NCBI RefSeq assembly: GCF_026309355.1
Contig: NZ_JAPJZK010000001.1
Location: forward strand, 248,001 to 312,000
DNA length: 64,000 bases
Source of the DNA: Spartinivicinus marinus
GTDB taxonomy: Bacteria; Pseudomonadota; Gammaproteobacteria; Pseudomonadales; Zooshikellaceae
Direction: 5' to 3'
Part shown: positions 1-64,000 of the stretch, in pieces
Layout of the letters: every line of letters starts with the position of its first letter
How positions within the stretch are numbered: the stretch's first letter is position 1
Notes under the pieces: model-generated
Told to the model about the DNA's origin: nothing
Seen by the model: the letters and a program-made list of their open reading frames with translations, nothing else
Databases searched by the model: none
Made by a program: the position numbers and the translations under genes

Positions 1-553
1 CCAGTGCCTGCTCTTTTTCCGCAAATAAAGCCACTCGCTCATCAATCGGCTCACCAGCTGCTTCAATTGCCAGGGTTAAATAGTCTTGGAAATGCCGTGA
101 CTCTGACTTAAGTAATGAGAGATAAAACTTAGTCAGCTCTTCATCAAGATAAGGGGCAAGTTTTTCAAACCGCTCACAAGAACGCGCCTCAATAAACGCG
201 CCCACAATAAGTGTATCAACCAGTCTGGCTGGCTCATGGGTTCTTACCAGCTTGCGCAACTCTCCTGCATAGCGGGAAGGGCTGAGGTGGGAGTACTCTA
301 TACCCCGCTTCACCATAATAGCCAGCACCTGCTCAAAGTGCCGTAACTCTTCTCTGGCTAACCGAGACATTTTATTTAACAAATCAACTTTATCCACATA
401 GCGAAACATCAAGTTTAATGCCGTAGCGGCTGCTTTTTTCTCGCAATGGGCATGATCAATCAGCAAAACCTCAGGATGCTGTAACGCAGCAGACACCCAG
501 CTAGCTGGGGTTTCACACAACAAAAAGTCTTTTAGCTCAGGTAACTGTTTCAT
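1..553 (-). CDS. miaE: tRNA-(ms2io6A)-hydroxylase, 3' end beyond window
   Basis: Reading the minus strand from an ATG at 553 gives an open frame of 184 residues that runs off the left edge without a stop, so the C-terminus is missing. The product resembles MiaE, a diiron ferritin-like monooxygenase that hydroxylates the isopentenyl side chain of ms2i6A37 in tRNA. Iron-ligand style motifs are visible: HAHCEKKAA near residues 34-42, EELRHFE near 68-74, an E-A-R-SCERF stretch near 122-129 and ESRHFQDY near 150-157. These alternating E and ExxH residues in helices are typical of the ferritin-like four-helix fold. It is divergent from the universal stress gene, with about 180 bp between. Assignment is from motif memory; no search was run. 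Confidence 0.88.
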   Translation of the reverse strand, partial: MKQLPELKDFLLCETPASWVSAALQHPEVLLIDHAHCEKKAAATALNLMFRYVDKVDLLNKMSRLAREELRHFEQVLAIMVKRGIEYSHLSPSRYAGELRKLVRTHEPARLVDTLIVGAFIEARSCERFEKLAPYLDEELTKFYLSLLKSESRHFQDYLTLAIEAAGEPIDERVALFAEKEQAL

Positions 554-639
554 AACAAACGCGGTAGTAAAAAGCCATGCATTATACGGATGCGTTTACA
601 CTTACAACAGCCCTAACCTAACTTGTTTTGCAAATGAGC

Positions 640-653
640 TTGATACAAGTCAA
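640..653 (+). promoter_or_regulatory. FNR/Anr-type box upstream of the universal stress gene
   Basis: The sequence TTGATACAAGTCAA matches the TTGAT-N4-ATCAA consensus of FNR/Anr/DNR regulators at nine of ten defined bases. A -10-like TATTAT lies at 675-680. That places the box centre (646.5) about 40-41 bp before the expected start of transcription near 687, the spacing of class II FNR-activated promoters. The downstream gene starts at 732. The inference is anaerobic induction, as known for several Anr-dependent usp genes. Confidence 0.7.
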
Positions 654-674
654 ACAGACGTTTAAATTAAGCCT

Positions 675-680
675 TATTAT
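675..680 (+). promoter_or_regulatory. -10 element of the universal stress gene promoter
   Basis: TATTAT differs from TATAAT at one position. It sits about 24 bp after the FNR-like box and about 50 bp before the gene start. No good -35 is present, as expected for an activator-dependent class II promoter. Confidence 0.5.
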
Positions 681-731
681 CATAACCTGACTTGCATTTT
701 TGTGTATTTAAAAATTCGCTAAGGAGCTCTT

Positions 732-1601
732 ATGGAAGCGCTTAAACGAATACTGGTTGTTGTCAATCCAGAAGCAACAGGCTCTTTCGCGTTAAAAAGG
801 GCAAAGTTAATTGCCCAAGCTACAGGCGCCACAATTCATTTACTGGCTTGCAATAAGCGACCAAATAATCAGTGGGAGGACTGGCTTAATGCCCAGGCCA
901 GCACACTCCATCAGGAGGGTCTAAATGCCATACCTCACCAGGCCTGGCATGAGTCTTTTCACGAAACTGTTATTCACTTTCAGCAAGCCGAACGTTGTCA
1001 GTTAATCATTAAAGAAGCGATTCAAGAAAATGAAGTTAAACGGTTAATTAACATACCTGTAGATTGGAAGGTGCTTCGCTATACGACAGTACCGGTGCTT
1101 ATTGTTAAGCAAACCAGCAGCTGGTGCAAACAGCCTATCGTTGCAGCCATTGATGCTTATCCGCAGGATGACAACCACCAAATATTAAATGATGTGATTG
1201 TTAATTATGCACAAGCAATCACCGAGTTTTCTGAAAGCGATTGCCATATTATCACTGCTTATCCCCCTCCAATGCTTTCATCACCTGATCCAGTCTTCCA
1301 GAATGCAGCTTTACTAGAAGACAAGTACCGTCAAGCATGCCAAAAATATCTGGACATGTTTTCAATGTCTCCACAACAACTCCACATTGGAGAAGGCCCT
1401 GCTACCAGTCTAATTCCAACTCTGGTCAAAAAGTTAAATGCACCACTCATTGTATTGGGTACTGTTGCCCGCAAAGGACTCAGTGGAGCAGTAATAGGTA
1501 ATACCGCTGAATACCTGCTTGATGAGCTGGACTGTGACATTCTCACCTTAAGACCCAATCAATTTATGGATAGTTTGGAGTCTATATTGGAAAATAAGTA
1601 A
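732..1601 (+). CDS. uspE: Tandem-domain universal stress protein, UspE-like
   Basis: This is a cytoplasmic protein of 289 residues with two Usp folds, roughly residues 5-125 and 135-282. The second domain keeps the nucleotide-binding signature G-2x-G-9x-G-N: GTVARKG at 243-249 followed by GNTAE. This wording is very close to E. coli UspE. The first domain opens with the usual RILVVVNP strand. The start is fixed by AAGGAG about 7 nt before the ATG. Tandem Usp proteins of this class help cells through stress, motility changes and oxygen limitation; their biochemical role is poorly defined. The FNR-like box upstream fits a role in anaerobic survival, in line with the denitrification genes in this window. 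Confidence 0.9.
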   Translation: MEALKRILVVVNPEATGSFALKRAKLIAQATGATIHLLACNKRPNNQWEDWLNAQASTLHQEGLNAIPHQAWHESFHETVIHFQQAERCQLIIKEAIQENEVKRLINIPVDWKVLRYTTVPVLIVKQTSSWCKQPIVAAIDAYPQDDNHQILNDVIVNYAQAITEFSESDCHIITAYPPPMLSSPDPVFQNAALLEDKYRQACQKYLDMFSMSPQQLHIGEGPATSLIPTLVKKLNAPLIVLGTVARKGLSGAVIGNTAEYLLDELDCDILTLRPNQFMDSLESILENK

Positions 1602-2049
1602 CTAAACCAGGAACAAAAAGTTAGCAACAGCTGTCACTGAAGCGTTGACTAATCCACTATTTTTTTAGTGAATAACGATTATGGCAACGCCAGTCTTATG
1701 ATTACCTTAACTTTTTTACAGCCTATGCGTTATACTCCTGGCGCAAAACAGGTTCGTTAAGGGGCTCTGCATAAGGTATAGATGATTTTGCACAAACCTA
1801 CTTTGGTTAGATCATCGCCAGAGGAGTCAACTGCACATACAACACACACTAATTCTAGTCTTATCAGCGTAGTGTATACTCATTAGTAGTAATGGGTTGC
1901 AAGTGCCTTACAATCAACAGGCAACAATTTGAACTTTATTTAGCAACCTCATTACTTACACCTCTTAACCACATAGCCTCTATAACAACCGTGACCAATG
2001 ATCTGCCAGTCAATAATAACAGGCAGGCCTAACTGATGAGGGTATTACA
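1602..2049. other. 448-bp gap before acnB with a possible promoter
   Basis: No gene is evident here. A plausible sigma-70 promoter toward acnB is TTAACT (1707-1712), an 18-bp spacer, and TATACT (1731-1736). This implies a leader of about 300 nt before the acnB start. A short CACTA-TAGTG inverted repeat around a T run lies near 1653-1668 and could end uspE transcription. I see no known riboswitch in the long leader. Confidence 0.35.
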
Positions 2050-4635
2050 GTGCTCGAAGCCTATCGCAACCATGTAGAAGAACGCGCCGCACAAGGTATT
2101 GTGCCGAAACCTCTCAATGCCGAACAAGTTTCCAGTTTAATTGAACTACTAAAAAGCCCGCCTGCGGGTGAAGCAGATTTTCTACTCGACTTAATTACTA
2201 ACCGAGTACCTGCGGGAGTAGACGAAGCTGCTTATGTAAAGGCAGGCTTTCTTTCCGCCGTTGCTAAAGGAGAAGTCAACTCTCCCTTAATCAACCCAGC
2301 CCATGCAACTAAACTGTTAGGCACCATGCTGGGTGGCTACAACATTGCCACGCTGGTTGAACTATTAGAGCACGACAGTTTAGGAGTGCTTGCTGCTGAA
2401 CAACTGTCGCATACCTTATTAATGTTTGATGCTTTTCATGATGTGGCTGATAAATGTAAGGCAGGTAATGCCAATGCTCAAAAAGTCATGCAAGCTTGGG
2501 CCGATGCTGAGTGGTTTCTAAAAAAACCTTCTGTACCAGAAAAAATTACTTTAACCGTATTTAAAGTACCAGGGGAAACCAACACTGACGATTTATCCCC
2601 AGCGCCAGATGCCTGGTCGCGCCCTGATATTCCATTACATGCCTTGGCTATGCTAAAAAACCCACGACCAGGGTTAGAAGGTAATCCACTGGAAGTGATC
2701 GAGCAATTAAAAGAAAAAGGCCACCCTGTGGCTTATGTAGGCGATGTTGTTGGTACTGGCTCATCTAGAAAGTCAGCAACCAACTCCGTGCTCTGGTATA
2801 TGGGTGACGATATTCCTTATATTCCAAATAAGCGCGATGGCGGTTTTGTATTAGGTGGCAAAATTGCACCTATTTTCTTTAACACCATGGAAGATGCTGG
2901 TGCTCTACCTATTGAGTGCGATGTTAACAGCCTGAATATGGGAGATGTGATTGACATCTATCCTTACTCAGGAAAAGTGCAAAAGCACAATAGTGACGAG
3001 GTTATCTGCGAGTTCACCTTAAAAACTGATGTCATTTTAGACGAAGTACGCGCTGGTGGCCGTATTCCACTAATTATTGGCCGAGGCTTAACGGATAGGG
3101 CTCGTGAATTTTTAAACCTTGAGCCATCTGAGGTATTTAAGCGTCCAGCCGATGCAGCTGACACAGGCAAAGGCTACACCCTAGCACAAAAAATGGTCGG
3201 CCGTGCTTGCGGGGTAGCAGGGGTAAGACCTGGTCAATACTGCGAGCCAAAAATGACTACCGTGGGTTCACAAGACACCACTGGACCAATGACCCGTGAT
3301 GAACTGAAAGACTTAGCTTGCTTAGGTTTTTCTGCTGATTTAGTGATGCAGTCCTTCTGCCACACAGCAGCGTATCCAAAACCAGTGGATATCGATACCC
3401 AACACACCCTGCCTGACTTTATTAAAAACCGGGGTGGTGTTTCTTTGCGCCCAGGTGATGGCATTATTCATTCCTGGCTAAACCGCATGTTAATGCCCGA
3501 TACCGTAGGTACTGGCGGCGACTCACATACCCGTTTCCCAATTGGTATTTCCTTCCCAGCAGGTTCTGGCTTAGTCGCTTTTGCTGCTGCCACGGGAGTA
3601 ATGCCACTGGACATGCCTGAATCTGTATTGGTTCGGTTTAAAGGTGAAATGCAGCCAGGGGTCACCTTACGTGACTTGGTGAATGCAATTCCCTACTACG
3701 CAATTAAGCAAGGTTTGCTAACGGTAGAGAAAAAAGGCAAGAAAAATATTTTCTCTGGTCGTATTTTAGAAATTGAAGGCTTACCTGACCTGAAAGTAGA
3801 GCAGGCTTTTGAGTTATCTGATGCTTCTGCTGAGCGTTCTGCTGCAGGCTGTACGATTAAGCTTGATCAAGCACCTATTATTGAATACCTCACATCTAAT
3901 ATCACTTTATTGCGTTGGATGATTGCAGAAGGCTATGGCGATGCAAGAACCTTGGAACGCCGTGCTCAAGCCATGGAAGCCTGGCTGGCTAACCCTGAGT
4001 TAATGGAAGCGGATGGAGATGCAGAATATGCCGCTGTTATTGATATTAACCTGGCTGAGGTAAAAGAGCCTATTTTAGCCTGCCCAAATGATCCAGACGA
4101 TGTTAAACCATTATCAGAAGTGGCTGGCGATAAAATCGACGAAGTATTTATTGGCTCCTGTATGACGAATATTGGTCATTACCGAGCTGCAGGGAAATTA
4201 CTGGATCAAATGAAAGGCCAAATGGCCACTCGGTTGTGGATTGCACCACCAACCAAAATGGATGAACACCAGCTAATGGAAGAAGGTTATTACAATATTT
4301 ATGGCCGTGCCGGTGCTCGAACGGAAATGCCAGGCTGCTCTTTATGCATGGGTAATCAGGCACGAGTTGCTCCTGGAGCCACCGTGGTGTCAACCTCCAC
4401 TCGAAATTTTCCAAATAGACTAGGTGATGGCGCCAACGTGTATCTGGCTTCTGCAGAATTAGCCGCTATTGCATCCGTTTTGGGCAAGTTACCGACCGTT
4501 GAAGAGTACATGGATTATGCGAAAAATATTGATAGCATGGCTAAAGATATCTATCGCTATATGAACTTCAATGAGATAGAGTCGTTCCAGCAAGCCGCTA
4601 ATCAAATTATTGCAACGGATAAAGCAACCGCCTAA
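2050..4635 (+). CDS. acnB: Bifunctional aconitate hydratase 2 / 2-methylisocitrate dehydratase
   Basis: At 861 residues this is close to E. coli AcnB (865). AcnB interconverts citrate and isocitrate in the TCA cycle and can hydrate 2-methyl-cis-aconitate in propionate use. The N-terminal HEAT-like domain is recognisable from its [20 protein letters not shown] start. The swivelling domain carries [13 protein letters not shown] near residue 235. The three cluster cysteines are C704 (GSCMTNIG) and C763/C766 (GCSLCMG), six positions before those of E. coli. The start is a GTG at 2050, chosen because the conserved N-terminus begins exactly there; the ribosome site is weak. The gene stands alone and ends in a strong terminator. 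AcnB apo-protein is also a known RNA-binding iron sensor. Confidence 0.98.
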
Positions 4636-4651
4636 TTATTCGCAACCAAAT

Positions 4652-4681
4652 AAAAAAACCGGCAACTCTGCCGGTTTTTTT
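4652..4681. terminator. Bidirectional rho-independent terminator between acnB and ribA
   Basis: A CCGGCA-ACTC-TGCCGG hairpin is flanked by an A run on the left and eight T residues on the right. It can therefore stop transcription from both convergent genes. Confidence 0.9.
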
Positions 4682-4700
4682 GTATCACAACAAGTGACGG

Positions 4701-5747
4701 CTAAACAATTTCATCCAACATATGGCCTAACTTTCTTGCTTTAATATTCAAGTAATTATTATTGTAAGGATTACGTCCTTCTCTTAATGGCACTCTTTCC
4801 ACGACATTAATGCCCGCTTTGGTCAATGAGTTCACTTTTCGCGGGTTATTCGTCATCAGTTTTACTTCATTAATTCCAAAATAGTGTAAAATCCCCTTAC
4901 AGAAGTCATAACGCCGCATATCAGCTGCAAAGCCAAGTTTTTCGTTAGCTTCTACAGTATCAGCACCTTCATCCTGTAAGTGATAGGCTCTGATTTTATT
5001 TAACAGGCCAATACCTCGCCCTTCTTGTCTCAAATAAAGTAATACGCCGTTACCATGTTCAACAATATTTTTTAATGCTTTATTTAATTGAAAACCACAA
5101 TCACAACGCAAGCTGAATAATGCATCACCAGTTAAACATTCAGAGTGCAAACGAATTAATACCGGTTTTTTCGTATCAATTTCACCATAACTTAACGCGA
5201 CATGCTCCTTACCGGTTTTCTTTTCCACAAAGCCATGCATGGTAAAAGTGCCCATATCCATCGGTAATTGAGCCGACTCTACATAACGAACCAGTTGATG
5301 CGGGTGCTGCCCTGCCAGCTCTTCACGTACTAGCATTAACAACTCACCTAATCGGTTAAGTCCACTGCCATCACCACCATCCCCCCAATAACTGTCTTTA
5401 AAAGAATGCTCGGCAAGTATGTTATTTCCTGTAGCCACTAACCAATAAGCTAATTGATTGTGTTGTGAAAACTTACAACGTAGCGCCCTCAACATCACAT
5501 TGTCTTTAATTTGTTCCCAATCACTACGTACCTGACGGTCATACTCTCGACTTAACTGAAAGGCTTCTGTTGGTGTTGCTGCATGATAAATTTGAGAGGT
5601 AATATCCCTGGCCATAAACTTGCTGGCTTGATAAAAGTGTTCACTGGTATGCCACTCTACTCCATCGACAATAATAGGGTATTCAGCAAAATTAGATAAA
5701 AAACCATACGACTGATCAGGTTCGTAAAAACGAATCACATTATTCAT
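4701..5747 (-). CDS. ribA: NADAR (RibX/YbiA-type N-glycosidase) fused to GTP cyclohydrolase II
   Basis: This two-domain protein is 348 residues from the ATG at 5747. Residues 1-145 form a NADAR/COG3236 domain, with [24 protein letters not shown] and [17 protein letters not shown]; such domains cleave the N-glycosidic bond of early riboflavin intermediates. Residues about 155-348 form RibA, which opens GTP to the diaminopyrimidine precursor of riboflavin. Its zinc ligands are C204, C215 and C217, and RQEGRGIGL at 240-248 contacts GTP. An upstream in-frame ATG at 5765 exists, but GGGAG lies 8 nt before 5747, which I prefer. A COG3236-RibA fusion is known from Vibrio. No other rib gene is nearby. 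I infer that intermediates are cleaved next to their site of synthesis. Confidence 0.93.
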
Positions 5748-6132
5748 TTCTCTACTCCCTGCCAAACTTACTGGCTAATTTATTTATAAAAACTTTGATT
5801 CAATTTATCCAACAAACTGCAAAGGGTTGGCCAGTAGTAGCAAGCAAATAAATTAATAAAGGAATGAGAACATTAAATGACAGCCAAATGATTAAATATT
5901 TACATCATCATTCATCTATCAAATAAAATATTTTCTTATAAATCAATATACTACCAAACAGTCAAAATATAGCCTAACGCTAAGACGAAAAACTAACCAT
6001 CATATTAAGTTAATTTTAGGCATTACTTATCTATGGTTTTTTATAGGAGATTACTCGGCAGTCAGCATGAATTGTATGAAATCTTAACAGCAAAATATGC
6101 TTATACACCCAATACAAAGGATATATCAGAGT
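5748..6132. other. AT-rich gap with one copy of a short intergenic motif
   Basis: No coding frame is convincing in this 385-bp stretch. At 6102-6125 it holds TATACACCCAATACAAAGG followed by ATATA. This is a member of a quasi-palindromic TATA...CCAATACGAAGG...TATA family found at several places in the window. Otherwise I see nothing. Confidence 0.4.
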
Positions 6133-6618
6133 CTAATGCACCGACTGTATATAATTAGTCGTTTGACTCATTAAAGACAAATACGTCAAACCCTGGTGGG
6201 GTAAGTAGTAAAATATAGGTCGAGCTCTATTTTGCTCTGTCACTAGCATCACGGGTTTATTCAATTGTCGTCCTAGGGTAGTCATTACCCTAAATACAAC
6301 TTTTGCATTTACCTCACAATCTATTTGTGATGAGCTAAATAGCAGTTTTAATATTGCCTTACATTTCAAAATACCAAAAAGCTGGATTTTTCCTAAATCT
6401 ATCGCTAACAGGCTATCATCTCCTAGCAATTGAGTTAACTCATCAATAGTATTAGGCTGTATTACGGGCTTTCCTTTTTTGAATAAATGGAGTTTTGCCT
6501 TGGTCAAACTAAAAAACTCAATAATTTTTAGCCAATCTTGTAACGTCAAATTATTAATACAAATCATCATTAATTGATTACAATGATTAAATTCCTGTCG
6601 ATACTCTGCCCACTGCAT
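6133..6618 (-). CDS. Orphan protein of unknown function
   Basis: The product has 161 residues and I do not recognise it. It has no signal peptide and no clear membrane helix. It mixes aliphatic strands with polar helices (LTLQDWLKIIEFFSLTKAKL near residues 24-43) and two or three cysteines without a metal motif, so it is probably a small soluble alpha/beta protein. The start is supported by GAGGG about 7 nt upstream of the ATG. It stands alone on the minus strand, 385 bp from ribA and divergent from the cysM operon. The moderate AT richness and lack of a recognisable family suggest a lineage-specific gene. It could belong to a degenerate regulator family, but there is no direct evidence for that. 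Confidence 0.6.
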   Translation of the reverse strand: MQWAEYRQEFNHCNQLMMICINNLTLQDWLKIIEFFSLTKAKLHLFKKGKPVIQPNTIDELTQLLGDDSLLAIDLGKIQLFGILKCKAILKLLFSSSQIDCEVNAKVVFRVMTTLGRQLNKPVMLVTEQNRARPIFYYLPHQGLTYLSLMSQTTNYIQSVH

Positions 6619-6796
6619 TACCTATCCCTCAAATAGGAGAACAATTAAGGTCATTTTAACGCTATTCAGCCAAGAAATAAAAAGTCATTTAAGCATTTTC
6701 AACTCAGCGCCACCCAAGCTATAGATAAAAACCGTATAAAAAAGACTCTTCTATTAACTCAAAATTTGTAGCCTACTTTATAGATTACGCTAACAC

Positions 6797-6834
6797 TTTA
6801 TATACTCTTCACGATTTTATATACTTTTCACGAT
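6797..6834 (+). repeat. 19-bp tandem repeat, two copies, upstream of cysM
   Basis: TTTATATACTCTTCACGAT is followed directly by TTTATATACTTTTCACGAT, with one mismatch. It lies about 85 bp before cysM and overlaps the region where its promoter is expected. Its role is unknown. Confidence 0.6.
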
Positions 6835-6917
6835 TGTTGTTTATATCCCTTCGCTGTGAGTATATACCACTTTATTTTTATATCTAAAATACCAGGTTAC
6901 TACTGGAAGGAAAAACG

Positions 6918-7808
6918 ATGGAGTTGCTCGACTTAGTAGGCAATACCCCACTAATCAACTTAAGCTACTTTAGCCCTGATAAAAAAAATATTTTTCTTTA
7001 TGCCAAAGCAGAGTGGGTCAATCCAGGTGGCTCTCTTAAAGATCGGCCAGTTAAATCCATGTTGCTTCATGCCTTGAACAGCGGTCAGCTTCCAGAAAAC
7101 AGAGTAATACTGGATTCCAGTAGTGGCAATGCAGGCATTTCTTATGCCATGTTGGGCCGAGCAATTAACCGCCATGTTTGCATTGTTATTCCAGGCAATG
7201 CCAGTGAAGAACGCAAGAGCCGTCTTAAAGCTCATGGTGCCGAATTAATCGAAACGGATCCCTTGGAAGGATATGACAAAGCACTTCATCATGTCAGATC
7301 CGTTTATCAAGAATCACCCGATCAGTTTTTTTTCTGTAATCAATATGCCAACCCTTACAATGTTGAAGCCCATTATCAAGGCACCGGTTGTGAAATTATT
7401 AATCAAGTCAAACACCCGATCACCCACTTTATTGGTGGTGTAGGTACCGGGGGCTCACTGACGGGCATTGGATGCCGTTTAAAAGAAGTCTATCCAACTA
7501 TAAAAATCTGCGCTGTACTGCCAGAGCGATGGCCAGGAATAGAAGGATTAAAACCTTTAGGAGAGCTAGCCGATATTGTTCCCGATATTTTTCAGCAACA
7601 TTTAGTCGATGAGTGGGTACCCATCAGGGCTGATGAGGCCAAAGAATATTGCTATGCATTGGCTCACCAAGGTTACTTTGTGGGCCAATCCTCCGGTGCC
7701 TACCTTGCAGCCTGCACTAAAATAATGAAGCAGGTATCTGCAGGGGTCTTTGTGACACTCTTGAACGATTTGGGCGAACGCTATTTCAGTGCAGGCCTCT
7801 GGTCATGA
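6918..7808 (+). CDS. cysM: PLP-dependent cysteine synthase, CysM type
   Basis: This enzyme (296 residues) is a fold-type II PLP enzyme that builds cysteine from an activated serine. K41 in NPGGSLKDRPV is the PLP lysine. SSSGNAGIS (67-75) is the substrate and PLP asparagine loop, GVGTGGSLTG (174-183) binds the PLP phosphate, and QSSGA lies at 257-261. The start follows AAGGAAAAACG and is consistent with the family. It overlaps the next gene, a JAMM peptidase, by 4 bp. The third gene is a sulfur-carrier/E1/rhodanese fusion. The same gene set (CysM, Mec+, CysO, MoeZ) makes cysteine from a protein thiocarboxylate in Mycobacterium. I therefore infer that the sulfur donor is the carrier domain rather than free sulfide. 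Aligned by eye, K212 occupies the place of the phosphoserine-selecting arginine of mycobacterial CysM. Confidence 0.9.
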   Translation: MELLDLVGNTPLINLSYFSPDKKNIFLYAKAEWVNPGGSLKDRPVKSMLLHALNSGQLPENRVILDSSSGNAGISYAMLGRAINRHVCIVIPGNASEERKSRLKAHGAELIETDPLEGYDKALHHVRSVYQESPDQFFFCNQYANPYNVEAHYQGTGCEIINQVKHPITHFIGGVGTGGSLTGIGCRLKEVYPTIKICAVLPERWPGIEGLKPLGELADIVPDIFQQHLVDEWVPIRADEAKEYCYALAHQGYFVGQSSGAYLAACTKIMKQVSAGVFVTLLNDLGERYFSAGLWS

Positions 7809-8251
7809 CTATTTATATTACAACGGAAATAAACCACGCTATGTTGAACCACGCCCAGCAACGTTATCCAAGTGAAAGTTGTGGCTTGATTATTGGCCAT
7901 TGGCAAGCCAGCTATACGACAAGTTGTTACTATTACCCCTGTAATAATCAAATAACAGCCAATAGTCAACGACGTTTTCTCATCGATCCAGTCGTCTATC
8001 AAGAAGCTGAAGATAATGCTGATCAACAAGGCTTGAGCATTATTAGTATCGTTCACTCGCATCCAGACCACCCTGATGAGCCTTCTGAGTTCGACCGTCA
8101 ACATGCCTGGCCTGGGATTAGCTATATTATTATTTCAGTGGTAAACGGCAAAATAGCCAGCTATCGCTCATGGCAACTCACCAATAACCGCAACCAATTT
8201 CTTCCTGAAACCATTCAAGTGGATGGAAACACTCATGCAAGCAACTATTAA
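7805..8251 (+). CDS. JAMM/MPN+ metallopeptidase (Mec-like)
   Basis: This is a single JAB1/MPN domain of 148 residues. The complete JAMM zinc site is visible: E24 in YPSESCGL, then H84 and H86 in HSHP, S94 and D97 (H-x-H-x7-S-x2-D). The fold begins at once, without a signal peptide, so it is cytoplasmic. In bacteria such enzymes remove residues from the C-terminus of ubiquitin-like sulfur carriers. Mec+ of Mycobacterium releases cysteine from CysO, and QbsD-type enzymes expose the Gly-Gly of a carrier. It overlaps cysM by 4 bp and the downstream fusion gene by 17 bp, so the three are translationally coupled. I infer that it releases cysteine from the carrier, or trims the carrier, or both. Confidence 0.92.
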   Translation: MTIYITTEINHAMLNHAQQRYPSESCGLIIGHWQASYTTSCYYYPCNNQITANSQRRFLIDPVVYQEAEDNADQQGLSIISIVHSHPDHPDEPSEFDRQHAWPGISYIIISVVNGKIASYRSWQLTNNRNQFLPETIQVDGNTHASNY

Positions 8252-9656
8252 AATTCCATCACCTTTACGTCGCTTTACTCAGCAACAAAGCAGCCTCATA
8301 TTAGAGGCAAATACGGTTGAAGAAGCAATACACAGCTTGTGTAGTCAATACCCTGAGCTTAAATTACAGTTATTTGATGAAGCAGGCCAATTACGTAACT
8401 TTGTTAATTTATATCTGAATAAAGTGGATATTAAGCAACAACATGGTATGCAAACACAGTTACCAAAAAACAGCGAATTACGTATAGTCCCTGCAATTGC
8501 TGGTGGTTCAATAGCCGAACAAGCTCTGTCACCTGCCGAGTTAAGCCGTTATAGCCGTCATTTGATGCTGCCAGAAATAGGTGAAGCTGGCCAATTAAAA
8601 TTAAAAGCCGCTCGGGTATTAATTATTGGTGTGGGTGGTTTAGGCTCACCATTGAGCCTTTATTTGGCCGCATCAGGTATTGGCAAACTTGGCATTATTG
8701 ACCATGATGTAGTTGAAGAGTCTAACCTGCAAAGACAAATATTGTTTACCAATAATGATTTGGATGCGGCAAAAGTGTTACAAGCCAAAGCCAAACTGAC
8801 AGCGCTCAACCCATATGTCAATATTAGTACTTATAATGAAGCATTAACGACAGATAACGCGCTGAATATTATTAAAGACTATGATTTGATTATTGATGGT
8901 ACCGACAATTTTCCTACCCGCTACCTGGTTAATGATGCCTGCATTTTATTAAATAAACCCAATATATACGGCAGTATTTTCCGCTTTGAGGGCCAGGCGA
9001 CAGTATTTCATTATCAAGACGGCCCTTGTTATCGCTGTTTATACCCTGAGCCTCCCCCCCCAGGATTGGTCCCTTCCTGTGCAGAAGGTGGTGTATTAGG
9101 GGTACTGCCTGGACTCATTGCTACGATTCAAGCCACAGAAGCCATTAAAATCATTACAGATACCGGCGAAAGCCTCAGCGGCCGTTTGATTCTATATGAT
9201 GCATTAAGTATGCGCTTTGATGAATTGGCAATACAAAAAGACACAAACTGTTGTGTTTGTGGTAATAAGCCTAGCATTACCAAGCTTATTGATTATCAAC
9301 AGTTTTGTGGCATACCTAAGCAACCAGCCCAAAAACAATATCAGGAAATATCCGTCGCACAATTAAAACAACGAATTGATGCAGGGGAAGTATTAACCAT
9401 TTTAGATGTACGAGAACAATACGAAGTCAATATCTGTCGTATCAAAAATAGTGTTCATATTCCCATGGCAGAAGTCGCCAGCCAATTAAATCAATTTGAT
9501 AAAACACAGGAAATCATTGTGCATTGTAAAACCGGTGGCCGTTCAGCTAAAACCTGCGAATTACTGCTTCAGCATGGTTTTAAAAAACTAGTGAATCTGT
9601 CCGGTGGTATAATTGCCTGGGCAAATGAGATTGAACCATCCATGGTGAAGTACTAA
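8235..9656 (+). CDS. Sulfur carrier (MoaD/CysO-like) - MoeB/MoeZ E1 - rhodanese fusion
   Basis: From the ATG at 8235 the protein has 473 residues; an in-frame ATG at 8223 is an alternative. Residues 1-91 are a MoaD/ThiS-type ubiquitin-like domain ending in AIAGG (GG at 90-91). Residues about 95-355 are an adenylyltransferase with GVGGLG (132-137), an R residue in ESNLQRQ, DGTDNF, zinc cysteines at 265/268 and 339/342, and C282 in SCAEGG at the MoeZ/Uba4 thiol position. Residues about 370-470 are a rhodanese with active loop CKTGGRS (C431). The E1 adenylates a carrier C-terminus and the rhodanese supplies sulfur to form a thiocarboxylate. Here the carrier's Gly-Gly is internal, followed by SIAEQ, so proteolysis would be needed before activation. 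It is the last gene of the cysM operon and ends 6 bp from convergent tgpA. Confidence 0.9.
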   Translation: MQATIKIPSPLRRFTQQQSSLILEANTVEEAIHSLCSQYPELKLQLFDEAGQLRNFVNLYLNKVDIKQQHGMQTQLPKNSELRIVPAIAGGSIAEQALSPAELSRYSRHLMLPEIGEAGQLKLKAARVLIIGVGGLGSPLSLYLAASGIGKLGIIDHDVVEESNLQRQILFTNNDLDAAKVLQAKAKLTALNPYVNISTYNEALTTDNALNIIKDYDLIIDGTDNFPTRYLVNDACILLNKPNIYGSIFRFEGQATVFHYQDGPCYRCLYPEPPPPGLVPSCAEGGVLGVLPGLIATIQATEAIKIITDTGESLSGRLILYDALSMRFDELAIQKDTNCCVCGNKPSITKLIDYQQFCGIPKQPAQKQYQEISVAQLKQRIDAGEVLTILDVREQYEVNICRIKNSVHIPMAEVASQLNQFDKTQEIIVHCKTGGRSAKTCELLLQHGFKKLVNLSGGIIAWANEIEPSMVKY

Positions 9657-9662
9657 ATACGA

Positions 9663-11723
9663 CTAACGCAAACTCTTCACTGCACTTTTCATTTGCACTA
9701 ATTGCTCCTTGTGCTCTTGTGGTGTTAGCGCCGCAGGCTGGTACATTAGTTTGACATAAAGCTCTGTGACTACTGTTGCTTTAGCTGATAGCTTTGGCTG
9801 TCGCTGTTTTATTCGCGCTAAAAATGTATGGGGTGGTTCATCAATATTTCGTATCAGCCCATGTTTTTCCATACGCTTGCAAAAAGCCAAATAGCACTGA
9901 CTTGCCGGGTCTTTGGCTTGTGGCCGTTGACGCCAGATAATCCATAATGCCAGTAAGCCAATGAGGGCAAACATACTGCCTGCAATAGTAAACACAATGA
10001 CATACCAGTTTTTGCCACCAAACCAGCGCTCAAATAACTCCAGCTGAGCAGCTTGATCATAATTAAGCACCCAGCGTTGCCACTGATATTCCAGTAGTTC
10101 CCATTGCATCCTTACATTATTTAAGAAAGGTACATTACGAAACCGCAAGGGAGATAATGGGCTCTCCGCTAAAAAACTACCCTCTTCTGCCACAGCAGCT
10201 TCCAAGCCTTCTTCTACTCGTTCTGGCGCTACTGCTGCCGTTGGGTCTACTCGCACCCAGCCTCGATTCGGCACCCATACTTCCGCCCAGGCATGGGCAT
10301 CAAAATGCCTGACTTGCACATAATTACCGGCTTTATTAATTTCTCCTCCTTGATAGCCAGCCACCATACGTGCTGGTATTCCAGCTGTACGCATTAGGAA
10401 TACAAATGCACTGGCATAATGAGCACAAAAGCCTCTTTTACTATTTATTAAAAACTCATCAACACTATCACGTCCTAGCAAAGGCGGTTTCAATGTATAA
10501 AAATAAGGCTCCTGACGGAAATGGACTAATATTTTTTCAATATAGTTTTCAACGGATTTACCACTGCTCACCCAAAACTGTTGAGCCATTACTCTAGCTC
10601 TTGGGTTACCAAAGGGAGGTAACTGTAAATTCAATCGTTTTAACCACACAGGTAAATCTTTATCTTGATGACTATCCAGATATGACTTAACACTATACTG
10701 CGTTCGTTGGGTAATAGGCTGGGCAGCTACTAAGCGAAAATCCCTAACTAAGGCTATATTGTTATCATTGTTTTCAGGGTTGGCTAAGCTAAATAACCAA
10801 TGCTGTTGAGTAGGTTCAATTATCACATCATACTCATAAACTTTCCCTATTTTTTCCATGCGCCTTTCCCATCGGGCAGGCAGGTTAGGCCAGCTCAGTA
10901 ACGGTGACTTTAATTGGGCAAGATTAGTTGATAATTTACTGGCCTGTCCTAATTCACGACTCCCTTGGGTCCAGCGGCGACCATCAAAATGGCTCATAAC
11001 TAACCCACGCCAGTAAAGTAAGTCCCTAGGGGGAATATCACCTTTAAAGGTTGCGCGAAATGCCAGCCCATCAGACTTACTTAAATTGGCAATATCACCA
11101 GGGCTAATGGTTTCGCTAACGCCACTTTTAGCATTGGTTTGTGGAAATTCCACCCGCCACAATGGGCTGATTCGTGGTACGAACAAAAATAATAAAATCA
11201 TTAATGGAATTGACTGAACAACTAATACCGCACCTTTTCTGAAAGTGCGCCATGGCTGAAAACCCAAGTGGGGAGTATGCAACCCTACTAGCGCAGAGGT
11301 AATAACCAGTAAGGTAAACAGCATATAGCTGGATACCAAAATACTCTGTGAGTATAAAAACTCGGTGACCACCACAAAATAACTTAGAAAAATCACCAGG
11401 TAAGCATCCCGTAGATTTTTCATTTCCAATAACTTTAATAAAAAGGTGGTTACTAATAAGGCAACACCTGCCTCCAAACCAACAATAGTGCCATAATGAA
11501 ATAAGGTGCCAATAACAGCCGCCCCAACCACCAGGACTTTTATCCATAATTTAGGGTATGACCAGCGACTGCGAAAAATCATTATCCGCCACAATGCACA
11601 GATAATGGCAACCACCACAACCCAAATAGGCAATCGAGACAGCTGCGGTAAAATAACCAATGCCTGAGTGAGTAATAGCCAAATAAGACCTGAGCGGGGT
11701 ATTTGTTGATGGCCAATTTTCAT
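9663..11723 (-). CDS. tgpA: TgpA-type membrane transglutaminase-like protein
   Basis: The protein has 686 residues. Five or six hydrophobic segments fill residues 10-185. A periplasmic region carries a transglutaminase-like core with C433 (GFCAHYASAF), H477 (DAHAW) and D493 (RVDPTAA), so the triad is intact. A further membrane helix lies near 575-598 and a cytoplasmic DUF4129-like tail follows. This matches TgpA of Pseudomonas aeruginosa, an inner-membrane protein with periplasmic transglutaminase activity reported to be essential there. It follows a DUF58 gene by 6 bp and a moxR gene further upstream, the standard moxR-DUF58-tgpA operon. Its substrate is not known. Confidence 0.93.
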   Translation of the reverse strand: MKIGHQQIPRSGLIWLLLTQALVILPQLSRLPIWVVVVAIICALWRIMIFRSRWSYPKLWIKVLVVGAAVIGTLFHYGTIVGLEAGVALLVTTFLLKLLEMKNLRDAYLVIFLSYFVVVTEFLYSQSILVSSYMLFTLLVITSALVGLHTPHLGFQPWRTFRKGAVLVVQSIPLMILLFLFVPRISPLWRVEFPQTNAKSGVSETISPGDIANLSKSDGLAFRATFKGDIPPRDLLYWRGLVMSHFDGRRWTQGSRELGQASKLSTNLAQLKSPLLSWPNLPARWERRMEKIGKVYEYDVIIEPTQQHWLFSLANPENNDNNIALVRDFRLVAAQPITQRTQYSVKSYLDSHQDKDLPVWLKRLNLQLPPFGNPRARVMAQQFWVSSGKSVENYIEKILVHFRQEPYFYTLKPPLLGRDSVDEFLINSKRGFCAHYASAFVFLMRTAGIPARMVAGYQGGEINKAGNYVQVRHFDAHAWAEVWVPNRGWVRVDPTAAVAPERVEEGLEAAVAEEGSFLAESPLSPLRFRNVPFLNNVRMQWELLEYQWQRWVLNYDQAAQLELFERWFGGKNWYVIVFTIAGSMFALIGLLALWIIWRQRPQAKDPASQCYLAFCKRMEKHGLIRNIDEPPHTFLARIKQRQPKLSAKATVVTELYVKLMYQPAALTPQEHKEQLVQMKSAVKSLR

Positions 11724-11729
11724 GATGAA

Positions 11730-12683
11730 CTACACCTGAAATAATGCTAACTCAGTGAGGCAGCGGCGCAAATGCATTTGCCCCCGGCCTGGCTCTATCG
11801 TGATGCCAGGTAAACGTAACCCATAATCTTCCTGAAACTGCTCACAACGCATACACCAATAGCACAGGTGAGACAACTTTATTTCCAGGTCAGCCCCTGG
11901 GATATTCTCCCAGTCCAACCAGCGCCGTCGATCAGTAAATGCAGAAAAATCCTTGGTTAACAAGGTGTCAGTTTTTGAATATTGCTTCCAAGCAATATGG
12001 CGTAATCCATCTCCTGGATGATAGTCTCGCAACCCCGCAAAGTCCTCTACTCCATCTTTAGCCAAGGTTTGCCCTTCAATACTGGCAGACTCAAAATAAG
12101 GCAGATGGCATTTAACCGGTTTTGGATAAATTAGTGCCGTAATATCCAAGTCCACCCAAGTCCAGCAACGTAATAAACCCAGTGGATAGTAGCTTTCGAT
12201 ACAAAGCCGGCCAGGTTTAAAATAGCCTCGTTGTTTAGCAGGCAAAAATACTTTCACATTTGTTTCACCTGCAGGTTCGATGGATGCTAACTGGGGTATA
12301 CCTTGTGGCCAATATAAATGTATTGACTCATGGCCTTTTTTTGGGGTGCTAGCTTTAAGCTTTAACTCAAACCCAACATCATCACCCACATGGGCTGTCC
12401 CCCCATTCACCCCTATCAGCTCCATACCCGCTAAATTATTGTAAGTATGCAAAATCGCGACTACGAATAAACTGATTAACAAAAAGGCAACAGCAAAACT
12501 CATGCTATTTTCATAGTTAACAGCGGCCAGAAAAATTGCCAACACTACAAATAACAGAATATATCCAGTGCGACTGGGCAAGATAAAAAGCCGTTTTTGA
12601 TTAAGTATGACTTGATGACTAGGAGGAATACGCCGATTTAACCAGCTGCTGAAATACGCTTGCCACTGTTTTGCAATATTCAT
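11730..12683 (-). CDS. DUF58 membrane protein of the moxR operon
   Basis: From the ATG at 12683 the protein has 317 residues. I chose this start because AGAAGG precedes it and because it lies 13 bp after the moxR stop; a longer frame reaching back to 12818 would overlap moxR by about 120 bp. Two adjacent membrane helices occupy residues about 35-75. A cytoplasmic or periplasmic beta-rich stretch follows, then the DUF58 signature GLRDYHPGDGLRHIAWKQYS, a truncated VWA-like fold. Such proteins partner a MoxR AAA+ ATPase and probably present or fold clients. The gene sits between moxR and tgpA with tight spacing, so the three are very likely co-transcribed and act together. Confidence 0.88.
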   Translation of the reverse strand: MNIAKQWQAYFSSWLNRRIPPSHQVILNQKRLFILPSRTGYILLFVVLAIFLAAVNYENSMSFAVAFLLISLFVVAILHTYNNLAGMELIGVNGGTAHVGDDVGFELKLKASTPKKGHESIHLYWPQGIPQLASIEPAGETNVKVFLPAKQRGYFKPGRLCIESYYPLGLLRCWTWVDLDITALIYPKPVKCHLPYFESASIEGQTLAKDGVEDFAGLRDYHPGDGLRHIAWKQYSKTDTLLTKDFSAFTDRRRWLDWENIPGADLEIKLSHLCYWCMRCEQFQEDYGLRLPGITIEPGRGQMHLRRCLTELALFQV

Positions 12684-12696
12684 TAAGGCCTTCTCA

Positions 12697-13617
12697 TTAA
12701 ACAACGACAGGTACGGCCTGTAATAATCGCTGACCCAACGCTTCACCAGTTCTACCTTGCATATCACTATGTTCACGGAGCCGGTGTTCAACCACCGCTG
12801 GCAGCACCATTTGCACATCTTCCGGAATTAAGTAGTCACGGTTTGCCATAAATGCCCAACTTTGTGCACAACGCAGTAATGCCAGACCTGCTCGAGGCGA
12901 TAAACCATAGGCAAAGTCTTCACTTTGGCGAGTATGAGTTAACAATCGCTGCAAATAATCCAATACGGCATCTGCCGGCTTAACATCCACAACTTGCTGC
13001 TGAATTTGCTTGAGTTGATCAGCACTCACAATATGCTTCACTCGACTCAGCTGTACCCGACCACTATTGCCTAATAATACATCACGCTCGGCAGCAGGAT
13101 CAGGATAACCCAAGGAAATTCGCATTAAAAAGCGATCTAATTGAGACTCTGGTAGAGGGAAGGTACCCGCTTGAGACATTGGGTTTTGGGTAGCAATCAC
13201 AAAAAACGGCTCAGGTAACTGACGAGTTTCACCTTCAATCGACACTTGTCGTTCTTCCATCGCCTCTAACAATGCACTTTGGCTTTTAGGCGTGGCCCGG
13301 TTGATTTCATCAGCTAGTACTACTTGAGCAAAAATGGGCCCTTGATGAAACACAAACTGCCCAGATTTTTTTTCAAAAACCGACACTCCTAGGATATCAG
13401 CGGGCAGTAAGTCACTGGTGAACTGCACCCGGCTATAACTAAACCCCATCACCTGTGCTAAAGCATGAGCAAAGGTGGTTTTGCCCATGCCAGGTAAGTC
13501 TTCAATCAGTAAATGGCCACCACTAAACAGGCAACATAATGACAAGCGAATCTGTTGCTCTTTACCAATCAGTGCTTTTTGAATTTCTGTAATACATGCT
13601 TCTATTAATTCTTGCAT
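12697..13617 (-). CDS. MoxR-family AAA+ ATPase
   Basis: The protein has 306 residues. Walker A is LPGMGKTT at 41-48 and Walker B is VVLADEINRA at about 99-108. Sensor 1 appears as FFVIATQNPMSQAGTFPLPESQLDRF, and a sensor-2 region GLSPRAGLALLRCA follows. MoxR proteins are chaperone-like ATPases that mature VWA-domain partners; here the DUF58 protein directly downstream would be the partner. It is the first gene of the moxR-DUF58-tgpA operon. A second AAA+ of the related NirQ branch lies at 25.9 kb. The two are distinct paralogues serving different operons. Confidence 0.93.
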   Translation of the reverse strand: MQELIEACITEIQKALIGKEQQIRLSLCCLFSGGHLLIEDLPGMGKTTFAHALAQVMGFSYSRVQFTSDLLPADILGVSVFEKKSGQFVFHQGPIFAQVVLADEINRATPKSQSALLEAMEERQVSIEGETRQLPEPFFVIATQNPMSQAGTFPLPESQLDRFLMRISLGYPDPAAERDVLLGNSGRVQLSRVKHIVSADQLKQIQQQVVDVKPADAVLDYLQRLLTHTRQSEDFAYGLSPRAGLALLRCAQSWAFMANRDYLIPEDVQMVLPAVVEHRLREHSDMQGRTGEALGQRLLQAVPVVV

Positions 13618-13897
13618 ATTTTAAAAAGGCCTAATTTAAAACAACGGGTGTAGCCAATCAACCAAATCTACCTACTTGAGTGTTAAAATCAAGTGAATAA
13701 ATGTTTATTAGTTTGCATTATCATTACAAAACAAATACAGCCTATGAAGAATACTCATAGCAGAAATATTCACATGTAAACAATGACACAATCGCTTTTG
13801 TGCTAACTTAACGTTGGTTGCAATATCAAAATCGTAAAGTAGCAACAAACAAGACTAACAATTCAAGCTCACTTTTTATTCAAGGATAGGAGTATAT

Positions 13898-14275
13898 ATG
13901 TCAAAAGGACAAATCACTTTTTGGGAAGGTAATGGCGCAACACAAGATAGAGTGGGAAACATACTAAGTGGTGGCGAAAGTTACGATATTGAGTGTAAAA
14001 AAGGAGACTACGGCTTTCAAAATGATGAAGCTAGGTCAATGAAATTAGAAGGTGTTCCAGGCCCTACTATTATGTGGGTGTATGACAGCCCATCAGCAAG
14101 CAAAGACGATGACTGGGCTAAAATCACTATTATTGGCGATATTAGTGATACAGTTGTCGTGAGTAGTTTTAATAGCAGTGCAAACCTAGATAACGGTAAC
14201 GTTAAGGTAGAAAGCCATTACAAAAATGGTCTTGATGGGAAAATATCCAGAATAATCATTGAATACCTTGGATAG
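13898..14275 (+). CDS. Small beta/gamma-crystallin-like protein
   Basis: The protein has 125 residues, no signal peptide and no membrane helix. It reads as beta strands with an ITFWEGNG opening, an NDEARSM segment near residues 43-49, and VYDSPSASKDDDWAKI. These resemble the Greek-key repeats of the beta/gamma-crystallin superfamily, in which an N/D-N/D-x-x-S/T-S motif binds calcium. Here NDEARS lacks the usual S/T before the final serine, so calcium binding is uncertain. The start is supported by AGGATAGGAG upstream. It stands alone between moxR (divergent) and the GH5 gene (convergent). Function is unknown; microbial members occur in spore-coat, adhesion and stress proteins. Confidence 0.5.
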   Translation: MSKGQITFWEGNGATQDRVGNILSGGESYDIECKKGDYGFQNDEARSMKLEGVPGPTIMWVYDSPSASKDDDWAKITIIGDISDTVVVSSFNSSANLDNGNVKVESHYKNGLDGKISRIIIEYLG

Positions 14276-14326
14276 TTAACAGTCGCCAACCAAAGACTGG
14301 CTAGTATTACGAATTAAACCTCCCTT

Positions 14327-14357
14327 ACAAACCTTAAGCAATTCGCCTAAGGTTTGT
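14327..14357. terminator. Hairpin between convergent crystallin-like and GH5 genes
   Basis: A perfect 10-bp stem, ACAAACCTTA paired with TAAGGTTTGT around an 11-nt loop, lies between two gene ends. There is no strong T run, so it is a probable but not classic terminator. Confidence 0.6.
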
Positions 14358-14363
14358 TAATGA

Positions 14364-16334
14364 TTACTTAGATACCACCAACGGGCTTAACTGACTATTA
14401 ATGGTTATTTTTAGTTGCTGTTGTAATGCTGACCAGCTAATTTCTTCCAAACTGTCTTGCTTAGCGATAACCAATAAAAACTGGTCTGTCTCTTTATGGT
14501 GACTGACTACCAAACGCCCTCCTGCCATTAAGGGCCCTTTTGTTACTGGTTCCCATTTAATATCGGTAATCTGTTGATCAAATAGCTGCTCTGATCTCAC
14601 GAAATACTGGTCCGTCAATACGATAAAACCATTATTTACCAACTCAGTTGGTAAATAAAACCAGCTATCCCCACTTACATCCCCTCGCCAGGCTGCCCAA
14701 AAAAAAGGGTGATTCTGCCATTTTACAATATCACCACCTAATGGCTTAATCCCAACCCAGTTGAGCGAATTCCCTTTTTTATCCATAACAACGTCATTGA
14801 AATAACTATGCCATAACTGTCCAGCAATCCGTTCTGGATAAGCTCGTTGTAACAAAGGCGCAGGCAAATTAAATGTGTTTCCGTAGTTAGACACTACAGA
14901 AAAGTTTTCATCATTCCAGGCATCCCACTTAGTGTTCAACTTATCAGGGCTGCCGTTTTGGTATTCATGATGGTTGTCATAATAAATATCCCAGTGCCAT
15001 TGAGTCGCGGAAATAAATGGAGAGCAAAAGGCTGGCCGCTTATCGTCTGTTAACTGAGATAAGGCCATTCCTTGGCGTTGGCCTTTGAGCATTCGAATAG
15101 GATCTTTACTGCCTTTGCCATGAAGCCACATACCAAATTCACTCACTAGTATTGGCAGCTGTAAAAAACTGGCCTCCTGTCTTATTTGGTCAAAAGCATC
15201 GATATAACTACCAGATTTCACAGAGAGCAATCGCCAACTCATCCTTGCTGCATCATAATAGTGGCTATTAAATATAAAACCTTTGCCTGGTGGTTGGTTT
15301 AAATGATGACCACCCGTTGCTTTTACCACACCGGCATTGGTGTTCCAAAACACTAGTGGTTCTGCATAGACATATTGCTGTTGCCAGCCCGTGTTATCCA
15401 TCACTTGACGGACTCGCTGATAGAAAGGCCACAGTACCTGATTATCCCACTCCTTGGGTGAAAGCCCTTCCATCCCCCCATCGACAGGCTCATTAAATGG
15501 GTCCACCCCTAGAATATACGACAGCTCATCACTGGTGAGCTGCTCACGAATATAATCAAGCGTAGCGGCCAGCTGATCTAAAAATGCAGTTTGGATACGA
15601 ATAGGACCTATCGAGGTTTGTACAGTGGCATCGGCCCAAAACCGGCGAAAAGCCAATCGTACGGCTTTATCAGTAATATTATGCTGGCTCCAGCTAAAAC
15701 AAACAGGCCCACAATATTCAGGAGGATAATCTTCATCTGGCACAACCCAAGCAGGTGCCCCATTGCCGGTATGCCATGATTTTTGATTAAACAGATGACG
15801 ACTAAATAAATCCTGATGATAATCTAGAATGACATAAATGCCTTGATCAATCGCTTGCTTTAATTGTGCGGTAATATCAGCTAAATATTGATGATCAATA
15901 TAATTCGGCTCAGGCTGTACTCCTTCCCATGCGAGGGTAAAGCGCACAATATTGGCACCAGTTTGTTGTTTAATTTGTTGAAAGGTTTGCCGTGCATCGG
16001 CAGTATTTTTGAAAGGTTTAAAACCCGTTTCAGCCAGCTTGACACTGCCAGATACATTGAAGCCCTGCCAATAAGCTTCACGACCAGCTTGATCAGTAAG
16101 TGTCCAATACCGTTCCACACGGCCTTTTTGAGTAGGACAAGCTTTTACTGTGGGAGTAAAAGCCGCTTGGGATATTATAGCACTGGCATTGCCAGGTATT
16201 TCTGTCCCTTCTGTCTCTGCCCCCGTCAATACAGCATTACTTTCTGATGACTCTACTGACATAAAAATCAGTAAAATTACTGCAGCAATTATTCCCCACT
16301 CCTCTACTAATCCCTGTAGACGATTCATGGCCAT
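14364..16334 (-). CDS. Secreted GH5-family glycosidase, endoglycoceramidase-like
   Basis: The protein has 656 residues. A membrane helix at about 13-27 acts as a signal peptide or anchor. The GH5 barrel follows, with YHQDLFSRHLF (172-182), WHTGNGAPAWV (187-197), the acid/base E282 in DPFNEP and the nucleophile E399 in VSEFG. The HQDLFS...GNGAP wording is typical of endoglycoceramidases and related GH5 enzymes. Those cleave between the oligosaccharide and ceramide of glycosphingolipids. A beta-rich C-terminal domain (about 520-656) follows, as in that family. The ATG at 16334 has GGATAAG in front. A sphingomyelinase is encoded 41 kb away, suggesting sphingolipid-containing hosts or prey. Other GH5 substrates cannot be excluded. 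Confidence 0.8.
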   Translation of the reverse strand: MAMNRLQGLVEEWGIIAAVILLIFMSVESSESNAVLTGAETEGTEIPGNASAIISQAAFTPTVKACPTQKGRVERYWTLTDQAGREAYWQGFNVSGSVKLAETGFKPFKNTADARQTFQQIKQQTGANIVRFTLAWEGVQPEPNYIDHQYLADITAQLKQAIDQGIYVILDYHQDLFSRHLFNQKSWHTGNGAPAWVVPDEDYPPEYCGPVCFSWSQHNITDKAVRLAFRRFWADATVQTSIGPIRIQTAFLDQLAATLDYIREQLTSDELSYILGVDPFNEPVDGGMEGLSPKEWDNQVLWPFYQRVRQVMDNTGWQQQYVYAEPLVFWNTNAGVVKATGGHHLNQPPGKGFIFNSHYYDAARMSWRLLSVKSGSYIDAFDQIRQEASFLQLPILVSEFGMWLHGKGSKDPIRMLKGQRQGMALSQLTDDKRPAFCSPFISATQWHWDIYYDNHHEYQNGSPDKLNTKWDAWNDENFSVVSNYGNTFNLPAPLLQRAYPERIAGQLWHSYFNDVVMDKKGNSLNWVGIKPLGGDIVKWQNHPFFWAAWRGDVSGDSWFYLPTELVNNGFIVLTDQYFVRSEQLFDQQITDIKWEPVTKGPLMAGGRLVVSHHKETDQFLLVIAKQDSLEEISWSALQQQLKITINSQLSPLVVSK

Positions 16335-16569
16335 CTTATCCTATTGCGGTGTTGTTCGTTTATTGTTTTTTACTTGCCAAAGCCAAAGCCACACAAGGTA
16401 TACCTACAAAACGAAATTTAAAAGATTCGCCAAAAGTATACTGACAGAATGCTGTCAGGAGCCCCCTTTTAACATATCACCCTCACTCAAGTATGACCCA
16501 ATAAACAGGTGAGATGAGTAATCTCACTTTAGTAGATCCGACTTAATAGTCAAAACAGGAGCAGAAAAC

Positions 16570-16896
16570 ATGTCTGAGTTTATCGAAATATTCCGTTTCA
16601 AATTAAAAGCAGGTGCCACTCAAACCGAATTGGAGACAGCCAATCAGACTTTGCAACAGTTTATTCAACAACAATCCGGTTTCCTTTACCGGTCATTAAG
16701 TTTTAACAATGTAACTCATGAATGGCTAAGTATTAATTATTGGGAATCAGAAGCAGCAGCACAAGCTGTAGCTAATCAATTTATGGAAAGTCAGTTAACT
16801 CAGGCATATATGGCCATAGTTGACAACAACACCATCAACAAAGAACTATCGACAGTTGTCGCTTGTCAGGCAGGAAGTAGCTGCGGAGAATCATAA
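16570..16896 (+). CDS. ABM-type dimeric alpha/beta-barrel protein
   Basis: This is a small cytoplasmic protein of 108 residues. It shows the antibiotic-biosynthesis-monooxygenase/dimeric ferredoxin-like pattern: EIFRFKLKAG, a helix, SGFLYRSLSF, a strand and WLSINYWESEAAAQAVANQF. Such proteins are small cofactor-free oxygenases, heme-degrading enzymes or of unknown function. The residues here do not define a substrate. The start has AGGAGCAGAAAAC upstream. It is monocistronic, convergent with the small secreted protein, and followed by a strong hairpin. The last ten residues contain two cysteines (CQAGSSCGES), a feature I cannot assign. Confidence 0.7.
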   Translation: MSEFIEIFRFKLKAGATQTELETANQTLQQFIQQQSGFLYRSLSFNNVTHEWLSINYWESEAAAQAVANQFMESQLTQAYMAIVDNNTINKELSTVVACQAGSSCGES

Positions 16897-16958
16897 GGAT
16901 ATTTGGATACTTTTAGGACATTTGAGCACCTTTAATAATATTAAAAAAATATCACAAC

Positions 16959-16988
16959 GAACCCAAGGTGCCAAGATTCCTTGGGTTC
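16959..16988. terminator. Perfect 10-bp hairpin between convergent genes
   Basis: GAACCCAAGG pairs with CCTTGGGTTC around a 10-nt loop. It lies between the ABM gene and the convergent secreted-protein gene. Only short A/T tracts flank it, so termination strength is uncertain. Confidence 0.6.
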
Positions 16989-17066
16989 ATTAAAATACTT
17001 ATTAAAACTAGAGTCAGTGAAAGATCCTCTTTAAAAGGATTTACGTCACTCTAAAAAAACCAAATA

Positions 17067-17372
17067 TTACTCAACTTTCATGGCTGCTTTTTCTAACAAC
17101 TTTACTAAATTTTTATCAGAACTGGCACTACACATCAAACCAGCTAATATTTCTGCTTTTTCTGGCGAACTAAGATGCCCATATTCTTCCAATAATGTTT
17201 CTTTACAAGCATTTTCGGCAAGCGGAACATCCATATAATAGGCTGCTTTTAATGACTGAGCTGCCGCATTAAATTGCTCAGACATCGCCGAAGTATTTTC
17301 AAACCATGGGTTTGCATATACATTTATAGCGGATACAACAGCAACAGTGGCAATTAGTATTTTTTTCATCAT
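17067..17372 (-). CDS. Small periplasmic or secreted protein of unknown function
   Basis: The product has 101 residues. Residues 1-20 form a typical Sec signal peptide (MMKKILIATVAVVSAINVYA), leaving a mature helical protein of about 80 residues. Two cysteines (in NACKETL and LMCSAS) could form a disulfide in the periplasm. The start has AAGGAATAAATG close by, giving a good ribosome site. I do not recognise the family. It is monocistronic, upstream of the metZ terminator and convergent with the ABM gene. Nothing in the neighbourhood points to a function. Confidence 0.65.
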   Translation of the reverse strand: MMKKILIATVAVVSAINVYANPWFENTSAMSEQFNAAAQSLKAAYYMDVPLAENACKETLLEEYGHLSSPEKAEILAGLMCSASSDKNLVKLLEKAAMKVE

Positions 17373-17542
17373 TTATTCCTTAATGTGATTAACACTCACT
17401 CCATCCTTATGAGCAAAAACATTGTTAATTTTTTTCTAATAAAGTGCAAGTATTATTTTTGTCCTACTTTAGGATTCTGGTTAATGAATAATACAAAAAG
17501 AAATAAATTTACTATTTTTCCAAAAAATTATTCCTCAAACAT

Positions 17543-17580
17543 AAAAAAGCCAGAAGTTTTGCATTACTTCTGGCTTTTTT
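17543..17580 (-). terminator. metZ: Rho-independent terminator downstream of metZ
   Basis: AAAAAAGCCAGAAGT pairs with ACTTCTGGCTTTTTT around an 8-nt loop. On the minus strand it is followed by a T run. It ends the purF-metZ unit. Confidence 0.9.
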
Positions 17581-17617
17581 ATTAAATGGAACCACTAATA
17601 ATGGTTTGTAGAGTTCA

Positions 17618-18838
17618 CTATTTATTAATTGCAGCCAAGCCTCTCGCCATATCTGCTTTTAAATCATCAATGGCTTCCAAACCAACAGCTACGCGAATAA
17701 GTGAATCTTTTATACCTGCATTAGCGCGATCTTCAGGAGACAGTCGGCAATGAGTAGTGGTCGCAGGATGGGTTATTGTCGTTTTGGCATCGCCTAAGTT
17801 GGCTGTGATTGACACAACTTTGGTTGCATCAATAAATTGCCAGGCTTCTGCTTTACCGCCTGTTACTTCAAACGATAATACACCACCGAATGCTTTTTGT
17901 TGCTGTTTAGCCAGCTCATGTTGTGGATGACTTGTTAGCCCAGCATAATGCACTGTTTTAATCCCCGGCTGTTGCGCTAACCACTCAGCCAGTGCCAGTG
18001 TATTAGAGCAGTGGCGCTCCATTCGTAGCGAAAGGGTTTCTAGGCCTTTTAAAAATACCCAGGCATTGAACGGACTCATGCAAGGGCCAGCGGTACGAAT
18101 AACCCCCAACACTTCATTCATTAACTCACTGCGCCCAACCGCAACGCCACCAACACAACGGCCCTGGCCATCTAAAAATTTGGTCGCGGAATGGACGACA
18201 ACATCTGCACCTAGGGTGAGTGGCTGTTGCAAAGCCGGCGTGCAAAAACAATTATCCACTACCAGTAGTGCATCATGTTGATGAGCCAATTCCGCTAACT
18301 GCCGGATATCAGCCGTTTCACTTAATGGGTTAGATGGCGTTTCTAAAAACAGCATTTTGGTATTGGGTTTAATTGCTGCTTGCCAAGATTCAATATTAAC
18401 CAAATCGACAAATGTTGTGTCAATAGCAAATTTGCGCAGCACTTTATCAAAAATATTAGTCGTAGTGCCAAATACGCTTCGAGAGCAAACAATATGATCA
18501 CCTGCCTTCAACAATGCCATACAGGTGGATAAAATAGCAGCCATTCCTGAAGCCGTTGCAACAGCTTGCTCTCCTTTTTCCAAGGCAGCAATTCGCTCTT
18601 CAAAGGTTCTCACTGTTGGATTGGTATAACGAGAATACACATTACCCGGTATGTCGCCGGCAAATCGGGCTGCTGCATCAGCGGCACTTTTAAAAACATA
18701 GCTTGATGTTGTAAAAATAGGCTCAGCGTGTTCTGTTTCTGGGGTTCTTCGCTGGCCTGCTCGTACGGCTAATGTTGCAAACTCCGCTTCAGATAAATCG
18801 GAGCCATACCAGTCGCTATCAAAAATTTGTTCTGACAT
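17618..18838 (-). CDS. metZ: O-succinylhomoserine sulfhydrylase
   Basis: The protein has 406 residues and is a Cys/Met-metabolism PLP enzyme. It makes homocysteine directly from O-succinylhomoserine and sulfide. K220 in HSATKFLDGQGR holds PLP, YSRYTNPT (68-75) binds its phosphate across the dimer, and ASGMAAI (97-103) is the usual glycine loop. The N-terminal YGSDLSEAEFATLAVRAGQ and the QGRCVGG wording match MetZ of Pseudomonas rather than MetB or MetY. It follows purF by 8 bp, the arrangement known from Pseudomonas, so both are likely transcribed together. A strong terminator follows. Together with cysM in this window, it gives the cell two separate sulfur-assimilation enzymes. Confidence 0.95.
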   Translation of the reverse strand: MSEQIFDSDWYGSDLSEAEFATLAVRAGQRRTPETEHAEPIFTTSSYVFKSAADAAARFAGDIPGNVYSRYTNPTVRTFEERIAALEKGEQAVATASGMAAILSTCMALLKAGDHIVCSRSVFGTTTNIFDKVLRKFAIDTTFVDLVNIESWQAAIKPNTKMLFLETPSNPLSETADIRQLAELAHQHDALLVVDNCFCTPALQQPLTLGADVVVHSATKFLDGQGRCVGGVAVGRSELMNEVLGVIRTAGPCMSPFNAWVFLKGLETLSLRMERHCSNTLALAEWLAQQPGIKTVHYAGLTSHPQHELAKQQQKAFGGVLSFEVTGGKAEAWQFIDATKVVSITANLGDAKTTITHPATTTHCRLSPEDRANAGIKDSLIRVAVGLEAIDDLKADMARGLAAINK

Positions 18839-18846
18839 TTTATCCG

Positions 18847-20361
18847 TTACTCGTCATTATGCAGGTCAATGATGGCATTGTCGGACTTTACCCGAGCAGC
18901 CTTAGCCGCATCACTACGATCATATTCAATGCGGTCCAGGTATGCTTGATCAATATTGCCTGTAATATATTTACCGTCAAATACTGAACACTCAAAACCA
19001 TCAAACCGGGTTTTGCAGCCTTCTGTAACTGAGCCTATCAAGTCGTTTAAATCCTGATAAACTAGCCAGTCGGCACCAATTAATGTGCCAATCTCTTCAT
19101 CGGTACGACCATGGGCAATTAACTCACTGGCAGTTGGCATATCGATGCCGTATACATTAGGGTAACGTACCGCAGGTGCAGCCGAAGCAAAGTAGACTTT
19201 TTTCGCGCCCGCGTCTCTTGCCATTTCAATAATTTGTTTACATGTAGTTCCTCGTACAATCGAGTCATCTACCAACATGACATTTTTACCACGAAACTCT
19301 AAATCAATGGCATTCAATTTTTGCTTAACTGATTTTTTCCGCTCGGTTTGGCCAGGCATAATAAAGGTGCGACCAATGTAGCGGTTTTTAATAAAGCCTT
19401 CTCTAAACTTTACTCCCAGTCGATTAGCCAGCTGTAATGCTGATGTACGACTAGTGTCTGGAATTGGAATCACCACATCAATATCATGATCAGGGCGTTC
19501 ACTAAGAATTTTATCCGCCAGCTTTTCTCCCATTTTCAGCCGGGCCTTATATACGGAGCTACCATCAATAATTGAATCTGGTCGAGCAAAGTAGACAAAC
19601 TCAAATACACAGGGCTGCAATTTAGAGGCAGGTGCACATTGCTGGCTATGTAGTTGACCTTCTGCATCAATAAAGATGGCTTCTCCTGGCGCTACATCCC
19701 GAATCACTTTATAGCCCAGAGCATCCAGCGCCACACTTTCAGATGCAATCATATACTCAGTGCCCGCTTCAGTTTGCCGTTCACCAAAGACCATTGGGCG
19801 AATACCATTAGGGTCACGAAACCCGACAATGCCATAACCCACTAACATAGCTATCACTGCATAGCCACCTTCACAGCGTTGATGAACTTTGCTGATGGCT
19901 TGAAAGATATGCTCAGGTGAGGGAGTTAACTGTTTTAATGCATGAAGCTCATGGGCAAATACATTCAATAGTACTTCTGAATCTGAGTTGGTATTAATAT
20001 GACGAAGGTCGGCCTTGAATAAATCTTCTTTGATTTTTTCAACATTGGTTAAATTGCCATTATGGGCCAGCGTAATGCCATAAGGCGAGTTTACATAAAA
20101 TGGCTGTGCTTCAGCTGAGCTGGAGCTACCTGCGGTTGGATAACGGATGTGGCCAATCCCCATATTGCCCATCAGCCGCTGCATGTGACGAGTTCTAAAT
20201 ACATCGCGCACTAAACCATTGTCTTTCCTCAGGTAAAACCGAGTATCAGCACAGGTAACAATACCCGCTGCATCCTGTCCTCGATGCTGTAACACCGTTA
20301 ATGCATCGTAGAGGGCCTGATTAACATTCGATTTTGCCGCTATTCCGACAATCCCACACAT
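18847..20361 (-). CDS. purF: Amidophosphoribosyltransferase
   Basis: PurF (504 residues) catalyses the first committed step of purine synthesis, glutamine plus PRPP giving phosphoribosylamine. The start is certain because C2, after removal of Met1, is the N-terminal nucleophile of the Ntn glutaminase domain (MCGIVGI). R73 (HIRYPTAG) and N101-G102 complete the glutamine site. The C-terminal phosphoribosyltransferase domain has the PRPP loop [13 protein letters not shown] at 361-373. It lies between cvpA and metZ in the usual cvpA-purF-metZ order. A strong terminator separates it from cvpA, so it probably has its own promoter or depends on read-through. Confidence 0.98.
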
Positions 20362-20449
20362 GAAGCTACCTCATTCAGTTTTTACAGCTAGACATTTAGA
20401 ACTTGTGAGCCTGCTTGTTAGACCCATTTTAGTTTGCTTATGCACAAAG

Positions 20450-20486
20450 AAAAACACCTGTATTGTAGGTCAATACAGGTGTTTTT
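20450..20486 (-). terminator. Strong terminator between cvpA and purF
   Basis: A perfect 16-bp stem, AAAAACACCTGTATTG with CAATACAGGTGTTTTT around TAGGT, ends in a T run on the minus strand. It lies within the otherwise tight cvpA-purF pair, so it may act as an attenuator or separate two units. Confidence 0.9.
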
Positions 20487-20494
20487 AAGATATT

Positions 20495-21004
20495 TTATTG
20501 TGCATTGGTATTTATGTAGGGAGCGATTAGCTCCATTAAATGGTGCCGAGACCAGTCAGCTATGGTTAAAAAGTGGGGAATCAACTGGGATTGCTGCCAC
20601 CAGCTGTCTTGTTGTACTGGTAGCAAACTTGCCACGCCAACCAGTAATACGACACACAAAGCCCCCCGGCCAGCGCCTAACACTATGCCTAAAAAGCGAT
20701 CAGTACCCGTAAACCCCGTTGCTTTAACCAGCTCACCAAACAGCTTACTGACAATGGCACCTAATAATAAAGTTGCTAAAAATAAGACGATACAAGCAAG
20801 GACCACCCGCACAGAGGGCGTCGCAACATAGTCGGCAAACAACAGCGATAAACTGCCACCAAACATCCATGCCACAATAATAGCGGCTAACCAAGCTAAC
20901 ATGGAAACCGCTTCTTGGAAAAAGCCACGCCGGATACTTAACAAACTGGAGATAACAATAATGCCAATAATTAGCCAATCGACCCAGATTAAACTCACAA
21001 CCAC
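20495..21004 (-). CDS. cvpA: CvpA family inner-membrane protein
   Basis: The protein has 169 residues with four hydrophobic segments (about 5-20, 28-48, 62-85 and 100-125). The family signature appears as WLIIGIIVISSLLSIRRGFFQEA at the N-terminus and GFTGTDRFLGIVLGAGRGAL in the middle. CvpA is named for colicin V production in E. coli and contributes to envelope and bile resistance; the molecular role is unclear. Its place directly before purF is conserved in gammaproteobacteria. In Pseudomonas the gene upstream is dedD, whereas here dedD lies 20 kb away beyond the nor-nir block. Confidence 0.95.
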   Translation of the reverse strand: MVVSLIWVDWLIIGIIVISSLLSIRRGFFQEAVSMLAWLAAIIVAWMFGGSLSLLFADYVATPSVRVVLACIVLFLATLLLGAIVSKLFGELVKATGFTGTDRFLGIVLGAGRGALCVVLLVGVASLLPVQQDSWWQQSQLIPHFLTIADWSRHHLMELIAPYINTNAQ

Positions 21005-21101
21005 TATGGCCCCGCATTAGTCAATTGCAAAACGCAGGGATTCTAACAAAGCTAATCCAATTACCCAAGCAGAAACCGTTTAGGGCACCTCTAATAATTG
21101 T

Positions 21102-21308
21102 TTAACGCGGCAACCAGTAAATCATCAGTCCACAAAAAAGTCCCAATAAAATGCAGCCTAATTTAAACCACCTTTGCCTGCTAATTTTTTTTGAAAAAGT
21201 TGACTGATTGGGCAAGGGCATACCACAAATGGGGCAGTCTGCTTCTTTATTAATTAATCTCTCATTTACACGAGAATTACAGTACAAACAACGGTCGTGC
21301 GGTGCCAT
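21102..21308 (-). CDS. Small zinc-ribbon membrane protein next to norD
   Basis: This gene encodes 68 residues. Two CxxC pairs (C7-x2-C10 and C25-x2-C28, in CLYC and CPIC) form a rubredoxin-like zinc ribbon. A single membrane helix (about residues 49-65, LGCILLGLFCGLMIYWL) closes the protein. It begins 4 bp after the norD stop on the same strand, so it is probably translated with norD and may assist NO-reductase assembly. I know no named family with this layout, and the ribosome site is weak. The two CxxC pairs and the tail anchor make a chance frame unlikely. Confidence 0.65.
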   Translation of the reverse strand: MAPHDRCLYCNSRVNERLINKEADCPICGMPLPNQSTFSKKISRQRWFKLGCILLGLFCGLMIYWLPR

Positions 21309-21312
21309 TAAA

Positions 21313-23142
21313 TTAACCCGTTAGCTGCTGATAAAGTTGGGGTAATTGGTGAGGTAATTGCCTTGGCTGACGAATGACGGTAAACCCATCAACACCAAAA
21401 ATATAAGACAAATAATCAGCGGCTTGCTGGTCGATAGTAATACAAAAAGGTTTTATCTGTTGCCGTTTAGCTTCTCTAATTGCCTCCCGGGTATCTTCAA
21501 TGCCAAAACGACCTTCATAATGATCAATATCATTGGGCTTGCCATCACTAATCAACAACAATAGTCGCTTCGATTCCGGCTGTGCGGCTAAGACCTTGGT
21601 CATTTGGCGAATAGCCGCGCCCATCCGGGTATAGTAACCTGGCTGTAGAGCCAAAACACGTCCTCTCACCTGATGGTTATATTGCTCTTGAAAATTTTTA
21701 AGCATTAACAGCCGAACCTGCTGGCGCTTTACAGAAGAAAATCCATACATAGCAAATGGATCACCCACCGCTTGTAACGCTTCAGCAAATAACAGCAAAC
21801 TGTCTTGTATCACATCAATCACCCGGCCATGCTGCTGTAAATAGGCATCGGTAGACATGGATAAGTCAGCCAGCAACAAACAGCATAAGTCCCGTTGATG
21901 ATGACGATAACTTTGGTAGCACCCCTGCTCAGGGCTTTGAGCATGTTGAGCCTCTATATAAAAATCCAGCCAAGCGGCTAAATCCAGCTCCTCTCCTTGT
22001 GGTAAATGACGTTGCCAGTGACGCAGAGTACGGAAACGTTCAAAGTGAGCTCGTAAAGTATTAGCCGTTTTTACCAGTTTTTTAGGTAGCTCGGCGGCTG
22101 TTGCTAATTTAGGCAACATTGGTTGAATACGACACTGGTTTGGAACCAGCTGCTGCCGTCGAAAATCCCACTCTGGTAGTAAAATACCATCCCCTATCGG
22201 AATGTCATCCTGACTAGCTGCTGGTAAATCCAGGTCTACCCGTAATTGCGCTGAACGCGCGGGTCGCTGCTGAGCAATTGCAAGACAGTTTAAGTCATCA
22301 GCTACGCGTTTTGCTTGATCATCATCGCCTTCATCAGAACAGCGATTCAAATGGCTGTATTCAGCCCAGCTAAACAAGTTTTCCAGCCTAAACACCAATA
22401 ATCCATCCCGCTCATTAGCGTCATTAATTCGCTCGGCACGTTTGCGAACCGCTAGTTGCTGAGGCGGGGATTCTGAACTGGCTATGGTCTCTATTGAAGG
22501 CTCCTGTGGTGAAGGCTGACAGGATACGTGCAGGTTAGCAGAAGGATACAACCATACAGGTATTGGTTGCGGTGCCACATTACAACGTGGAAATGTCTCA
22601 ACACTACCCGGCTGCTGTAGTGCAGTTTGTACTGCTTGCTCCAATGCGGCTTCTATAACAGATAAACGATCGATGGGAGGGCGTAATGGTAATAGTGCTT
22701 TAATTAACTGCTGGTACAAGCTGTTTAAGCCGGGATACCTCACCAACAATTGTTGTACAAGCTGTTGATTATCCCATGCCCAATGCCTAAAAGGCTGTTT
22801 TTGATGGGCAGCCAGTGCTGTTAGCCACAGGTAAAGAGAACGATTTAATTCTGCTGTTGGAAAGACGGCAATTGTTGGCGGTAAACGCAGTGATTCATCA
22901 TCTTGCCAAGCAACACAGGTTTGTAAACAAGTACCCGCAATCTGTTGTATGAGTCGACGCCGCTGTTGATAAGCTCTAGGGGTGGCTGGCTCAATGCGTT
23001 TGCCTGGTTCTCCCCCTAGCGCACGAAACAATACCCCAACTGAGCGCTTTACCTCAACCAAACTCACTTGTACGGATGTAAACTCATCAATACTTTGGCG
23101 AGTAATAAAACGATGCCAAAGGCTGCCTACCCACTCCTCCAT
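21313..23142 (-). CDS. norD: NorD, VWA-domain activator of nitric oxide reductase
   Basis: The protein has 609 residues. A C-terminal von Willebrand A domain occupies about 415-605. Its metal-adhesion site shows DLSMS (426-430), a threonine near 505 in GYYTRMGAAI, and SDGKPND (532-538). The N-terminal half is helical and poorly conserved, as in other NorD proteins. NorD works with the AAA+ protein NirQ/NorQ to insert non-heme iron into NorB. It heads a two-gene unit with the zinc-ribbon protein. An FNR/DNR-type box lies 67 bp upstream. In Pseudomonas norD follows norCB directly; here it is separated from norB by a small gene on the other strand. Confidence 0.92.
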   Translation of the reverse strand: MEEWVGSLWHRFITRQSIDEFTSVQVSLVEVKRSVGVLFRALGGEPGKRIEPATPRAYQQRRRLIQQIAGTCLQTCVAWQDDESLRLPPTIAVFPTAELNRSLYLWLTALAAHQKQPFRHWAWDNQQLVQQLLVRYPGLNSLYQQLIKALLPLRPPIDRLSVIEAALEQAVQTALQQPGSVETFPRCNVAPQPIPVWLYPSANLHVSCQPSPQEPSIETIASSESPPQQLAVRKRAERINDANERDGLLVFRLENLFSWAEYSHLNRCSDEGDDDQAKRVADDLNCLAIAQQRPARSAQLRVDLDLPAASQDDIPIGDGILLPEWDFRRQQLVPNQCRIQPMLPKLATAAELPKKLVKTANTLRAHFERFRTLRHWQRHLPQGEELDLAAWLDFYIEAQHAQSPEQGCYQSYRHHQRDLCCLLLADLSMSTDAYLQQHGRVIDVIQDSLLLFAEALQAVGDPFAMYGFSSVKRQQVRLLMLKNFQEQYNHQVRGRVLALQPGYYTRMGAAIRQMTKVLAAQPESKRLLLLISDGKPNDIDHYEGRFGIEDTREAIREAKRQQIKPFCITIDQQAADYLSYIFGVDGFTVIRQPRQLPHQLPQLYQQLTG

Positions 23143-23208
23143 ATTTTTTTATCCATCCCCTGCTAAAAACGAGTGCTTAAAGCATATAAATAATTAACCC
23201 AACGACCT

Positions 23209-23222
23209 TTGACCAATATCAA
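23209..23222 (-). promoter_or_regulatory. FNR/DNR-type box upstream of norD
   Basis: TTGACCAATATCAA (on the minus strand TTGATATTGGTCAA) matches TTGAT-N4-ATCAA with one mismatch. A -10-like TATATG lies at 23188-23183 on the minus strand. This fits class II activation with a start near 23174 and the gene at 23142. Confidence 0.75.
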
Positions 23223-23499
23223 GGTAATACAATGTAGATGCCTATTGGATCATGCACAAGAAAAGGTAACAACTTTTTCCCATGTTTCCTCTGGCTATGT
23301 TACGTTTTCTTGAGGTGAGCTATCTATTCATACAAAAAAGCACTTTGTCAAAAGAGAATAGCTTTGAAGACACTTATCCAAGCTTACACATGGATCACTA
23401 GTTTTAACTTAGATCAATAAACATTAAACAAAACTGGACAAAAATCATCCTGACTGTTATCGAGTATTATAATTACTATAACTTAACTGGATAATTACC
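23223..23499. other. Gap between norD and a small plus-strand gene
   Basis: No gene is seen. A TATAAT at 23468-23473 lies 27 bp before the small plus-strand gene and may be its -10. A degenerate FNR-like sequence TTAACTTAGATCAA at 23404-23417 keeps only the right half-site. Confidence 0.3.
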
Positions 23500-23712
23500 A
23501 TGCGATATTCATTAGCACTACCCGAACATTTAGTGCAAGAAGCAAAAGTACTAACAGGCAACAGTGATATATCACTAGACCAATTTTTCATACGGGCAAT
23601 TTTCAAGAGAATTTACGAGCTAAAGGCACACAAGCTACTTGAGGATAATATTGAGCATTCATCAGTTGAGGATGCACTGGATATATTAGATCAATTATTA
23701 AATGTAGAATAA
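23500..23712 (+). CDS. Small ribbon-helix-helix-like protein
   Basis: This is a 70-residue protein. It opens with MRYSLALPEHLVQEAKVLTG, a strand followed by helices, and SLDQFFIRAIFKRIYELKA. The pattern resembles ribbon-helix-helix antitoxins and transcription regulators, though the family is not certain. The C-terminal part is acidic (EDNIEHSSVEDALDIL), as in antitoxins that bind a toxin. No toxin gene overlaps or follows it: the next gene, norB, is convergent. It could be a solitary regulator or a decayed toxin-antitoxin remnant. A TATAAT element lies shortly upstream, and a terminator with a 14-bp stem follows at once. Confidence 0.6.
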   Translation: MRYSLALPEHLVQEAKVLTGNSDISLDQFFIRAIFKRIYELKAHKLLEDNIEHSSVEDALDILDQLLNVE

Positions 23713-23717
23713 GTAAT

Positions 23718-23759
23718 GCAACCGATATTTTTTCAACGCTTTGATAAAATATCGGTTGC
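23718..23759. terminator. 14-bp-stem terminator between small RHH-like gene and norB
   Basis: GCAACCGATATTTT pairs perfectly with AAAATATCGGTTGC around a 14-nt loop. It lies between two convergent genes and can serve both. Confidence 0.75.
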
Positions 23760-23801
23760 GTTTCTATTACTACCTTTAAAGTAAGTAATAAAAATATTAT
23801 A

Positions 23802-25663
<1,862 letters not shown>

Positions 25664-25764
25664 GGTTTATCCCCTTTTGCTTTATCAAGATATTCACTTC
25701 AACTGTTTTTTAACAAATAACAACACAGCTTGTGTGGATACCAAACGTTTTATCAGGCATGTTC

Positions 25765-25806
25765 AGTGTAATAAGATGTAAACGAGCATCTATTGATAAA
25801 AATCAA
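25765..25806 (-). promoter_or_regulatory. DNR/FNR-activated promoter of norCB
   Basis: A perfect palindrome TTGATAAAAATCAA lies at 25793-25806. On the minus strand, TACACT at 25770-25765 is a -10 candidate. The box centre is 41-42 bp from the implied start near 25758, class II spacing. The site lies between nirQ (stop 25900) and norC, so norCB can be expressed apart from nirQ. Confidence 0.85.
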
Positions 25807-25899
25807 CGATTATCAAAGTTATTATTTAACCCCTTTTTTTATGTGGAAATTTATGAGAGTATTTTCAGCCTAATAATCATTCGAGAAAAGCATTGCCAT

Positions 25900-26721
25900 T
25901 TATTCAAAGTAAATACTAACGACGTCCATTAATGCTTCTACTATTGCAATATCATCAGTTAAAGGCTCTGCTAAGCAGGCTCGACAAGCATAATGGGCAG
26001 ACATACCACTATCAATCATCTTAGCCGCATAGATCAATAATCGAGTTGAAACCACCTCATCTAAATCATACTGCTCCAACCGTCTTAAAGCGGTGGCCAG
26101 CTCTACTAGACGACCTGCAAGTCCTTCAGAAGTGTTAGCTTCATTAGCAACAATTTGTCTCTCAGTCTCTGCATTAGGGTAATCAAGACGGATTGAAACA
26201 AAGCGCTGCTTGGTACTAGGCTTCATCCCTTTTAATAAGTTTTGATAACCTGGATTATAGGAAACAATCAACATAAACTCAGGTGCAGCCACCAACTGTT
26301 CACCTAACCGTTCTAATGGTAAAACTCGTCTATCATCTGCCAGCGGGTGTAGTACAACGGTAGTATCCTTTCGCGCTTCCACTACCTCGTCCAGATAACA
26401 AATTCCTCCTTGCCTTACCGCACAGGTTAGCGGACCATCTTGCCACCATGTACCTTCAGGTCCAATTAAGTGCCGACCAACTAAATCAGCAGCAGTCAAG
26501 TCATCATGACATGCCACTGTAAAGAGTGAACGTTTCAAACGTTCTGCCATATGAGTAACAAAACGCGTTTTACCGCACCCTGTTGGCCCCTTAATCAATA
26601 CAGGCAATTGATGTTGAAAAGCATATTCAAATAACTCAACCTCATTCGCTTGAGGCTGATAATAAGGTAACATGGACTTTTGAAGGTTGTTGGCTGATGT
26701 CATTTTTTTGCATTCTCTCAT
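25900..26721 (-). CDS. nirQ: NirQ/NorQ AAA+ ATPase
   Basis: The protein has up to 273 residues. Walker A is GPTGCGKT at 45-52 and Walker B is GICYLDEVVEA at about 106-116. The MoxR-like arginine and sensor motifs follow (PSTKQRFVSIRLDYP). NirQ/NorQ forms a hexamer that, with NorD, activates NO reductase and in some species nitrite reductase. Two starts are possible, 26721 and the internal ATG at 26703; neither has a strong ribosome site, and I leave the longer form. It is divergent from the cytochrome c and nirS genes across a 245-bp gap with a perfect FNR/DNR box, and norCB lies downstream with its own promoter. Confidence 0.95.
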   Translation of the reverse strand: MRECKKMTSANNLQKSMLPYYQPQANEVELFEYAFQHQLPVLIKGPTGCGKTRFVTHMAERLKRSLFTVACHDDLTAADLVGRHLIGPEGTWWQDGPLTCAVRQGGICYLDEVVEARKDTTVVLHPLADDRRVLPLERLGEQLVAAPEFMLIVSYNPGYQNLLKGMKPSTKQRFVSIRLDYPNAETERQIVANEANTSEGLAGRLVELATALRRLEQYDLDEVVSTRLLIYAAKMIDSGMSAHYACRACLAEPLTDDIAIVEALMDVVSIYFE

Positions 26722-26737
26722 GCTAACAAAGCAATGA

Positions 26738-26758
26738 TATACCCAAAACGTAGGATAT
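26738..26758. repeat. Short TATA-CCAATACG-type intergenic motif near nirQ start
   Basis: TATACCCAAAACGTAGGATAT resembles the copies upstream of nirS (27473-27494) and in the nirL-nirG gap. It sits 17 bp before the nirQ start. It may be a repeat fragment or a binding site. Confidence 0.4.
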
Positions 26759-26808
26759 GATCAGCCTATCATCATTCCTAACAGCAACAAGCCTGACCTT
26801 AAACTATG

Positions 26809-26822
26809 TTGATATTGATCAA
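26809..26822 (+). promoter_or_regulatory. Perfect FNR/DNR box between nirQ and the cytochrome c gene
   Basis: TTGATATTGATCAA is an exact match to TTGAT-N4-ATCAA. On the plus strand TATTAT at 26844-26849 gives a transcription start near 26856, 40-41 bp from the box centre, ideal for the cytochrome-nirS side. A -10 for nirQ on the other strand is less clear, but the site could serve both. Confidence 0.85.
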
Positions 26823-26966
26823 TTTTTATTTTTTTTATCGCGCTATTATCAAATTATAAGAAGAATACTGTTATTTTATTAACACCTGAAGCGTAGTGTC
26901 TGCCTCAGTGTAGCAATCAATAACCGTCAATAATAAATTATGCTGTATCCTGATTGAGGATGTAAA

Positions 26967-27278
26967 ATGAAAATCCTACCTCTATTTTTAATCGGCTTTT
27001 CTTTACTATCAGCCACATTAACCACTACGCAAGCCGCAGGAGACATCGAAGCAGGCAAAGCAAAAGCAGCGCTTTGTAATGGATGTCATGGTGTTAATGG
27101 AATCAGCCCTAATGACTTATGGCCAAACTTAGCAGGACAAAAGTCAGGCTATCTAATTAAACAACTGAAGGCCTTTCGTGATAACAAACGTAATGACCCC
27201 ATGATGGCTGGTATTATCAAATCACTTAACGATGATGATATAAACAACCTTGCTGCATACTATAGTTCTTTAAAATAA
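26967..27278 (+). CDS. Periplasmic mono-heme cytochrome c upstream of nirS
   Basis: This is a 103-residue protein with a signal peptide ending near AQA (residues 21-23). A cytochrome c553/c4-like domain follows, with C37-x2-C40-H41 (CNGCHG). [18 protein letters not shown] and PMMAGI are typical of this class, and the methionine of PMMAG is the sixth heme ligand. It is the first gene after the DNR promoter and lies 274 bp before nirS. Its position suggests an electron donor to NirS or NorC, like NirM (c551) of Pseudomonas, though its sequence is of the c553 type rather than c551. A 15-bp tandem duplication covers its last codons and stop. Confidence 0.85.
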
Positions 27279-27295
27279 AATTCTTTAAAATAAAG
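27266..27295 (+). repeat. 15-bp tandem duplication over a gene's stop codon
   Basis: TTCTTTAAAATAAAA is followed by TTCTTTAAAATAAAG. The first copy encodes the last residues (SLK) and stop of the cytochrome c. The second copy lies just beyond. It looks like a recent slippage or duplication. Confidence 0.7.
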
Positions 27296-27472
27296 CTTTT
27301 TAAAATGAATAATCTTTTAAAAAAATAGTTACATTTAAAATGTATATTTTTAAAACTACAGTAGTTATAGCATTACTATGCCTTTTATAAATGAGTTTAA
27401 GGGTGTTTTTCATCCATCACAAGTAAATTAATCTTATATGTAAAGTTAATTTTATAAGTGCGTAGCGGTTAG

Positions 27473-27494
27473 TATATCCAATACGAAGGGTATA
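27473..27494. repeat. Short TATA-CCAATACGAAGGG-TATA motif upstream of nirS
   Basis: TATATCCAATACGAAGGG followed by TATA is an intact copy of the motif that is interrupted by an inserted element in the nirL-nirG gap (32144-32253). It lies about 60 bp before nirS. Confidence 0.5.
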
Positions 27495-27537
27495 ACCACC
27501 TATAAATAACTCATAACAATAGGTATAAGCACTCTAA

Positions 27538-29253
<1,716 letters not shown>

Positions 29254-29307
29254 GAGATATTTTTACAACCAATCTGATAAGTATTTAAACTCTTCCCTCA
29301 GGGAAAG

Positions 29308-29465
29308 TTTCTCAAAAAGCTGGGAAATATGGAGTAGGGTGTTCTGGAACTGCTGTCAGGAACAGCTAAAGCGCTAAAGGCCATGGATGGCCTTGTAGAG
29401 CAGTGGAAGAATACCCTGTTATTCCATATCGGACACTAGACTTATTTTCAACACCCTTTTACGAC
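29308..29465 (+). repeat. Structured intergenic repeat, copy A (nirS-nirC gap)
   Basis: This 158-bp element is shared with 61796-61959. The final 61 bp (29405-29465) agree at nearly every base with the second copy. AGGGTGTTC (29336-29344) can pair with GAATACCCT (29410-29418). Inside lies a hairpin AAGGCC-ATGGAT-GGCCTT (29377-29394). AACACCC at 29450-29456 can compete for the GGGTGTT strand. It sits in the nir operon and would be transcribed with it. Confidence 0.75.
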
Positions 29466-29528
29466 ACCCTCCTGTGGGGAGAAGGTTAGGATGAGGGGGG
29501 AAGTCCTATAACAACCAGGTAAAAGCCG

Positions 29529-29882
29529 ATGGTACGACGATTTTCTTCATCATTTACTTTATTTTTTTCATTGATTTTAATGATTAATAGTTCCCTTTTC
29601 GCTTATGCTGAAACAAGTCATCGTACTCCAAGTATAAAAAAGCAACAAGCGCTGCTTCATCTATTAAAACAGGACTGTGGGTCTTGTCATGGCATGCTGT
29701 TAAAAGGTGGTTTGGGACCACCACTATTAATGAAAAACCTTGAGGATAAGCCTATTGAATTAATTATTAATACCATTCTATATGGTCGCCCAGGTACTGC
29801 TATGCCCCCCTGGCAGGGCTTACTCTCAACCCAGGATGCCACATGGTTAGCACAACAGTTAAAAACCGGAGTCATCGAATGA
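29529..29882 (+). CDS. nirC: NirC, c-type cytochrome of heme d1 maturation
   Basis: The protein has 117 residues with a signal peptide ending near AYAE (residues 25-28). A single heme site C50-x2-C53-H54 (CGSCHG) and a methionine in TAMPPW define a small class I cytochrome. This matches NirC, encoded between nirS and nirF in denitrifiers and implicated in delivering electrons or in making active NirS. It overlaps nirF by 4 bp (ATGA), so the two are translationally coupled. The gene starts 275 bp after nirS, the gap being occupied by a structured repeat. Confidence 0.9.
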   Translation: MVRRFSSSFTLFFSLILMINSSLFAYAETSHRTPSIKKQQALLHLLKQDCGSCHGMLLKGGLGPPLLMKNLEDKPIELIINTILYGRPGTAMPPWQGLLSTQDATWLAQQLKTGVIE

Positions 29883-31153
29883 GTCTTTCTACAACAGTAA
29901 AACAGTTAGGCTTAATTCCTAAAAGTGTTACAAAATACGTTCAGAACACTATTTACTCTCCCCTATTACTTACCTTTTTCATTATTTCGCTAAGTGCTTG
30001 TCAGTTACAAAATCATCAGCTAAGGCCAACGGGTGACTTAGGGGTAATCATTGGACGAGCGACTGGCTCTATCCAAATTGTCAATACAACACAACAAGAA
30101 CCCTTAGCAAAAGTCGACAAACTTGGTGATTTATCACACGCTTCTGTCGTATTTTCTCGTGATCAACGTTATGCCTATATTTTTGCTAGAGATGGAGGGC
30201 TCACTAAAATTGATCTACTCCAAGATAGAATTGATCACCGAATTATTCAGTCAGGAAACAGTATTGGTGGAGCCATTAGTCAAAATGGTAAATGGATCGC
30301 TGTGTCTAACTATACACCAGGTGGCATCAAAATATTTTCAGCAGACACGTTAGAACTTGTCGCCGATATTACAGCCACGCCATTGAGCACAAACACAGAA
30401 AAGAAAGTCATTTATAGTAAAGTGGTAGGATTAGTAGATGCACCAGGTAACCGTTTTGTTTTCAGCCTATTTGATACCAATGAAATTTGGGTTGCTGACT
30501 ATATTAACCACGACAATAACGAAGAGTGGAAAGTCAAGAAATACCCTAAAATTGGCAAGCAACCATATGATGCATTAATTACACCTAATGGCCGCTACTA
30601 TATTGCGGGATTATTTGGTGAGAGCGGCTTCGCTTTGCTGGACTTATGGCACTTAGAAAAAGGCGTTAAACAGATTTTGCCAAATTATAATAAAAATAAG
30701 CGCACACTGCCTGTTTATAAAATGCCTCACTTAGAAGGCTGGGCTATGGCTGGGCATTATGCTTTTGTACCAGCAGTCGGGCAACACAACATTTTGGTGA
30801 TTGATACAGAAAGATGGCAACAAATTGCTACCATTCCAGTTCATGGTCAACCTGTTTTTGCTGTCGCTAGACCCGATGGACGTCAAGTATGGGTTAATTT
30901 TGCTTACCCTAATAACAATACCATACAAGTTATCAACACAGAAACCTATCAAGTTGTACACCAGTTTATGCCAGGACAGGCTGCACTTCATATGTCCTTT
31001 ACACCCAAAGGAGAACAATTATGGCTTTCGGTAAGGGATAGTAATGAAGTACAAGTTTATGACCCTACTACGTTCAAAAAATTAGCCGCATTTTCTGTAG
31101 ATAGTCCAAGTGGTATTTTCTTTACCAGTCGAGCACATCAAATTGGTTTATGA
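29879..31153 (+). CDS. nirF: NirF, heme d1 biosynthesis lipoprotein
   Basis: From the ATG at 29879 (in the nirC ATGA overlap) the protein has 424 residues; a longer frame from 29843 would overlap nirC further and is unlikely. A hydrophobic stretch ends in the lipobox LSAC (C41), so NirF should be a periplasm-facing lipoprotein. The rest is a d1-type propeller similar to NirS without heme c, with HLEGWAMAGH and HMSFTPKGEQLW among its motifs. NirF acts late in heme d1 synthesis, converting the d1 precursor. The N-terminus before the hydrophobic core is unusually long (about 25 residues) for a lipoprotein signal. Confidence 0.92.
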   Translation: MSLSTTVKQLGLIPKSVTKYVQNTIYSPLLLTFFIISLSACQLQNHQLRPTGDLGVIIGRATGSIQIVNTTQQEPLAKVDKLGDLSHASVVFSRDQRYAYIFARDGGLTKIDLLQDRIDHRIIQSGNSIGGAISQNGKWIAVSNYTPGGIKIFSADTLELVADITATPLSTNTEKKVIYSKVVGLVDAPGNRFVFSLFDTNEIWVADYINHDNNEEWKVKKYPKIGKQPYDALITPNGRYYIAGLFGESGFALLDLWHLEKGVKQILPNYNKNKRTLPVYKMPHLEGWAMAGHYAFVPAVGQHNILVIDTERWQQIATIPVHGQPVFAVARPDGRQVWVNFAYPNNNTIQVINTETYQVVHQFMPGQAALHMSFTPKGEQLWLSVRDSNEVQVYDPTTFKKLAAFSVDSPSGIFFTSRAHQIGL

Positions 31154-31166
31154 GCGGGGGTCAATA

Positions 31167-31619
31167 ATGCAAGCATTAGAAAAACAACTAATTAGTCAAT
31201 TCCAAAAACTAAGTGTCATTAGCTTGACACCTTATCAAGCAATCGCAAGAGAACTTGGTGTATCAGAATCTGATATTATTAACTCCCTCCAACAACTAAC
31301 AGATAACAATATTCTCTCTCGGTTTGGCCCTGTTTTTAACCACAGTGCTGCTGGCGCAAGTACGTTGGTTACTTTAGCGGTGCCAACAGATGAATTAGAT
31401 ACTGTAGCTGAAAAAATTAATCAATATCCAGAAGTGAATCATAACTATGCGAGAGACCACTATTATAACCTTTGGTTTGTAGTGACTGCCTATGACCAAG
31501 ACCACTTAATTCAAGTAATTAATCAGATTACCCAAGATATAAACCTTACTCCTTTAGTTTTACCCATGGAAAAAGCTTTTTATATAGATTTAGCTTTCCC
31601 GATTAACTGGGATAGTTAA
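31167..31619 (+). CDS. nirD: NirD-like siroheme decarboxylase subunit
   Basis: From the ATG at 31167 the protein has 150 residues. GAGCGGGGG lies 6 nt upstream, and nirF ends at 31153. It has an Lrp/AsnC-like winged helix (TPYQAIARELGVSESDI) followed by an alpha/beta domain with RFGPVFNHSAAGA and HNYARDHYYNLWFV. In the NirDLGH family, these proteins do not regulate transcription but decarboxylate siroheme to didecarboxysiroheme. The histidines near HNYARDH and the aromatic YNLWFV segment are conserved in this class. It is the first of four such genes. Order and length match NirD of P. aeruginosa, so I use the name. Confidence 0.88.
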   Translation: MQALEKQLISQFQKLSVISLTPYQAIARELGVSESDIINSLQQLTDNNILSRFGPVFNHSAAGASTLVTLAVPTDELDTVAEKINQYPEVNHNYARDHYYNLWFVVTAYDQDHLIQVINQITQDINLTPLVLPMEKAFYIDLAFPINWDS

Positions 31620-31633
31620 GGGCACCTCTACTC

Positions 31634-32143
31634 ATGATATCAGCAATTAACTATCAATTAACATTAAGCCAACAAGAAAGACTAAAAGCATTTTTAGAAC
31701 AGGGCTTACCATTTGAGCATAGGCCATTTAAAGCATTGGCAGAACAACTACAAACATCTGAACAAGCATTATTAGAAACTGTACAACAATGGCAGCAGCA
31801 AGGGCTTATCCGCCGATTTGGCTTAGTTATTCGTCATCATGGGTTAGGTTATCATGCCAATGCTATGGTGGTTTGGGATATTAATGATGAAGATGTAGAG
31901 CGAGCTGGTGAAAAATTAGCCAACGAACCAGCAATTACCTTATGTTACCAACGTAAACGACAACAACCTGAATGGCCCTATAATTTATTTTGTATGATTC
32001 ATGGTAAGGAAAAACAACAGGTTTTAAATGAAATAAAACAAATTATTGCGCGGCATCAACTACAAAAAGTGCCTTATGAAATACTGTTTAGTAATAAAGT
32101 GTATAAACAAAGGGGGGGGCGTTATAGCCCTCGCAAATCATAA
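31634..32143 (+). CDS. nirL: NirL-like siroheme decarboxylase subunit
   Basis: The protein has 169 residues. A winged helix opens it (PFEHRPFKALAEQLQTSEQALLETV), followed by IRRFGLVIRHHGLGYHANAMVVWDI and CYQRKRQQPEWPYNLFCMIHGK. The RRFG...RHH and PEWPYNLF segments are the signature of the NirL/NirH type, which pairs with the NirD/NirG type to form an active siroheme decarboxylase. It follows nirD by 14 bp, consistent with a heterodimer. A 110-bp inverted-repeat element separates it from nirG. The run of eight G residues at 32112-32119 lies in-frame near the C-terminus and is a possible slippage site. Confidence 0.86.
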   Translation: MISAINYQLTLSQQERLKAFLEQGLPFEHRPFKALAEQLQTSEQALLETVQQWQQQGLIRRFGLVIRHHGLGYHANAMVVWDINDEDVERAGEKLANEPAITLCYQRKRQQPEWPYNLFCMIHGKEKQQVLNEIKQIIARHQLQKVPYEILFSNKVYKQRGGRYSPRKS

Positions 32144-32253
32144 TATAGCCAATGCGAATGGTTTTTAGGGGCGGCCGTCGAGCGATGAATCCCCATGAGT
32201 TTATGTTTTTGAGCGACGACAACAAACCCTAAAGATAATTCGCGAAGGGTATA
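32144..32253 (+). mobile_element. 110-bp MITE-like inverted-repeat element in the nirL-nirG gap
   Basis: Imperfect 27-bp ends are inverted copies of each other at 32144-32170 and 32227-32253, about 19 of 27 matching. GCGAA occurs at 32154-32158 and again at 32242-32246, as in a 5-bp target duplication. Removing one copy plus the 83 bp between leaves TATAGCCAATGCGAAGGG plus TATA, almost identical to the intact motif at 27473-27494. The element carries no coding capacity and supplies GAAGGG before the nirG start. Confidence 0.65.
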
Positions 32254-32254
32254 A

Positions 32255-32701
32255 ATGATGGATAAATTAGATCGACAACTGCTTAACCGCTTACAAACAG
32301 GCATACCCATTTGCGAGTATCCATTTCAAGTCATTGCTAATGAACTTTCTTGCACTGAGCAACAGGTTATTGATAAATTGCAAAAAATGCTTGATTCTGG
32401 CTTGCTAACACGCTTTGGTCCATTATTTGATATTAATGAATTTGGTGGTGCCTTTACCTTAGTAGCTATGCAAGTGCCCAGCGAAGACTTTGATAAAGTC
32501 ACTGCTATTGTTAATCAGTTCCCTCAAGTTGCTCATAATTATCAACGTCAACATCAATTTAATATGTGGTTTGTCATAGCCACAGAAAAAACGGATGAAA
32601 TAGTCGATATTATTACCCAAATAGAGTCTCTTACTGGCTTACGCGTTTATAATATGCCAAAACAGGAGGAGTTTTATGTCGGCTTATACCTCCCAGTTTA
32701 A
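32255..32701 (+). CDS. nirG: NirG-like siroheme decarboxylase subunit
   Basis: The protein has 148 residues; ATGATG at 32255 allows two adjacent starts. Like NirD, it begins with a winged helix (YPFQVIANELSCTEQQVIDKL) and continues with TRFGPLFDINEFGGAFTLVAM and HNYQRQHQFNMWFVIA. This places it in the NirD/NirG half of the siroheme decarboxylase family. The ribosome site GAAGGG is the outer end of the inserted element, so translation may depend on it. It overlaps nirH by 26 bp. P. aeruginosa has the same nirDLGH order, although many denitrifiers carry only one fused pair. Confidence 0.87.
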   Translation: MMDKLDRQLLNRLQTGIPICEYPFQVIANELSCTEQQVIDKLQKMLDSGLLTRFGPLFDINEFGGAFTLVAMQVPSEDFDKVTAIVNQFPQVAHNYQRQHQFNMWFVIATEKTDEIVDIITQIESLTGLRVYNMPKQEEFYVGLYLPV

Positions 32702-33206
32702 CCTCCACTCCAGCCAACCACTGAGCAATTCACTGACGCCTATTGAACGGAAACTAGTGGTTCTGACACAATCAGGGCTACCTGTCATACCTAAGCCTTT
32801 TGAATGGCTAGCAGAACAATTGCAAGTATCACTAGCTGAGACACTAGTCATTATACAACAGTTACAGCAACGAGGCGTTATTCGCCGTATTGCTGCTGTC
32901 CCTAATCACTATCGACTAGGTTATCGCTATAATGGTATGACAGTATGGGATGTAACAGACTCTCAAGCTAACCTCTTAGGTAAGCGAATTGCCCAATTGC
33001 CTTTTGTCAGCCACTGCTATCTTCGACCACGACATTTACCAGAGTGGCCATTTAATTTATTTGCGATGATCCATGCTCGCAAACAAGCTACTATGGAAAA
33101 TTATCGTAGCCAAATTCGTGATGTACTGGGAAAAGCCTATCAATCAGATGATGTATTAGTAAGCAGTAAAATTCTGAAAAAAACTGGACTACGACTACTA
33201 CCTTAA
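32676..33206 (+). CDS. nirH: NirH-like siroheme decarboxylase subunit
   Basis: The protein has 176 residues and starts inside the end of nirG (26-bp overlap), with CAGGAGGAG upstream as a strong ribosome site. Its winged helix is KPFEWLAEQLQVSLAETLVI, followed by IRRIAAVPNHYRLGYRYNGMTVWDV and CYLRPRHLPEWPFNLFAMIHA. The PEWPFNLF segment pairs it with NirL. The four NirDLGH proteins together form two heterodimeric decarboxylases. The overlap with nirG suggests that a NirG-NirH pair is made in equal amounts. The N-terminal 20 residues are poorly conserved and the exact start could lie slightly downstream. Confidence 0.87.
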   Translation: MSAYTSQFNLHSSQPLSNSLTPIERKLVVLTQSGLPVIPKPFEWLAEQLQVSLAETLVIIQQLQQRGVIRRIAAVPNHYRLGYRYNGMTVWDVTDSQANLLGKRIAQLPFVSHCYLRPRHLPEWPFNLFAMIHARKQATMENYRSQIRDVLGKAYQSDDVLVSSKILKKTGLRLLP

Positions 33207-33244
33207 ATGACTCTTTACAACTATAAATTAAAAGTGCAACTACT

Positions 33245-34423
33245 ATGTTCCGGATCAGTCAATTTATGCGTTGCTTAACGCAGGAGTCCCCTCCTCCTTT
33301 TCCATCCCCCCCTAAAGCACCTGTCATTATCTGGAATCTCACACGACGCTGTAATTTAACTTGTCGCCACTGTTACTCCACCTCTGCCAACACCCATTTT
33401 CACAACGAACTAACCACTACAGAAGCAAAGCAAGTGATGGACGATTTACGTGCAGCTAATGTTTCTGTATTAATATTATCTGGCGGCGAGCCACTATTAA
33501 GGCCTGATATATACGAACTAACAGCTTACGCACGTGCCTTGGGCTTTTTTGTTGCTTTATCTACTAATGGGACATTAATCAACAAAAACAATATTCAACA
33601 GGTGACCAACGCTCAATTTAATTATGTTGGTATTAGTGTAGATGGCCTGGAAACAACCCATGATCAATTTCGCCAGCAAACAGGCAGTTACCAAGCTTCG
33701 CTTGCAGCAATTAATTACTGTAAACAAGCTAATATTAAAGTCGGTATTCGCTTTACGTTAACGGAACAAAATGCCTGTGAGCTACCTCAGTTGCTTGATT
33801 TAATGGAAGATCTTCATGTAGATAAATTCTACTTATCACACCTAAACTACTCTGGCCGTGGCAAACGCAGTGCTAAATTAGATGCATCAAAGCGAATTAC
33901 CCGTAATGCTATTGAATTATTATTTAAACGAAGCTATCAACATCTTATTGAACAACGTAATACCGATTTTGTAACTGGTAATAATGATGCAGATGGTCCT
34001 TTTTTGCTACAATGGGCCAAACAGCACATAGCCACTCAATCATTAAACAATACTGAACGAAAGCAGAAAATTAAACTTTTAGAACAGCATCTGAAACAAT
34101 GGGGTGGAAATGCTACAGGCATCCATATTGCCAATATTGATAATATGGGCAATGTCCACCCTGACAGCTACTGGTGGAGCTACAGTTTAGGAAATATTAA
34201 AGATAAATCTTTTAATAAAATTTGGTTTGATAATAATGATACATTATTAGCTGGTTTGCGCGAACACCCAAGAAGAATAACAGGAAGATGCTCCCATTGT
34301 CAGCAGTTTTCAATTTGTGGCGGTAACACCCGCACCCGTTCTTATGCACTTACCGGTGATGTTTGGGGCGAAGATCCAGGTTGCTATTTACATGATAACG
34401 AAATTGCGGTGGTACAAGTATAA
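33245..34423 (+). CDS. nirJ: NirJ, radical SAM enzyme of heme d1 synthesis
   Basis: The protein has 392 residues. C36-x3-C40-x2-C43 (CNLTCRHC) binds the SAM-cleaving 4Fe-4S cluster, and SGGEPLLRPD follows as the GGE motif. A C-terminal SPASM-like cysteine set (CSHCQQFSICGGN and DPGC) supports auxiliary clusters. NirJ removes two propionate side chains from didecarboxysiroheme on the way to heme d1. The start at 33245 has no clear ribosome site; an ATG seven codons later is an alternative. It follows the nirH stop by 38 bp and precedes nirN by 22 bp, and belongs to the same operon. Confidence 0.95.
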   Translation: MFRISQFMRCLTQESPPPFPSPPKAPVIIWNLTRRCNLTCRHCYSTSANTHFHNELTTTEAKQVMDDLRAANVSVLILSGGEPLLRPDIYELTAYARALGFFVALSTNGTLINKNNIQQVTNAQFNYVGISVDGLETTHDQFRQQTGSYQASLAAINYCKQANIKVGIRFTLTEQNACELPQLLDLMEDLHVDKFYLSHLNYSGRGKRSAKLDASKRITRNAIELLFKRSYQHLIEQRNTDFVTGNNDADGPFLLQWAKQHIATQSLNNTERKQKIKLLEQHLKQWGGNATGIHIANIDNMGNVHPDSYWWSYSLGNIKDKSFNKIWFDNNDTLLAGLREHPRRITGRCSHCQQFSICGGNTRTRSYALTGDVWGEDPGCYLHDNEIAVVQV

Positions 34424-34445
34424 ATGAATAAAGGAGTAGATATCA

Positions 34446-36014
34446 GTGAACAAAATAGTTGTTTTTGCCACTTATTTTTTGGTTTCATTATCACAACTAA
34501 ATAACTTAGGGTATGCTCAAACAAAACCAGTTATAGATGAAAACGTACTTTATCAGCAACACTGCCAAACTTGTCATGGTAAAAATCGCTTAGGGGGTCA
34601 TGGGCCTGCCCTATTACCAGGCAATCTATCTCGTCTAAAACCTGTAGTAGCAGAAAAGGTTATTAATGATGGCAGGCCCGCCACTCAAATGCCTGGCTTT
34701 TCCTCGGTTTTGAATCAGCAACAGGTAACTGCTTTAGTTAAATTTATTTATCAGCCTCCAACTAAAGCGCCCCAATGGAACCTAACAGCAATTAAAAACT
34801 CTCATCGTATGCTTGTCCCAACTAGCCAATTACCCAAAAAACCCACATATCAGGCAGACATAATGAATCTGTTTGTCGTTGTGGAAAGTGGTGATCACCA
34901 TGTCACCATTTTAAACGGCGATACGTTTACACCGATACATCGATTCAAAAGTCATTATGCCTTACATGGCGGCCCTAAGTTTTCCCCAGATGGGCGCTTT
35001 GTTTATTTTGCCTCACGGGATGGCTGGGTAAGTAAGTTTGATCTCTATAGTTTACAAACGACTGCAGAGGTTCGAGTTGGGTTAAATACTCGTAACCTAG
35101 CAGCCAGTGCAGATGGTTATTATCTTATGGCAGCCAATTATTTACCAAATACACTGGTACTACTCAACAGCCAGGATTTGTCTGTGAAAGATATTATTCC
35201 GGTAAGTGATGGCCATGGAAAGCCTTCAAGAGTCAGTGCAGTTTATACTGCCCCTCCTCGTAATAGCTTTATTGTTGCACTCAAGGATGTCAAAGAAGTT
35301 TGGGAAATTCCATATAATCAACAGGGCGCCAACCAACTGAGGCAGTTATCTGTACTTCCAGAGCAGTCTTTATTGTTACCAGCATCCCCTTTTACCATCA
35401 AGCGAATTCCTGTGACGGATTATCTCGATGATTTTTTCTTTGATGCAAACTATCAACATTTAGTTGGTACCAGCCGGGAAACCCATAATGGCAATGTCAT
35501 TCAACTTGATCAAGGTAAAAAAATTGCCTCTATCCCTTTAACCGGACTTCCCCACTTAGGCTCAGGTATTTATTGGACTATTAACAAGCAATCGGTAATG
35601 GCTACGCCAAATATTAAAAAAGGTATCATATCTATTATTGATATAAACAACTGGAAAGTCATTAAAGAAATCCCAACCGAAGGCCCTGGCTTTTTTATTC
35701 GCAGTCATAAGAATTCTCCTTATGCTTGGGCTGATGTGTTTTTTGGACCGAACAAAGAAAAAGTACATATTATTGATAAACAGCAATTAGAAATAATCAA
35801 AACGCTAGCTCCTATGCCAGGGAAAAATGCAGCGCATGTTGAATTCAGTAAAGATGGTCGCTATGCGCTACTGAGTGTATGGGATATGGATGGCGCACTT
35901 ATTGTTTATGATGCTAAGACACTCCAGGAAATTAAACGCTTACCCATGAAAAAGCCTTCAGGTAAATATAATGTCTATAATAAAACCCATTATGCAGAAG
36001 GAACGAGTCACTAA
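34446..36014 (+). CDS. nirN: NirN, cd1-like dehydrogenase of heme d1 synthesis
   Basis: The protein has 522 residues with a signal peptide ending near GYAQ (residues 22-25). It has one heme c site, C40-x2-C43-H44 (CQTCHG), a methionine in ATQMPGF, and a d1-type propeller. It resembles NirS but has a shorter N-terminus, and it lacks the FLHDGG and IPHPGRG active-site motifs of NirS, which separates it as NirN. NirN oxidises dihydro-heme d1 to heme d1 and binds NirS for transfer. The start codon is GTG at 34446, nine bases after AAGGAG. It is the last gene of the nir operon; nirE, the SAM uroporphyrinogen III methyltransferase usual in this cluster, is absent here. Confidence 0.93.
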   Translation: MNKIVVFATYFLVSLSQLNNLGYAQTKPVIDENVLYQQHCQTCHGKNRLGGHGPALLPGNLSRLKPVVAEKVINDGRPATQMPGFSSVLNQQQVTALVKFIYQPPTKAPQWNLTAIKNSHRMLVPTSQLPKKPTYQADIMNLFVVVESGDHHVTILNGDTFTPIHRFKSHYALHGGPKFSPDGRFVYFASRDGWVSKFDLYSLQTTAEVRVGLNTRNLAASADGYYLMAANYLPNTLVLLNSQDLSVKDIIPVSDGHGKPSRVSAVYTAPPRNSFIVALKDVKEVWEIPYNQQGANQLRQLSVLPEQSLLLPASPFTIKRIPVTDYLDDFFFDANYQHLVGTSRETHNGNVIQLDQGKKIASIPLTGLPHLGSGIYWTINKQSVMATPNIKKGIISIIDINNWKVIKEIPTEGPGFFIRSHKNSPYAWADVFFGPNKEKVHIIDKQQLEIIKTLAPMPGKNAAHVEFSKDGRYALLSVWDMDGALIVYDAKTLQEIKRLPMKKPSGKYNVYNKTHYAEGTSH

Positions 36015-36054
36015 CTTAGCAACTAAAAATCATTCATAACCGGTATATAAGCTT

Positions 36055-36840
36055 CTAATGAATAGCTTCATACTGGCTGGTAATACCCTCCATTTTTTTC
36101 AACATAAACTCAGTTGTAGCAGCTATGACAAAGGGTACATATTGATTATTTTTCATAAAATTAAAGCCAGATCGCGAAAACCGCCATTGTGAAATAACTT
36201 TATCTAATGCAGAGTTAAGGGCTTCATTATTAACACTTGAACTCCTCAACATTACTAATGCTCGGTCATATTCATCAACAGCTGCTTGCAAATGTTGTTG
36301 AAGATCACCTCCAGTTACTCGCCAACTTAAACCTGCGTATAACATAGCAATCCTTTGTGACAACATGCGCTGGCGACCTGCAAGATTAATTAACCTGCCT
36401 TTTTTGCCTTTAACCTGTTGTTCAAGTACTATTACTAACTGCTCACAAGCTGCCAATAAGCGATCACCTTCCTTTATCACATTGTCTGCTTGATTAAATT
36501 GAGGCTTTTGTGTCACAAGCTGACTAAATGTAGACCATTGGCCCTGCATTGGCACTAATAATACATCCTGCTGTTGATTTTTAAGAAAGCTCGCCAGTTG
36601 AACCAGCTGTTTCTCAAATAACTGCTGCCCTGCCTGTAACTGTTGGTTAAACTTGTCCGTAGCCACGCCTTGCCCAATGAGTAAGTAAGACTTTGCTATT
36701 CTTTGAGTTAACATTCGCTGCCGACCAGCAATATTAATGATCTCATCTATCGTTAGTTCAGCTGCATTCACAACAGACTCAAATGGTTGAAGAAATAAAC
36801 AGGTCAAGATGATAGCTAACAGAGAAGGTTTTAAGTGCAT
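36055..36840 (-). CDS. Periplasmic protein with two PilJ/NarX-like P-box repeats
   Basis: From the ATG at 36840 the protein has 261 residues and a signal peptide ending at VNA (residues 24-26); a longer frame from 36939 has no signal-like start. The mature part is two helical repeats. Each begins with a near-identical motif, IAGRQRMLTQRIAK (about 37-50) and LAGRQRMLSQRIAM (about 153-166). These match the type IV pilus chemotaxis N-terminal (PilJ) domain, related to the nitrate-sensing P-box region of NarX/NarQ. No membrane anchor, HAMP or output domain follows, so it is a free periplasmic binding protein. It is convergent with nirN and 40 bp away. Nitrate or nitrite binding is an inference from family and location. 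Confidence 0.8.
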   Translation of the reverse strand: MHLKPSLLAIILTCLFLQPFESVVNAAELTIDEIINIAGRQRMLTQRIAKSYLLIGQGVATDKFNQQLQAGQQLFEKQLVQLASFLKNQQQDVLLVPMQGQWSTFSQLVTQKPQFNQADNVIKEGDRLLAACEQLVIVLEQQVKGKKGRLINLAGRQRMLSQRIAMLYAGLSWRVTGGDLQQHLQAAVDEYDRALVMLRSSSVNNEALNSALDKVISQWRFSRSGFNFMKNNQYVPFVIAATTEFMLKKMEGITSQYEAIH

Positions 36841-37200
36841 AAGGTAAGTACCAGAACAGAGAGATAATGCTACTCCGTTATACATATTACACAAAATAAA
36901 GTGTTGCTTGAGGTCAACTAAGCCAAAGTTGTTGAACAATCATTTTTTGACTGCTATTTTCGCAATTCCTAATATTGAGCAGCTTCTTGGCTTTAGGTTT
37001 AGCTAAAGTGAATGGGAGTAAATAGCTAAAAATAAAACTAATATTAAAAGAATATAGGTATTTACCCTCATATACTCTCTATCAGGTATATTTGTAGGGT
37101 ATTTAAGGTTTTTTAGTAGATAAAATGTTTATTAATTGATTAGTTAATAGTAGTATGTCACGGTTTAGAGATAACTTGGATTATAAGCAGGATGTTAACT
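36841..37200. other. Divergent gap without an obvious gene
   Basis: This 360-bp AT-rich stretch separates the P-box protein from the duplicated-domain lipoprotein and would hold both promoters. No FNR-type palindrome or stable hairpin is apparent. An AGGA at 37189-37192 serves the lipoprotein start. Confidence 0.35.
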
Positions 37201-37824
37201 TTGAAAAAAACGATAGTCATGACTGTTATTGCAAGCACCGCTCTAGTCGGATGTGGTACACGGAAAATAGCTGTTTTCCCTGAAGCGAAAACCATTAAAG
37301 CTATGACACCGCAAGAGGTCACTAGAAAGTCTGAGTGTCAGTTTGTAGGTACCCACACTATCACCAAAGCTCACCCTAACAATGTTTCTCGTGAATTAAA
37401 AAATGTTACCTATCAAAAAGGTGGTAACCGCTACTTTATTTCCAAAGTCTTATCTACGATAAAGTCAAAACCAACAGGTGTGGTAGCAGAACTATACAGC
37501 TGTGATCTCACTACCGGCGAAGGAACCCCAAGCTCCCCAACCGCAACAATTAATGATAATTCCCGCACCACACTGATTCCTGGTGCTCACGCAGTACGTG
37601 CAATTTCTTTTGCTGAAATAGAAAACAACCTCTGTAAAGTACTAGGCACTTACACAGTCCCTAAAACACATCCTAAAAATATTGAGCCAGAGCTGGCAAA
37701 TCAAAGCTACATGATGGGTGGCAACCGCTATCATATTACCAAGATAATTTCGACTAGAGGTTCTCAGCCAACATCAGTAATTGCTGATGTATACAGATGT
37801 AAGCATCAATCAGTACACTTTTAA
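37201..37824 (+). CDS. Lipoprotein with two tandem copies of one domain
   Basis: I place the start at TTG 37201. It gives MKKTIVMTVIASTALVGC, a textbook lipoprotein signal with C18 as lipid site, and AGGA lies 8 nt upstream. The ATG at 37192 overlaps the ribosome site. The mature protein contains two copies of one domain. Shared lines are C-x-F/V-x-G-T-x-T, GGNRYFISKVLST and GGNRYHITKIIST, and a closing cysteine in ELYSC and DVYRC. Each copy has a cysteine pair that could form a disulfide. The pattern recalls DUF4156-type envelope lipoproteins, but I am not sure. A strong terminator follows. Monocistronic; function unknown. Confidence 0.75.
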   Translation: MKKTIVMTVIASTALVGCGTRKIAVFPEAKTIKAMTPQEVTRKSECQFVGTHTITKAHPNNVSRELKNVTYQKGGNRYFISKVLSTIKSKPTGVVAELYSCDLTTGEGTPSSPTATINDNSRTTLIPGAHAVRAISFAEIENNLCKVLGTYTVPKTHPKNIEPELANQSYMMGGNRYHITKIISTRGSQPTSVIADVYRCKHQSVHF

Positions 37825-37843
37825 TCACCAAACGTCATACTGT

Positions 37844-37880
37844 AAAAAGGTGTAACCGATTATAGGGGTTACACCTTTTT
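37844..37880. terminator. Rho-independent terminator after the lipoprotein gene
   Basis: AAAAAGGTGTAACC pairs with GGTTACACCTTTTT around a 9-nt loop. A and T tracts on both sides make it work for the convergent large gene too. Confidence 0.9.
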
Positions 37881-37897
37881 ATTAAAAATATGATATA

Positions 37898-40453
37898 TCA
37901 AGCATCACCTGTTTTATCAGTCCACTGCGGTTTATTCTTCGCCTTATACACCTCCCGCTGCTCAAACAAAAATGCATTAAAAGCTTCGTTAGCCAACTCA
38001 AAATTCACTTGAGTCGGTTGCTGCTTATAATCCGCAACCGCTTTTTCAAGACGAGCCTTTAAGTCACCATTACCAATCTGCGTTAATAAGCTCTGCACTT
38101 CTTGATGGATAGTCGTTCTACTAGTAGCAATATTACGGAAAATTTTACCGAACGCTGCTTGATGACGCTGTATAAAAGCATCCCATCGACCGGCTTGATC
38201 CGTTCCCTGCAAGGTATTAAATATGGGTAAAATATAACTTAAGGTGTTATTTCCCAGCCATTCACGACGTACTGTGCTTTGACTGGCATTTACTTTAACT
38301 TTACCACCCACTTCCACACCAGGTGCCACAGGCGCAGAAGCTCCACCGGCTATATTAATACCAGATTGGGTACCTAAACGAACAAACTGCAATGCCCATT
38401 TATTATTTTCAGAGCGTCTTAACCGAATATTAACACTGGCGCCTGCTTCTAACCCAAAATCACCAGCAAAACTTAAACTATCGCCCACTTGTTTAGCAAT
38501 TTCTTCAGCAGAAATACTGGCATCACTACCATTAGCCTGAAAAATACTATTTAACCCGCTAAATGCAGCTCGTTCAGATGCCATCAGGCTAGTGAGGTCA
38601 TTTAAACCCAACTGTCCCTTAAGAGTAAGATTAAACTCTAGAAACTCCCCTTGTCGATAATGGTTAGGGTGTTTAATAGTATTAAAATAATTAACATTAA
38701 TACCTAAAGCTGCGTGCTCTGCAGGTAAGGATATTGCAAAAGTGCCACTTTCGTAATTACGTTTAAATTCACCATCTGCTTTGAAACTTAATTTTTCTAA
38801 AAAGGTTTTATCAGATATATGAAAAAGTGGTCGTTTTAAACGGTTTTCAAAATGAGTAACACTTTCTGCCTCATGACTCGCATGGGAGGCCGATGTGCTG
38901 GCTTGATAAACTTGCTGAAGTGCAGAATAAGCAACTATTACCGCTTTAGTAAACTCACCACGCCCTTTAGCACCTCGATTGGCCTCAATTGAAGTTTTTA
39001 CTTGCCTAGCTTGCTTAAGTTGCTGTTTATCTACTTGCCTTGGATGTTGTTTAGCATAGTCACAAAACTGCACAATTTGGCTATAATGTTCAAACTCAGC
39101 AGCAAGCTCGTCAATTATTCGTTTGGCTCGGTCAGGTAATGCTAATTGTGCAGTATTTTTTTCATTAACCTCAGCAAGTCGATTAATGCTCGGCATATAA
39201 TATTGCTTTTTAAAACGCTGAATACGACTACTATCCTCTTTTATACTATCCAACAACCTATCATATTTATGCACATCACCTGTGAATTTTATGCGAGAGT
39301 AAGTACCCTGAAATACTCGATGAAATAACTGTAAACCCGCATTAAATTGCTTTTTAACAATGGGAATTCGTAAAGGTATTTCTTTAGGTTGCAATACTTG
39401 ACTTTCAACTTGACTGGCCAACCCCTGTTTTAACAATAAGTTATTTAATCGATGCTGTCCTGCTAATGCCTGTTGCTGCAAACCAGCAAACTGACGGTTT
39501 TCTTGCCATCCTTTGAGATGTTTAACTCCTTTTCCTGCTCCAGCCGTAAATAAGGCTCCCATCATATTATCTACATGTCGGTCAATAAAATCACTCAAGG
39601 AGTTATCATTGTAAACCACCCCTTTTGTTACTTTGACATCACCTGAAGCTTGCATAATTTTCTTTTCACCAGCAGTGATACCTAACTGCAAACCACCGGT
39701 ACGAAATTCTAAAATGCCCGTATCATCATCAGCCTCCACATACAAACCAACATCAATACCTACATTGCCTTTTAATAAGTCAAGACCAAATAAGCCAGCC
39801 CCTGCTGTCAGCTGTAATGATAAATTAATTTGCGAGTTATTACCGGGCTGCTCAAAACGCTTCAATTGCTGATACATTTGGGCTTTTAATTCATCTCTGG
39901 CAATTAACAGCCCTTTCACTCTTACTTGAACCGCCAGTAACTGGGTGAGTTCTTTTAAATCACCTTTTGGCAATGCTTGAGATAAATTTGCTAACCCTTG
40001 TTGCAAACTGTCCACTTCAGCTACCGTTAAATTAACCTGTTCTTTGTGACCCAATAAGGTTTGCAAAGCCTGAAGTTGTTTAAAAGCATTACTTAATAGC
40101 TGTTGTTGTTTTGGATTTTTAAGTACAAGAGCCTGGGTATTTTGTTGTTGTAAAACCTGCAACAACTGCTGGGTATCCTGCCGAGAAAACTGGCCGTGCG
40201 GATCAGTCCAACGAAATAGAGTCTGATTGTTTGGCTCTTCCACTTGCTTTGGCTGCCATCCCGCAGGCACACTTAGGCTACGCTGAAATAAGCCAGCCAT
40301 TTGCCTTTGCTCTGAAGAAGTTGCAAGCGCTAAACTAAGCCGTCGGCCACGATGGCTAGCTGTACACAGCTCCCCTTCACTTATTGTACGATTATTACTG
40401 TCATCCAGTTGACTTAAACGACTGAGGCCATCCAGGCGATCCATTGAAGACAT
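37898..40453 (-). CDS. Large protein of unknown function, possible secreted effector
   Basis: From the ATG at 40453, where GAGGAG lies 8 nt upstream, the protein has 851 residues; an ATG at 40468 lacks a site. I recognise no family. There is no Sec signal. Residues 1-60 are rich in Ser, Thr, Arg and Gln and probably unstructured, as in type III effectors. A glutamine-rich helical part follows (about 90-215). Two glycine-rich, alternating-hydrophobic beta segments (about 215-290 and 655-735, for example GLEAGASVNIRLRR) resemble transmembrane hairpins or beta barrels. A long helical stretch lies between them. It stands alone at the edge of the nor-nir block. A toxin or effector is plausible but unproven; no secretion genes are in the window. 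Confidence 0.6.
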   Translation of the reverse strand: MSSMDRLDGLSRLSQLDDSNNRTISEGELCTASHRGRRLSLALATSSEQRQMAGLFQRSLSVPAGWQPKQVEEPNNQTLFRWTDPHGQFSRQDTQQLLQVLQQQNTQALVLKNPKQQQLLSNAFKQLQALQTLLGHKEQVNLTVAEVDSLQQGLANLSQALPKGDLKELTQLLAVQVRVKGLLIARDELKAQMYQQLKRFEQPGNNSQINLSLQLTAGAGLFGLDLLKGNVGIDVGLYVEADDDTGILEFRTGGLQLGITAGEKKIMQASGDVKVTKGVVYNDNSLSDFIDRHVDNMMGALFTAGAGKGVKHLKGWQENRQFAGLQQQALAGQHRLNNLLLKQGLASQVESQVLQPKEIPLRIPIVKKQFNAGLQLFHRVFQGTYSRIKFTGDVHKYDRLLDSIKEDSSRIQRFKKQYYMPSINRLAEVNEKNTAQLALPDRAKRIIDELAAEFEHYSQIVQFCDYAKQHPRQVDKQQLKQARQVKTSIEANRGAKGRGEFTKAVIVAYSALQQVYQASTSASHASHEAESVTHFENRLKRPLFHISDKTFLEKLSFKADGEFKRNYESGTFAISLPAEHAALGINVNYFNTIKHPNHYRQGEFLEFNLTLKGQLGLNDLTSLMASERAAFSGLNSIFQANGSDASISAEEIAKQVGDSLSFAGDFGLEAGASVNIRLRRSENNKWALQFVRLGTQSGINIAGGASAPVAPGVEVGGKVKVNASQSTVRREWLGNNTLSYILPIFNTLQGTDQAGRWDAFIQRHQAAFGKIFRNIATSRTTIHQEVQSLLTQIGNGDLKARLEKAVADYKQQPTQVNFELANEAFNAFLFEQREVYKAKNKPQWTDKTGDA

Positions 40454-40811
40454 AAGACAACTCCTCACCTGTTAATTTATCTGGGTGATTTTTTAGGTTT
40501 TAATTTTTATTATTATTAAATTCTTTAAAACAGCCTTCCCATGGCTATATTAGCTATATCTAAAAAAATACTTACATTAATTACATACCAACACGCTAGT
40601 ATTAATCCAATAAAAAAACAGTTCTTTAGTGAAGAGACTTTATAGTTTAGTTTTTCGGTTATAAAAATTAACCATGCAGAGGGGTTTGGTAAATTTGCCA
40701 AAACACAAGAAAGGAGGGGAGATAGGTATTTTATTTTCACCATCCATGGTGGTCACAGCTAATTTTAAACAACTTTCGCAAAGAGATATCAACACTGTTA
40801 ATAGCAGTAAA
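40454..40811. other. AT-rich gap between the large unknown gene and dedD
   Basis: No convincing gene is present. At 40739-40753, CACCATCCATGGTGG forms a small palindrome with the CATGGATG loop seen in the structured repeats, but the conserved 3' block of those repeats is absent. This marks the right edge of the accessory block. Confidence 0.35.
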
Positions 40812-41471
40812 CTAAGGTTTAAAGCGCATTACCAACCCTGATAATGACCAACGCTTAGCAATAGACTGCTGCTGCTGAATAACACTGTCTTTGGATAAAG
40901 ATGGTCCGACATATACCCGAGTTAAGCTTTTTTGGCCAGTGGCTACTTGCTTACTATAAGCTTTATAGCCCGCCGCCCTTAGTTCTCTTAATAATTTGTC
41001 AGCATTCGCTCGATTACCAAAAGTCGCTAACTGCAATGTCCAGGTCACTGGCACTCCCTGCTGATCTAAGCTAGGAAGAATCGTCTGCTGGGTATCAGTT
41101 TCAATAGTGTCGGTTTTTTCCTCAGCGTGCTGGGCTGTATTATTTTCATCAACAACTATATCCCTATCATCAGTTATCAGCTCAACAGGTACTTGCTCCT
41201 CAACGGTAGGCTGAGTGTTGTCTTGTAGTTCATTTTCTTCACTTTTATTACTGGCTAACTCTTTACTGACCAGCTCTGTTTGGCGCTCAGCCACCCGCTG
41301 ACGCTGCTGCTCAATATAAGCAGGCTCCACGACTGATGCAGGGGGCTGTGGAATAGGCACTTTTACCACTTGATAAGGGGTTTCCTGGTCAAATAATTGC
41401 GGCAAAAAAATTACGGCTAATGCCACCAGAACAATCGCCCCAACCAACCGTTGTTTTAAGCCGTCATCCAT
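40812..41471 (-). CDS. dedD: DedD-like SPOR-domain cell division protein
   Basis: The protein has 219 residues. One membrane helix lies at about 9-27 (LVGAIVLVALAVIFLPQLF). A long acidic, glutamine-rich linker follows, then a C-terminal SPOR domain (about 145-219) with WTLQLATFGNRANADKLLRELRAAG and VYVGPSLSKDS. SPOR domains bind glycan strands stripped of stem peptides at the septum. DedD helps constriction in E. coli. It follows folC by 3 bp in the accD-folC-dedD operon. In relatives cvpA comes next, but here the accessory block intervenes. Confidence 0.93.
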   Translation of the reverse strand: MDDGLKQRLVGAIVLVALAVIFLPQLFDQETPYQVVKVPIPQPPASVVEPAYIEQQRQRVAERQTELVSKELASNKSEENELQDNTQPTVEEQVPVELITDDRDIVVDENNTAQHAEEKTDTIETDTQQTILPSLDQQGVPVTWTLQLATFGNRANADKLLRELRAAGYKAYSKQVATGQKSLTRVYVGPSLSKDSVIQQQQSIAKRWSLSGLVMRFKP

Positions 41472-41474
41472 TAT

Positions 41475-42776
41475 TTATTGTTGCTCCTCAACCCAGCATG
41501 GAATTAACGCTAACGTTTCTGCTACAGTATAAAATGAGCCTAGCACGATAATTTCCTCATTGGGCTCAGCGTCTTGTACAGCCTGTTCAATGGCGAATTT
41601 AATTTGCGAAAATGACTGCACATTTTTTATTGCCTGATTTGCAAAAATAGCCTGCAATCCATCAATAGGGAAAGCCCGCTCGGCATCAACCTGACTGATA
41701 TACCAATGATTAATGACAGGAGTCATCGCTGCTACGATACCTTCGACATCTTTATCAGCTAAAACAGCAAAAACAGCACGCTGAGAATGATGGGCTTGTT
41801 TTAAACGTTGTGCCACCATGTGTGCTGCAGCCGGGTTATGAGCAACATCTAAAATCAGTTTAACGGGTTTATCTTTAATCGTTACATGCTCAATTTGCAA
41901 ACGACCTAATAAGCTAGCACCCATTAAGCCTTTCACTATGGCTTCATAAGGTACTTGTAAAGATAACAGTTGCAGTGTTTGCAAAACAGTTAACGCATTG
42001 GTAAAAGGCAACGAAGGATAAGGCAGATCAGGTATTTCACAATCAACCACTTCCCCAGCCTCATCAACGTTTGTTTTGCCTTTAAATATCCAGGTCTTAG
42101 TTTGCTGTTCAGCAGTAAAATGCTGTCCTTTACACAACAACTGAAACGGTTCCGTTTCAGCTCGTTGGATAACCGATGGATACAGGGTTTCATCACCGTA
42201 GATCAGTGGAATGCCTGATCGAACAATACCGGTTTTTTCCCAGGCAATCGTATTTAACTCATTACCTAGGAAGTTTTCATGGTCCAAACCAATACTGGTC
42301 ACCACTGCGACATCAGGATCAATAATATTGACTGCGTCTAACCGGCCACCCAAGCCTACCTCAAGTAATACAACATCTAGTGGCTGTTGCTGAAACAACC
42401 AAAAAGCTGCTAAGGAGCCAAACTCAAAGTAGGTCAGGGAGATATCTTTCCTAGCGATGTCAACGGCATGAAAGGCGGCGATTAACTGGCTATCCGATAC
42501 TGGCTGGCCATTAATCACCACCCGCTCGTTATAGCGTAAAAAGTGAGGGGAGGTATATACCCCTACCCGGTAGCCCGCCTGTTGCAAAATTGCCTGCAGC
42601 ATGGCAATAGTACTGCCTTTGCCATTAGTGCCCGCAACCGTCACTACCCTCTTGCCAAGTTTAGCTGGATTAAGCTGGGTAAAAACCTGTTGAATACGCG
42701 TTAAGCCAAGATCAATTTCAGTAGGATGAAGGCCCTCTAACCAAGAGAGCCACTCAGGTAACTGTTTAAACCTCAT
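41475..42776 (-). CDS. folC: Bifunctional dihydrofolate/folylpolyglutamate synthase
   Basis: From the ATG at 42776 the protein has 433 residues, the usual size; the frame is open further upstream, but that part lies inside accD. FolC joins glutamate to dihydropteroate and extends the glutamate tail of folates. The P-loop is GTNGKGST at 49-56. [25 protein letters not shown] is the Mur-ligase-like segment binding the second substrate, and DVAHNPAAA follows in the C-terminal domain. It overlaps the end of accD by 11 bp and precedes dedD by 3 bp. FolE at 61 kb supplies the first step of the same pathway. Confidence 0.96.
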
Positions 42777-43785
42777 TTTTAGGTTCTGTTGCAGGTTGTT
42801 CTTCCGTATTTGCGGTACTTGCTTCAGCGGCTGGCTCGCTGGTTTCACTGGCTTCATCACTCTGGGGCTGATCAACAGCAGCTGTCGTCTCTTCTTCAGC
42901 TGCCACCTCATTAGCAGCCAATTCCGCAGTGAAATAAAAAGTCATTTTTTCTAATAATGAGGCAATTCGCTCACGAAGCTGGCTTCGCTGTAAAATCATG
43001 TCAACCGTGCCATGCTCTAATAAAAACTCACTGCGCTGAAAGCCTTCAGGTAGTTTTTCCCGAACGGTTTGCTCAATAACTCGAGGACCAGCAAAACCAA
43101 TCAATGCATTTGGCTCAGCAATATTAACATCCCCTAACATTGCTAAACTGGCAGAAACCCCACCATAAACTGGGTCGGTCAAAACAGAAATAAAAGGTAA
43201 ACCCGCAGCTTTTAGTTTTTCCAGTGCAGCACTGGTTTTTGCCATTTGCATTAAGGAAAATAATGCTTCCTGCATTCGCGCCCCACCACTGGCCGCAAAA
43301 CAAACCAAAGCACAACGCTGCTCCAAACACACATTTACAGCCTGAACAAACTTCTCTCCCACGACAGACCCCATTGAGCCACCCATAAAGGAGAACTCAA
43401 AGGCTACTGCAGCCACTGGCACACCTTGAACGGTGCCTTTCATGGCTAATAGTGCATCTCTTTGCCCAGTTTGTTTTTGTGCAGCATTTAACCGGTCTTT
43501 ATATTTCTTACTATCTCTGAATTTCAGGCGATCTTCCGGCTCTAAGTCTGCAGCAATTTCCTCACGGTTTTCTGGGTCTAAAAAGTAATCTAAACGTGTG
43601 CTAGCAGAAATCCGCATATGGTGGTCACATTTTGGACACACATCGAGATTTTCCTCAAGCTTTGGCTGATACAGAATTGCCCCACACTTGACGCACTTTT
43701 TCCACAGCCCTTCTGGCACATTACTGTGTTTTTTCGAGCCAGACAAAGACGGCAGATTAAATTTATCTAATAACCAATTAGCCAT
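42766..43785 (-). CDS. accD: Acetyl-CoA carboxylase carboxyltransferase subunit beta
   Basis: The protein has 339 residues. A four-cysteine zinc finger has C31, C34, C50 and C53 (CVKCG and CPKCD). The crotonase-like carboxyltransferase core has [16 protein letters not shown] and [11 protein letters not shown]. It transfers the carboxyl group from biotin to acetyl-CoA in fatty-acid synthesis, as an alpha2-beta2 complex with AccA. After about residue 287 an extra tail of some 50 residues is rich in Glu, Ala and Thr. It is absent from shorter homologues such as E. coli (304) and is probably disordered. It is followed by folC with an 11-bp overlap. Confidence 0.97.
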
Positions 43786-43957
43786 AAGTTGCTACCTAAA
43801 ATAACAAAGCGGAGGTGCTAATGCAGAACCCCTATGAATAATCCGGGGCAATACCCTAGCACTTCCGCTACAAACAAAAAATACGATAAAACCCTATATA
43901 AGAACGGTTGACGTTTGCTCAAAAATAAGGTTAGAGGCAAACGCCAAACAGCACTTT

Positions 43958-44755
43958 TTAATCAATTGCTTGACGTATCGAGCCTAGCAGGTCTTTAACC
44001 GCAGCAATGGTGGCTTGATCATCAGTACCTGTTGCAATTTTTTTAACAATTGCACTACCAACAACTACAGCATCTGCCGTTTGAGCAATTGCCTTGGCAG
44101 TTTCAGCATCTCGAATACCAAACCCGACACCCACAGGCAACTGGGTATATTGCCGAATCCGTGTCAGCTGACGATTGACTGCATCGACATCAAGGGTAGC
44201 AGCCCCAGTAACGCCTTTTAAGGAAACGTAATAAATAAACCCAGAGGCACTATCACAAATGGTTTTAATTCTAGTTTCCGCTGTCGTGGGGGCCAGTAGA
44301 TAGATAATATCTATATCCTTTGCTTTTAGCTGATCAGCCAACGGGCCAGCTTCTTCAGGAGGTAAGTCCACTGTCAAAACACCATCGACACCCGCATCAG
44401 CAGCAGCTTCAGCAAATGCTTGATACCCCATCACTTCCACTGGGTTGAGATATCCCATTAATACAACAGGCGTTTGATTATCTCTCTTACGGAACTCAGC
44501 CACCATCGCTAATACGTTTGACAACGTAACCCCGTGGGACAGCGCTCTCTCACAAGCCTGCTGAATCACAGGTCCATCAGCCATGGGATCAGAGAATGGA
44601 ATTCCTAACTCAATAATGTTGGCTCCCGCTTCCACCATAGCATGCATTAATGGGACAGTAAGCTGAGGTGAATTATCACCAGCAGTGACATAAGGAATCA
44701 ACGCCTTCCGTTGTGTTTTTTTCAGTTGTTCAAAACAAGATTGTATTCGACTCAT
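43958..44755 (-). CDS. trpA: Tryptophan synthase alpha subunit
   Basis: The protein has 265 residues, a TIM barrel that cleaves indole-3-glycerol phosphate. The catalytic glutamate is in [12 protein letters not shown] (E49), and D60 lies in [20 protein letters not shown], the phosphate-binding GFGIRDAE and VVGSAIV are typical. The start has AACGGGGCG upstream; it follows trpB by 11 bp, so alpha and beta are coexpressed. The tryptophan genes here are trpF, trpB and trpA only. In Pseudomonas trpBA are elsewhere under TrpI control, so this arrangement is closer to other gammaproteobacteria. Confidence 0.97.
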
Positions 44756-44766
44756 TGTTCGCCCCG

Positions 44767-45990
44767 TTAGCTCCAGTCCACGCCATCAATTGCCGCTACG
44801 GTATGAATATCTTTATCGCCACGGCCTGATAAATTGACCACAATGACCTGATCTTTTGCCATCGTGGGTGCCAGCTTTTCTACATAAGCTAACGCATGGC
44901 TACTTTCTAAAGCTGGGATAATCCCTTCCATACGAGTTAAACGATGAAATGCGGCTAATGCCTCCTGATCAGTAACAGCCACATATTCTGCTCGACCCGT
45001 ATCTTTTAACCAAGCATGTTCAGGCCCTACGCCAGGATAATCTAAGCCTGCTGAAATAGAGTGGGTATGAATAATCTGTCCAGCATCATCTTCCATTAAG
45101 TAAGTACGATTACCGTGCAATACCCCTGGTTTACCAGCGCATAAGGGTGCTGCATGTCGACCTGTGGCTAAGCCTTCGCCAGCCGCTTCTACTCCGATAA
45201 TGTTAACGGAGGTATCCCCAATAAAGGGATAAAACAAGCCAATGGCATTAGAGCCCCCCCCAACACAAGCCACAATGCTATCGGGTAATTTACCAGTCTG
45301 CTCAAGGCACTGACTACGCGCTTCACGACCAATGACTGATTGAAAATCACGGACCATTTGAGGATAAGGATGAGGCCCTGCCACTGTCCCAATGATGTAA
45401 AAGGTATTATCTACATTGGTCACCCAGTCCCGCATGGCTTCATTTAAAGCATCTTTCAGGGTACGCGAACCTGACTCAACAGGAATCACTTCGGCCCCCA
45501 ACAGTGACATCCGATATACGTTCAACGCTTGTCGTTTAACGTCTTCAGCTCCCATATAGACATGGCACTCTAAGCCCAGGCGAGCCGCTACGGTTGCTGA
45601 GGCAACGCCGTGTTGACCGGCTCCCGTTTCAGCAATCACCCGAGGCTTGCCCATATGTTTAGCCAACAATGCCTGCCCAATGGTGTTATTCACCTTATGG
45701 GCACCGGTATGGTTTAAATCTTCACGCTTTAAATAAACTTGAGCACCACCCAGGTGCTTAGACCATCGCTCAGCAAAATACAGTGGAGATGGACGACCAA
45801 CATAGTGAGCCAAGTCTTTATCAAACTCTGCTTGAAAGTCTGGATCTCGCCACAACTTGTGGTAAGTTTCTTCTAACTCAGCTAATGCCGCCATCAAGGT
45901 TTCAGATACAAAACGACCACCGTAAGGCCCAAAATGACCTCGGCTGTCGGGTAGTTTTAATAGATCTTCAACACTGTATTGTTGAGACAC
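44767..45990 (-). CDS. trpB: Tryptophan synthase beta subunit
   Basis: I place the start at GTG 45990, giving 407 residues ([21 protein letters not shown]); GAGAGG lies about 7 nt upstream. The in-frame ATG at 46014 would add eight poorly conserved residues. K99 in HTGAHKVNN carries [11 protein letters not shown], the phosphate loop [10 protein letters not shown] and SGRGDKD follow. TrpB condenses indole with serine. It overlaps the end of trpF by 23 bp and precedes trpA by 11 bp. Translational coupling with trpF is likely. Confidence 0.96.
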
Positions 45991-46606
45991 TGGCAACCTC
46001 TCGAATAAACGCATTAATTTTGGCAGGGTCCTTAATACCTTTTGCTTGCTCCACCCCGCCACTTACATCCACAGCAAAAGGCCTCACCTGTTGAATAGCC
46101 ATTGCTACGTTATTGGCAGATAAGCCACCGGCAAGAATAATCGGTTTGCTGGGATGAGCAGGAATACACTGCCAATTAAAAGTTTCACCGGTTCCACCAG
46201 GAATACCGGGGCGATAGCTATCTAATAAAATACCTGCCGCCGACTTATACTGCCCGATAATACGGTTAATATCCATCCCTTCTCGCACTCGAAGGGCTTT
46301 TATATAAGGTTTATTAAATTGCTGACAAAAAACTTCAGGCTCATCACCATGAAATTGCAATAACCCGAGCGGTACGTCTGTTAACACTTGTTGTATATAG
46401 TCAGTTGTTGCATTCACAAACAGACCAACAGTAGTAATAAATGGACTTAGGCTACTTGCTATTTCAGCTGCTTGCGGAATATTCACCGCTCTTGGGCTTT
46501 GTTCATAAAACACCAGGCCAATCGCATCAGCACCCGCATTCACGGCTGCCTTCGCATCCACCAGCCGAGTGATACCACAAATTTTTACCCTTACACGTTG
46601 ATTCAT
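45968..46606 (-). CDS. trpF: Phosphoribosylanthranilate isomerase
   Basis: From the ATG at 46606 the protein has 212 residues; a TTG two codons upstream is less likely. TrpF isomerises phosphoribosylanthranilate. The TIM barrel begins with RVKICGITR, where the cysteine is the general base (C9). [31 protein letters not shown] and [13 protein letters not shown], including the aspartate, match the active site. It is first in the trpFBA run. A 15-bp repeat in four copies lies 10 bp upstream, in the leader. Confidence 0.95.
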
Positions 46607-46616
46607 ATACAACTCG

Positions 46617-46676
46617 AAACCCTGTTATTTAAAACCCTGTTATTTAAAACCCAGTTATTCAAAACCCAGATATTCA
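46617..46676. repeat. Four 15-bp tandem repeats between truA and trpF
   Basis: The unit AAACCCTGTTATTTA occurs twice exactly, then as AAACCCAGTTATTCA and AAACCCAGATATTCA. It fills most of the 104-bp gap. It lies immediately before the trpF start on the minus strand, so it would be in the trpF leader. Confidence 0.85.
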
Positions 46677-46710
46677 AAACAAAATCATTCTATCCAGTGA
46701 CTAGTACTAA

Positions 46711-47571
46711 CTACTCTGTCAGCCAGGGTGATAGAAAGTATGGGCCTAAGGGAGGGGAAGGTAAATCAAATTGCTCAGGATAGCCTACATCAACAAAATA
46801 TAAGCCATAAGGTGGTGCAGTGACTCCCCCTTGAGTTCGGTCACGAGCAGCTAATACGTCTTTTACCCAGCTGATAGGGCGTTTACTACAGCCAATGGCC
46901 ATCAATACCCCAGCAATATTACGCACCATATGATGTAAAAATGCATTGGCTTTGACATCGATAACAATTAAGTCACCAAAGCGCTCTACCCGCAAATGAT
47001 GAATCGTCTTAACTGGTGACTTGGCCTGACAGCCGATTGCCCGAAACGAGCTAAAGTCATGCTCGCCTTCTAAAGCCTGAGCAGCCTCACTCATCAAGGC
47101 CACATTCAGGGGCCGATAGTTCCAGGTGACCCCATTGGGTAAGTGGGCAGGCCTCACTGGGGTATTTAGAATGACATAGCGATAACGACGATACACTGCA
47201 CTAAAACGAGCATGAAAACTATCATCCACCGGTTTAACCCAGCGTACTGAGATATCATTAGGAAGGTTACTATTGGCACCAAATACCCAGCTTCGCTCAG
47301 AGCGTATTGCAGTGCTATCAAAGTGAATGATTTGATTACAACCATGTACTCCGGTATCAGTCCGCCCTGCACAAATCACTGTTAGAGGATGATCAGCCAC
47401 CTCACTGATAGCTGCCTCTACTGCACGTTGAACGGTCTTGATACCTGAGCGCTGGGCTTGCCAGCCATGATAATGGGAACCATCATATTCGATACTGGCA
47501 GCAAAGCGTTGAGCCACTTCAGTCGCTGGCTGCCGATCAGCGACTGAATCATGGGATTGCACCTGAGTCAT
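46711..47571 (-). CDS. truA: tRNA pseudouridine(38-40) synthase
   Basis: The protein has 286 residues. The catalytic aspartate is D72 in AGRTDTGVHG. ASIEYDGSHYHGWQAQ, RFSAVYRRYRYVI, FSSFRAIGCQ and FLHHMVRNIAG are hallmark segments. TruA modifies positions 38-40 in the anticodon stem of many tRNAs. The first 22 residues before the core are not conserved, so a downstream start cannot be excluded. The order fimV-truA-trpF is conserved in pseudomonads. Confidence 0.97.
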   Translation of the reverse strand: MTQVQSHDSVADRQPATEVAQRFAASIEYDGSHYHGWQAQRSGIKTVQRAVEAAISEVADHPLTVICAGRTDTGVHGCNQIIHFDSTAIRSERSWVFGANSNLPNDISVRWVKPVDDSFHARFSAVYRRYRYVILNTPVRPAHLPNGVTWNYRPLNVALMSEAAQALEGEHDFSSFRAIGCQAKSPVKTIHHLRVERFGDLIVIDVKANAFLHHMVRNIAGVLMAIGCSKRPISWVKDVLAARDRTQGGVTAPPYGLYFVDVGYPEQFDLPSPPLGPYFLSPWLTE

Positions 47572-47662
47572 TACTCCCTACTGTCTGATTACTACCCACC
47601 ATCGATTTTTAAGCGCCCTCTTTAGCAGAGGGCTGGGGTGAGGAAAATATTACTGATTATCG

Positions 47663-50566
47663 CTAGTCCATGCTATCCAACAGTCCCTGTGCTTCTTTTT
47701 TCTGTACATCATTACCTTCAGTCATGACTTCATCCAGAATATCCCGAGCACCATCCTGATCTCCCATATCAATATAAGCCCGAGCTAAATCCAGTTTTGT
47801 CGCCGCTTCATCGGCATCAGCCAGGAACTCATAATCCTGCTCTTGACCAGCAGGGGCTTTTGCTACTGCAGGCTTAGCTTGTACTTTAGGCTCAGCCACT
47901 GCTGTTGCAGTGCCGTGATCTTCTACTGGGGCAGGTCTTGTGACAGGTGCTTCAGCAGTTACATCCATATCGTCATCCATATCCAAGTCATCAATTGCCA
48001 ATTCCGCCGCCAGGCTTTCAGTAGCTGCATCCAAGTCAGCCAGATTATCTTCCATTGCGTCAGAGTCTAAGATAAAGGCTTCCTCTTCTTCAGAGAGCCC
48101 CAGATTTTCAGCCTTAGTTAATGTTTCAGTCGGCGCTGGCTGCTCAACAGGAGGCTCGGGGGCTTTTGCTATCTCCGCTACTGGCTCTTCTATTGCTACA
48201 GGCTCTTCCAGATCAAGTGCATCTTCACTCAAGTCAAGCTCAAGGTCTTCCAGTGAGGTATCTAAACTCTCTTCCAGCTCAGTCGAGGTTGACTCCATAT
48301 CCAAGCTCAGCTCATCATCCAAGCTAAACTCTTCTTCTGTAGGCAGTTCTTCTAAGTCACTCAAGTCAAGCTCTAAAGCTTTGTCCAGATCTTCAACTTC
48401 CGCTGAGGGCTCCAAATCTAAAGACAATTCATCAAGACTTTCTGCCACCTCTTCAGAGGCAACTTCATCATCCAGGCTTAACTCAAGATCAAGCTCATCT
48501 TCAAGCGCAGCAGGCTCTTCAATGCTTTCATCCAGGCTACCAAGATCTAAACCAAATTCTTCATCCTCAAGCTCTGCATCTAGACTCGTTTCCAAATCAT
48601 CCAGACTTAGCTCATCTGTCTCAGCAGTAGTAGACAGTTGATTAAGCTCACCTTCTAAATCCAAGTCATCGAGGGATAAACTTTCATCAAGATCATCCAT
48701 CGTCAAGGCTTCATCGGTTAGCTCCTGCTCTAAGCTAGCAAACTCATCTTTCTCCTCAGCAGCAATTCTGGGAGCTGCTGAAGCCAACGCATCACCAAAC
48801 TTTGCTTTTAGCGCCTCAGCCTGTTGAATAGCTCCTTGATCAGCTAGCTCGTGCAACTCCTGTAGCTCTTGGCTGAACGCATTGGCATCTTGCATTTCGG
48901 CATACACTTCCAGCAGCTTCACTCGTAAGTCGCTACGAGAAGGTTCATCATTGATTACGTTACGTAACAACTGCTCTGCTTCAGAGAAACGCCCATAAGC
49001 AATATAGATATCAGCTTCACCGATTGGATCGGCTGTTTGCGGTGTTACAGGTTCTGTTGGCTCTTCCTCTGCCACTTCCAATGCTTCTTCAGCACCACCG
49101 CCGCTCACTCCGCTAACGACGGTTTGGTCCTCCCCCAGGCCTTCCTCCTCAAACTCTTCGTAAAACTCCTCATCTTCTTGCGCTCGCCGCCGAGACCAGA
49201 GGAATAACCCTCCAACTAGTATGACAATAACACCTCCCACCGTTCCTAATAACACCGGGCTCGCGAGTACTTGGTCAATAATACCCGGCTCTGGCTTAGG
49301 TTCTGGGGTAGTTTCTGGGGTAGTTTCTGGGGTAGTTTCTGGGGTAGTGGTGGGTTGAACAGGCTGTTTATCAACCACAACTTCTGGAGTCACTGCTTGC
49401 GTTGCTTGTTCAGCTTGTTCTTGCGCTTCTGCTAATTGCGTTTGCAAAGCAGCCAGCTGCTCATCTTTCAGGCTCAACAGGCGTTGTAGGGTGCCAATCT
49501 GGTCTTCCAACTCCTGCAGTCTTGCGCCTTGCTCTTCAATTTCCCGTTGTGATTTATCAAGATTTTCCTGAGCAAGTGACAGCTCATTCTTCAGCTCGCT
49601 CACTTGCGTATCAGAAACACCTTCAGGTTGTCCCGTATCCGCACCGGTTTCGTCTGGCTGGTTGGCTGTTGATGTGACAATGGTCAGTTTACCATCCTGT
49701 GTGGTTTCCGTTACCACTGGCTCAACATCAGTTCGAGGCGTCGCATCAATTTGTGGTGCAGCTAGTTCTGTTGTGCCTTGCTTCCATGCTTGATTTTGCT
49801 GCTTAATTTGGGTCACTGCATCACTAACAGACACATTTCTAACCCGCTGTTCATCCGGTAGTCGCAGTACCTTACCTTTCTTCAACAGATTAATATTGTT
49901 GTTGATAAAGGCATCAGGGTTATCCTGCTGCAAAGCCAACATCGTTTGTTGAACAGTAACTTGACTGGAAGGCTTAACTTTGGCGGCAATTTCATAAAGG
50001 GTGTCGTTTGCTTGAACCCGATAAGAATCCCCGCCCTGGAAGCCTGTATCAGTTGGGGTTGTTGTAACCGTGGTCGGTTCAGCTGTAGTCGGTGTTGCGA
50101 CTGGAGCGGGACGCTCAGCCACTGGCTCAGCTGTAGCGGGTGCCTCAACCGCTGTTGGGGCTTGCTCAGTGAATGTCGGTGGATCTAGCAACACGGTGTA
50201 CTCACGCAGCAATCGACCGCTGGGCCAGTGCACTTCGACTAAGAAGTTTAAGTAAGGCTCTCGAACTGGCTTATTACTGGAGACTTTGATGTAGGCAGAG
50301 CCGTTAGGACGAACCACCGTCGCAAACTTCATGTTGTTTAGAAAGAAAATTCTTTCTACACCCGCTCGGTTAAAGTCTTCTCGGGTAGCTAAATTGGGTA
50401 ATATTTCATTAGCGTTCAGGTCTCTAATCTGGATGAGTTCAATTTCAGCATTCAAAGGCTGGTTGAGGGCGGATTTGAGGGCAATATCCCCAAGGCCCAG
50501 GGCATTTACTACCCCAGATGACAAGGCCCCGGTTGCAGCCATTGCCACTACAAGCTTGCGCACCAT
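47663..50566 (-). CDS. fimV: FimV, LysM-containing polar hub protein
   Basis: From the ATG at 50566, with AAGGATTGAG upstream, the protein has 967 residues. A signal peptide (1-22) precedes a periplasmic domain with a LysM motif (YRVQANDTLYEIA near 180) and a coiled coil (about 325-385). A single membrane helix (LLGTVGGVIVILVGGLFLW, near 445) follows. The cytoplasmic part is a very acidic, D/E/L/S-rich repeat region and ends in a TPR-like FimV domain (AATKLDLARAYIDMGD). FimV organises type IV pili, twitching and polarity in Pseudomonas. Its low-complexity acidic tail is normal for the family. A longer frame from 50644 has no signal peptide at its start. Confidence 0.95.
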   Translation of the reverse strand: MVRKLVVAMAATGALSSGVVNALGLGDIALKSALNQPLNAEIELIQIRDLNANEILPNLATREDFNRAGVERIFFLNNMKFATVVRPNGSAYIKVSSNKPVREPYLNFLVEVHWPSGRLLREYTVLLDPPTFTEQAPTAVEAPATAEPVAERPAPVATPTTAEPTTVTTTPTDTGFQGGDSYRVQANDTLYEIAAKVKPSSQVTVQQTMLALQQDNPDAFINNNINLLKKGKVLRLPDEQRVRNVSVSDAVTQIKQQNQAWKQGTTELAAPQIDATPRTDVEPVVTETTQDGKLTIVTSTANQPDETGADTGQPEGVSDTQVSELKNELSLAQENLDKSQREIEEQGARLQELEDQIGTLQRLLSLKDEQLAALQTQLAEAQEQAEQATQAVTPEVVVDKQPVQPTTTPETTPETTPETTPEPKPEPGIIDQVLASPVLLGTVGGVIVILVGGLFLWSRRRAQEDEEFYEEFEEEGLGEDQTVVSGVSGGGAEEALEVAEEEPTEPVTPQTADPIGEADIYIAYGRFSEAEQLLRNVINDEPSRSDLRVKLLEVYAEMQDANAFSQELQELHELADQGAIQQAEALKAKFGDALASAAPRIAAEEKDEFASLEQELTDEALTMDDLDESLSLDDLDLEGELNQLSTTAETDELSLDDLETSLDAELEDEEFGLDLGSLDESIEEPAALEDELDLELSLDDEVASEEVAESLDELSLDLEPSAEVEDLDKALELDLSDLEELPTEEEFSLDDELSLDMESTSTELEESLDTSLEDLELDLSEDALDLEEPVAIEEPVAEIAKAPEPPVEQPAPTETLTKAENLGLSEEEEAFILDSDAMEDNLADLDAATESLAAELAIDDLDMDDDMDVTAEAPVTRPAPVEDHGTATAVAEPKVQAKPAVAKAPAGQEQDYEFLADADEAATKLDLARAYIDMGDQDGARDILDEVMTEGNDVQKKEAQGLLDSMD
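49301..49348. repeat. 12-bp tandem repeat, four copies, inside fimV
   Basis: TTCTGGGGTAGT repeats four times exactly and encodes a TTPE-type repeat in the linker before the membrane helix. Exact identity at DNA level suggests copy-number slippage. Confidence 0.85.
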
Positions 50567-50996
50567 AATTCTCAATCCTTTATTATCATTTAGTCTTGCG
50601 ATTTCTAAGGAGTTGGGTCTTTCTGCCATACACTTCACGACCAATTATTTGTTTCCCAGTTCTACTTGTTTTGGCTACTTGCCACTTGTTTTGGTAACCG
50701 CCTTAAAAACAAGCAAGTCAATACATTTCCCCTCGCGATCCATAAATTGATCCCAAACGATGAATACATAGACTTCCTGTGAATGCTGGGCGAGCTTGTA
50801 GAAAAGCAAGCTTTCTAACAAACTCAGCCTGAACGCGATTGGTCAATCTGTATATAACTATAAGACACAATGAGCAGGTAAGTAGCCCGCTTACCCACTC
50901 TATTCTTATCTTAGATTTGCAAATACAACAAAATGCTAGCCTTAACCGGTTAGACTAAAGCTAGAAATAAGGTTCAAATCGTTAAGTAAGTATCAA
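50567..50996. other. Leader and gap upstream of fimV
   Basis: This 430-bp non-coding stretch between asd and fimV should contain the fimV promoter. A GCTTGTAGAAAAGCAAGC imperfect hairpin lies near 50794-50811. I see no other clear structure, and no terminator with a T tract after asd. Confidence 0.4.
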
Positions 50997-52019
50997 TTAT
51001 ATATAGTCTTTTATCAATATCTCGGCAATTTGTACACTGTTAAGAGCGGCCCCTTTCCTTACATTATCCGCTACAACCCATAAATTGAGACCTCTGTCAC
51101 AGGATATATCTTCTCTGACACGCCCGACGTAGACGGGATCTTCACCAGCAGCCTCAGTAACAGGTGTAGGATAACCACCATCTTGATGCTCATCTAACAG
51201 AACGACACCTGGTGCCTTTTTCAACAACTCCTGTGCCTGAGCAGCCGTAATCTTTTCTTTGGTTTCAATATGGACTGCTTCTGAATGACCATAAAAAACA
51301 GGCACTCTCACACAGGTTGGGTTAACCAAGATACCTTCATCGCCAAATATCTTTTTGGTCTCCCACACCATTTTCATCTCTTCTTTGGTGTAGCCATTTT
51401 CTTGAAAAACATCAATCTGTGGGAGCAAATTAAATGCAATCTGCTTAGGATAAACCTTAGCTTCTGCTCCTTTAGCATTCAATAAGGTGGCTGTTTGTGA
51501 TGCCAACTCATTAATAGCGTCTTTACCTGTTCCTGAGACAGCTTGATAGGTCGCAACGTTTATACGACTAATACCAACTGCATCATAAAATGGCTTTAAA
51601 GCTACCAACATTTGAATCGTAGAACAGTTTGGATTAGCAATAATTCCACAATTAGTATAGTCCGCTACTTTTTCAGGATTAACCTCTGGCACCACCAATG
51701 GCACATTAGGGTCATAGCGGAAGTGGGAGGTATTATCTATGACCACACAGCTGGCCGCTGCTGCTTTTGGTGCGTATTCTGCCGATACACTTCCCCCGGC
51801 TGAAAACAAGCCAATTTGTACTTTGCTAAAATCAAAGGTGGCTAAATCTTCTACTACAACTGGCTTATTTTTAAATAAGATAGTACTTCCTGCAGAACGG
51901 CTACTGGCTAAAGGGTATATTTTACCCACAGGAAAATCCCGCTGCTCCAGTATCGACAACATAGCTTCACCGACTGCACCGGTTGCCCCAACCACAGCCA
52001 CATCATATGTTTTAGTCAT
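50997..52019 (-). CDS. asd: Aspartate-semialdehyde dehydrogenase
   Basis: The protein has 340 residues. GATGAVG (11-17) binds NADP and C132 in IANPNCSTIQM is the acylating cysteine. The enzyme makes aspartate semialdehyde for lysine, methionine and threonine. The length and TKTYDVAVVGATGAVGEAM start match the class found in Gram-positives and in the asd2-type of proteobacteria, not the 370-residue enteric Asd. It lies after leuB with 67 bp between, as in the leuCDB-asd-fimV arrangement of Pseudomonas. Confidence 0.95.
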   Translation of the reverse strand: MTKTYDVAVVGATGAVGEAMLSILEQRDFPVGKIYPLASSRSAGSTILFKNKPVVVEDLATFDFSKVQIGLFSAGGSVSAEYAPKAAAASCVVIDNTSHFRYDPNVPLVVPEVNPEKVADYTNCGIIANPNCSTIQMLVALKPFYDAVGISRINVATYQAVSGTGKDAINELASQTATLLNAKGAEAKVYPKQIAFNLLPQIDVFQENGYTKEEMKMVWETKKIFGDEGILVNPTCVRVPVFYGHSEAVHIETKEKITAAQAQELLKKAPGVVLLDEHQDGGYPTPVTEAAGEDPVYVGRVREDISCDRGLNLWVVADNVRKGAALNSVQIAEILIKDYI

Positions 52020-52086
52020 ACGTGCTTACTTCCCATTAATGAGTTAATTAATTTTGAATAGGTATTAATTTTTTGCTGCGTAAAGG

Positions 52087-53166
52087 TTACAACGCTGCAA
52101 CCACAGCATCCCCCATAGCCTTAGTCGACACTTGCCGGGTATCTGTTTCTTCTGTGTAAATATCAGCAGTACGTAAGCCATCGGCTAATACTTGCTTAAC
52201 AGCAGCCTCAATTGCATCAGCGGGTTCTGGATAGCCCAGTGAATAGCGCAACATCATCGCAATGGATAAAATGGTTGCCAGCGGGTTAGCCACTTCCTTG
52301 CCTGCAATATCAGGTGCAGAACCATGGATTGGCTCGTACATACCCTTACCTTCAGCATTCAGTGATGCGGAAGGTAGCATACCAATAGAGCCTGTCAGCA
52401 TTGCCGCCGCATCCGATAAAATATCACCAAACATATTACCTGTGACAATCACATCAAACTGTTTTGGGGCTCTTACCAGTTGCATCGCTGCGTTATCCAC
52501 GTACATGTGGCTTAACTCAACATCGGGATAATCCTTAGCAACTTCTTCCATCACTTCTCGCCATAAGACAGTTGCTTCTAATACATTGGCTTTATCTACT
52601 GAACAAAGCTTACCCTGACGCTTTTGAGCTGCTTCAAATGCGACTTTTGCAATCCGACGAATTTCAGACTCGCTATACACATAAGTATTAAAACCCTGGC
52701 GCTCACCGTTGTCTAAGGTCTTAATACCACGAGGCTGACCAAAATAGATACCACCCGTCAGTTCTCGTACAATTAGAATATCCAAGCCAGCCACGACTTC
52801 TGGTTTTAAGGTGGAAGCATTTGCCAGTTGGGGATAAAGAATAGCAGGGCGCAAGTTACCAAACAGTTGTAGCTCAGCTCGTAAACCCAGTAAGCCTTTT
52901 TCAGGCCGTTTAGCCATTTCCAGCTGATCCCACTTAGGGCCGCCCACAGCACCTAATAAAATGGCATCGGCTGCTTTAGCTTGAGCCAAGGTCGACTCAG
53001 GTAATGGCACCCCCTCTGCGTCAATGGCCACACCACCCACCAAGCCTTCTTGCCAGTCAATCGCTAGCTGAAATTTATCTTTTACCGCTGCCAGTACTTT
53101 AATGGCCTCAGTAACGATTTCTGGTCCAATCCCATCACCAGGTAATACTAAAATTTGTTTACTCAT
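52087..53166 (-). CDS. leuB: 3-isopropylmalate dehydrogenase
   Basis: The protein has 359 residues. It oxidises and decarboxylates 3-isopropylmalate in leucine synthesis. Family segments include [11 protein letters not shown] at the start, [25 protein letters not shown] (substrate), VDKANVLE with the catalytic lysine, DNAAMQLV and [26 protein letters not shown], where the aspartates bind the metal. The NAD-binding HGSAPDIAG follows. It is 18 bp after leuD and is the third gene of leuCDB. The start has AGGTAAGTAGG upstream. Confidence 0.97.
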
Positions 53167-53184
53167 TTAAATACCTACTTACCT

Positions 53185-53823
53185 TTAACTAAATAACCAG
53201 GGATTTTGCTGTTTATACTTCGCTTCAAATGCTTTAATTTTATCAGACTTCGCTAATGTAAGACCTATTTCGTCTAAACCTTTCAACAAGCATTCACGGC
53301 GAAAGTCGTCTACCTCAAAGGTAATGACACTACCATCAGGTTTGGTAATGGTCTGTTGTTCAAGGTCAACTGTCAGTTGATAGCCTTCCTGTACTGCTAG
53401 GCCCTGGAATAGCTGATCAACTTCATCATCCGCAACCACGATAGGCAAAATGCCATTTTTAAAACAGTTGTTGTAAAAAATATCCGCAAAGCTTGGCGCA
53501 ATGACACAGCGAAAGCCGTAATCCAATAAAGCCCAAGGCGCATGTTCACGGCTGGAGCCACAACCAAAATTTTCCCGAGCCAATAAAATACTCGCCCCTT
53601 GGTAACGAGACTGATTTAACATAAAGTCTGGGTTCAACGGGCGGTTGCTACAATCCTGATCGGGCTTACCCTCATCCAGATAGCGCAACTCATCAAACAG
53701 GTTAGGACCAAACCCAGAACGCTTAATCGACTTTAAGAACTGCTTGGGGATGATCATGTCAGTGTCAACATTGGCACGATCTAAAGGAGCCACCACGCCA
53801 GTTAATTGGGTAAATGCTTCCAT
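53185..53823 (-). CDS. leuD: 3-isopropylmalate dehydratase small subunit
   Basis: The protein has 212 residues. It is the swivelling-domain subunit that completes the active site of Leu[19 protein letters not shown] opens it and [20 protein letters not shown] is the serine-loop motif contacting substrate. Together they isomerise 2- to 3-isopropylmalate. It starts 10 bp after leuC and ends 18 bp before leuB, forming a tight operon. TAAGGAG precedes the ATG. Confidence 0.97.
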
Positions 53824-53833
53824 GGGTTACTCC

Positions 53834-55255
53834 TTAGTCAATCGCTCTAATATCAACAAAATGGCCATAAATAGCCGCTGCTGCCGCCATTGCCGGACTC
53901 ACCAAGTGGGTCCGCCCACCAAACCCTTGCCTGCCTTCAAAGTTACGGTTTGAAGTCGATGCACAGTGCTCACCACGGCCCAGTTTGTCGGCATTCATGG
54001 CTAAACACATTGAGCAACCAGGTTCACGCCATTCCAAACCGGCTTCAATAAAGACTTTATCCAGCCCTTCCTGCTCAGCTTGCTCTTTCACCAACCCTGA
54101 CCCTGGCACCACCATTGCCTGCTTAACATTGGCAGCGACTTTTTTACCTTGAACGACTTTGGCCGCTTCTCGCAAATCTTCAATTCGCGAGTTAGTGCAA
54201 GAACCAATGAATACACGGTCCAGCTTGATATCAGTGATTGGCGTTCCTGGTTTTAGCCCCATATATTCCAGAGCGCGTTGGATACCTTCTTTACGGGTAG
54301 GATCTGTTTCGTCTTGAGGATCAGGGACACGACTCACCACGGGTGCCACCATTTCTGGCGATGTACCCCAAGTGACTTGTGGTTGAATCTCTGCTGCCGC
54401 TAGTTCTACCACCTTGTCGAAATGAGCGCCATCATCAGACACCAACTGTCGCCAACTGGCTACAGCTTGTTGCCACTGCGCTTCGCTAGGGGAAAATGGT
54501 CGGCCTTTTACATAATCAATGGTCGTTTGGTCGACAGCCACCATGCCTGCCCGAGCTCCTGCTTCAATGGCCATATTACAAATGGTCATCCGCCCTTCCA
54601 TTGATAACGAGCGAATCGCAGAACCACCAAACTCAATGGCATAGCCTGTACCACCCGCCGTACCAATTTTACCGATAATGGCCAGCACGATATCTTTTGC
54701 CGTAACAAAAGGAGACAGCTTGCCCTCAACCTTCACCAGCATGTTTTTCATTTTCTTCGCCACCAAACACTGGGTAGCCAATACATGCTCTACTTCAGAA
54801 GTACCAATACCATGAGCTAAAGCTCCAAAAGCCCCATGAGTAGAAGTATGAGAGTCACCACAAACCACCGTCATTCCAGGCAGTGTTGCCCCCTGCTCAG
54901 GCCCCACCACATGAACAATGCCTTGCCGGCGATCCTTCATGGCAAACTCAGTAATACCAAATGACTGGCAGTTATCATCCAGAGTTTTCACCTGAATTTT
55001 TGATACTGGATCAAGGATGCCATCAATCCCTGCCTGACGTTCAGCAACTGTCGTAGGTACATTGTGATCAGGGGTTGCCAGGTTAGCATCACGTCGCCAG
55101 GGTTGACGGCCAGCCAGCCTTAGTCCCTCAAAGGCCTGTGGCGAGGTCACTTCGTGCAATAAATGGCGGTCAATGTATATCAGCGCCGAACCATCATCTT
55201 GCTCAGCCACCAAATGCATCTCCCACAACTTGTCGTATAGGGTTTTAGCAGTCAT
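53834..55255 (-). CDS. leuC: 3-isopropylmalate dehydratase large subunit
   Basis: The protein has 473 residues, an aconitase-family protein with three 4Fe-4S cysteines: one in [13 protein letters not shown] and two in GCSMCLAMN. It opens with [11 protein letters not shown] and has [25 protein letters not shown] and the substrate segment [15 protein letters not shown]. It is the first gene of leuCDB and is divergent from a LysR regulator, the classic arrangement in pseudomonads. GAGGATAACG precedes its ATG. The 172-bp gap contains an inverted repeat that could be the regulator's site. Confidence 0.97.
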
Positions 55256-55280
55256 TTTTCGTTATCCTCATCAGAGCCAC

Positions 55281-55311
55281 CAGGGTACTTTTGCAGGGCT
55301 TACATACCCTG
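55281..55311. promoter_or_regulatory. Inverted repeat in the leuC/lysR gap
   Basis: CAGGGTA and TACCCTG are perfect 7-bp arms separated by 17 bp. The site lies about 26 bp before the leuC start and 117 bp before the divergent LysR gene. It could be an operator or a leader hairpin. Confidence 0.4.
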
Positions 55312-55427
55312 TAATGCTTTTCATATGCCTGTTATATGCTAGGCTTAGCAGTCAAATAAAACAAATTAATAATTTTTAGATTGTCTATAAAAAATTGGAA
55401 TACTAAATCAATCAAGCTTAACAACCT

Positions 55428-56303
55428 ATGGATACACACTCTCTTAACGCATTTGTTGCGGTTGCTGAAAACGGTTCATTTTCAGTAGCCGCAGAAAAAC
55501 TCCATCTCACTCAGCCAGCAGTAAGTAAACGCATTGCGGTACTCGAACAAATGCTCGATGCTAAATTATTTGACCGCGTTGGCCGCACAATTAGCCTGAC
55601 AGAAGCAGGAAAAGTGTTATTACCCAAGGCTTATCAGATAATCAGCACCATTGCAGATACACAGCGTGAGATTCAAAATTTAACCGGTAACATCTCAGGC
55701 ACCCTGACCCTGGCCACCAGCCACCATATTGGCCTACATCGCCTCCCGCCTTTACTAAAGCAATTTACCACTCAGTTCACTGATGTTGCTTTGGATATTA
55801 ACTTTATTGACTCTGAATGGGCCTATGAGGGTATTCAGCAAGGGCAAGTAGAGCTAGCGGTAATTACCTTAGCGCCTACTCCTAGCACGAATGTCACTTC
55901 AGAAAAAATTTGGGATGACCCATTGGTATTTGTTGCTGCACCAGACCATCCGCTGGCTAAACAAGCGCAGCTAACGTTAGAGGACTTAATTAATTACAGT
56001 GCTATTTTCCCAGGTAGCAATACTTTTACTCACCATATCGTGAAATCATTATTTAACGAAGCGGGTTTACACCTTAACATTGCCATGGCCACCAACTATT
56101 TAGAAACCATTAAAATGATGGTTGCCGTAGGGCTGGCCTGGAGTGTGCTGCCACAAGCAATGGTAGATGATAGTCTTAGAATATTACCTATAAACACCCA
56201 GTCTATTAACCGACAGTTGGGCTATATTCATCATCCAGAGCGAACACTGTCAAATGCAGCCAAGGCGTTTATTGAGCTATTACAAGCTGCTAAAGGAACT
56301 TAA
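55428..56303 (+). CDS. LysR-family regulator divergent from leuCDB
   Basis: The protein has 291 residues. The N-terminal winged helix covers about 1-60 (FVAVAENGSFSVAAEKLHLTQPAVSKRIAVLEQML) and is followed by the linker helix and a periplasmic-binding-like effector domain with SHHIGLHRLPPLL and AAPDHPLA. It is transcribed away from leuC. LysR proteins usually control their divergent neighbour, so leucine-pathway control is likely, with an inducer such as an isopropylmalate intermediate possible by analogy. The sixA-like gene follows 3 bp later and is probably cotranscribed. Confidence 0.92.
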   Translation: MDTHSLNAFVAVAENGSFSVAAEKLHLTQPAVSKRIAVLEQMLDAKLFDRVGRTISLTEAGKVLLPKAYQIISTIADTQREIQNLTGNISGTLTLATSHHIGLHRLPPLLKQFTTQFTDVALDINFIDSEWAYEGIQQGQVELAVITLAPTPSTNVTSEKIWDDPLVFVAAPDHPLAKQAQLTLEDLINYSAIFPGSNTFTHHIVKSLFNEAGLHLNIAMATNYLETIKMMVAVGLAWSVLPQAMVDDSLRILPINTQSINRQLGYIHHPERTLSNAAKAFIELLQAAKGT

Positions 56304-56306
56304 TAA

Positions 56307-56813
56307 ATGAAGGAACTATTACTAGTACGCCATGCCAAATCCAGCTGGAAAGACGACTCACTGGCTGACTTTGATCGGCCTTTAAACAAACGGGGCAAAA
56401 AAACCGCACCCTTAATGGGACAGCTATTAGCCGACAAGCACTGGCACCCTGATCGCGTATTTGCCAGCCCAGCAGCCCGAGCCAAGGCCACGGCAGAATT
56501 ACTATTGCCCGCGCTAGCGATTCCCCCTGACCAGGTTGATTGGTACCCAGCGCTTTATGATGCCTCAGCAAAAGCGATTTTCAATGTCATTAAACAAGCA
56601 CCTGCTGCCTGCCAGCGATTAATGATTATTGGTCATAACCCTGGCATTGAAGAAACCATCGAAACCTTAGACCCCAAATTCAGCGAGATGATACCCACCT
56701 GCTGTGTTACCCGCATCCGCTGCAATATTAAAAACTGGCAGGAAATTAGTAAAAAATGTGGTGAAGTGATGGACTGTTTAAAACCCAAAGAGGTATTGGC
56801 GGAATTAATTTAA
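56307..56813 (+). CDS. sixA: SixA-like histidine phosphatase
   Basis: The protein has 168 residues, a single-domain histidine phosphatase. The RHG-type motif is LLVRHAKSS with nucleophile H9. DFDRPLNKRGKK gives the second arginine region, and IIGHNPGIEE contains the second histidine. SixA removes phosphate from histidine on HPt domains or on phosphotransferase-system NPr in E. coli. ASPAARAKATAELL is a standard segment. It begins 3 bp after the LysR gene. No HPt or sensor kinase is in the window, so the substrate is unknown. Confidence 0.88.
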   Translation: MKELLLVRHAKSSWKDDSLADFDRPLNKRGKKTAPLMGQLLADKHWHPDRVFASPAARAKATAELLLPALAIPPDQVDWYPALYDASAKAIFNVIKQAPAACQRLMIIGHNPGIEETIETLDPKFSEMIPTCCVTRIRCNIKNWQEISKKCGEVMDCLKPKEVLAELI

Positions 56814-56828
56814 CGGGTTTATCACTAT

Positions 56829-56862
56829 CAACACGAATATTCAGACAACACGAATATTCAGA
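56829..56862. repeat. 17-bp direct repeat, two copies
   Basis: CAACACGAATATTCAGA occurs twice without a gap just after the sixA-like gene. Confidence 0.75.
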
Positions 56863-56892
56863 TCACTTTAGCCTTATTAAGCCCAGCATAAA

Positions 56893-56956
56893 CCAAAGAT
56901 AGAAACTGTAAGCAAAGCGTTGTAAAGATAAGATTGACACAGGCATCTATCTTTGG
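56893..56956. repeat. 11-bp perfect inverted repeat
   Basis: CCAAAGATAGA at 56893-56903 is the exact complement of TCTATCTTTGG at 56946-56956. The 42-bp centre is non-coding. It may be a hairpin or a small repeat element. Confidence 0.5.
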
Positions 56957-56964
56957 AATGTAAA

Positions 56965-57214
56965 GGACACCTCTCATAATTTACCGCCCCTGGCATTTTA
57001 GCAAATTCACAAGACTTTACTTTGCAGGCATACCGGTTCGAAATTCTTTAATAGCATGTTCAATCAAATAACGCTAACTCTTTGATTCAACAATAAACCC
57101 TGAATTTTTTATATTGTTTTGTGAGAAAAAATGCTGCAACCAACCAAAACCGAATAAATAACAATCATGCCTAATGGGATTAATTTTATTTATTCCAAAC
57201 TGATATGAGAGGTA
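56965..57214. mobile_element. Possible degenerate insertion remnant in a 491-bp gap
   Basis: ACCTCTCATA near the left end reappears inverted as TATGAGAGGT near the right end, about 240 bp apart. Between them, on the minus strand from about 57105 down to 57017, a short frame reads ...YLIEHAIKEFRTGMPAK-stop with an in-frame stop before it. It looks like a decayed coding piece. Whether it is a transposon remnant is not certain. Confidence 0.3.
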
Positions 57215-57304
57215 CGTTTACACAAAAAAGTGATCTGTATAGTATCTAACCTTCACAGTGCGCACTTAATTAAATAAATAATACAACTGGTTTGAAGGTG
57301 TACC

Positions 57305-58330
57305 ATGACATTATTTAATATTAAAAAGCGCATTGCTTTTTTGGTTTTATTAGTACCACTTTCTCTTTTATTTTCCTCTGTTTCCAACGCCGCTACCTCA
57401 CTTCGCGTGATGACTTTTAATATCATGCAATTAGGCTATCAAAACTGGGACCAAAGTAATCGGCTGCAACGTACACCCAATGCTATTCGACAATTAAATA
57501 ATTTACCTGATGTTATTATTTTTAATGAAGCATTTACAGATAGTGCATATTCAACAATTACCTCTCATTTAGCAGACCTTTATCCCTATAGCACACCCGT
57601 AGTCGGACAAAGTTGCTCTGGCTATGGCTGGCATTCCCTCAATGGTGATTGTTCTAGTAGTGCCGTTGTGATTAGAGGCGGCGTATTTATTATGAGTCGT
57701 TATCCTATAACTGAGCAACATGCTTATATCTATCGAACTTCCCACTCTAAAACCTGGGACTATTGGGCTAACAAAGGCGCTGCGTTAGTTAAAATCAGTA
57801 AAAATGGCATGACATTTAATGTGGTCGGCACTCATTTGCAAGCGGATGAAAATGATGCACCCGATGCCCATAATTATCGCATGAATCAATTAAAAGAAAT
57901 GAATAGTTGGATTAAAAATACGTTGCAGGTACCTTCCTACCAGCCGGTCATTATTGCCGGGGATTTAAATGTCGAGTTTAGTAAGTCCCAGCATGTCAAT
58001 GATATGAAGGCAGCTTGCCAATGCCAACTTAATTACATTCAATCAAACTATGGTTCATTTTCTTCCAGCACCAATTGGGTAGCGAAAGCCAACGCTTATT
58101 CCAGTGGATTCAGCTTATTTTACAATGACACTTTAGACTATGTGATGAGTCATAACGGCTATAAACAGCCTCGTAGCACTACTAATATGGAAGTTATTCC
58201 ATTAAAGTCAGATCAAAGCTGGTACTGGAGTTATTTAAGCGGTAGCTGGGGACAGGGTATTTACAGTAATGGTTACTATAGCGACTTATCAGACCATTAC
58301 CCTGTGGTTAGTACTTTCACCTATTATTAA
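57305..58330 (+). CDS. Secreted sphingomyelinase C, neutral type
   Basis: The protein has 341 residues with a signal peptide of about 29 residues (SSVSNA cut). The endonuclease/exonuclease/phosphatase fold shows N39 (MTFNIMQ), E75 (IFNEAF), H177 (GTHLQAD), D220 and N222 (GDLNVE) and D330-H331 (SDHYPV). The HLQAD wording and the aromatic WYWSY hairpin resemble bacterial neutral sphingomyelinases such as those of Bacillus and staphylococcal beta-toxin. The enzyme splits sphingomyelin to ceramide and phosphocholine and damages host membranes. TTTGAAGGTGTACC precedes the ATG. It is monocistronic with its own terminator. A sphingolipid-directed GH5 enzyme lies elsewhere in the window. Confidence 0.88.
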   Translation: MTLFNIKKRIAFLVLLVPLSLLFSSVSNAATSLRVMTFNIMQLGYQNWDQSNRLQRTPNAIRQLNNLPDVIIFNEAFTDSAYSTITSHLADLYPYSTPVVGQSCSGYGWHSLNGDCSSSAVVIRGGVFIMSRYPITEQHAYIYRTSHSKTWDYWANKGAALVKISKNGMTFNVVGTHLQADENDAPDAHNYRMNQLKEMNSWIKNTLQVPSYQPVIIAGDLNVEFSKSQHVNDMKAACQCQLNYIQSNYGSFSSSTNWVAKANAYSSGFSLFYNDTLDYVMSHNGYKQPRSTTNMEVIPLKSDQSWYWSYLSGSWGQGIYSNGYYSDLSDHYPVVSTFTYY

Positions 58331-58353
58331 GCTTTTAAAAAAATTAAACTCAC

Positions 58354-58389
58354 AAAAAAAACCACCTTATAATAACGGTGGTTTTTTTT
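58354..58389. terminator. Terminator between sphingomyelinase gene and aroC
   Basis: ACCACC and GGTGGT form the stem core, flanked by eight A residues and eight T residues. It can end both convergent genes. Confidence 0.88.
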
Positions 58390-58423
58390 GTAGAATAAAT
58401 TCAAATATACATAAAACGTCTTA

Positions 58424-59521
58424 CTATTTAACCTCTCCTGAAATTACCGGCGTGGGTGATACCACATCAGCATTTTGAGCTCGATGGCGCAGCCAATGAT
58501 CCATTAATACCAGCGCTAACATGGCTTCGGCAATAGGTGTGGCTCGGATACCAACACAAGGATCATGACGACCTTTGGTCACCACTTCGATCGGTTGACC
58601 ATGAATATCGACACTTCGCCCTGGTAAATGCAGGCTGGAAGTGGGCTTTAAAGCCATCCGGGCCACAAGGGTTTGTCCAGTGGAAATACCACCTAATACG
58701 CCACCCGCATGATTTGATAAAAAACCTTCTGGGGTTATTTCATCCCGATGTTCAGTGCCTTTTTGATTGACCACGGCAAAGCCATCACCGATTTCCACCC
58801 CTTTAACGGCATTAATACTCATTAGAGCATGGGCAATGTCTGCATCCAACCGGTCGAAAATAGGTTCACCTAAACCGGGGATTAACCCTGACGCCATCAC
58901 GGTCACTTCTGCACCGATTGAGTCTCCCGATTTTCTTAGCGCTTGCATATAGTCTTCAAGCTGAGGGATTTTGTCAGGATCAGCGGAAAAAAACGGGTTT
59001 TGGTTAACCCCACTCATATCCACACAGTCCAGCTCAATTGGACCTAATTGAGATAAGTAGCCCTGAATAATAACTCCTTGCTGGGCCAGGTATTTTTTGG
59101 CAATAGCCCCCGCAGCAACTCGCATGGCTGTTTCTCTGGCAGACGAGCGACCACCGCCACGGTAATCACGAAAGCCGTATTTTTGGGTATAGGTATAGTC
59201 TGCATGGCCAGGGCGAAACTGGTCTTTGATATTGGAGTAATCCTTTGAGCGCTGATCCGTATTTTCAATCACCAGCCCTATCGGCGTGCCTGTGGTTTTA
59301 CCCTCAAACACCCCCGATAAAATTTTTACCTGATCTGGCTCCCGACGCTGAGTGGTAAATTTAGACGTACCTGGCTTACGGCGATCCAGTTCCAATTGCA
59401 AATCGGCTTCACTAACCGGCAACCCTGGTGGGCAACCATCAACTATACAGCCTAAAGCAGGGCCATGACTTTCACCAAAGGTAGTGACCGTAAATAACTT
59501 ACCAAATGTGTTTCCTGACAT
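58424..59521 (-). CDS. aroC: Chorismate synthase
   Basis: The protein has 365 residues. It makes chorismate from EPSP and needs reduced FMN. Family signatures are [22 protein letters not shown] near the start, the FMN segment [22 protein letters not shown], and the C-terminal [17 protein letters not shown] with arginine-histidine contacts. It follows prmB by 11 bp, an order found in pseudomonads. Chorismate supplies the tryptophan genes trpFBA here and folate synthesis with folC/folE. Confidence 0.98.
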
Positions 59522-59532
59522 TGTTCTTATAC

Positions 59533-60474
59533 CTAAACTGCTTTATTAATCTGAGTTTGGAATACTGGCTGAAATTGTTTGCAGTCCGCAGCACTCAATA
59601 CAAACACACCATGGCCTCCCTGTTCAAACTCCACCCAGGTAAACGGCACCTGTGGAAACTGTTCTTCTAACGCCCACTGACTATTACCCACCTCTACCAC
59701 TAATAGCCCATCATCGGTTAAGTAGTCAGCTGCTTTTGCTAAAATATGTTTGACTAAATCTAACCCATCATCACCCGCTTCTAACCCCAGAGCCGGCTCA
59801 TGATGAAACTCAGCTGGCATATCTGCCATATCTTCAGCATCCACATAAGGAGGATTGCTCACGATCAGTTGGTAACGATGCTGAGATAATGCTTGATATA
59901 AATCAGATTGCACCAGTGATACTCGGTGAGCCAGCTCATGCTGGTCAACATTAATGGTCGCCACCTGGAGTGCATCTGTTGAAATATCCGCTATATCCAC
60001 TTGCGCCTCTGGAAACGCATAAGCACAGGCAATACCAATACAGCCACTGCCTGCACATAAATCCAGCACACGATCAACGGAGCTAGCGACCAGCCAAGGA
60101 CGAAACTGGTTATTAATTAATTCAGCAATGGGCGAGCGAGGAACCAGCACCCGCTCATCTACATAAAAAGGTAACCCACAAAACCAGGCTTGATTGACCA
60201 GATAGGCTGTTGGAATTCGCTGCTCAATTCGCTGATTAATTAAAGAAGCGACATGCTGCTTTTCATCATCAGTTAAATGACAATCAAATAATGGCTGCTC
60301 TATATCCCAGGGTAGCGCCAAACTTTGTAACACCAAATGCACAGCTTCATCCCAGCTGTTATCTGCACCATGGCCATAAAACAAATCGGCCTGATTAAAT
60401 CGGCTATAGGCCCAGCGGATAAAATCTCGGATGGTAGTTAACCCTTGAAACGATGGGGTTTGTTGTAGCTGCAC
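59533..60474 (-). CDS. prmB: Ribosomal protein L3 glutamine methyltransferase
   Basis: The protein has 313 residues. [14 protein letters not shown] (138-151) binds SAM and NPPY (207-210) holds the glutamine amide. The N-terminal helical domain and [35 protein letters not shown] are typical of PrmB. It methylates a glutamine of L3 in the large subunit; homologue PrmC, with a different N-terminus, acts on release factors. It is divergent from smrB, the same neighbour as in E. coli. Confidence 0.95.
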
Positions 60475-60578
60475 AAAAATACTCCAGCAAAAATATGATC
60501 TATTTTAAAAGGTAGCCTTGAGTGAAAGCATTAGAGCCGCTATTGTAGCGCAATTTAGATATATTGTATTAAAGCAGT

Positions 60579-61196
60579 ATGCCAAAGCAGCCGAAAAACA
60601 CCACTCCCCCTCCATTACCAGCCAATGAAATTGCAGAATTTTTGGCTGAAGTGCATGATGTGGATTTTGTTTTTCAACCAGCCACTGTCGCTATCCCCTC
60701 AGAGCTGCCAGAACCATCAGCCACCCAACAAGCTAAACAACAAGCGGCAACTGTCGACACCAACGGTGTAACTGTAGATGGTTTGTCTGAAGGTTATGTT
60801 CCACTAATTGGGCCTGAAGAAAAAGTAGAGTATTACCAGCCCGGTATCCAGTTAGGTCACTTCCAGCAACTGAAGCAGGGTAAGTTTTCAATTGATTACC
60901 AACTGGACTTACACGGTTATCGTATTGATGAGGCCCGCAAGCTTGTGGTTGAATTTTTACAGTTTTGCCAACGCCAAGGTTATCGCTGCGTCAAAATCAT
61001 TCATGGCAAGTCCCATCGCAACTTTGGCAAACGCCCTACCTTAAAAAGCTACCTGAATACTTGGCTCAGGCAACTACCCAATGTAATTGCCTTTTGTACC
61101 ACTCCCGCCCATGCCGGTGGTAATGGTTCAATGTTCATTCTGCTTAAAAAAAAGGGGGGCCGTAAAAGGCAAAAAAATACTTTACCCGTTAGTTAG
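60579..61196 (+). CDS. smrB: SmrB-type Smr-domain endonuclease
   Basis: The protein has 205 residues. The C-terminal Smr domain (about 105-193) has the DLHG catalytic motif (110-113) and IHGKSH (141-146). An N-terminal part of about 80 residues is proline- and alanine-rich and likely flexible. In E. coli SmrB (YfcN) recognises collided ribosomes and cuts mRNA between them. It is divergent from prmB and is followed by folE 42 bp later, so smrB and folE may share a transcript. Confidence 0.92.
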   Translation: MPKQPKNTTPPPLPANEIAEFLAEVHDVDFVFQPATVAIPSELPEPSATQQAKQQAATVDTNGVTVDGLSEGYVPLIGPEEKVEYYQPGIQLGHFQQLKQGKFSIDYQLDLHGYRIDEARKLVVEFLQFCQRQGYRCVKIIHGKSHRNFGKRPTLKSYLNTWLRQLPNVIAFCTTPAHAGGNGSMFILLKKKGGRKRQKNTLPVS

Positions 61197-61238
61197 CTTA
61201 ACGTAGGGTATGCCTTCAAATTTAGGCAAGGTTACATC

Positions 61239-61781
61239 ATGGAACAGGCATTTAGTAAAATTATCGAAGCCATTGGCGAAGATGTCAGCCGTCCTGGTTT
61301 AAAAGACACTCCAGCGCGTGCTGCCAAAGCAATGCAGTTTTTAACTCGCGGCTATCAACAAAGTCTTGAGGAAGTCGTTAATGACGCATTGTTTCCTTCT
61401 GATAACGATGAGATGGTGTTAGTAAAAGACATTGAGCTTTATTCGCTTTGTGAACATCACCTGTTGCCTTTTATTGGCAAGTGCCATGTCGCCTATTTAC
61501 CAACAGGCAACGTCTTAGGTTTATCCAAAGTTGCCCGCATTGTTGACATGTTTGCCCGCCGCCTGCAAATTCAAGAAAACATGACCCGACAAATTGCCGA
61601 AACCATTGAGCAAGTGACAAATGCCAAAGGAGTTGCGGTGGTGATTGAAGCCAAGCATATGTGCATGATGATGCGAGGCGTTGAAAAGCAAAACTCCGTA
61701 ATGAAAACCTCTGTAATGCTGGGTCAATTCAGAAAAAGCGAAAATACCCGCTTTGAGTTTTTATCGCTGATTAAAGATTAA
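61239..61781 (+). CDS. folE: GTP cyclohydrolase I
   Basis: The protein has 180 residues. It opens GTP to dihydroneopterin triphosphate for folate. The zinc ligands are C71 (LCEHHLLP), H74 in the same motif, and C142 (KHMCMMMRG). [14 protein letters not shown] near the start and [19 protein letters not shown] are typical of the zinc-dependent FolE type. AAGGTTACATC precedes the ATG. Together with the FolC gene it covers the first and last steps of folate synthesis. A structured repeat follows the stop. Confidence 0.97.
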
Positions 61782-61795
61782 GTAAGACGAAATAT

Positions 61796-61959
61796 TTTCG
61801 CAAAAAGCTAGCGGATATGGGGTGACAGGGTGTTCATAGCTAAGGCATGGATGCCTTTTTAGCGCTTGATGGGCCAGGGATGGCACTTCAAGCGCGGCGG
61901 AAGAATATCCTGTTATTCCATATCGGACACTAGACTTATTTTCAACACCCTTTCGCGAC
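61796..61959 (+). repeat. Structured intergenic repeat, copy B (after folE)
   Basis: This element is the partner of 29308-29465. The 61-bp block at 61899-61959 is nearly identical to the other. AGGGTGTTC (61827-61835) pairs with GAATATCCT, where the C-to-T change keeps the pairing as G-U. The central hairpin is AAGGCATGGATGCCTT, with a compensated change from GGCC/GGCC to GGCA/TGCC, followed by a second hairpin GCCAGGGATGGC. AACACCC lies at 61944-61950. Confidence 0.75.
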
Positions 61960-62006
61960 GCCATCAAAAGGAGAAGGCACTAGCAGTGTAGTTTTGCCAC
62001 CCCCAA

Positions 62007-63017
62007 CTACCGAATCACCACTTTGCCGCCATTTCCATTATTCTTCCCGCCATTTTCCCGCTGATGAGCTTCAAACCGATCCAACACATCCCTAGCAATC
62101 ACCTGCCCCATTTGAATTAGCTCTGGCCCTTTATGAAACTCATAAAAGCGGCAAATACTTTTGGGAATACCGATTAAAACATCCGGCGGATGTGCCGCCA
62201 GCTTGTAACGTGTTAATGCGCCCTGCATCGTTTCCAAAGACTCGTTGATAATATCCAGCATCCCCCGCTTTAACACGGGGTCGTCCCCTTCTACGACACT
62301 GGTAAATTCATCTTTACGCGACTCACGAAACCCTTGAGTACGCAACTTTAGCTGAGCAAACCAGCGATCAAGAGCTGTCGGCGCCTGAGGCTGAACCACT
62401 ACCTGTTGACTAGTAGGCAGATCAAGCCCATCATCATCAGCACTTAAGTCAACCGCAACAATTAAGTCACTATGGGCAGATACCGTTGGGGCAATAGGCA
62501 GCGGGTTTAATACGCCACCATCAACAAATAGTCGTGACCCAATTCGAACTGGAGTAAAAATACTGGGTATGGCAATGGAAGCACGTATGGCTTCAAGCAA
62601 GGGGCCAGATTGGAACCACACCTCACGTTGTGCTTCTAAATCAGTGGCAACTGCCGTATAAGGGATTGGTAGCGACTCAATGGCACAGTCACCCACCATT
62701 TCCCGCAATACCTCAAATACTTTATTGCCTTTTAAAGCCCCCTGACCTTTTAAGCGCAAATCCAACAGCCTTACTACATCAAGGGTGTTCAACTCACTTA
62801 CCCAAGCTTCAAAATCAGACAGTTTGCCAGCGGCATAAATACCACCCACTAATGCCCCCATTGAACAGCCAGCGATACATTTAATTTGATAACCACGACT
62901 CGTGAGTTCTTCTATGACACCAATATGGGCATAACCTCTTGCTCCACCACTACCCAATACTAACGATACTGTTTTTTGCATATTAGCGATGGTAACGATC
63001 TCTTGTGTACTACTCAT
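62007..63017 (-). CDS. Patatin-like phospholipase, RssA type
   Basis: The protein has 336 residues. The oxyanion loop is GSGGARGYAH (22-31), the nucleophile S52 is in GCSMG, and D166 is in DGGVLNP, so the catalytic dyad is complete. The core matches RssA/YchK-type intracellular patatins. A C-terminal 120 residues includes a long helix region ending in a low-complexity GGKNNGNGG tail. The start could also be the ATG twelve residues later. It is followed upstream by an alpha/beta hydrolase, 34 bp away, likely the same operon. The lipid substrate is unknown. Confidence 0.9.
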   Translation of the reverse strand: MSSTQEIVTIANMQKTVSLVLGSGGARGYAHIGVIEELTSRGYQIKCIAGCSMGALVGGIYAAGKLSDFEAWVSELNTLDVVRLLDLRLKGQGALKGNKVFEVLREMVGDCAIESLPIPYTAVATDLEAQREVWFQSGPLLEAIRASIAIPSIFTPVRIGSRLFVDGGVLNPLPIAPTVSAHSDLIVAVDLSADDDGLDLPTSQQVVVQPQAPTALDRWFAQLKLRTQGFRESRKDEFTSVVEGDDPVLKRGMLDIINESLETMQGALTRYKLAAHPPDVLIGIPKSICRFYEFHKGPELIQMGQVIARDVLDRFEAHQRENGGKNNGNGGKVVIR

Positions 63018-63051
63018 AGGGTTTTACATTGCTTCATTAAGATAACCGTTG

Positions 63052-63954
63052 TTATTCACTCAGCCAGTGATGGATTTCATCAGCGATTGTTCCTACTGTT
63101 TCCTGCTCTAAGTGAAAATGATGATGGCCCGGAACGACGATACAAGCGGCTTCAGCCAACCAATGATTGGCACACTGTTGTAGTTTATCGGGAAAGAGTC
63201 CTTGTTCTGCCACCAGTAATAAAAGTTTAGCTTGAATTGCTTTGATAAAAGCACCTGCTTGGTTTTCTGTTAAACGCCAACGTGAAGGTAATTTTAAACG
63301 CGAGTCATAACGCCAGCGATAACTACTGCCACCTTGCACTGGCTCAAGCCCATAAGCTGTCAGCAGCCAAGCCGCTTCAAAAGACAACTTACCTTGTAGC
63401 TGTCTTATTTTTACTGCTTGTCTGACCGATTCATAACTACGGCTTGATTTAACTAAAATAGGCTCTTGCTCTAAGGTTTTGCGCAACTGTTGGGGAGTAT
63501 CTTCATCACGGCAGGTAAATGGAATTAGCCCATCTAATAAAATTAGCCGCGCTACTTTTTCTGGGTAACAGCCTGCATACATAGCCGAAACGATGGCCCC
63601 TAACGAGTGCCCAATTAATGATGCCTGATCAATATTCAACCCCATTAAAATAGAACGAATATCAGCTACATAATCCCATAATAAATAAGCACCTTCCCCA
63701 ACCCTAAAATGGCTCTTACCATGCCCAGTTAAATCAACAGCAATAATATGCTGGTCTGGTAACTGTGCGGCTAGCTGAGCAAAACTGGCTGCATTATCCA
63801 GCCAACCATGAAAAGCCAGCCAAGGCGCTTTATCGGCGGGCCCCCATGCCAATCCAGCCCAGGTTTGTCCTTGATGTTTGATGGTAATAGGCCGCGCTGT
63901 ATTTAACGTTGTTTCAATTAAAGGGGAAACCAGGCCGGAGCTGTTGTATTGCAT
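63052..63954 (-). CDS. Alpha/beta hydrolase
   Basis: From the ATG at 63954 the protein has 300 residues; a TTG eight codons upstream is an alternative. It shows WLAFHGWLDNAASF (oxyanion), S117 in GHSLG, and a histidine within PGHHHFH near the C-terminus. The HGWLDN wording is typical of serine-hydrolase-like (SERHL) proteins, whose substrates are not known. It is cytoplasmic, without a signal peptide. It lies 34 bp before the patatin gene and overlaps a partial frame from the right edge. Confidence 0.88.
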   Translation of the reverse strand: MQYNSSGLVSPLIETTLNTARPITIKHQGQTWAGLAWGPADKAPWLAFHGWLDNAASFAQLAAQLPDQHIIAVDLTGHGKSHFRVGEGAYLLWDYVADIRSILMGLNIDQASLIGHSLGAIVSAMYAGCYPEKVARLILLDGLIPFTCRDEDTPQQLRKTLEQEPILVKSSRSYESVRQAVKIRQLQGKLSFEAAWLLTAYGLEPVQGGSSYRWRYDSRLKLPSRWRLTENQAGAFIKAIQAKLLLLVAEQGLFPDKLQQCANHWLAEAACIVVPGHHHFHLEQETVGTIADEIHHWLSE

Positions 63955-64000
63955 GAATGATTTGTCCTGCTGTGCCAATAGGGTCTTCCAAAGGAAACAT
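63914..64000 (-). CDS. Possible C-terminal end of an upstream gene
   Basis: An open minus-strand frame enters at the right edge and stops at 63914, giving the last 28 residues or so (including IGTAGQIIHAIQQLRPGFPFN). It would overlap the alpha/beta hydrolase start by 41 bp. With only this fragment it cannot be named and may be chance. Confidence 0.3.
   Translation of the reverse strand: MFPLEDPIGTAGQIIHAIQQLRPGFPFN

Follow-up and report, generated by a model that had tools for sequence, protein, structure and literature searches.

Within the window, the 64,000-nucleotide stretch of Spartinivicinus marinus DNA analysed here, three overlapping genes on the + strand were identified from the open reading frame list and Pfam searches: an operon-type cysM-like gene for a PLP cysteine synthase (6918–7808, 296 aa; PALP, 194 bits), an intact JAMM/JAB metallopeptidase gene (7805–8251, 148 aa; Prok-JAB, 83 bits), and a gene in which a sulfur carrier, an E1 and a rhodanese are joined in one chain (ThiS, ThiF and Rhodanese). 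All Pfam matches of the operon proteins lay above gathering scores. The third open reading frame (8223–9656) would encode 477 aa from the ATG at 8223 or 473 aa from the ATG 12 bases downstream (8235–9656), and it is the latter to which the fusion start in a same-genus genome, G001, corresponds. The cysM and JAMM genes overlap by 4 bp (7805–7808) and the JAMM gene and the fusion by 17 bp (8235–8251), provided that ATG 8235 is the start, which confirms the layout given in the original prediction.

The same operon, flanked by the same neighbours, is present in G001, and dN/dS between the window and G001 is low (0.05 for cysM, 0.14 for the JAMM gene, 0.07 for the fusion and 0.037 for its carrier part), so that a chance neighbourhood of these genes could be ruled out. 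The operon has been lost in another member of the genus, G002, and is therefore dispensable there. Of the neighbouring genes, three were searched against Pfam and NCBIfam: one encodes a NADAR-RibA fusion, one a 161-aa protein that matched no family, and one TgpA. The CaiB-like CoA transferase and the AMP ligase that mark thiocarboxylate siderophore clusters (row 4a of Iyer et al. 2006, PMC1779556) were not found among these three. Around five other operons, nine flanking genes were tested and shared no common theme. Upstream of cysM lies a 19-bp tandem repeat (6797–6834), which was considered as a conserved operator and rejected because it is missing in G001. Promoter-like sites numbered 12 where shuffled sequence gave 7.8 on average (sd 2.8), and terminator-like sites 4 where it gave 2.7 (sd 1.5); neither count supports such signals.

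The fusion begins with a CysO-like sulfur-carrier domain (8235–8507; ThiS, 37 bits) that ends in PAIAGG, with Gly90-Gly91 encoded at 8502–8507. A linker of 13 aa (8508–8546), without in-frame ATG, GTG or TTG codons, leads to a MoeZ/MoeB-type E1 adenylation domain (8550–9251; ThiF, 283 bits), whose top NCBIfam match was PRK07411 (MoeB) at 500 bits against a cut-off of 633. The chain closes with a rhodanese domain (9354–9626; Rhodanese, 71 bits), the active-site cysteine codon of which occupies 9525–9527 in the motif HCKTGGRS. This loop cysteine, G90 and G91 are each invariant in 25/25 fusions with the domain order of the window. In the numbering of the 477-aa form, carrier residues 5–95 match residues 1–93 of the CysO chain 3dwg_C (E 5e-9) to the same Gly-Gly, and among the 60 listed of 95 matched PDB chains only M. 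tuberculosis CysO finds its best match in the carrier, over its full length. With a cysteine synthase also present in the operon, the comparison with CysO, MoeZ, Mec+ and CysM made in the original prediction holds. The same prediction had taken the one chain to be a working carrier, activator and sulfurtransferase, which appears unlikely, since the C-terminal glycine of the carrier is blocked by a peptide bond to the E1. The reading frame runs 382 codons beyond the carrier Gly-Gly and encodes no free C-terminal Gly-Gly; past the carrier, no in-frame start codon occurs before codons 110–111 of the 473-aa form, which lie within the E1. Joined to the E1, the carrier has no free C terminus and cannot be thiocarboxylated, and the carrier-E1-rhodanese chain is therefore most likely a precursor.

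The reading that we favour, with a probability of roughly 0.7, is that the cassette would form a protein-thiocarboxylate route to cysteine in three genes, with the carrier made as a blocked precursor that is cut by the JAMM peptidase after Gly-Gly. The JAMM peptidase would cut the fusion after Gly91 (PAIAGG/S, the predicted site following position 8507), giving a CysO-like carrier with C-terminal Gly-Gly and a MoeZ-like E1-rhodanese. By homology to MoeZ, the E1 would adenylate the carrier C terminus and the rhodanese persulfide would turn it into a thiocarboxylate, the sulfur of which the PLP enzyme, by homology to CysM, would join to activated serine to form a carrier-cysteine adduct. A second cut after Gly-Gly by the same JAMM peptidase, as expected from its homology to Mec+, would yield cysteine and carrier, and the peptidase would thus be used once for every carrier produced and again for every cysteine. 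Directly supported are the gene order, the domains, intact catalytic residues, purifying selection and the retention of Gly-Gly in all compared fused carriers. The peptidase proposed for both carrier maturation and cysteine release has the intact E, HxH and D residues of the mycobacterial pathway, with E24, H84-S-H86, S94 and D97 invariant in 9/9 aligned relatives, and its top solved-structure match is 2kcq, a Mov34/MPN/PAD-1 family protein.

Junctions were compared in 57 distinct fused carriers of two domain orders (34 carrier-E1 and 23 carrier-rhodanese). Gly-Gly was found at the junction in 57/57, and two of the three carrier columns that are invariant among them are the junction glycines. 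The residue that follows varies (A in 23, S in 16, I in 6, and others), as does the linker, which spans 10 to 26 aa in the 34 fusions of the window's order. Ser, Thr or Cys follows the Gly-Gly in only 18/57, so that self-cleavage by acyl shift was rejected as a general mechanism. That some other protease, or the fusion acting on itself, makes the cut at the Gly-Gly is quite unlikely: M. tuberculosis MoaX is indeed cut between Gly82 and Ser83 by a protease left unidentified in the accessible text (PMC4326299), but in 12/12 other fused loci found without a JAMM query (five from each of two fetches, plus G001 and G002) a JAMM domain adjoins the carrier or shares its frame. Highly improbable, in turn, is a second mode of synthesis in which translation also starts within the linker, so that carrier and E1 arise as separate proteins and no protease is required. 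Although the linkers of 23/57 fusions (17/34 and 6/23 for the two orders) hold an in-frame ATG, GTG or TTG, six of the 23 with an SD-like stretch, the remaining 34/57, the window's included, hold none, and such initiation could release the E1 but would leave the carrier C terminus blocked.

It is also unlikely that the fused carrier stays uncut, with MoaD or ThiS as the separate carrier served by the E1-rhodanese and cysteine adducts as the only target of the JAMM peptidase. Cleavage of the window fusion is a prediction from sequence, mycobacterial MoeZR is described as serving MoaD too (PMC3227635, accessible text), and Iyer, Burroughs and Aravind (2006) gave a ThiF-fused Ub-like domain a role unlike that of standalone ThiS (PMC1779556, accessible text); the Gly-Gly in 57/57 fused carriers and the carrier dN/dS of 0.037, on the other hand, place the fused carrier under strong constraint. 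Besides the fusion, the genome has four ThiF-family genes, and two of these have frames of MoeB/ThiF size (257 and 275 aa), which also counts against this reading. Three ThiS-family matches were found in the genome, of which the two outside the operon are standalone carriers ending in GG; as these have a MoaD/ThiS-like tail, no separate CysO was seen.

Residues past the Gly-Gly were also found in unfused carriers of JAMM loci, 26/29 of which extend 1–28 residues beyond it, compared with 3/31 control carriers, that is, standalone ThiS-family proteins with no JAMM detected in approximately 1.5 kb of flank (Fisher p 3e-10, ignoring relatedness). The exceptions are the 3/29 JAMM-locus carriers without a tail and the 3/31 controls with one. 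The window carrier has both residues past Gly-Gly and an adjoining JAMM gene. An E1 query fetched 29 loci, in which a JAMM gene adjoins the fused carrier in 5/5 cases and the unfused carrier in 3/24; one of the five fused loci, L063, has broken frames. Loci L083–L162 were fetched by JAMM, and JAMM adjacency is there by construction. Four other genomes hold JAMM, carrier, E1 and rhodanese in a single frame, in the window's order. A JAMM-carrier frame in L106, on a thin MAG contig, ends without GG. Because the two forms differ in the carrier's fusion partner, E1 in one and rhodanese in the other, the fused arrangement would have arisen at least twice; the E1 tree was a quick tree. We consider it fairly probable that the sulfur relay is made as a polyprotein, with carrier, E1 and rhodanese (and JAMM in the four genomes) translated together as a single inactive chain to be cut at Gly-Gly. 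From one such chain, carrier and activator would be made one to one, and nothing would work until the JAMM peptidase is present.

The CysM-like enzyme of the operon scored 261 bits against TIGR01138 (cysM), under the cut-off of 394, compared with 490 bits for the canonical CysM of the same genome. The PLP lysine, K41, is present in 64/64 type-1 operon CysMs, and K212 and W295 are likewise invariant in all 64, where the canonical copy has Arg and Phe. The K212 position is Asp in the type-2 enzyme, and it may correspond to the Arg220 site for O-phosphoserine in M. tuberculosis CysM; Arg is also found there in E. coli CysM chains aligned to a Rubrobacter operon CysM. The genome also encodes cysE, the canonical cysM and a sulfite-reductase-like gene, so the operon looks like an additional cysteine route and was rejected as the sole one. 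Maturation may also proceed as proposed with the sulfur going elsewhere, the CysM-like enzyme making another beta-substituted alanine. That its score falls under the NCBIfam cut-offs for both CysM and CysK would suit this, as would the related type-2 clusters: these also encode EamA, AlaX and a serine-acetyltransferase-like protein, as might be expected if the amino acid were exported or mischarged. CysM was not found in 7/46 fused loci within the stretch examined, and the module may therefore feed other products. We nevertheless regard this as rather unlikely: CysM is present in 39/46 fused and 24/29 unfused loci, the immediate neighbours tested included no other recognisable biosynthetic gene, and carrier, E1-rhodanese, JAMM and CysM make up the mycobacterial cysteine set (PMC3227635, accessible text).

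If the precursor reading is true, the JAMM gene of carrier-E1-rhodanese operons has an essential early role, the supply of usable carrier, besides adduct cleavage, and ubiquitin-like precursor processing would also serve a basic bacterial metabolic route. Such a system would parallel, within metabolism, the way in which ubiquitin precursors are processed, with a single peptidase starting and closing the cycle. Annotators would be warned that carrier-E1-rhodanese chains are probably precursors rather than working enzymes, and the idea of Iyer et al. that a JAB frees fused carriers would become directly testable with three genes.

Operons of carrier, JAB, E1-rhodanese and cysteine synthase were described by Iyer et al. 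(PMC1779556), gammaproteobacteria included. In the accessible text, types 4b and 4c have the gene set found in the window; the cysteine synthase comes in with type 4c, for which alpha and gamma proteobacteria are listed, so the set is not exceptional for proteobacteria, and on this point the original prediction does not hold. The fused form was itself found in Moritella, Photobacterium, Shewanella and Hahella records as well as in other phyla (Marinimicrobia and Chloroflexi). In section 12 and rows 4a–4e of that work, ThiS/MoaD and E1 + rhodanese are separate proteins, whereas they are fused in the window. The Ub-like-ThiF fusions described in the same source (Campylobacter jejuni and Pelobacter propionicus) also carry the Ub-like domain N-terminal to the E1, and that of P. 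propionicus adjoins a cysteine synthase. They differ in being described as a family of their own, separate from ThiS, whose members mostly neighbour a standalone ThiS and are supposed to have another role; the accessible text mentions neither rhodanese nor JAB for them.

The Mycobacterium CysO-CysM-Mec+/MoeZ(R) system (PMC3227635, accessible text) shares the CysO-like carrier, the E1-rhodanese, the JAMM peptidase and the PLP cysteine synthase, but carrier and E1-rhodanese are one chain in the window, whereas the PDB CysO chain ends at Gly-Gly. In capped carriers, such as QbsD for thioquinolobactin and PtmS2 with PtmS1, residues after Gly-Gly are described as requiring a JAMM peptidase before sulfur transfer, and deletion of the JAMM gene ptmS1 abolished thiocarboxylate products (PMC6006322, accessible text); the caps named there are one or two residues, however, and in the window an enzyme of 382 aa from the carrier's own pathway forms the cap. 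MoaX (MoaD-MoaE) has a carrier fused through Gly-Gly, is cut at Gly-Ser and needs cleavage for function, but its partner is MoaE and no protease is assigned in the accessible text (PMC4326299), whereas the partner in the window is the E1-rhodanese. HvJAMM1 cuts a linear SAMP1-MoaE precisely after the last Gly, restoring function, and the argument made there for Ubl-MoaE fusions is that a blocked Gly cannot be thiocarboxylated (PMC4443979, accessible text); that fusion was expressed experimentally in an archaeon with separate native genes. Iyer et al. had suggested that a JAB might detach ThiS/MoaD fused to another protein, freeing its carboxyl terminus (PMC1779556). The literature searched, which was mostly without subscription papers, figures and supplements, did not describe a chain of carrier-E1-rhodanese or JAMM-carrier-E1-rhodanese. 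The kind of operon is already known from Iyer et al., and what the window adds is a fused carrier that is most likely a precursor.

Three open reading frames on the forward strand make up the operon, namely cysM (6918-7808), a JAMM peptidase gene (7805-8251), and the carrier-E1-rhodanese fusion ending at 9656, all within the window (G000:C1:248001-312000) of a 6.9-Mb genome. ATG 8235 is most likely the start codon of the fusion, since the copy in the same-genus genome G001 starts at the corresponding position, and with this start the 17-bp overlap between the JAMM and fusion genes claimed in the original prediction is obtained. As a TgpA gene on the reverse strand converges from downstream, reaching 9663, the transcription unit looks limited to three genes. 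On the other side, a 19-bp tandem repeat (6797-6834; single copy in G001) precedes cysM, and the reverse strand encodes a 161-amino acid protein matching nothing in Pfam or NCBIfam (6133-6618; 163-amino acid frames at this site in G001 and in G002, also of the genus) and a single-chain NADAR domain and GTP cyclohydrolase II (RibA) (4701-5765; frames of equal length at the same place in both).

All operon products gave clear Pfam domain matches, and alignments with relatives show the JAMM residues, the PLP lysine, and the rhodanese cysteine to be in place and conserved. In a PDB search, CysO from Mycobacterium tuberculosis (3dwg_C) was the sole chain, among 60 listed of 95 matched, to match best within the carrier, up to the same Gly-Gly. 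The E1-rhodanese part resembles the NCBIfam MoeB/MoeZ models, with scores under their cut-offs. Operon CysM scored 261 bits against TIGR01138 (cut-off 394) and a different gene of the genome, the canonical CysM, 490 bits; judged by sequence, the operon enzyme is not canonical. Seven residues, including Tyr-76, Tyr-143, Lys-212, and Trp-295, are invariant in 64 operon CysMs (the window copy plus 63 from as many loci of the JAMM-alignment scan) yet differ in the canonical copy. Because the genome also contains cysE (above its model cut-off), a sulfite-reductase-like gene, and this second CysM, the operon looks like an additional cysteine route rather than the sole one. Elsewhere in the genome (G000:C1:2728429-2731045; L002, L037), another JAMM-family match lies within ~2 kb of a 263-amino acid E1-like frame.

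A scan that used the JAMM alignment as query across the genome collection yielded 152 stretches, 110 of them relatives. Among the best 80 of these 110, 46 loci contained a fused carrier (25 joined to E1, 21 to rhodanese) and 29 an unfused one, with no carrier seen in 5. The carrier-E1-rhodanese order was found in records from Moritella, Photobacterium, Shewanella, Hahella, Marinimicrobia, and Anaerolineae, and carrier-rhodanese-E1 in Aromatoleum, Dechloromonas, Ectothiorhodospiraceae, a Nitrospira MAG, and others. With loci from other searches added, the fused set comprised 59 records, 57 of them distinct (34 carrier-E1, 23 carrier-rhodanese). The junction Gly-Gly is kept in all 57, supplying two of the three invariant carrier columns, and is followed by Ala (23), Ser (16), Ile (6), Val (3), Met (3), Thr (2), or Glu, Gly, Leu, and Asn (1 each).

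According to passages of the published accounts, the thiocarboxylate sulfur of the CysO pathway sits on the carrier's C-terminal glycine (PMC3227635); in the reading frame of the fusion, this Gly-Gly end is peptide-bonded to E1. The same blocked-glycine objection is described for Ubl-MoaE fusions, in which JAMM cleavage exactly after the glycine restored function (PMC4443979), and M. tuberculosis MoaX requires cleavage at Gly-82/Ser-83 (PMC4326299). For capped sulfur carriers, a protease such as QbsD is typically said to be necessary, and deletion of a JAMM gene abolished thiocarboxylate products (PMC6006322). Iyer et al. (2006) proposed that JAB might release ThiS or MoaD from a fusion partner (PMC1779556).

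The majority of fused loci were retrieved by the JAMM query. An E1-based search of the class (369 genomes; flanks of ~1.5 kb) fetched 30 loci including that of the window; among the 29 others the fusion was present in five, one with broken frames (L063), and JAMM was adjacent in 5 of 5 fused versus 3 of 24 unfused loci. A phylum search of 398 genomes found five more fusions, with JAMM in-frame in four and adjacent in one; the remaining 26 loci fetched had neither JAMM nor carrier nearby. G001 and G002 provided two further fused loci.

Of 35 distinct unfused carriers, two were set aside: L146, truncated at a contig end, and L106 (1200-2534), a thin MAG contig on which JAMM and then a carrier ending without Gly-Gly share one open frame. 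In JAMM loci, 26 of 29 carriers extend 1-28 residues past Gly-Gly (exceptions: L062, L066, L151); the four from E1-fetched loci, with no JAMM seen nearby, terminate exactly there. As controls, 31 standalone ThiS-family carriers were taken from the best-scoring places of a search (2 from the same genome, 29 from other genomes of the class), with no JAMM detected within flanks of ~1.5 kb and GGG ends scored as Gly-Gly ends. Only 3 of 31 had tails (Fisher p = 3e-10, relatedness ignored).

In a related type-2 cluster, an EamA transporter gene precedes JAMM and carrier-E1-rhodanese, and genes for a CysK-like enzyme, a serine-acetyltransferase-like protein (149 bits against TIGR01172, cut-off 211), and AlaX come after them (L070:7764-13495 in G002; also L199-L203). 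In four genomes (G706, G683, G635, and G740), JAMM, carrier, E1, and rhodanese form a single frame of 629-630 codons (L199:5000-6889, L200:5008-6897, L201:5658-7550, and L202:2589-4478); in G463 and G002, JAMM has a separate frame. On two chains scanned, Pfam found JAB, ThiF, and rhodanese and no ThiS match, the carrier being seen only by phmmer with relatives. L199 has an internal ATG after a GGAG stretch upstream of the carrier, so translation may give either a single chain or two separate products. The presence of AlaX is a hint that the amino acid made may be toxic or prone to mischarging.

A quick phylogeny of 81 E1 domains (SH-aLRT support only, long branches flagged) required at least 11 fused/unfused changes and at least two changes of domain order, one of these a row without assignable order. 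From the two orders it follows that fusion arose at least twice. Among the matches listed from 55 other genomes, only G001 and G002 matched the whole fusion. G001 retains the operon between the same neighbors; G002 has lost it between conserved neighbors, leaving a remnant of the rhodanese C terminus (L071:6961-7200).

The operon is best accounted for as a thiocarboxylate cysteine cassette in which the carrier is first synthesized in precursor form; the JAMM of the operon would mature the carrier and also close the cysteine cycle. Maturation by JAMM draws on the comparative evidence and on biochemical precedent in other systems, and cysteine as the probable product on homology together with the presence of CysM at 39 of 46 fused loci. 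CysM was not found in the stretches examined of the other 7, which raises the possibility that the carrier module has further products as well. Passages of Iyer et al. (PMC1779556) describe a Ub-like domain joined to certain ThiF proteins, one adjoining a cysteine synthase; carrier-E1 joining is common to these and the window fusion and as such was already known. What would be new, if true, is JAMM-dependent maturation of a complete carrier-E1-rhodanese relay.
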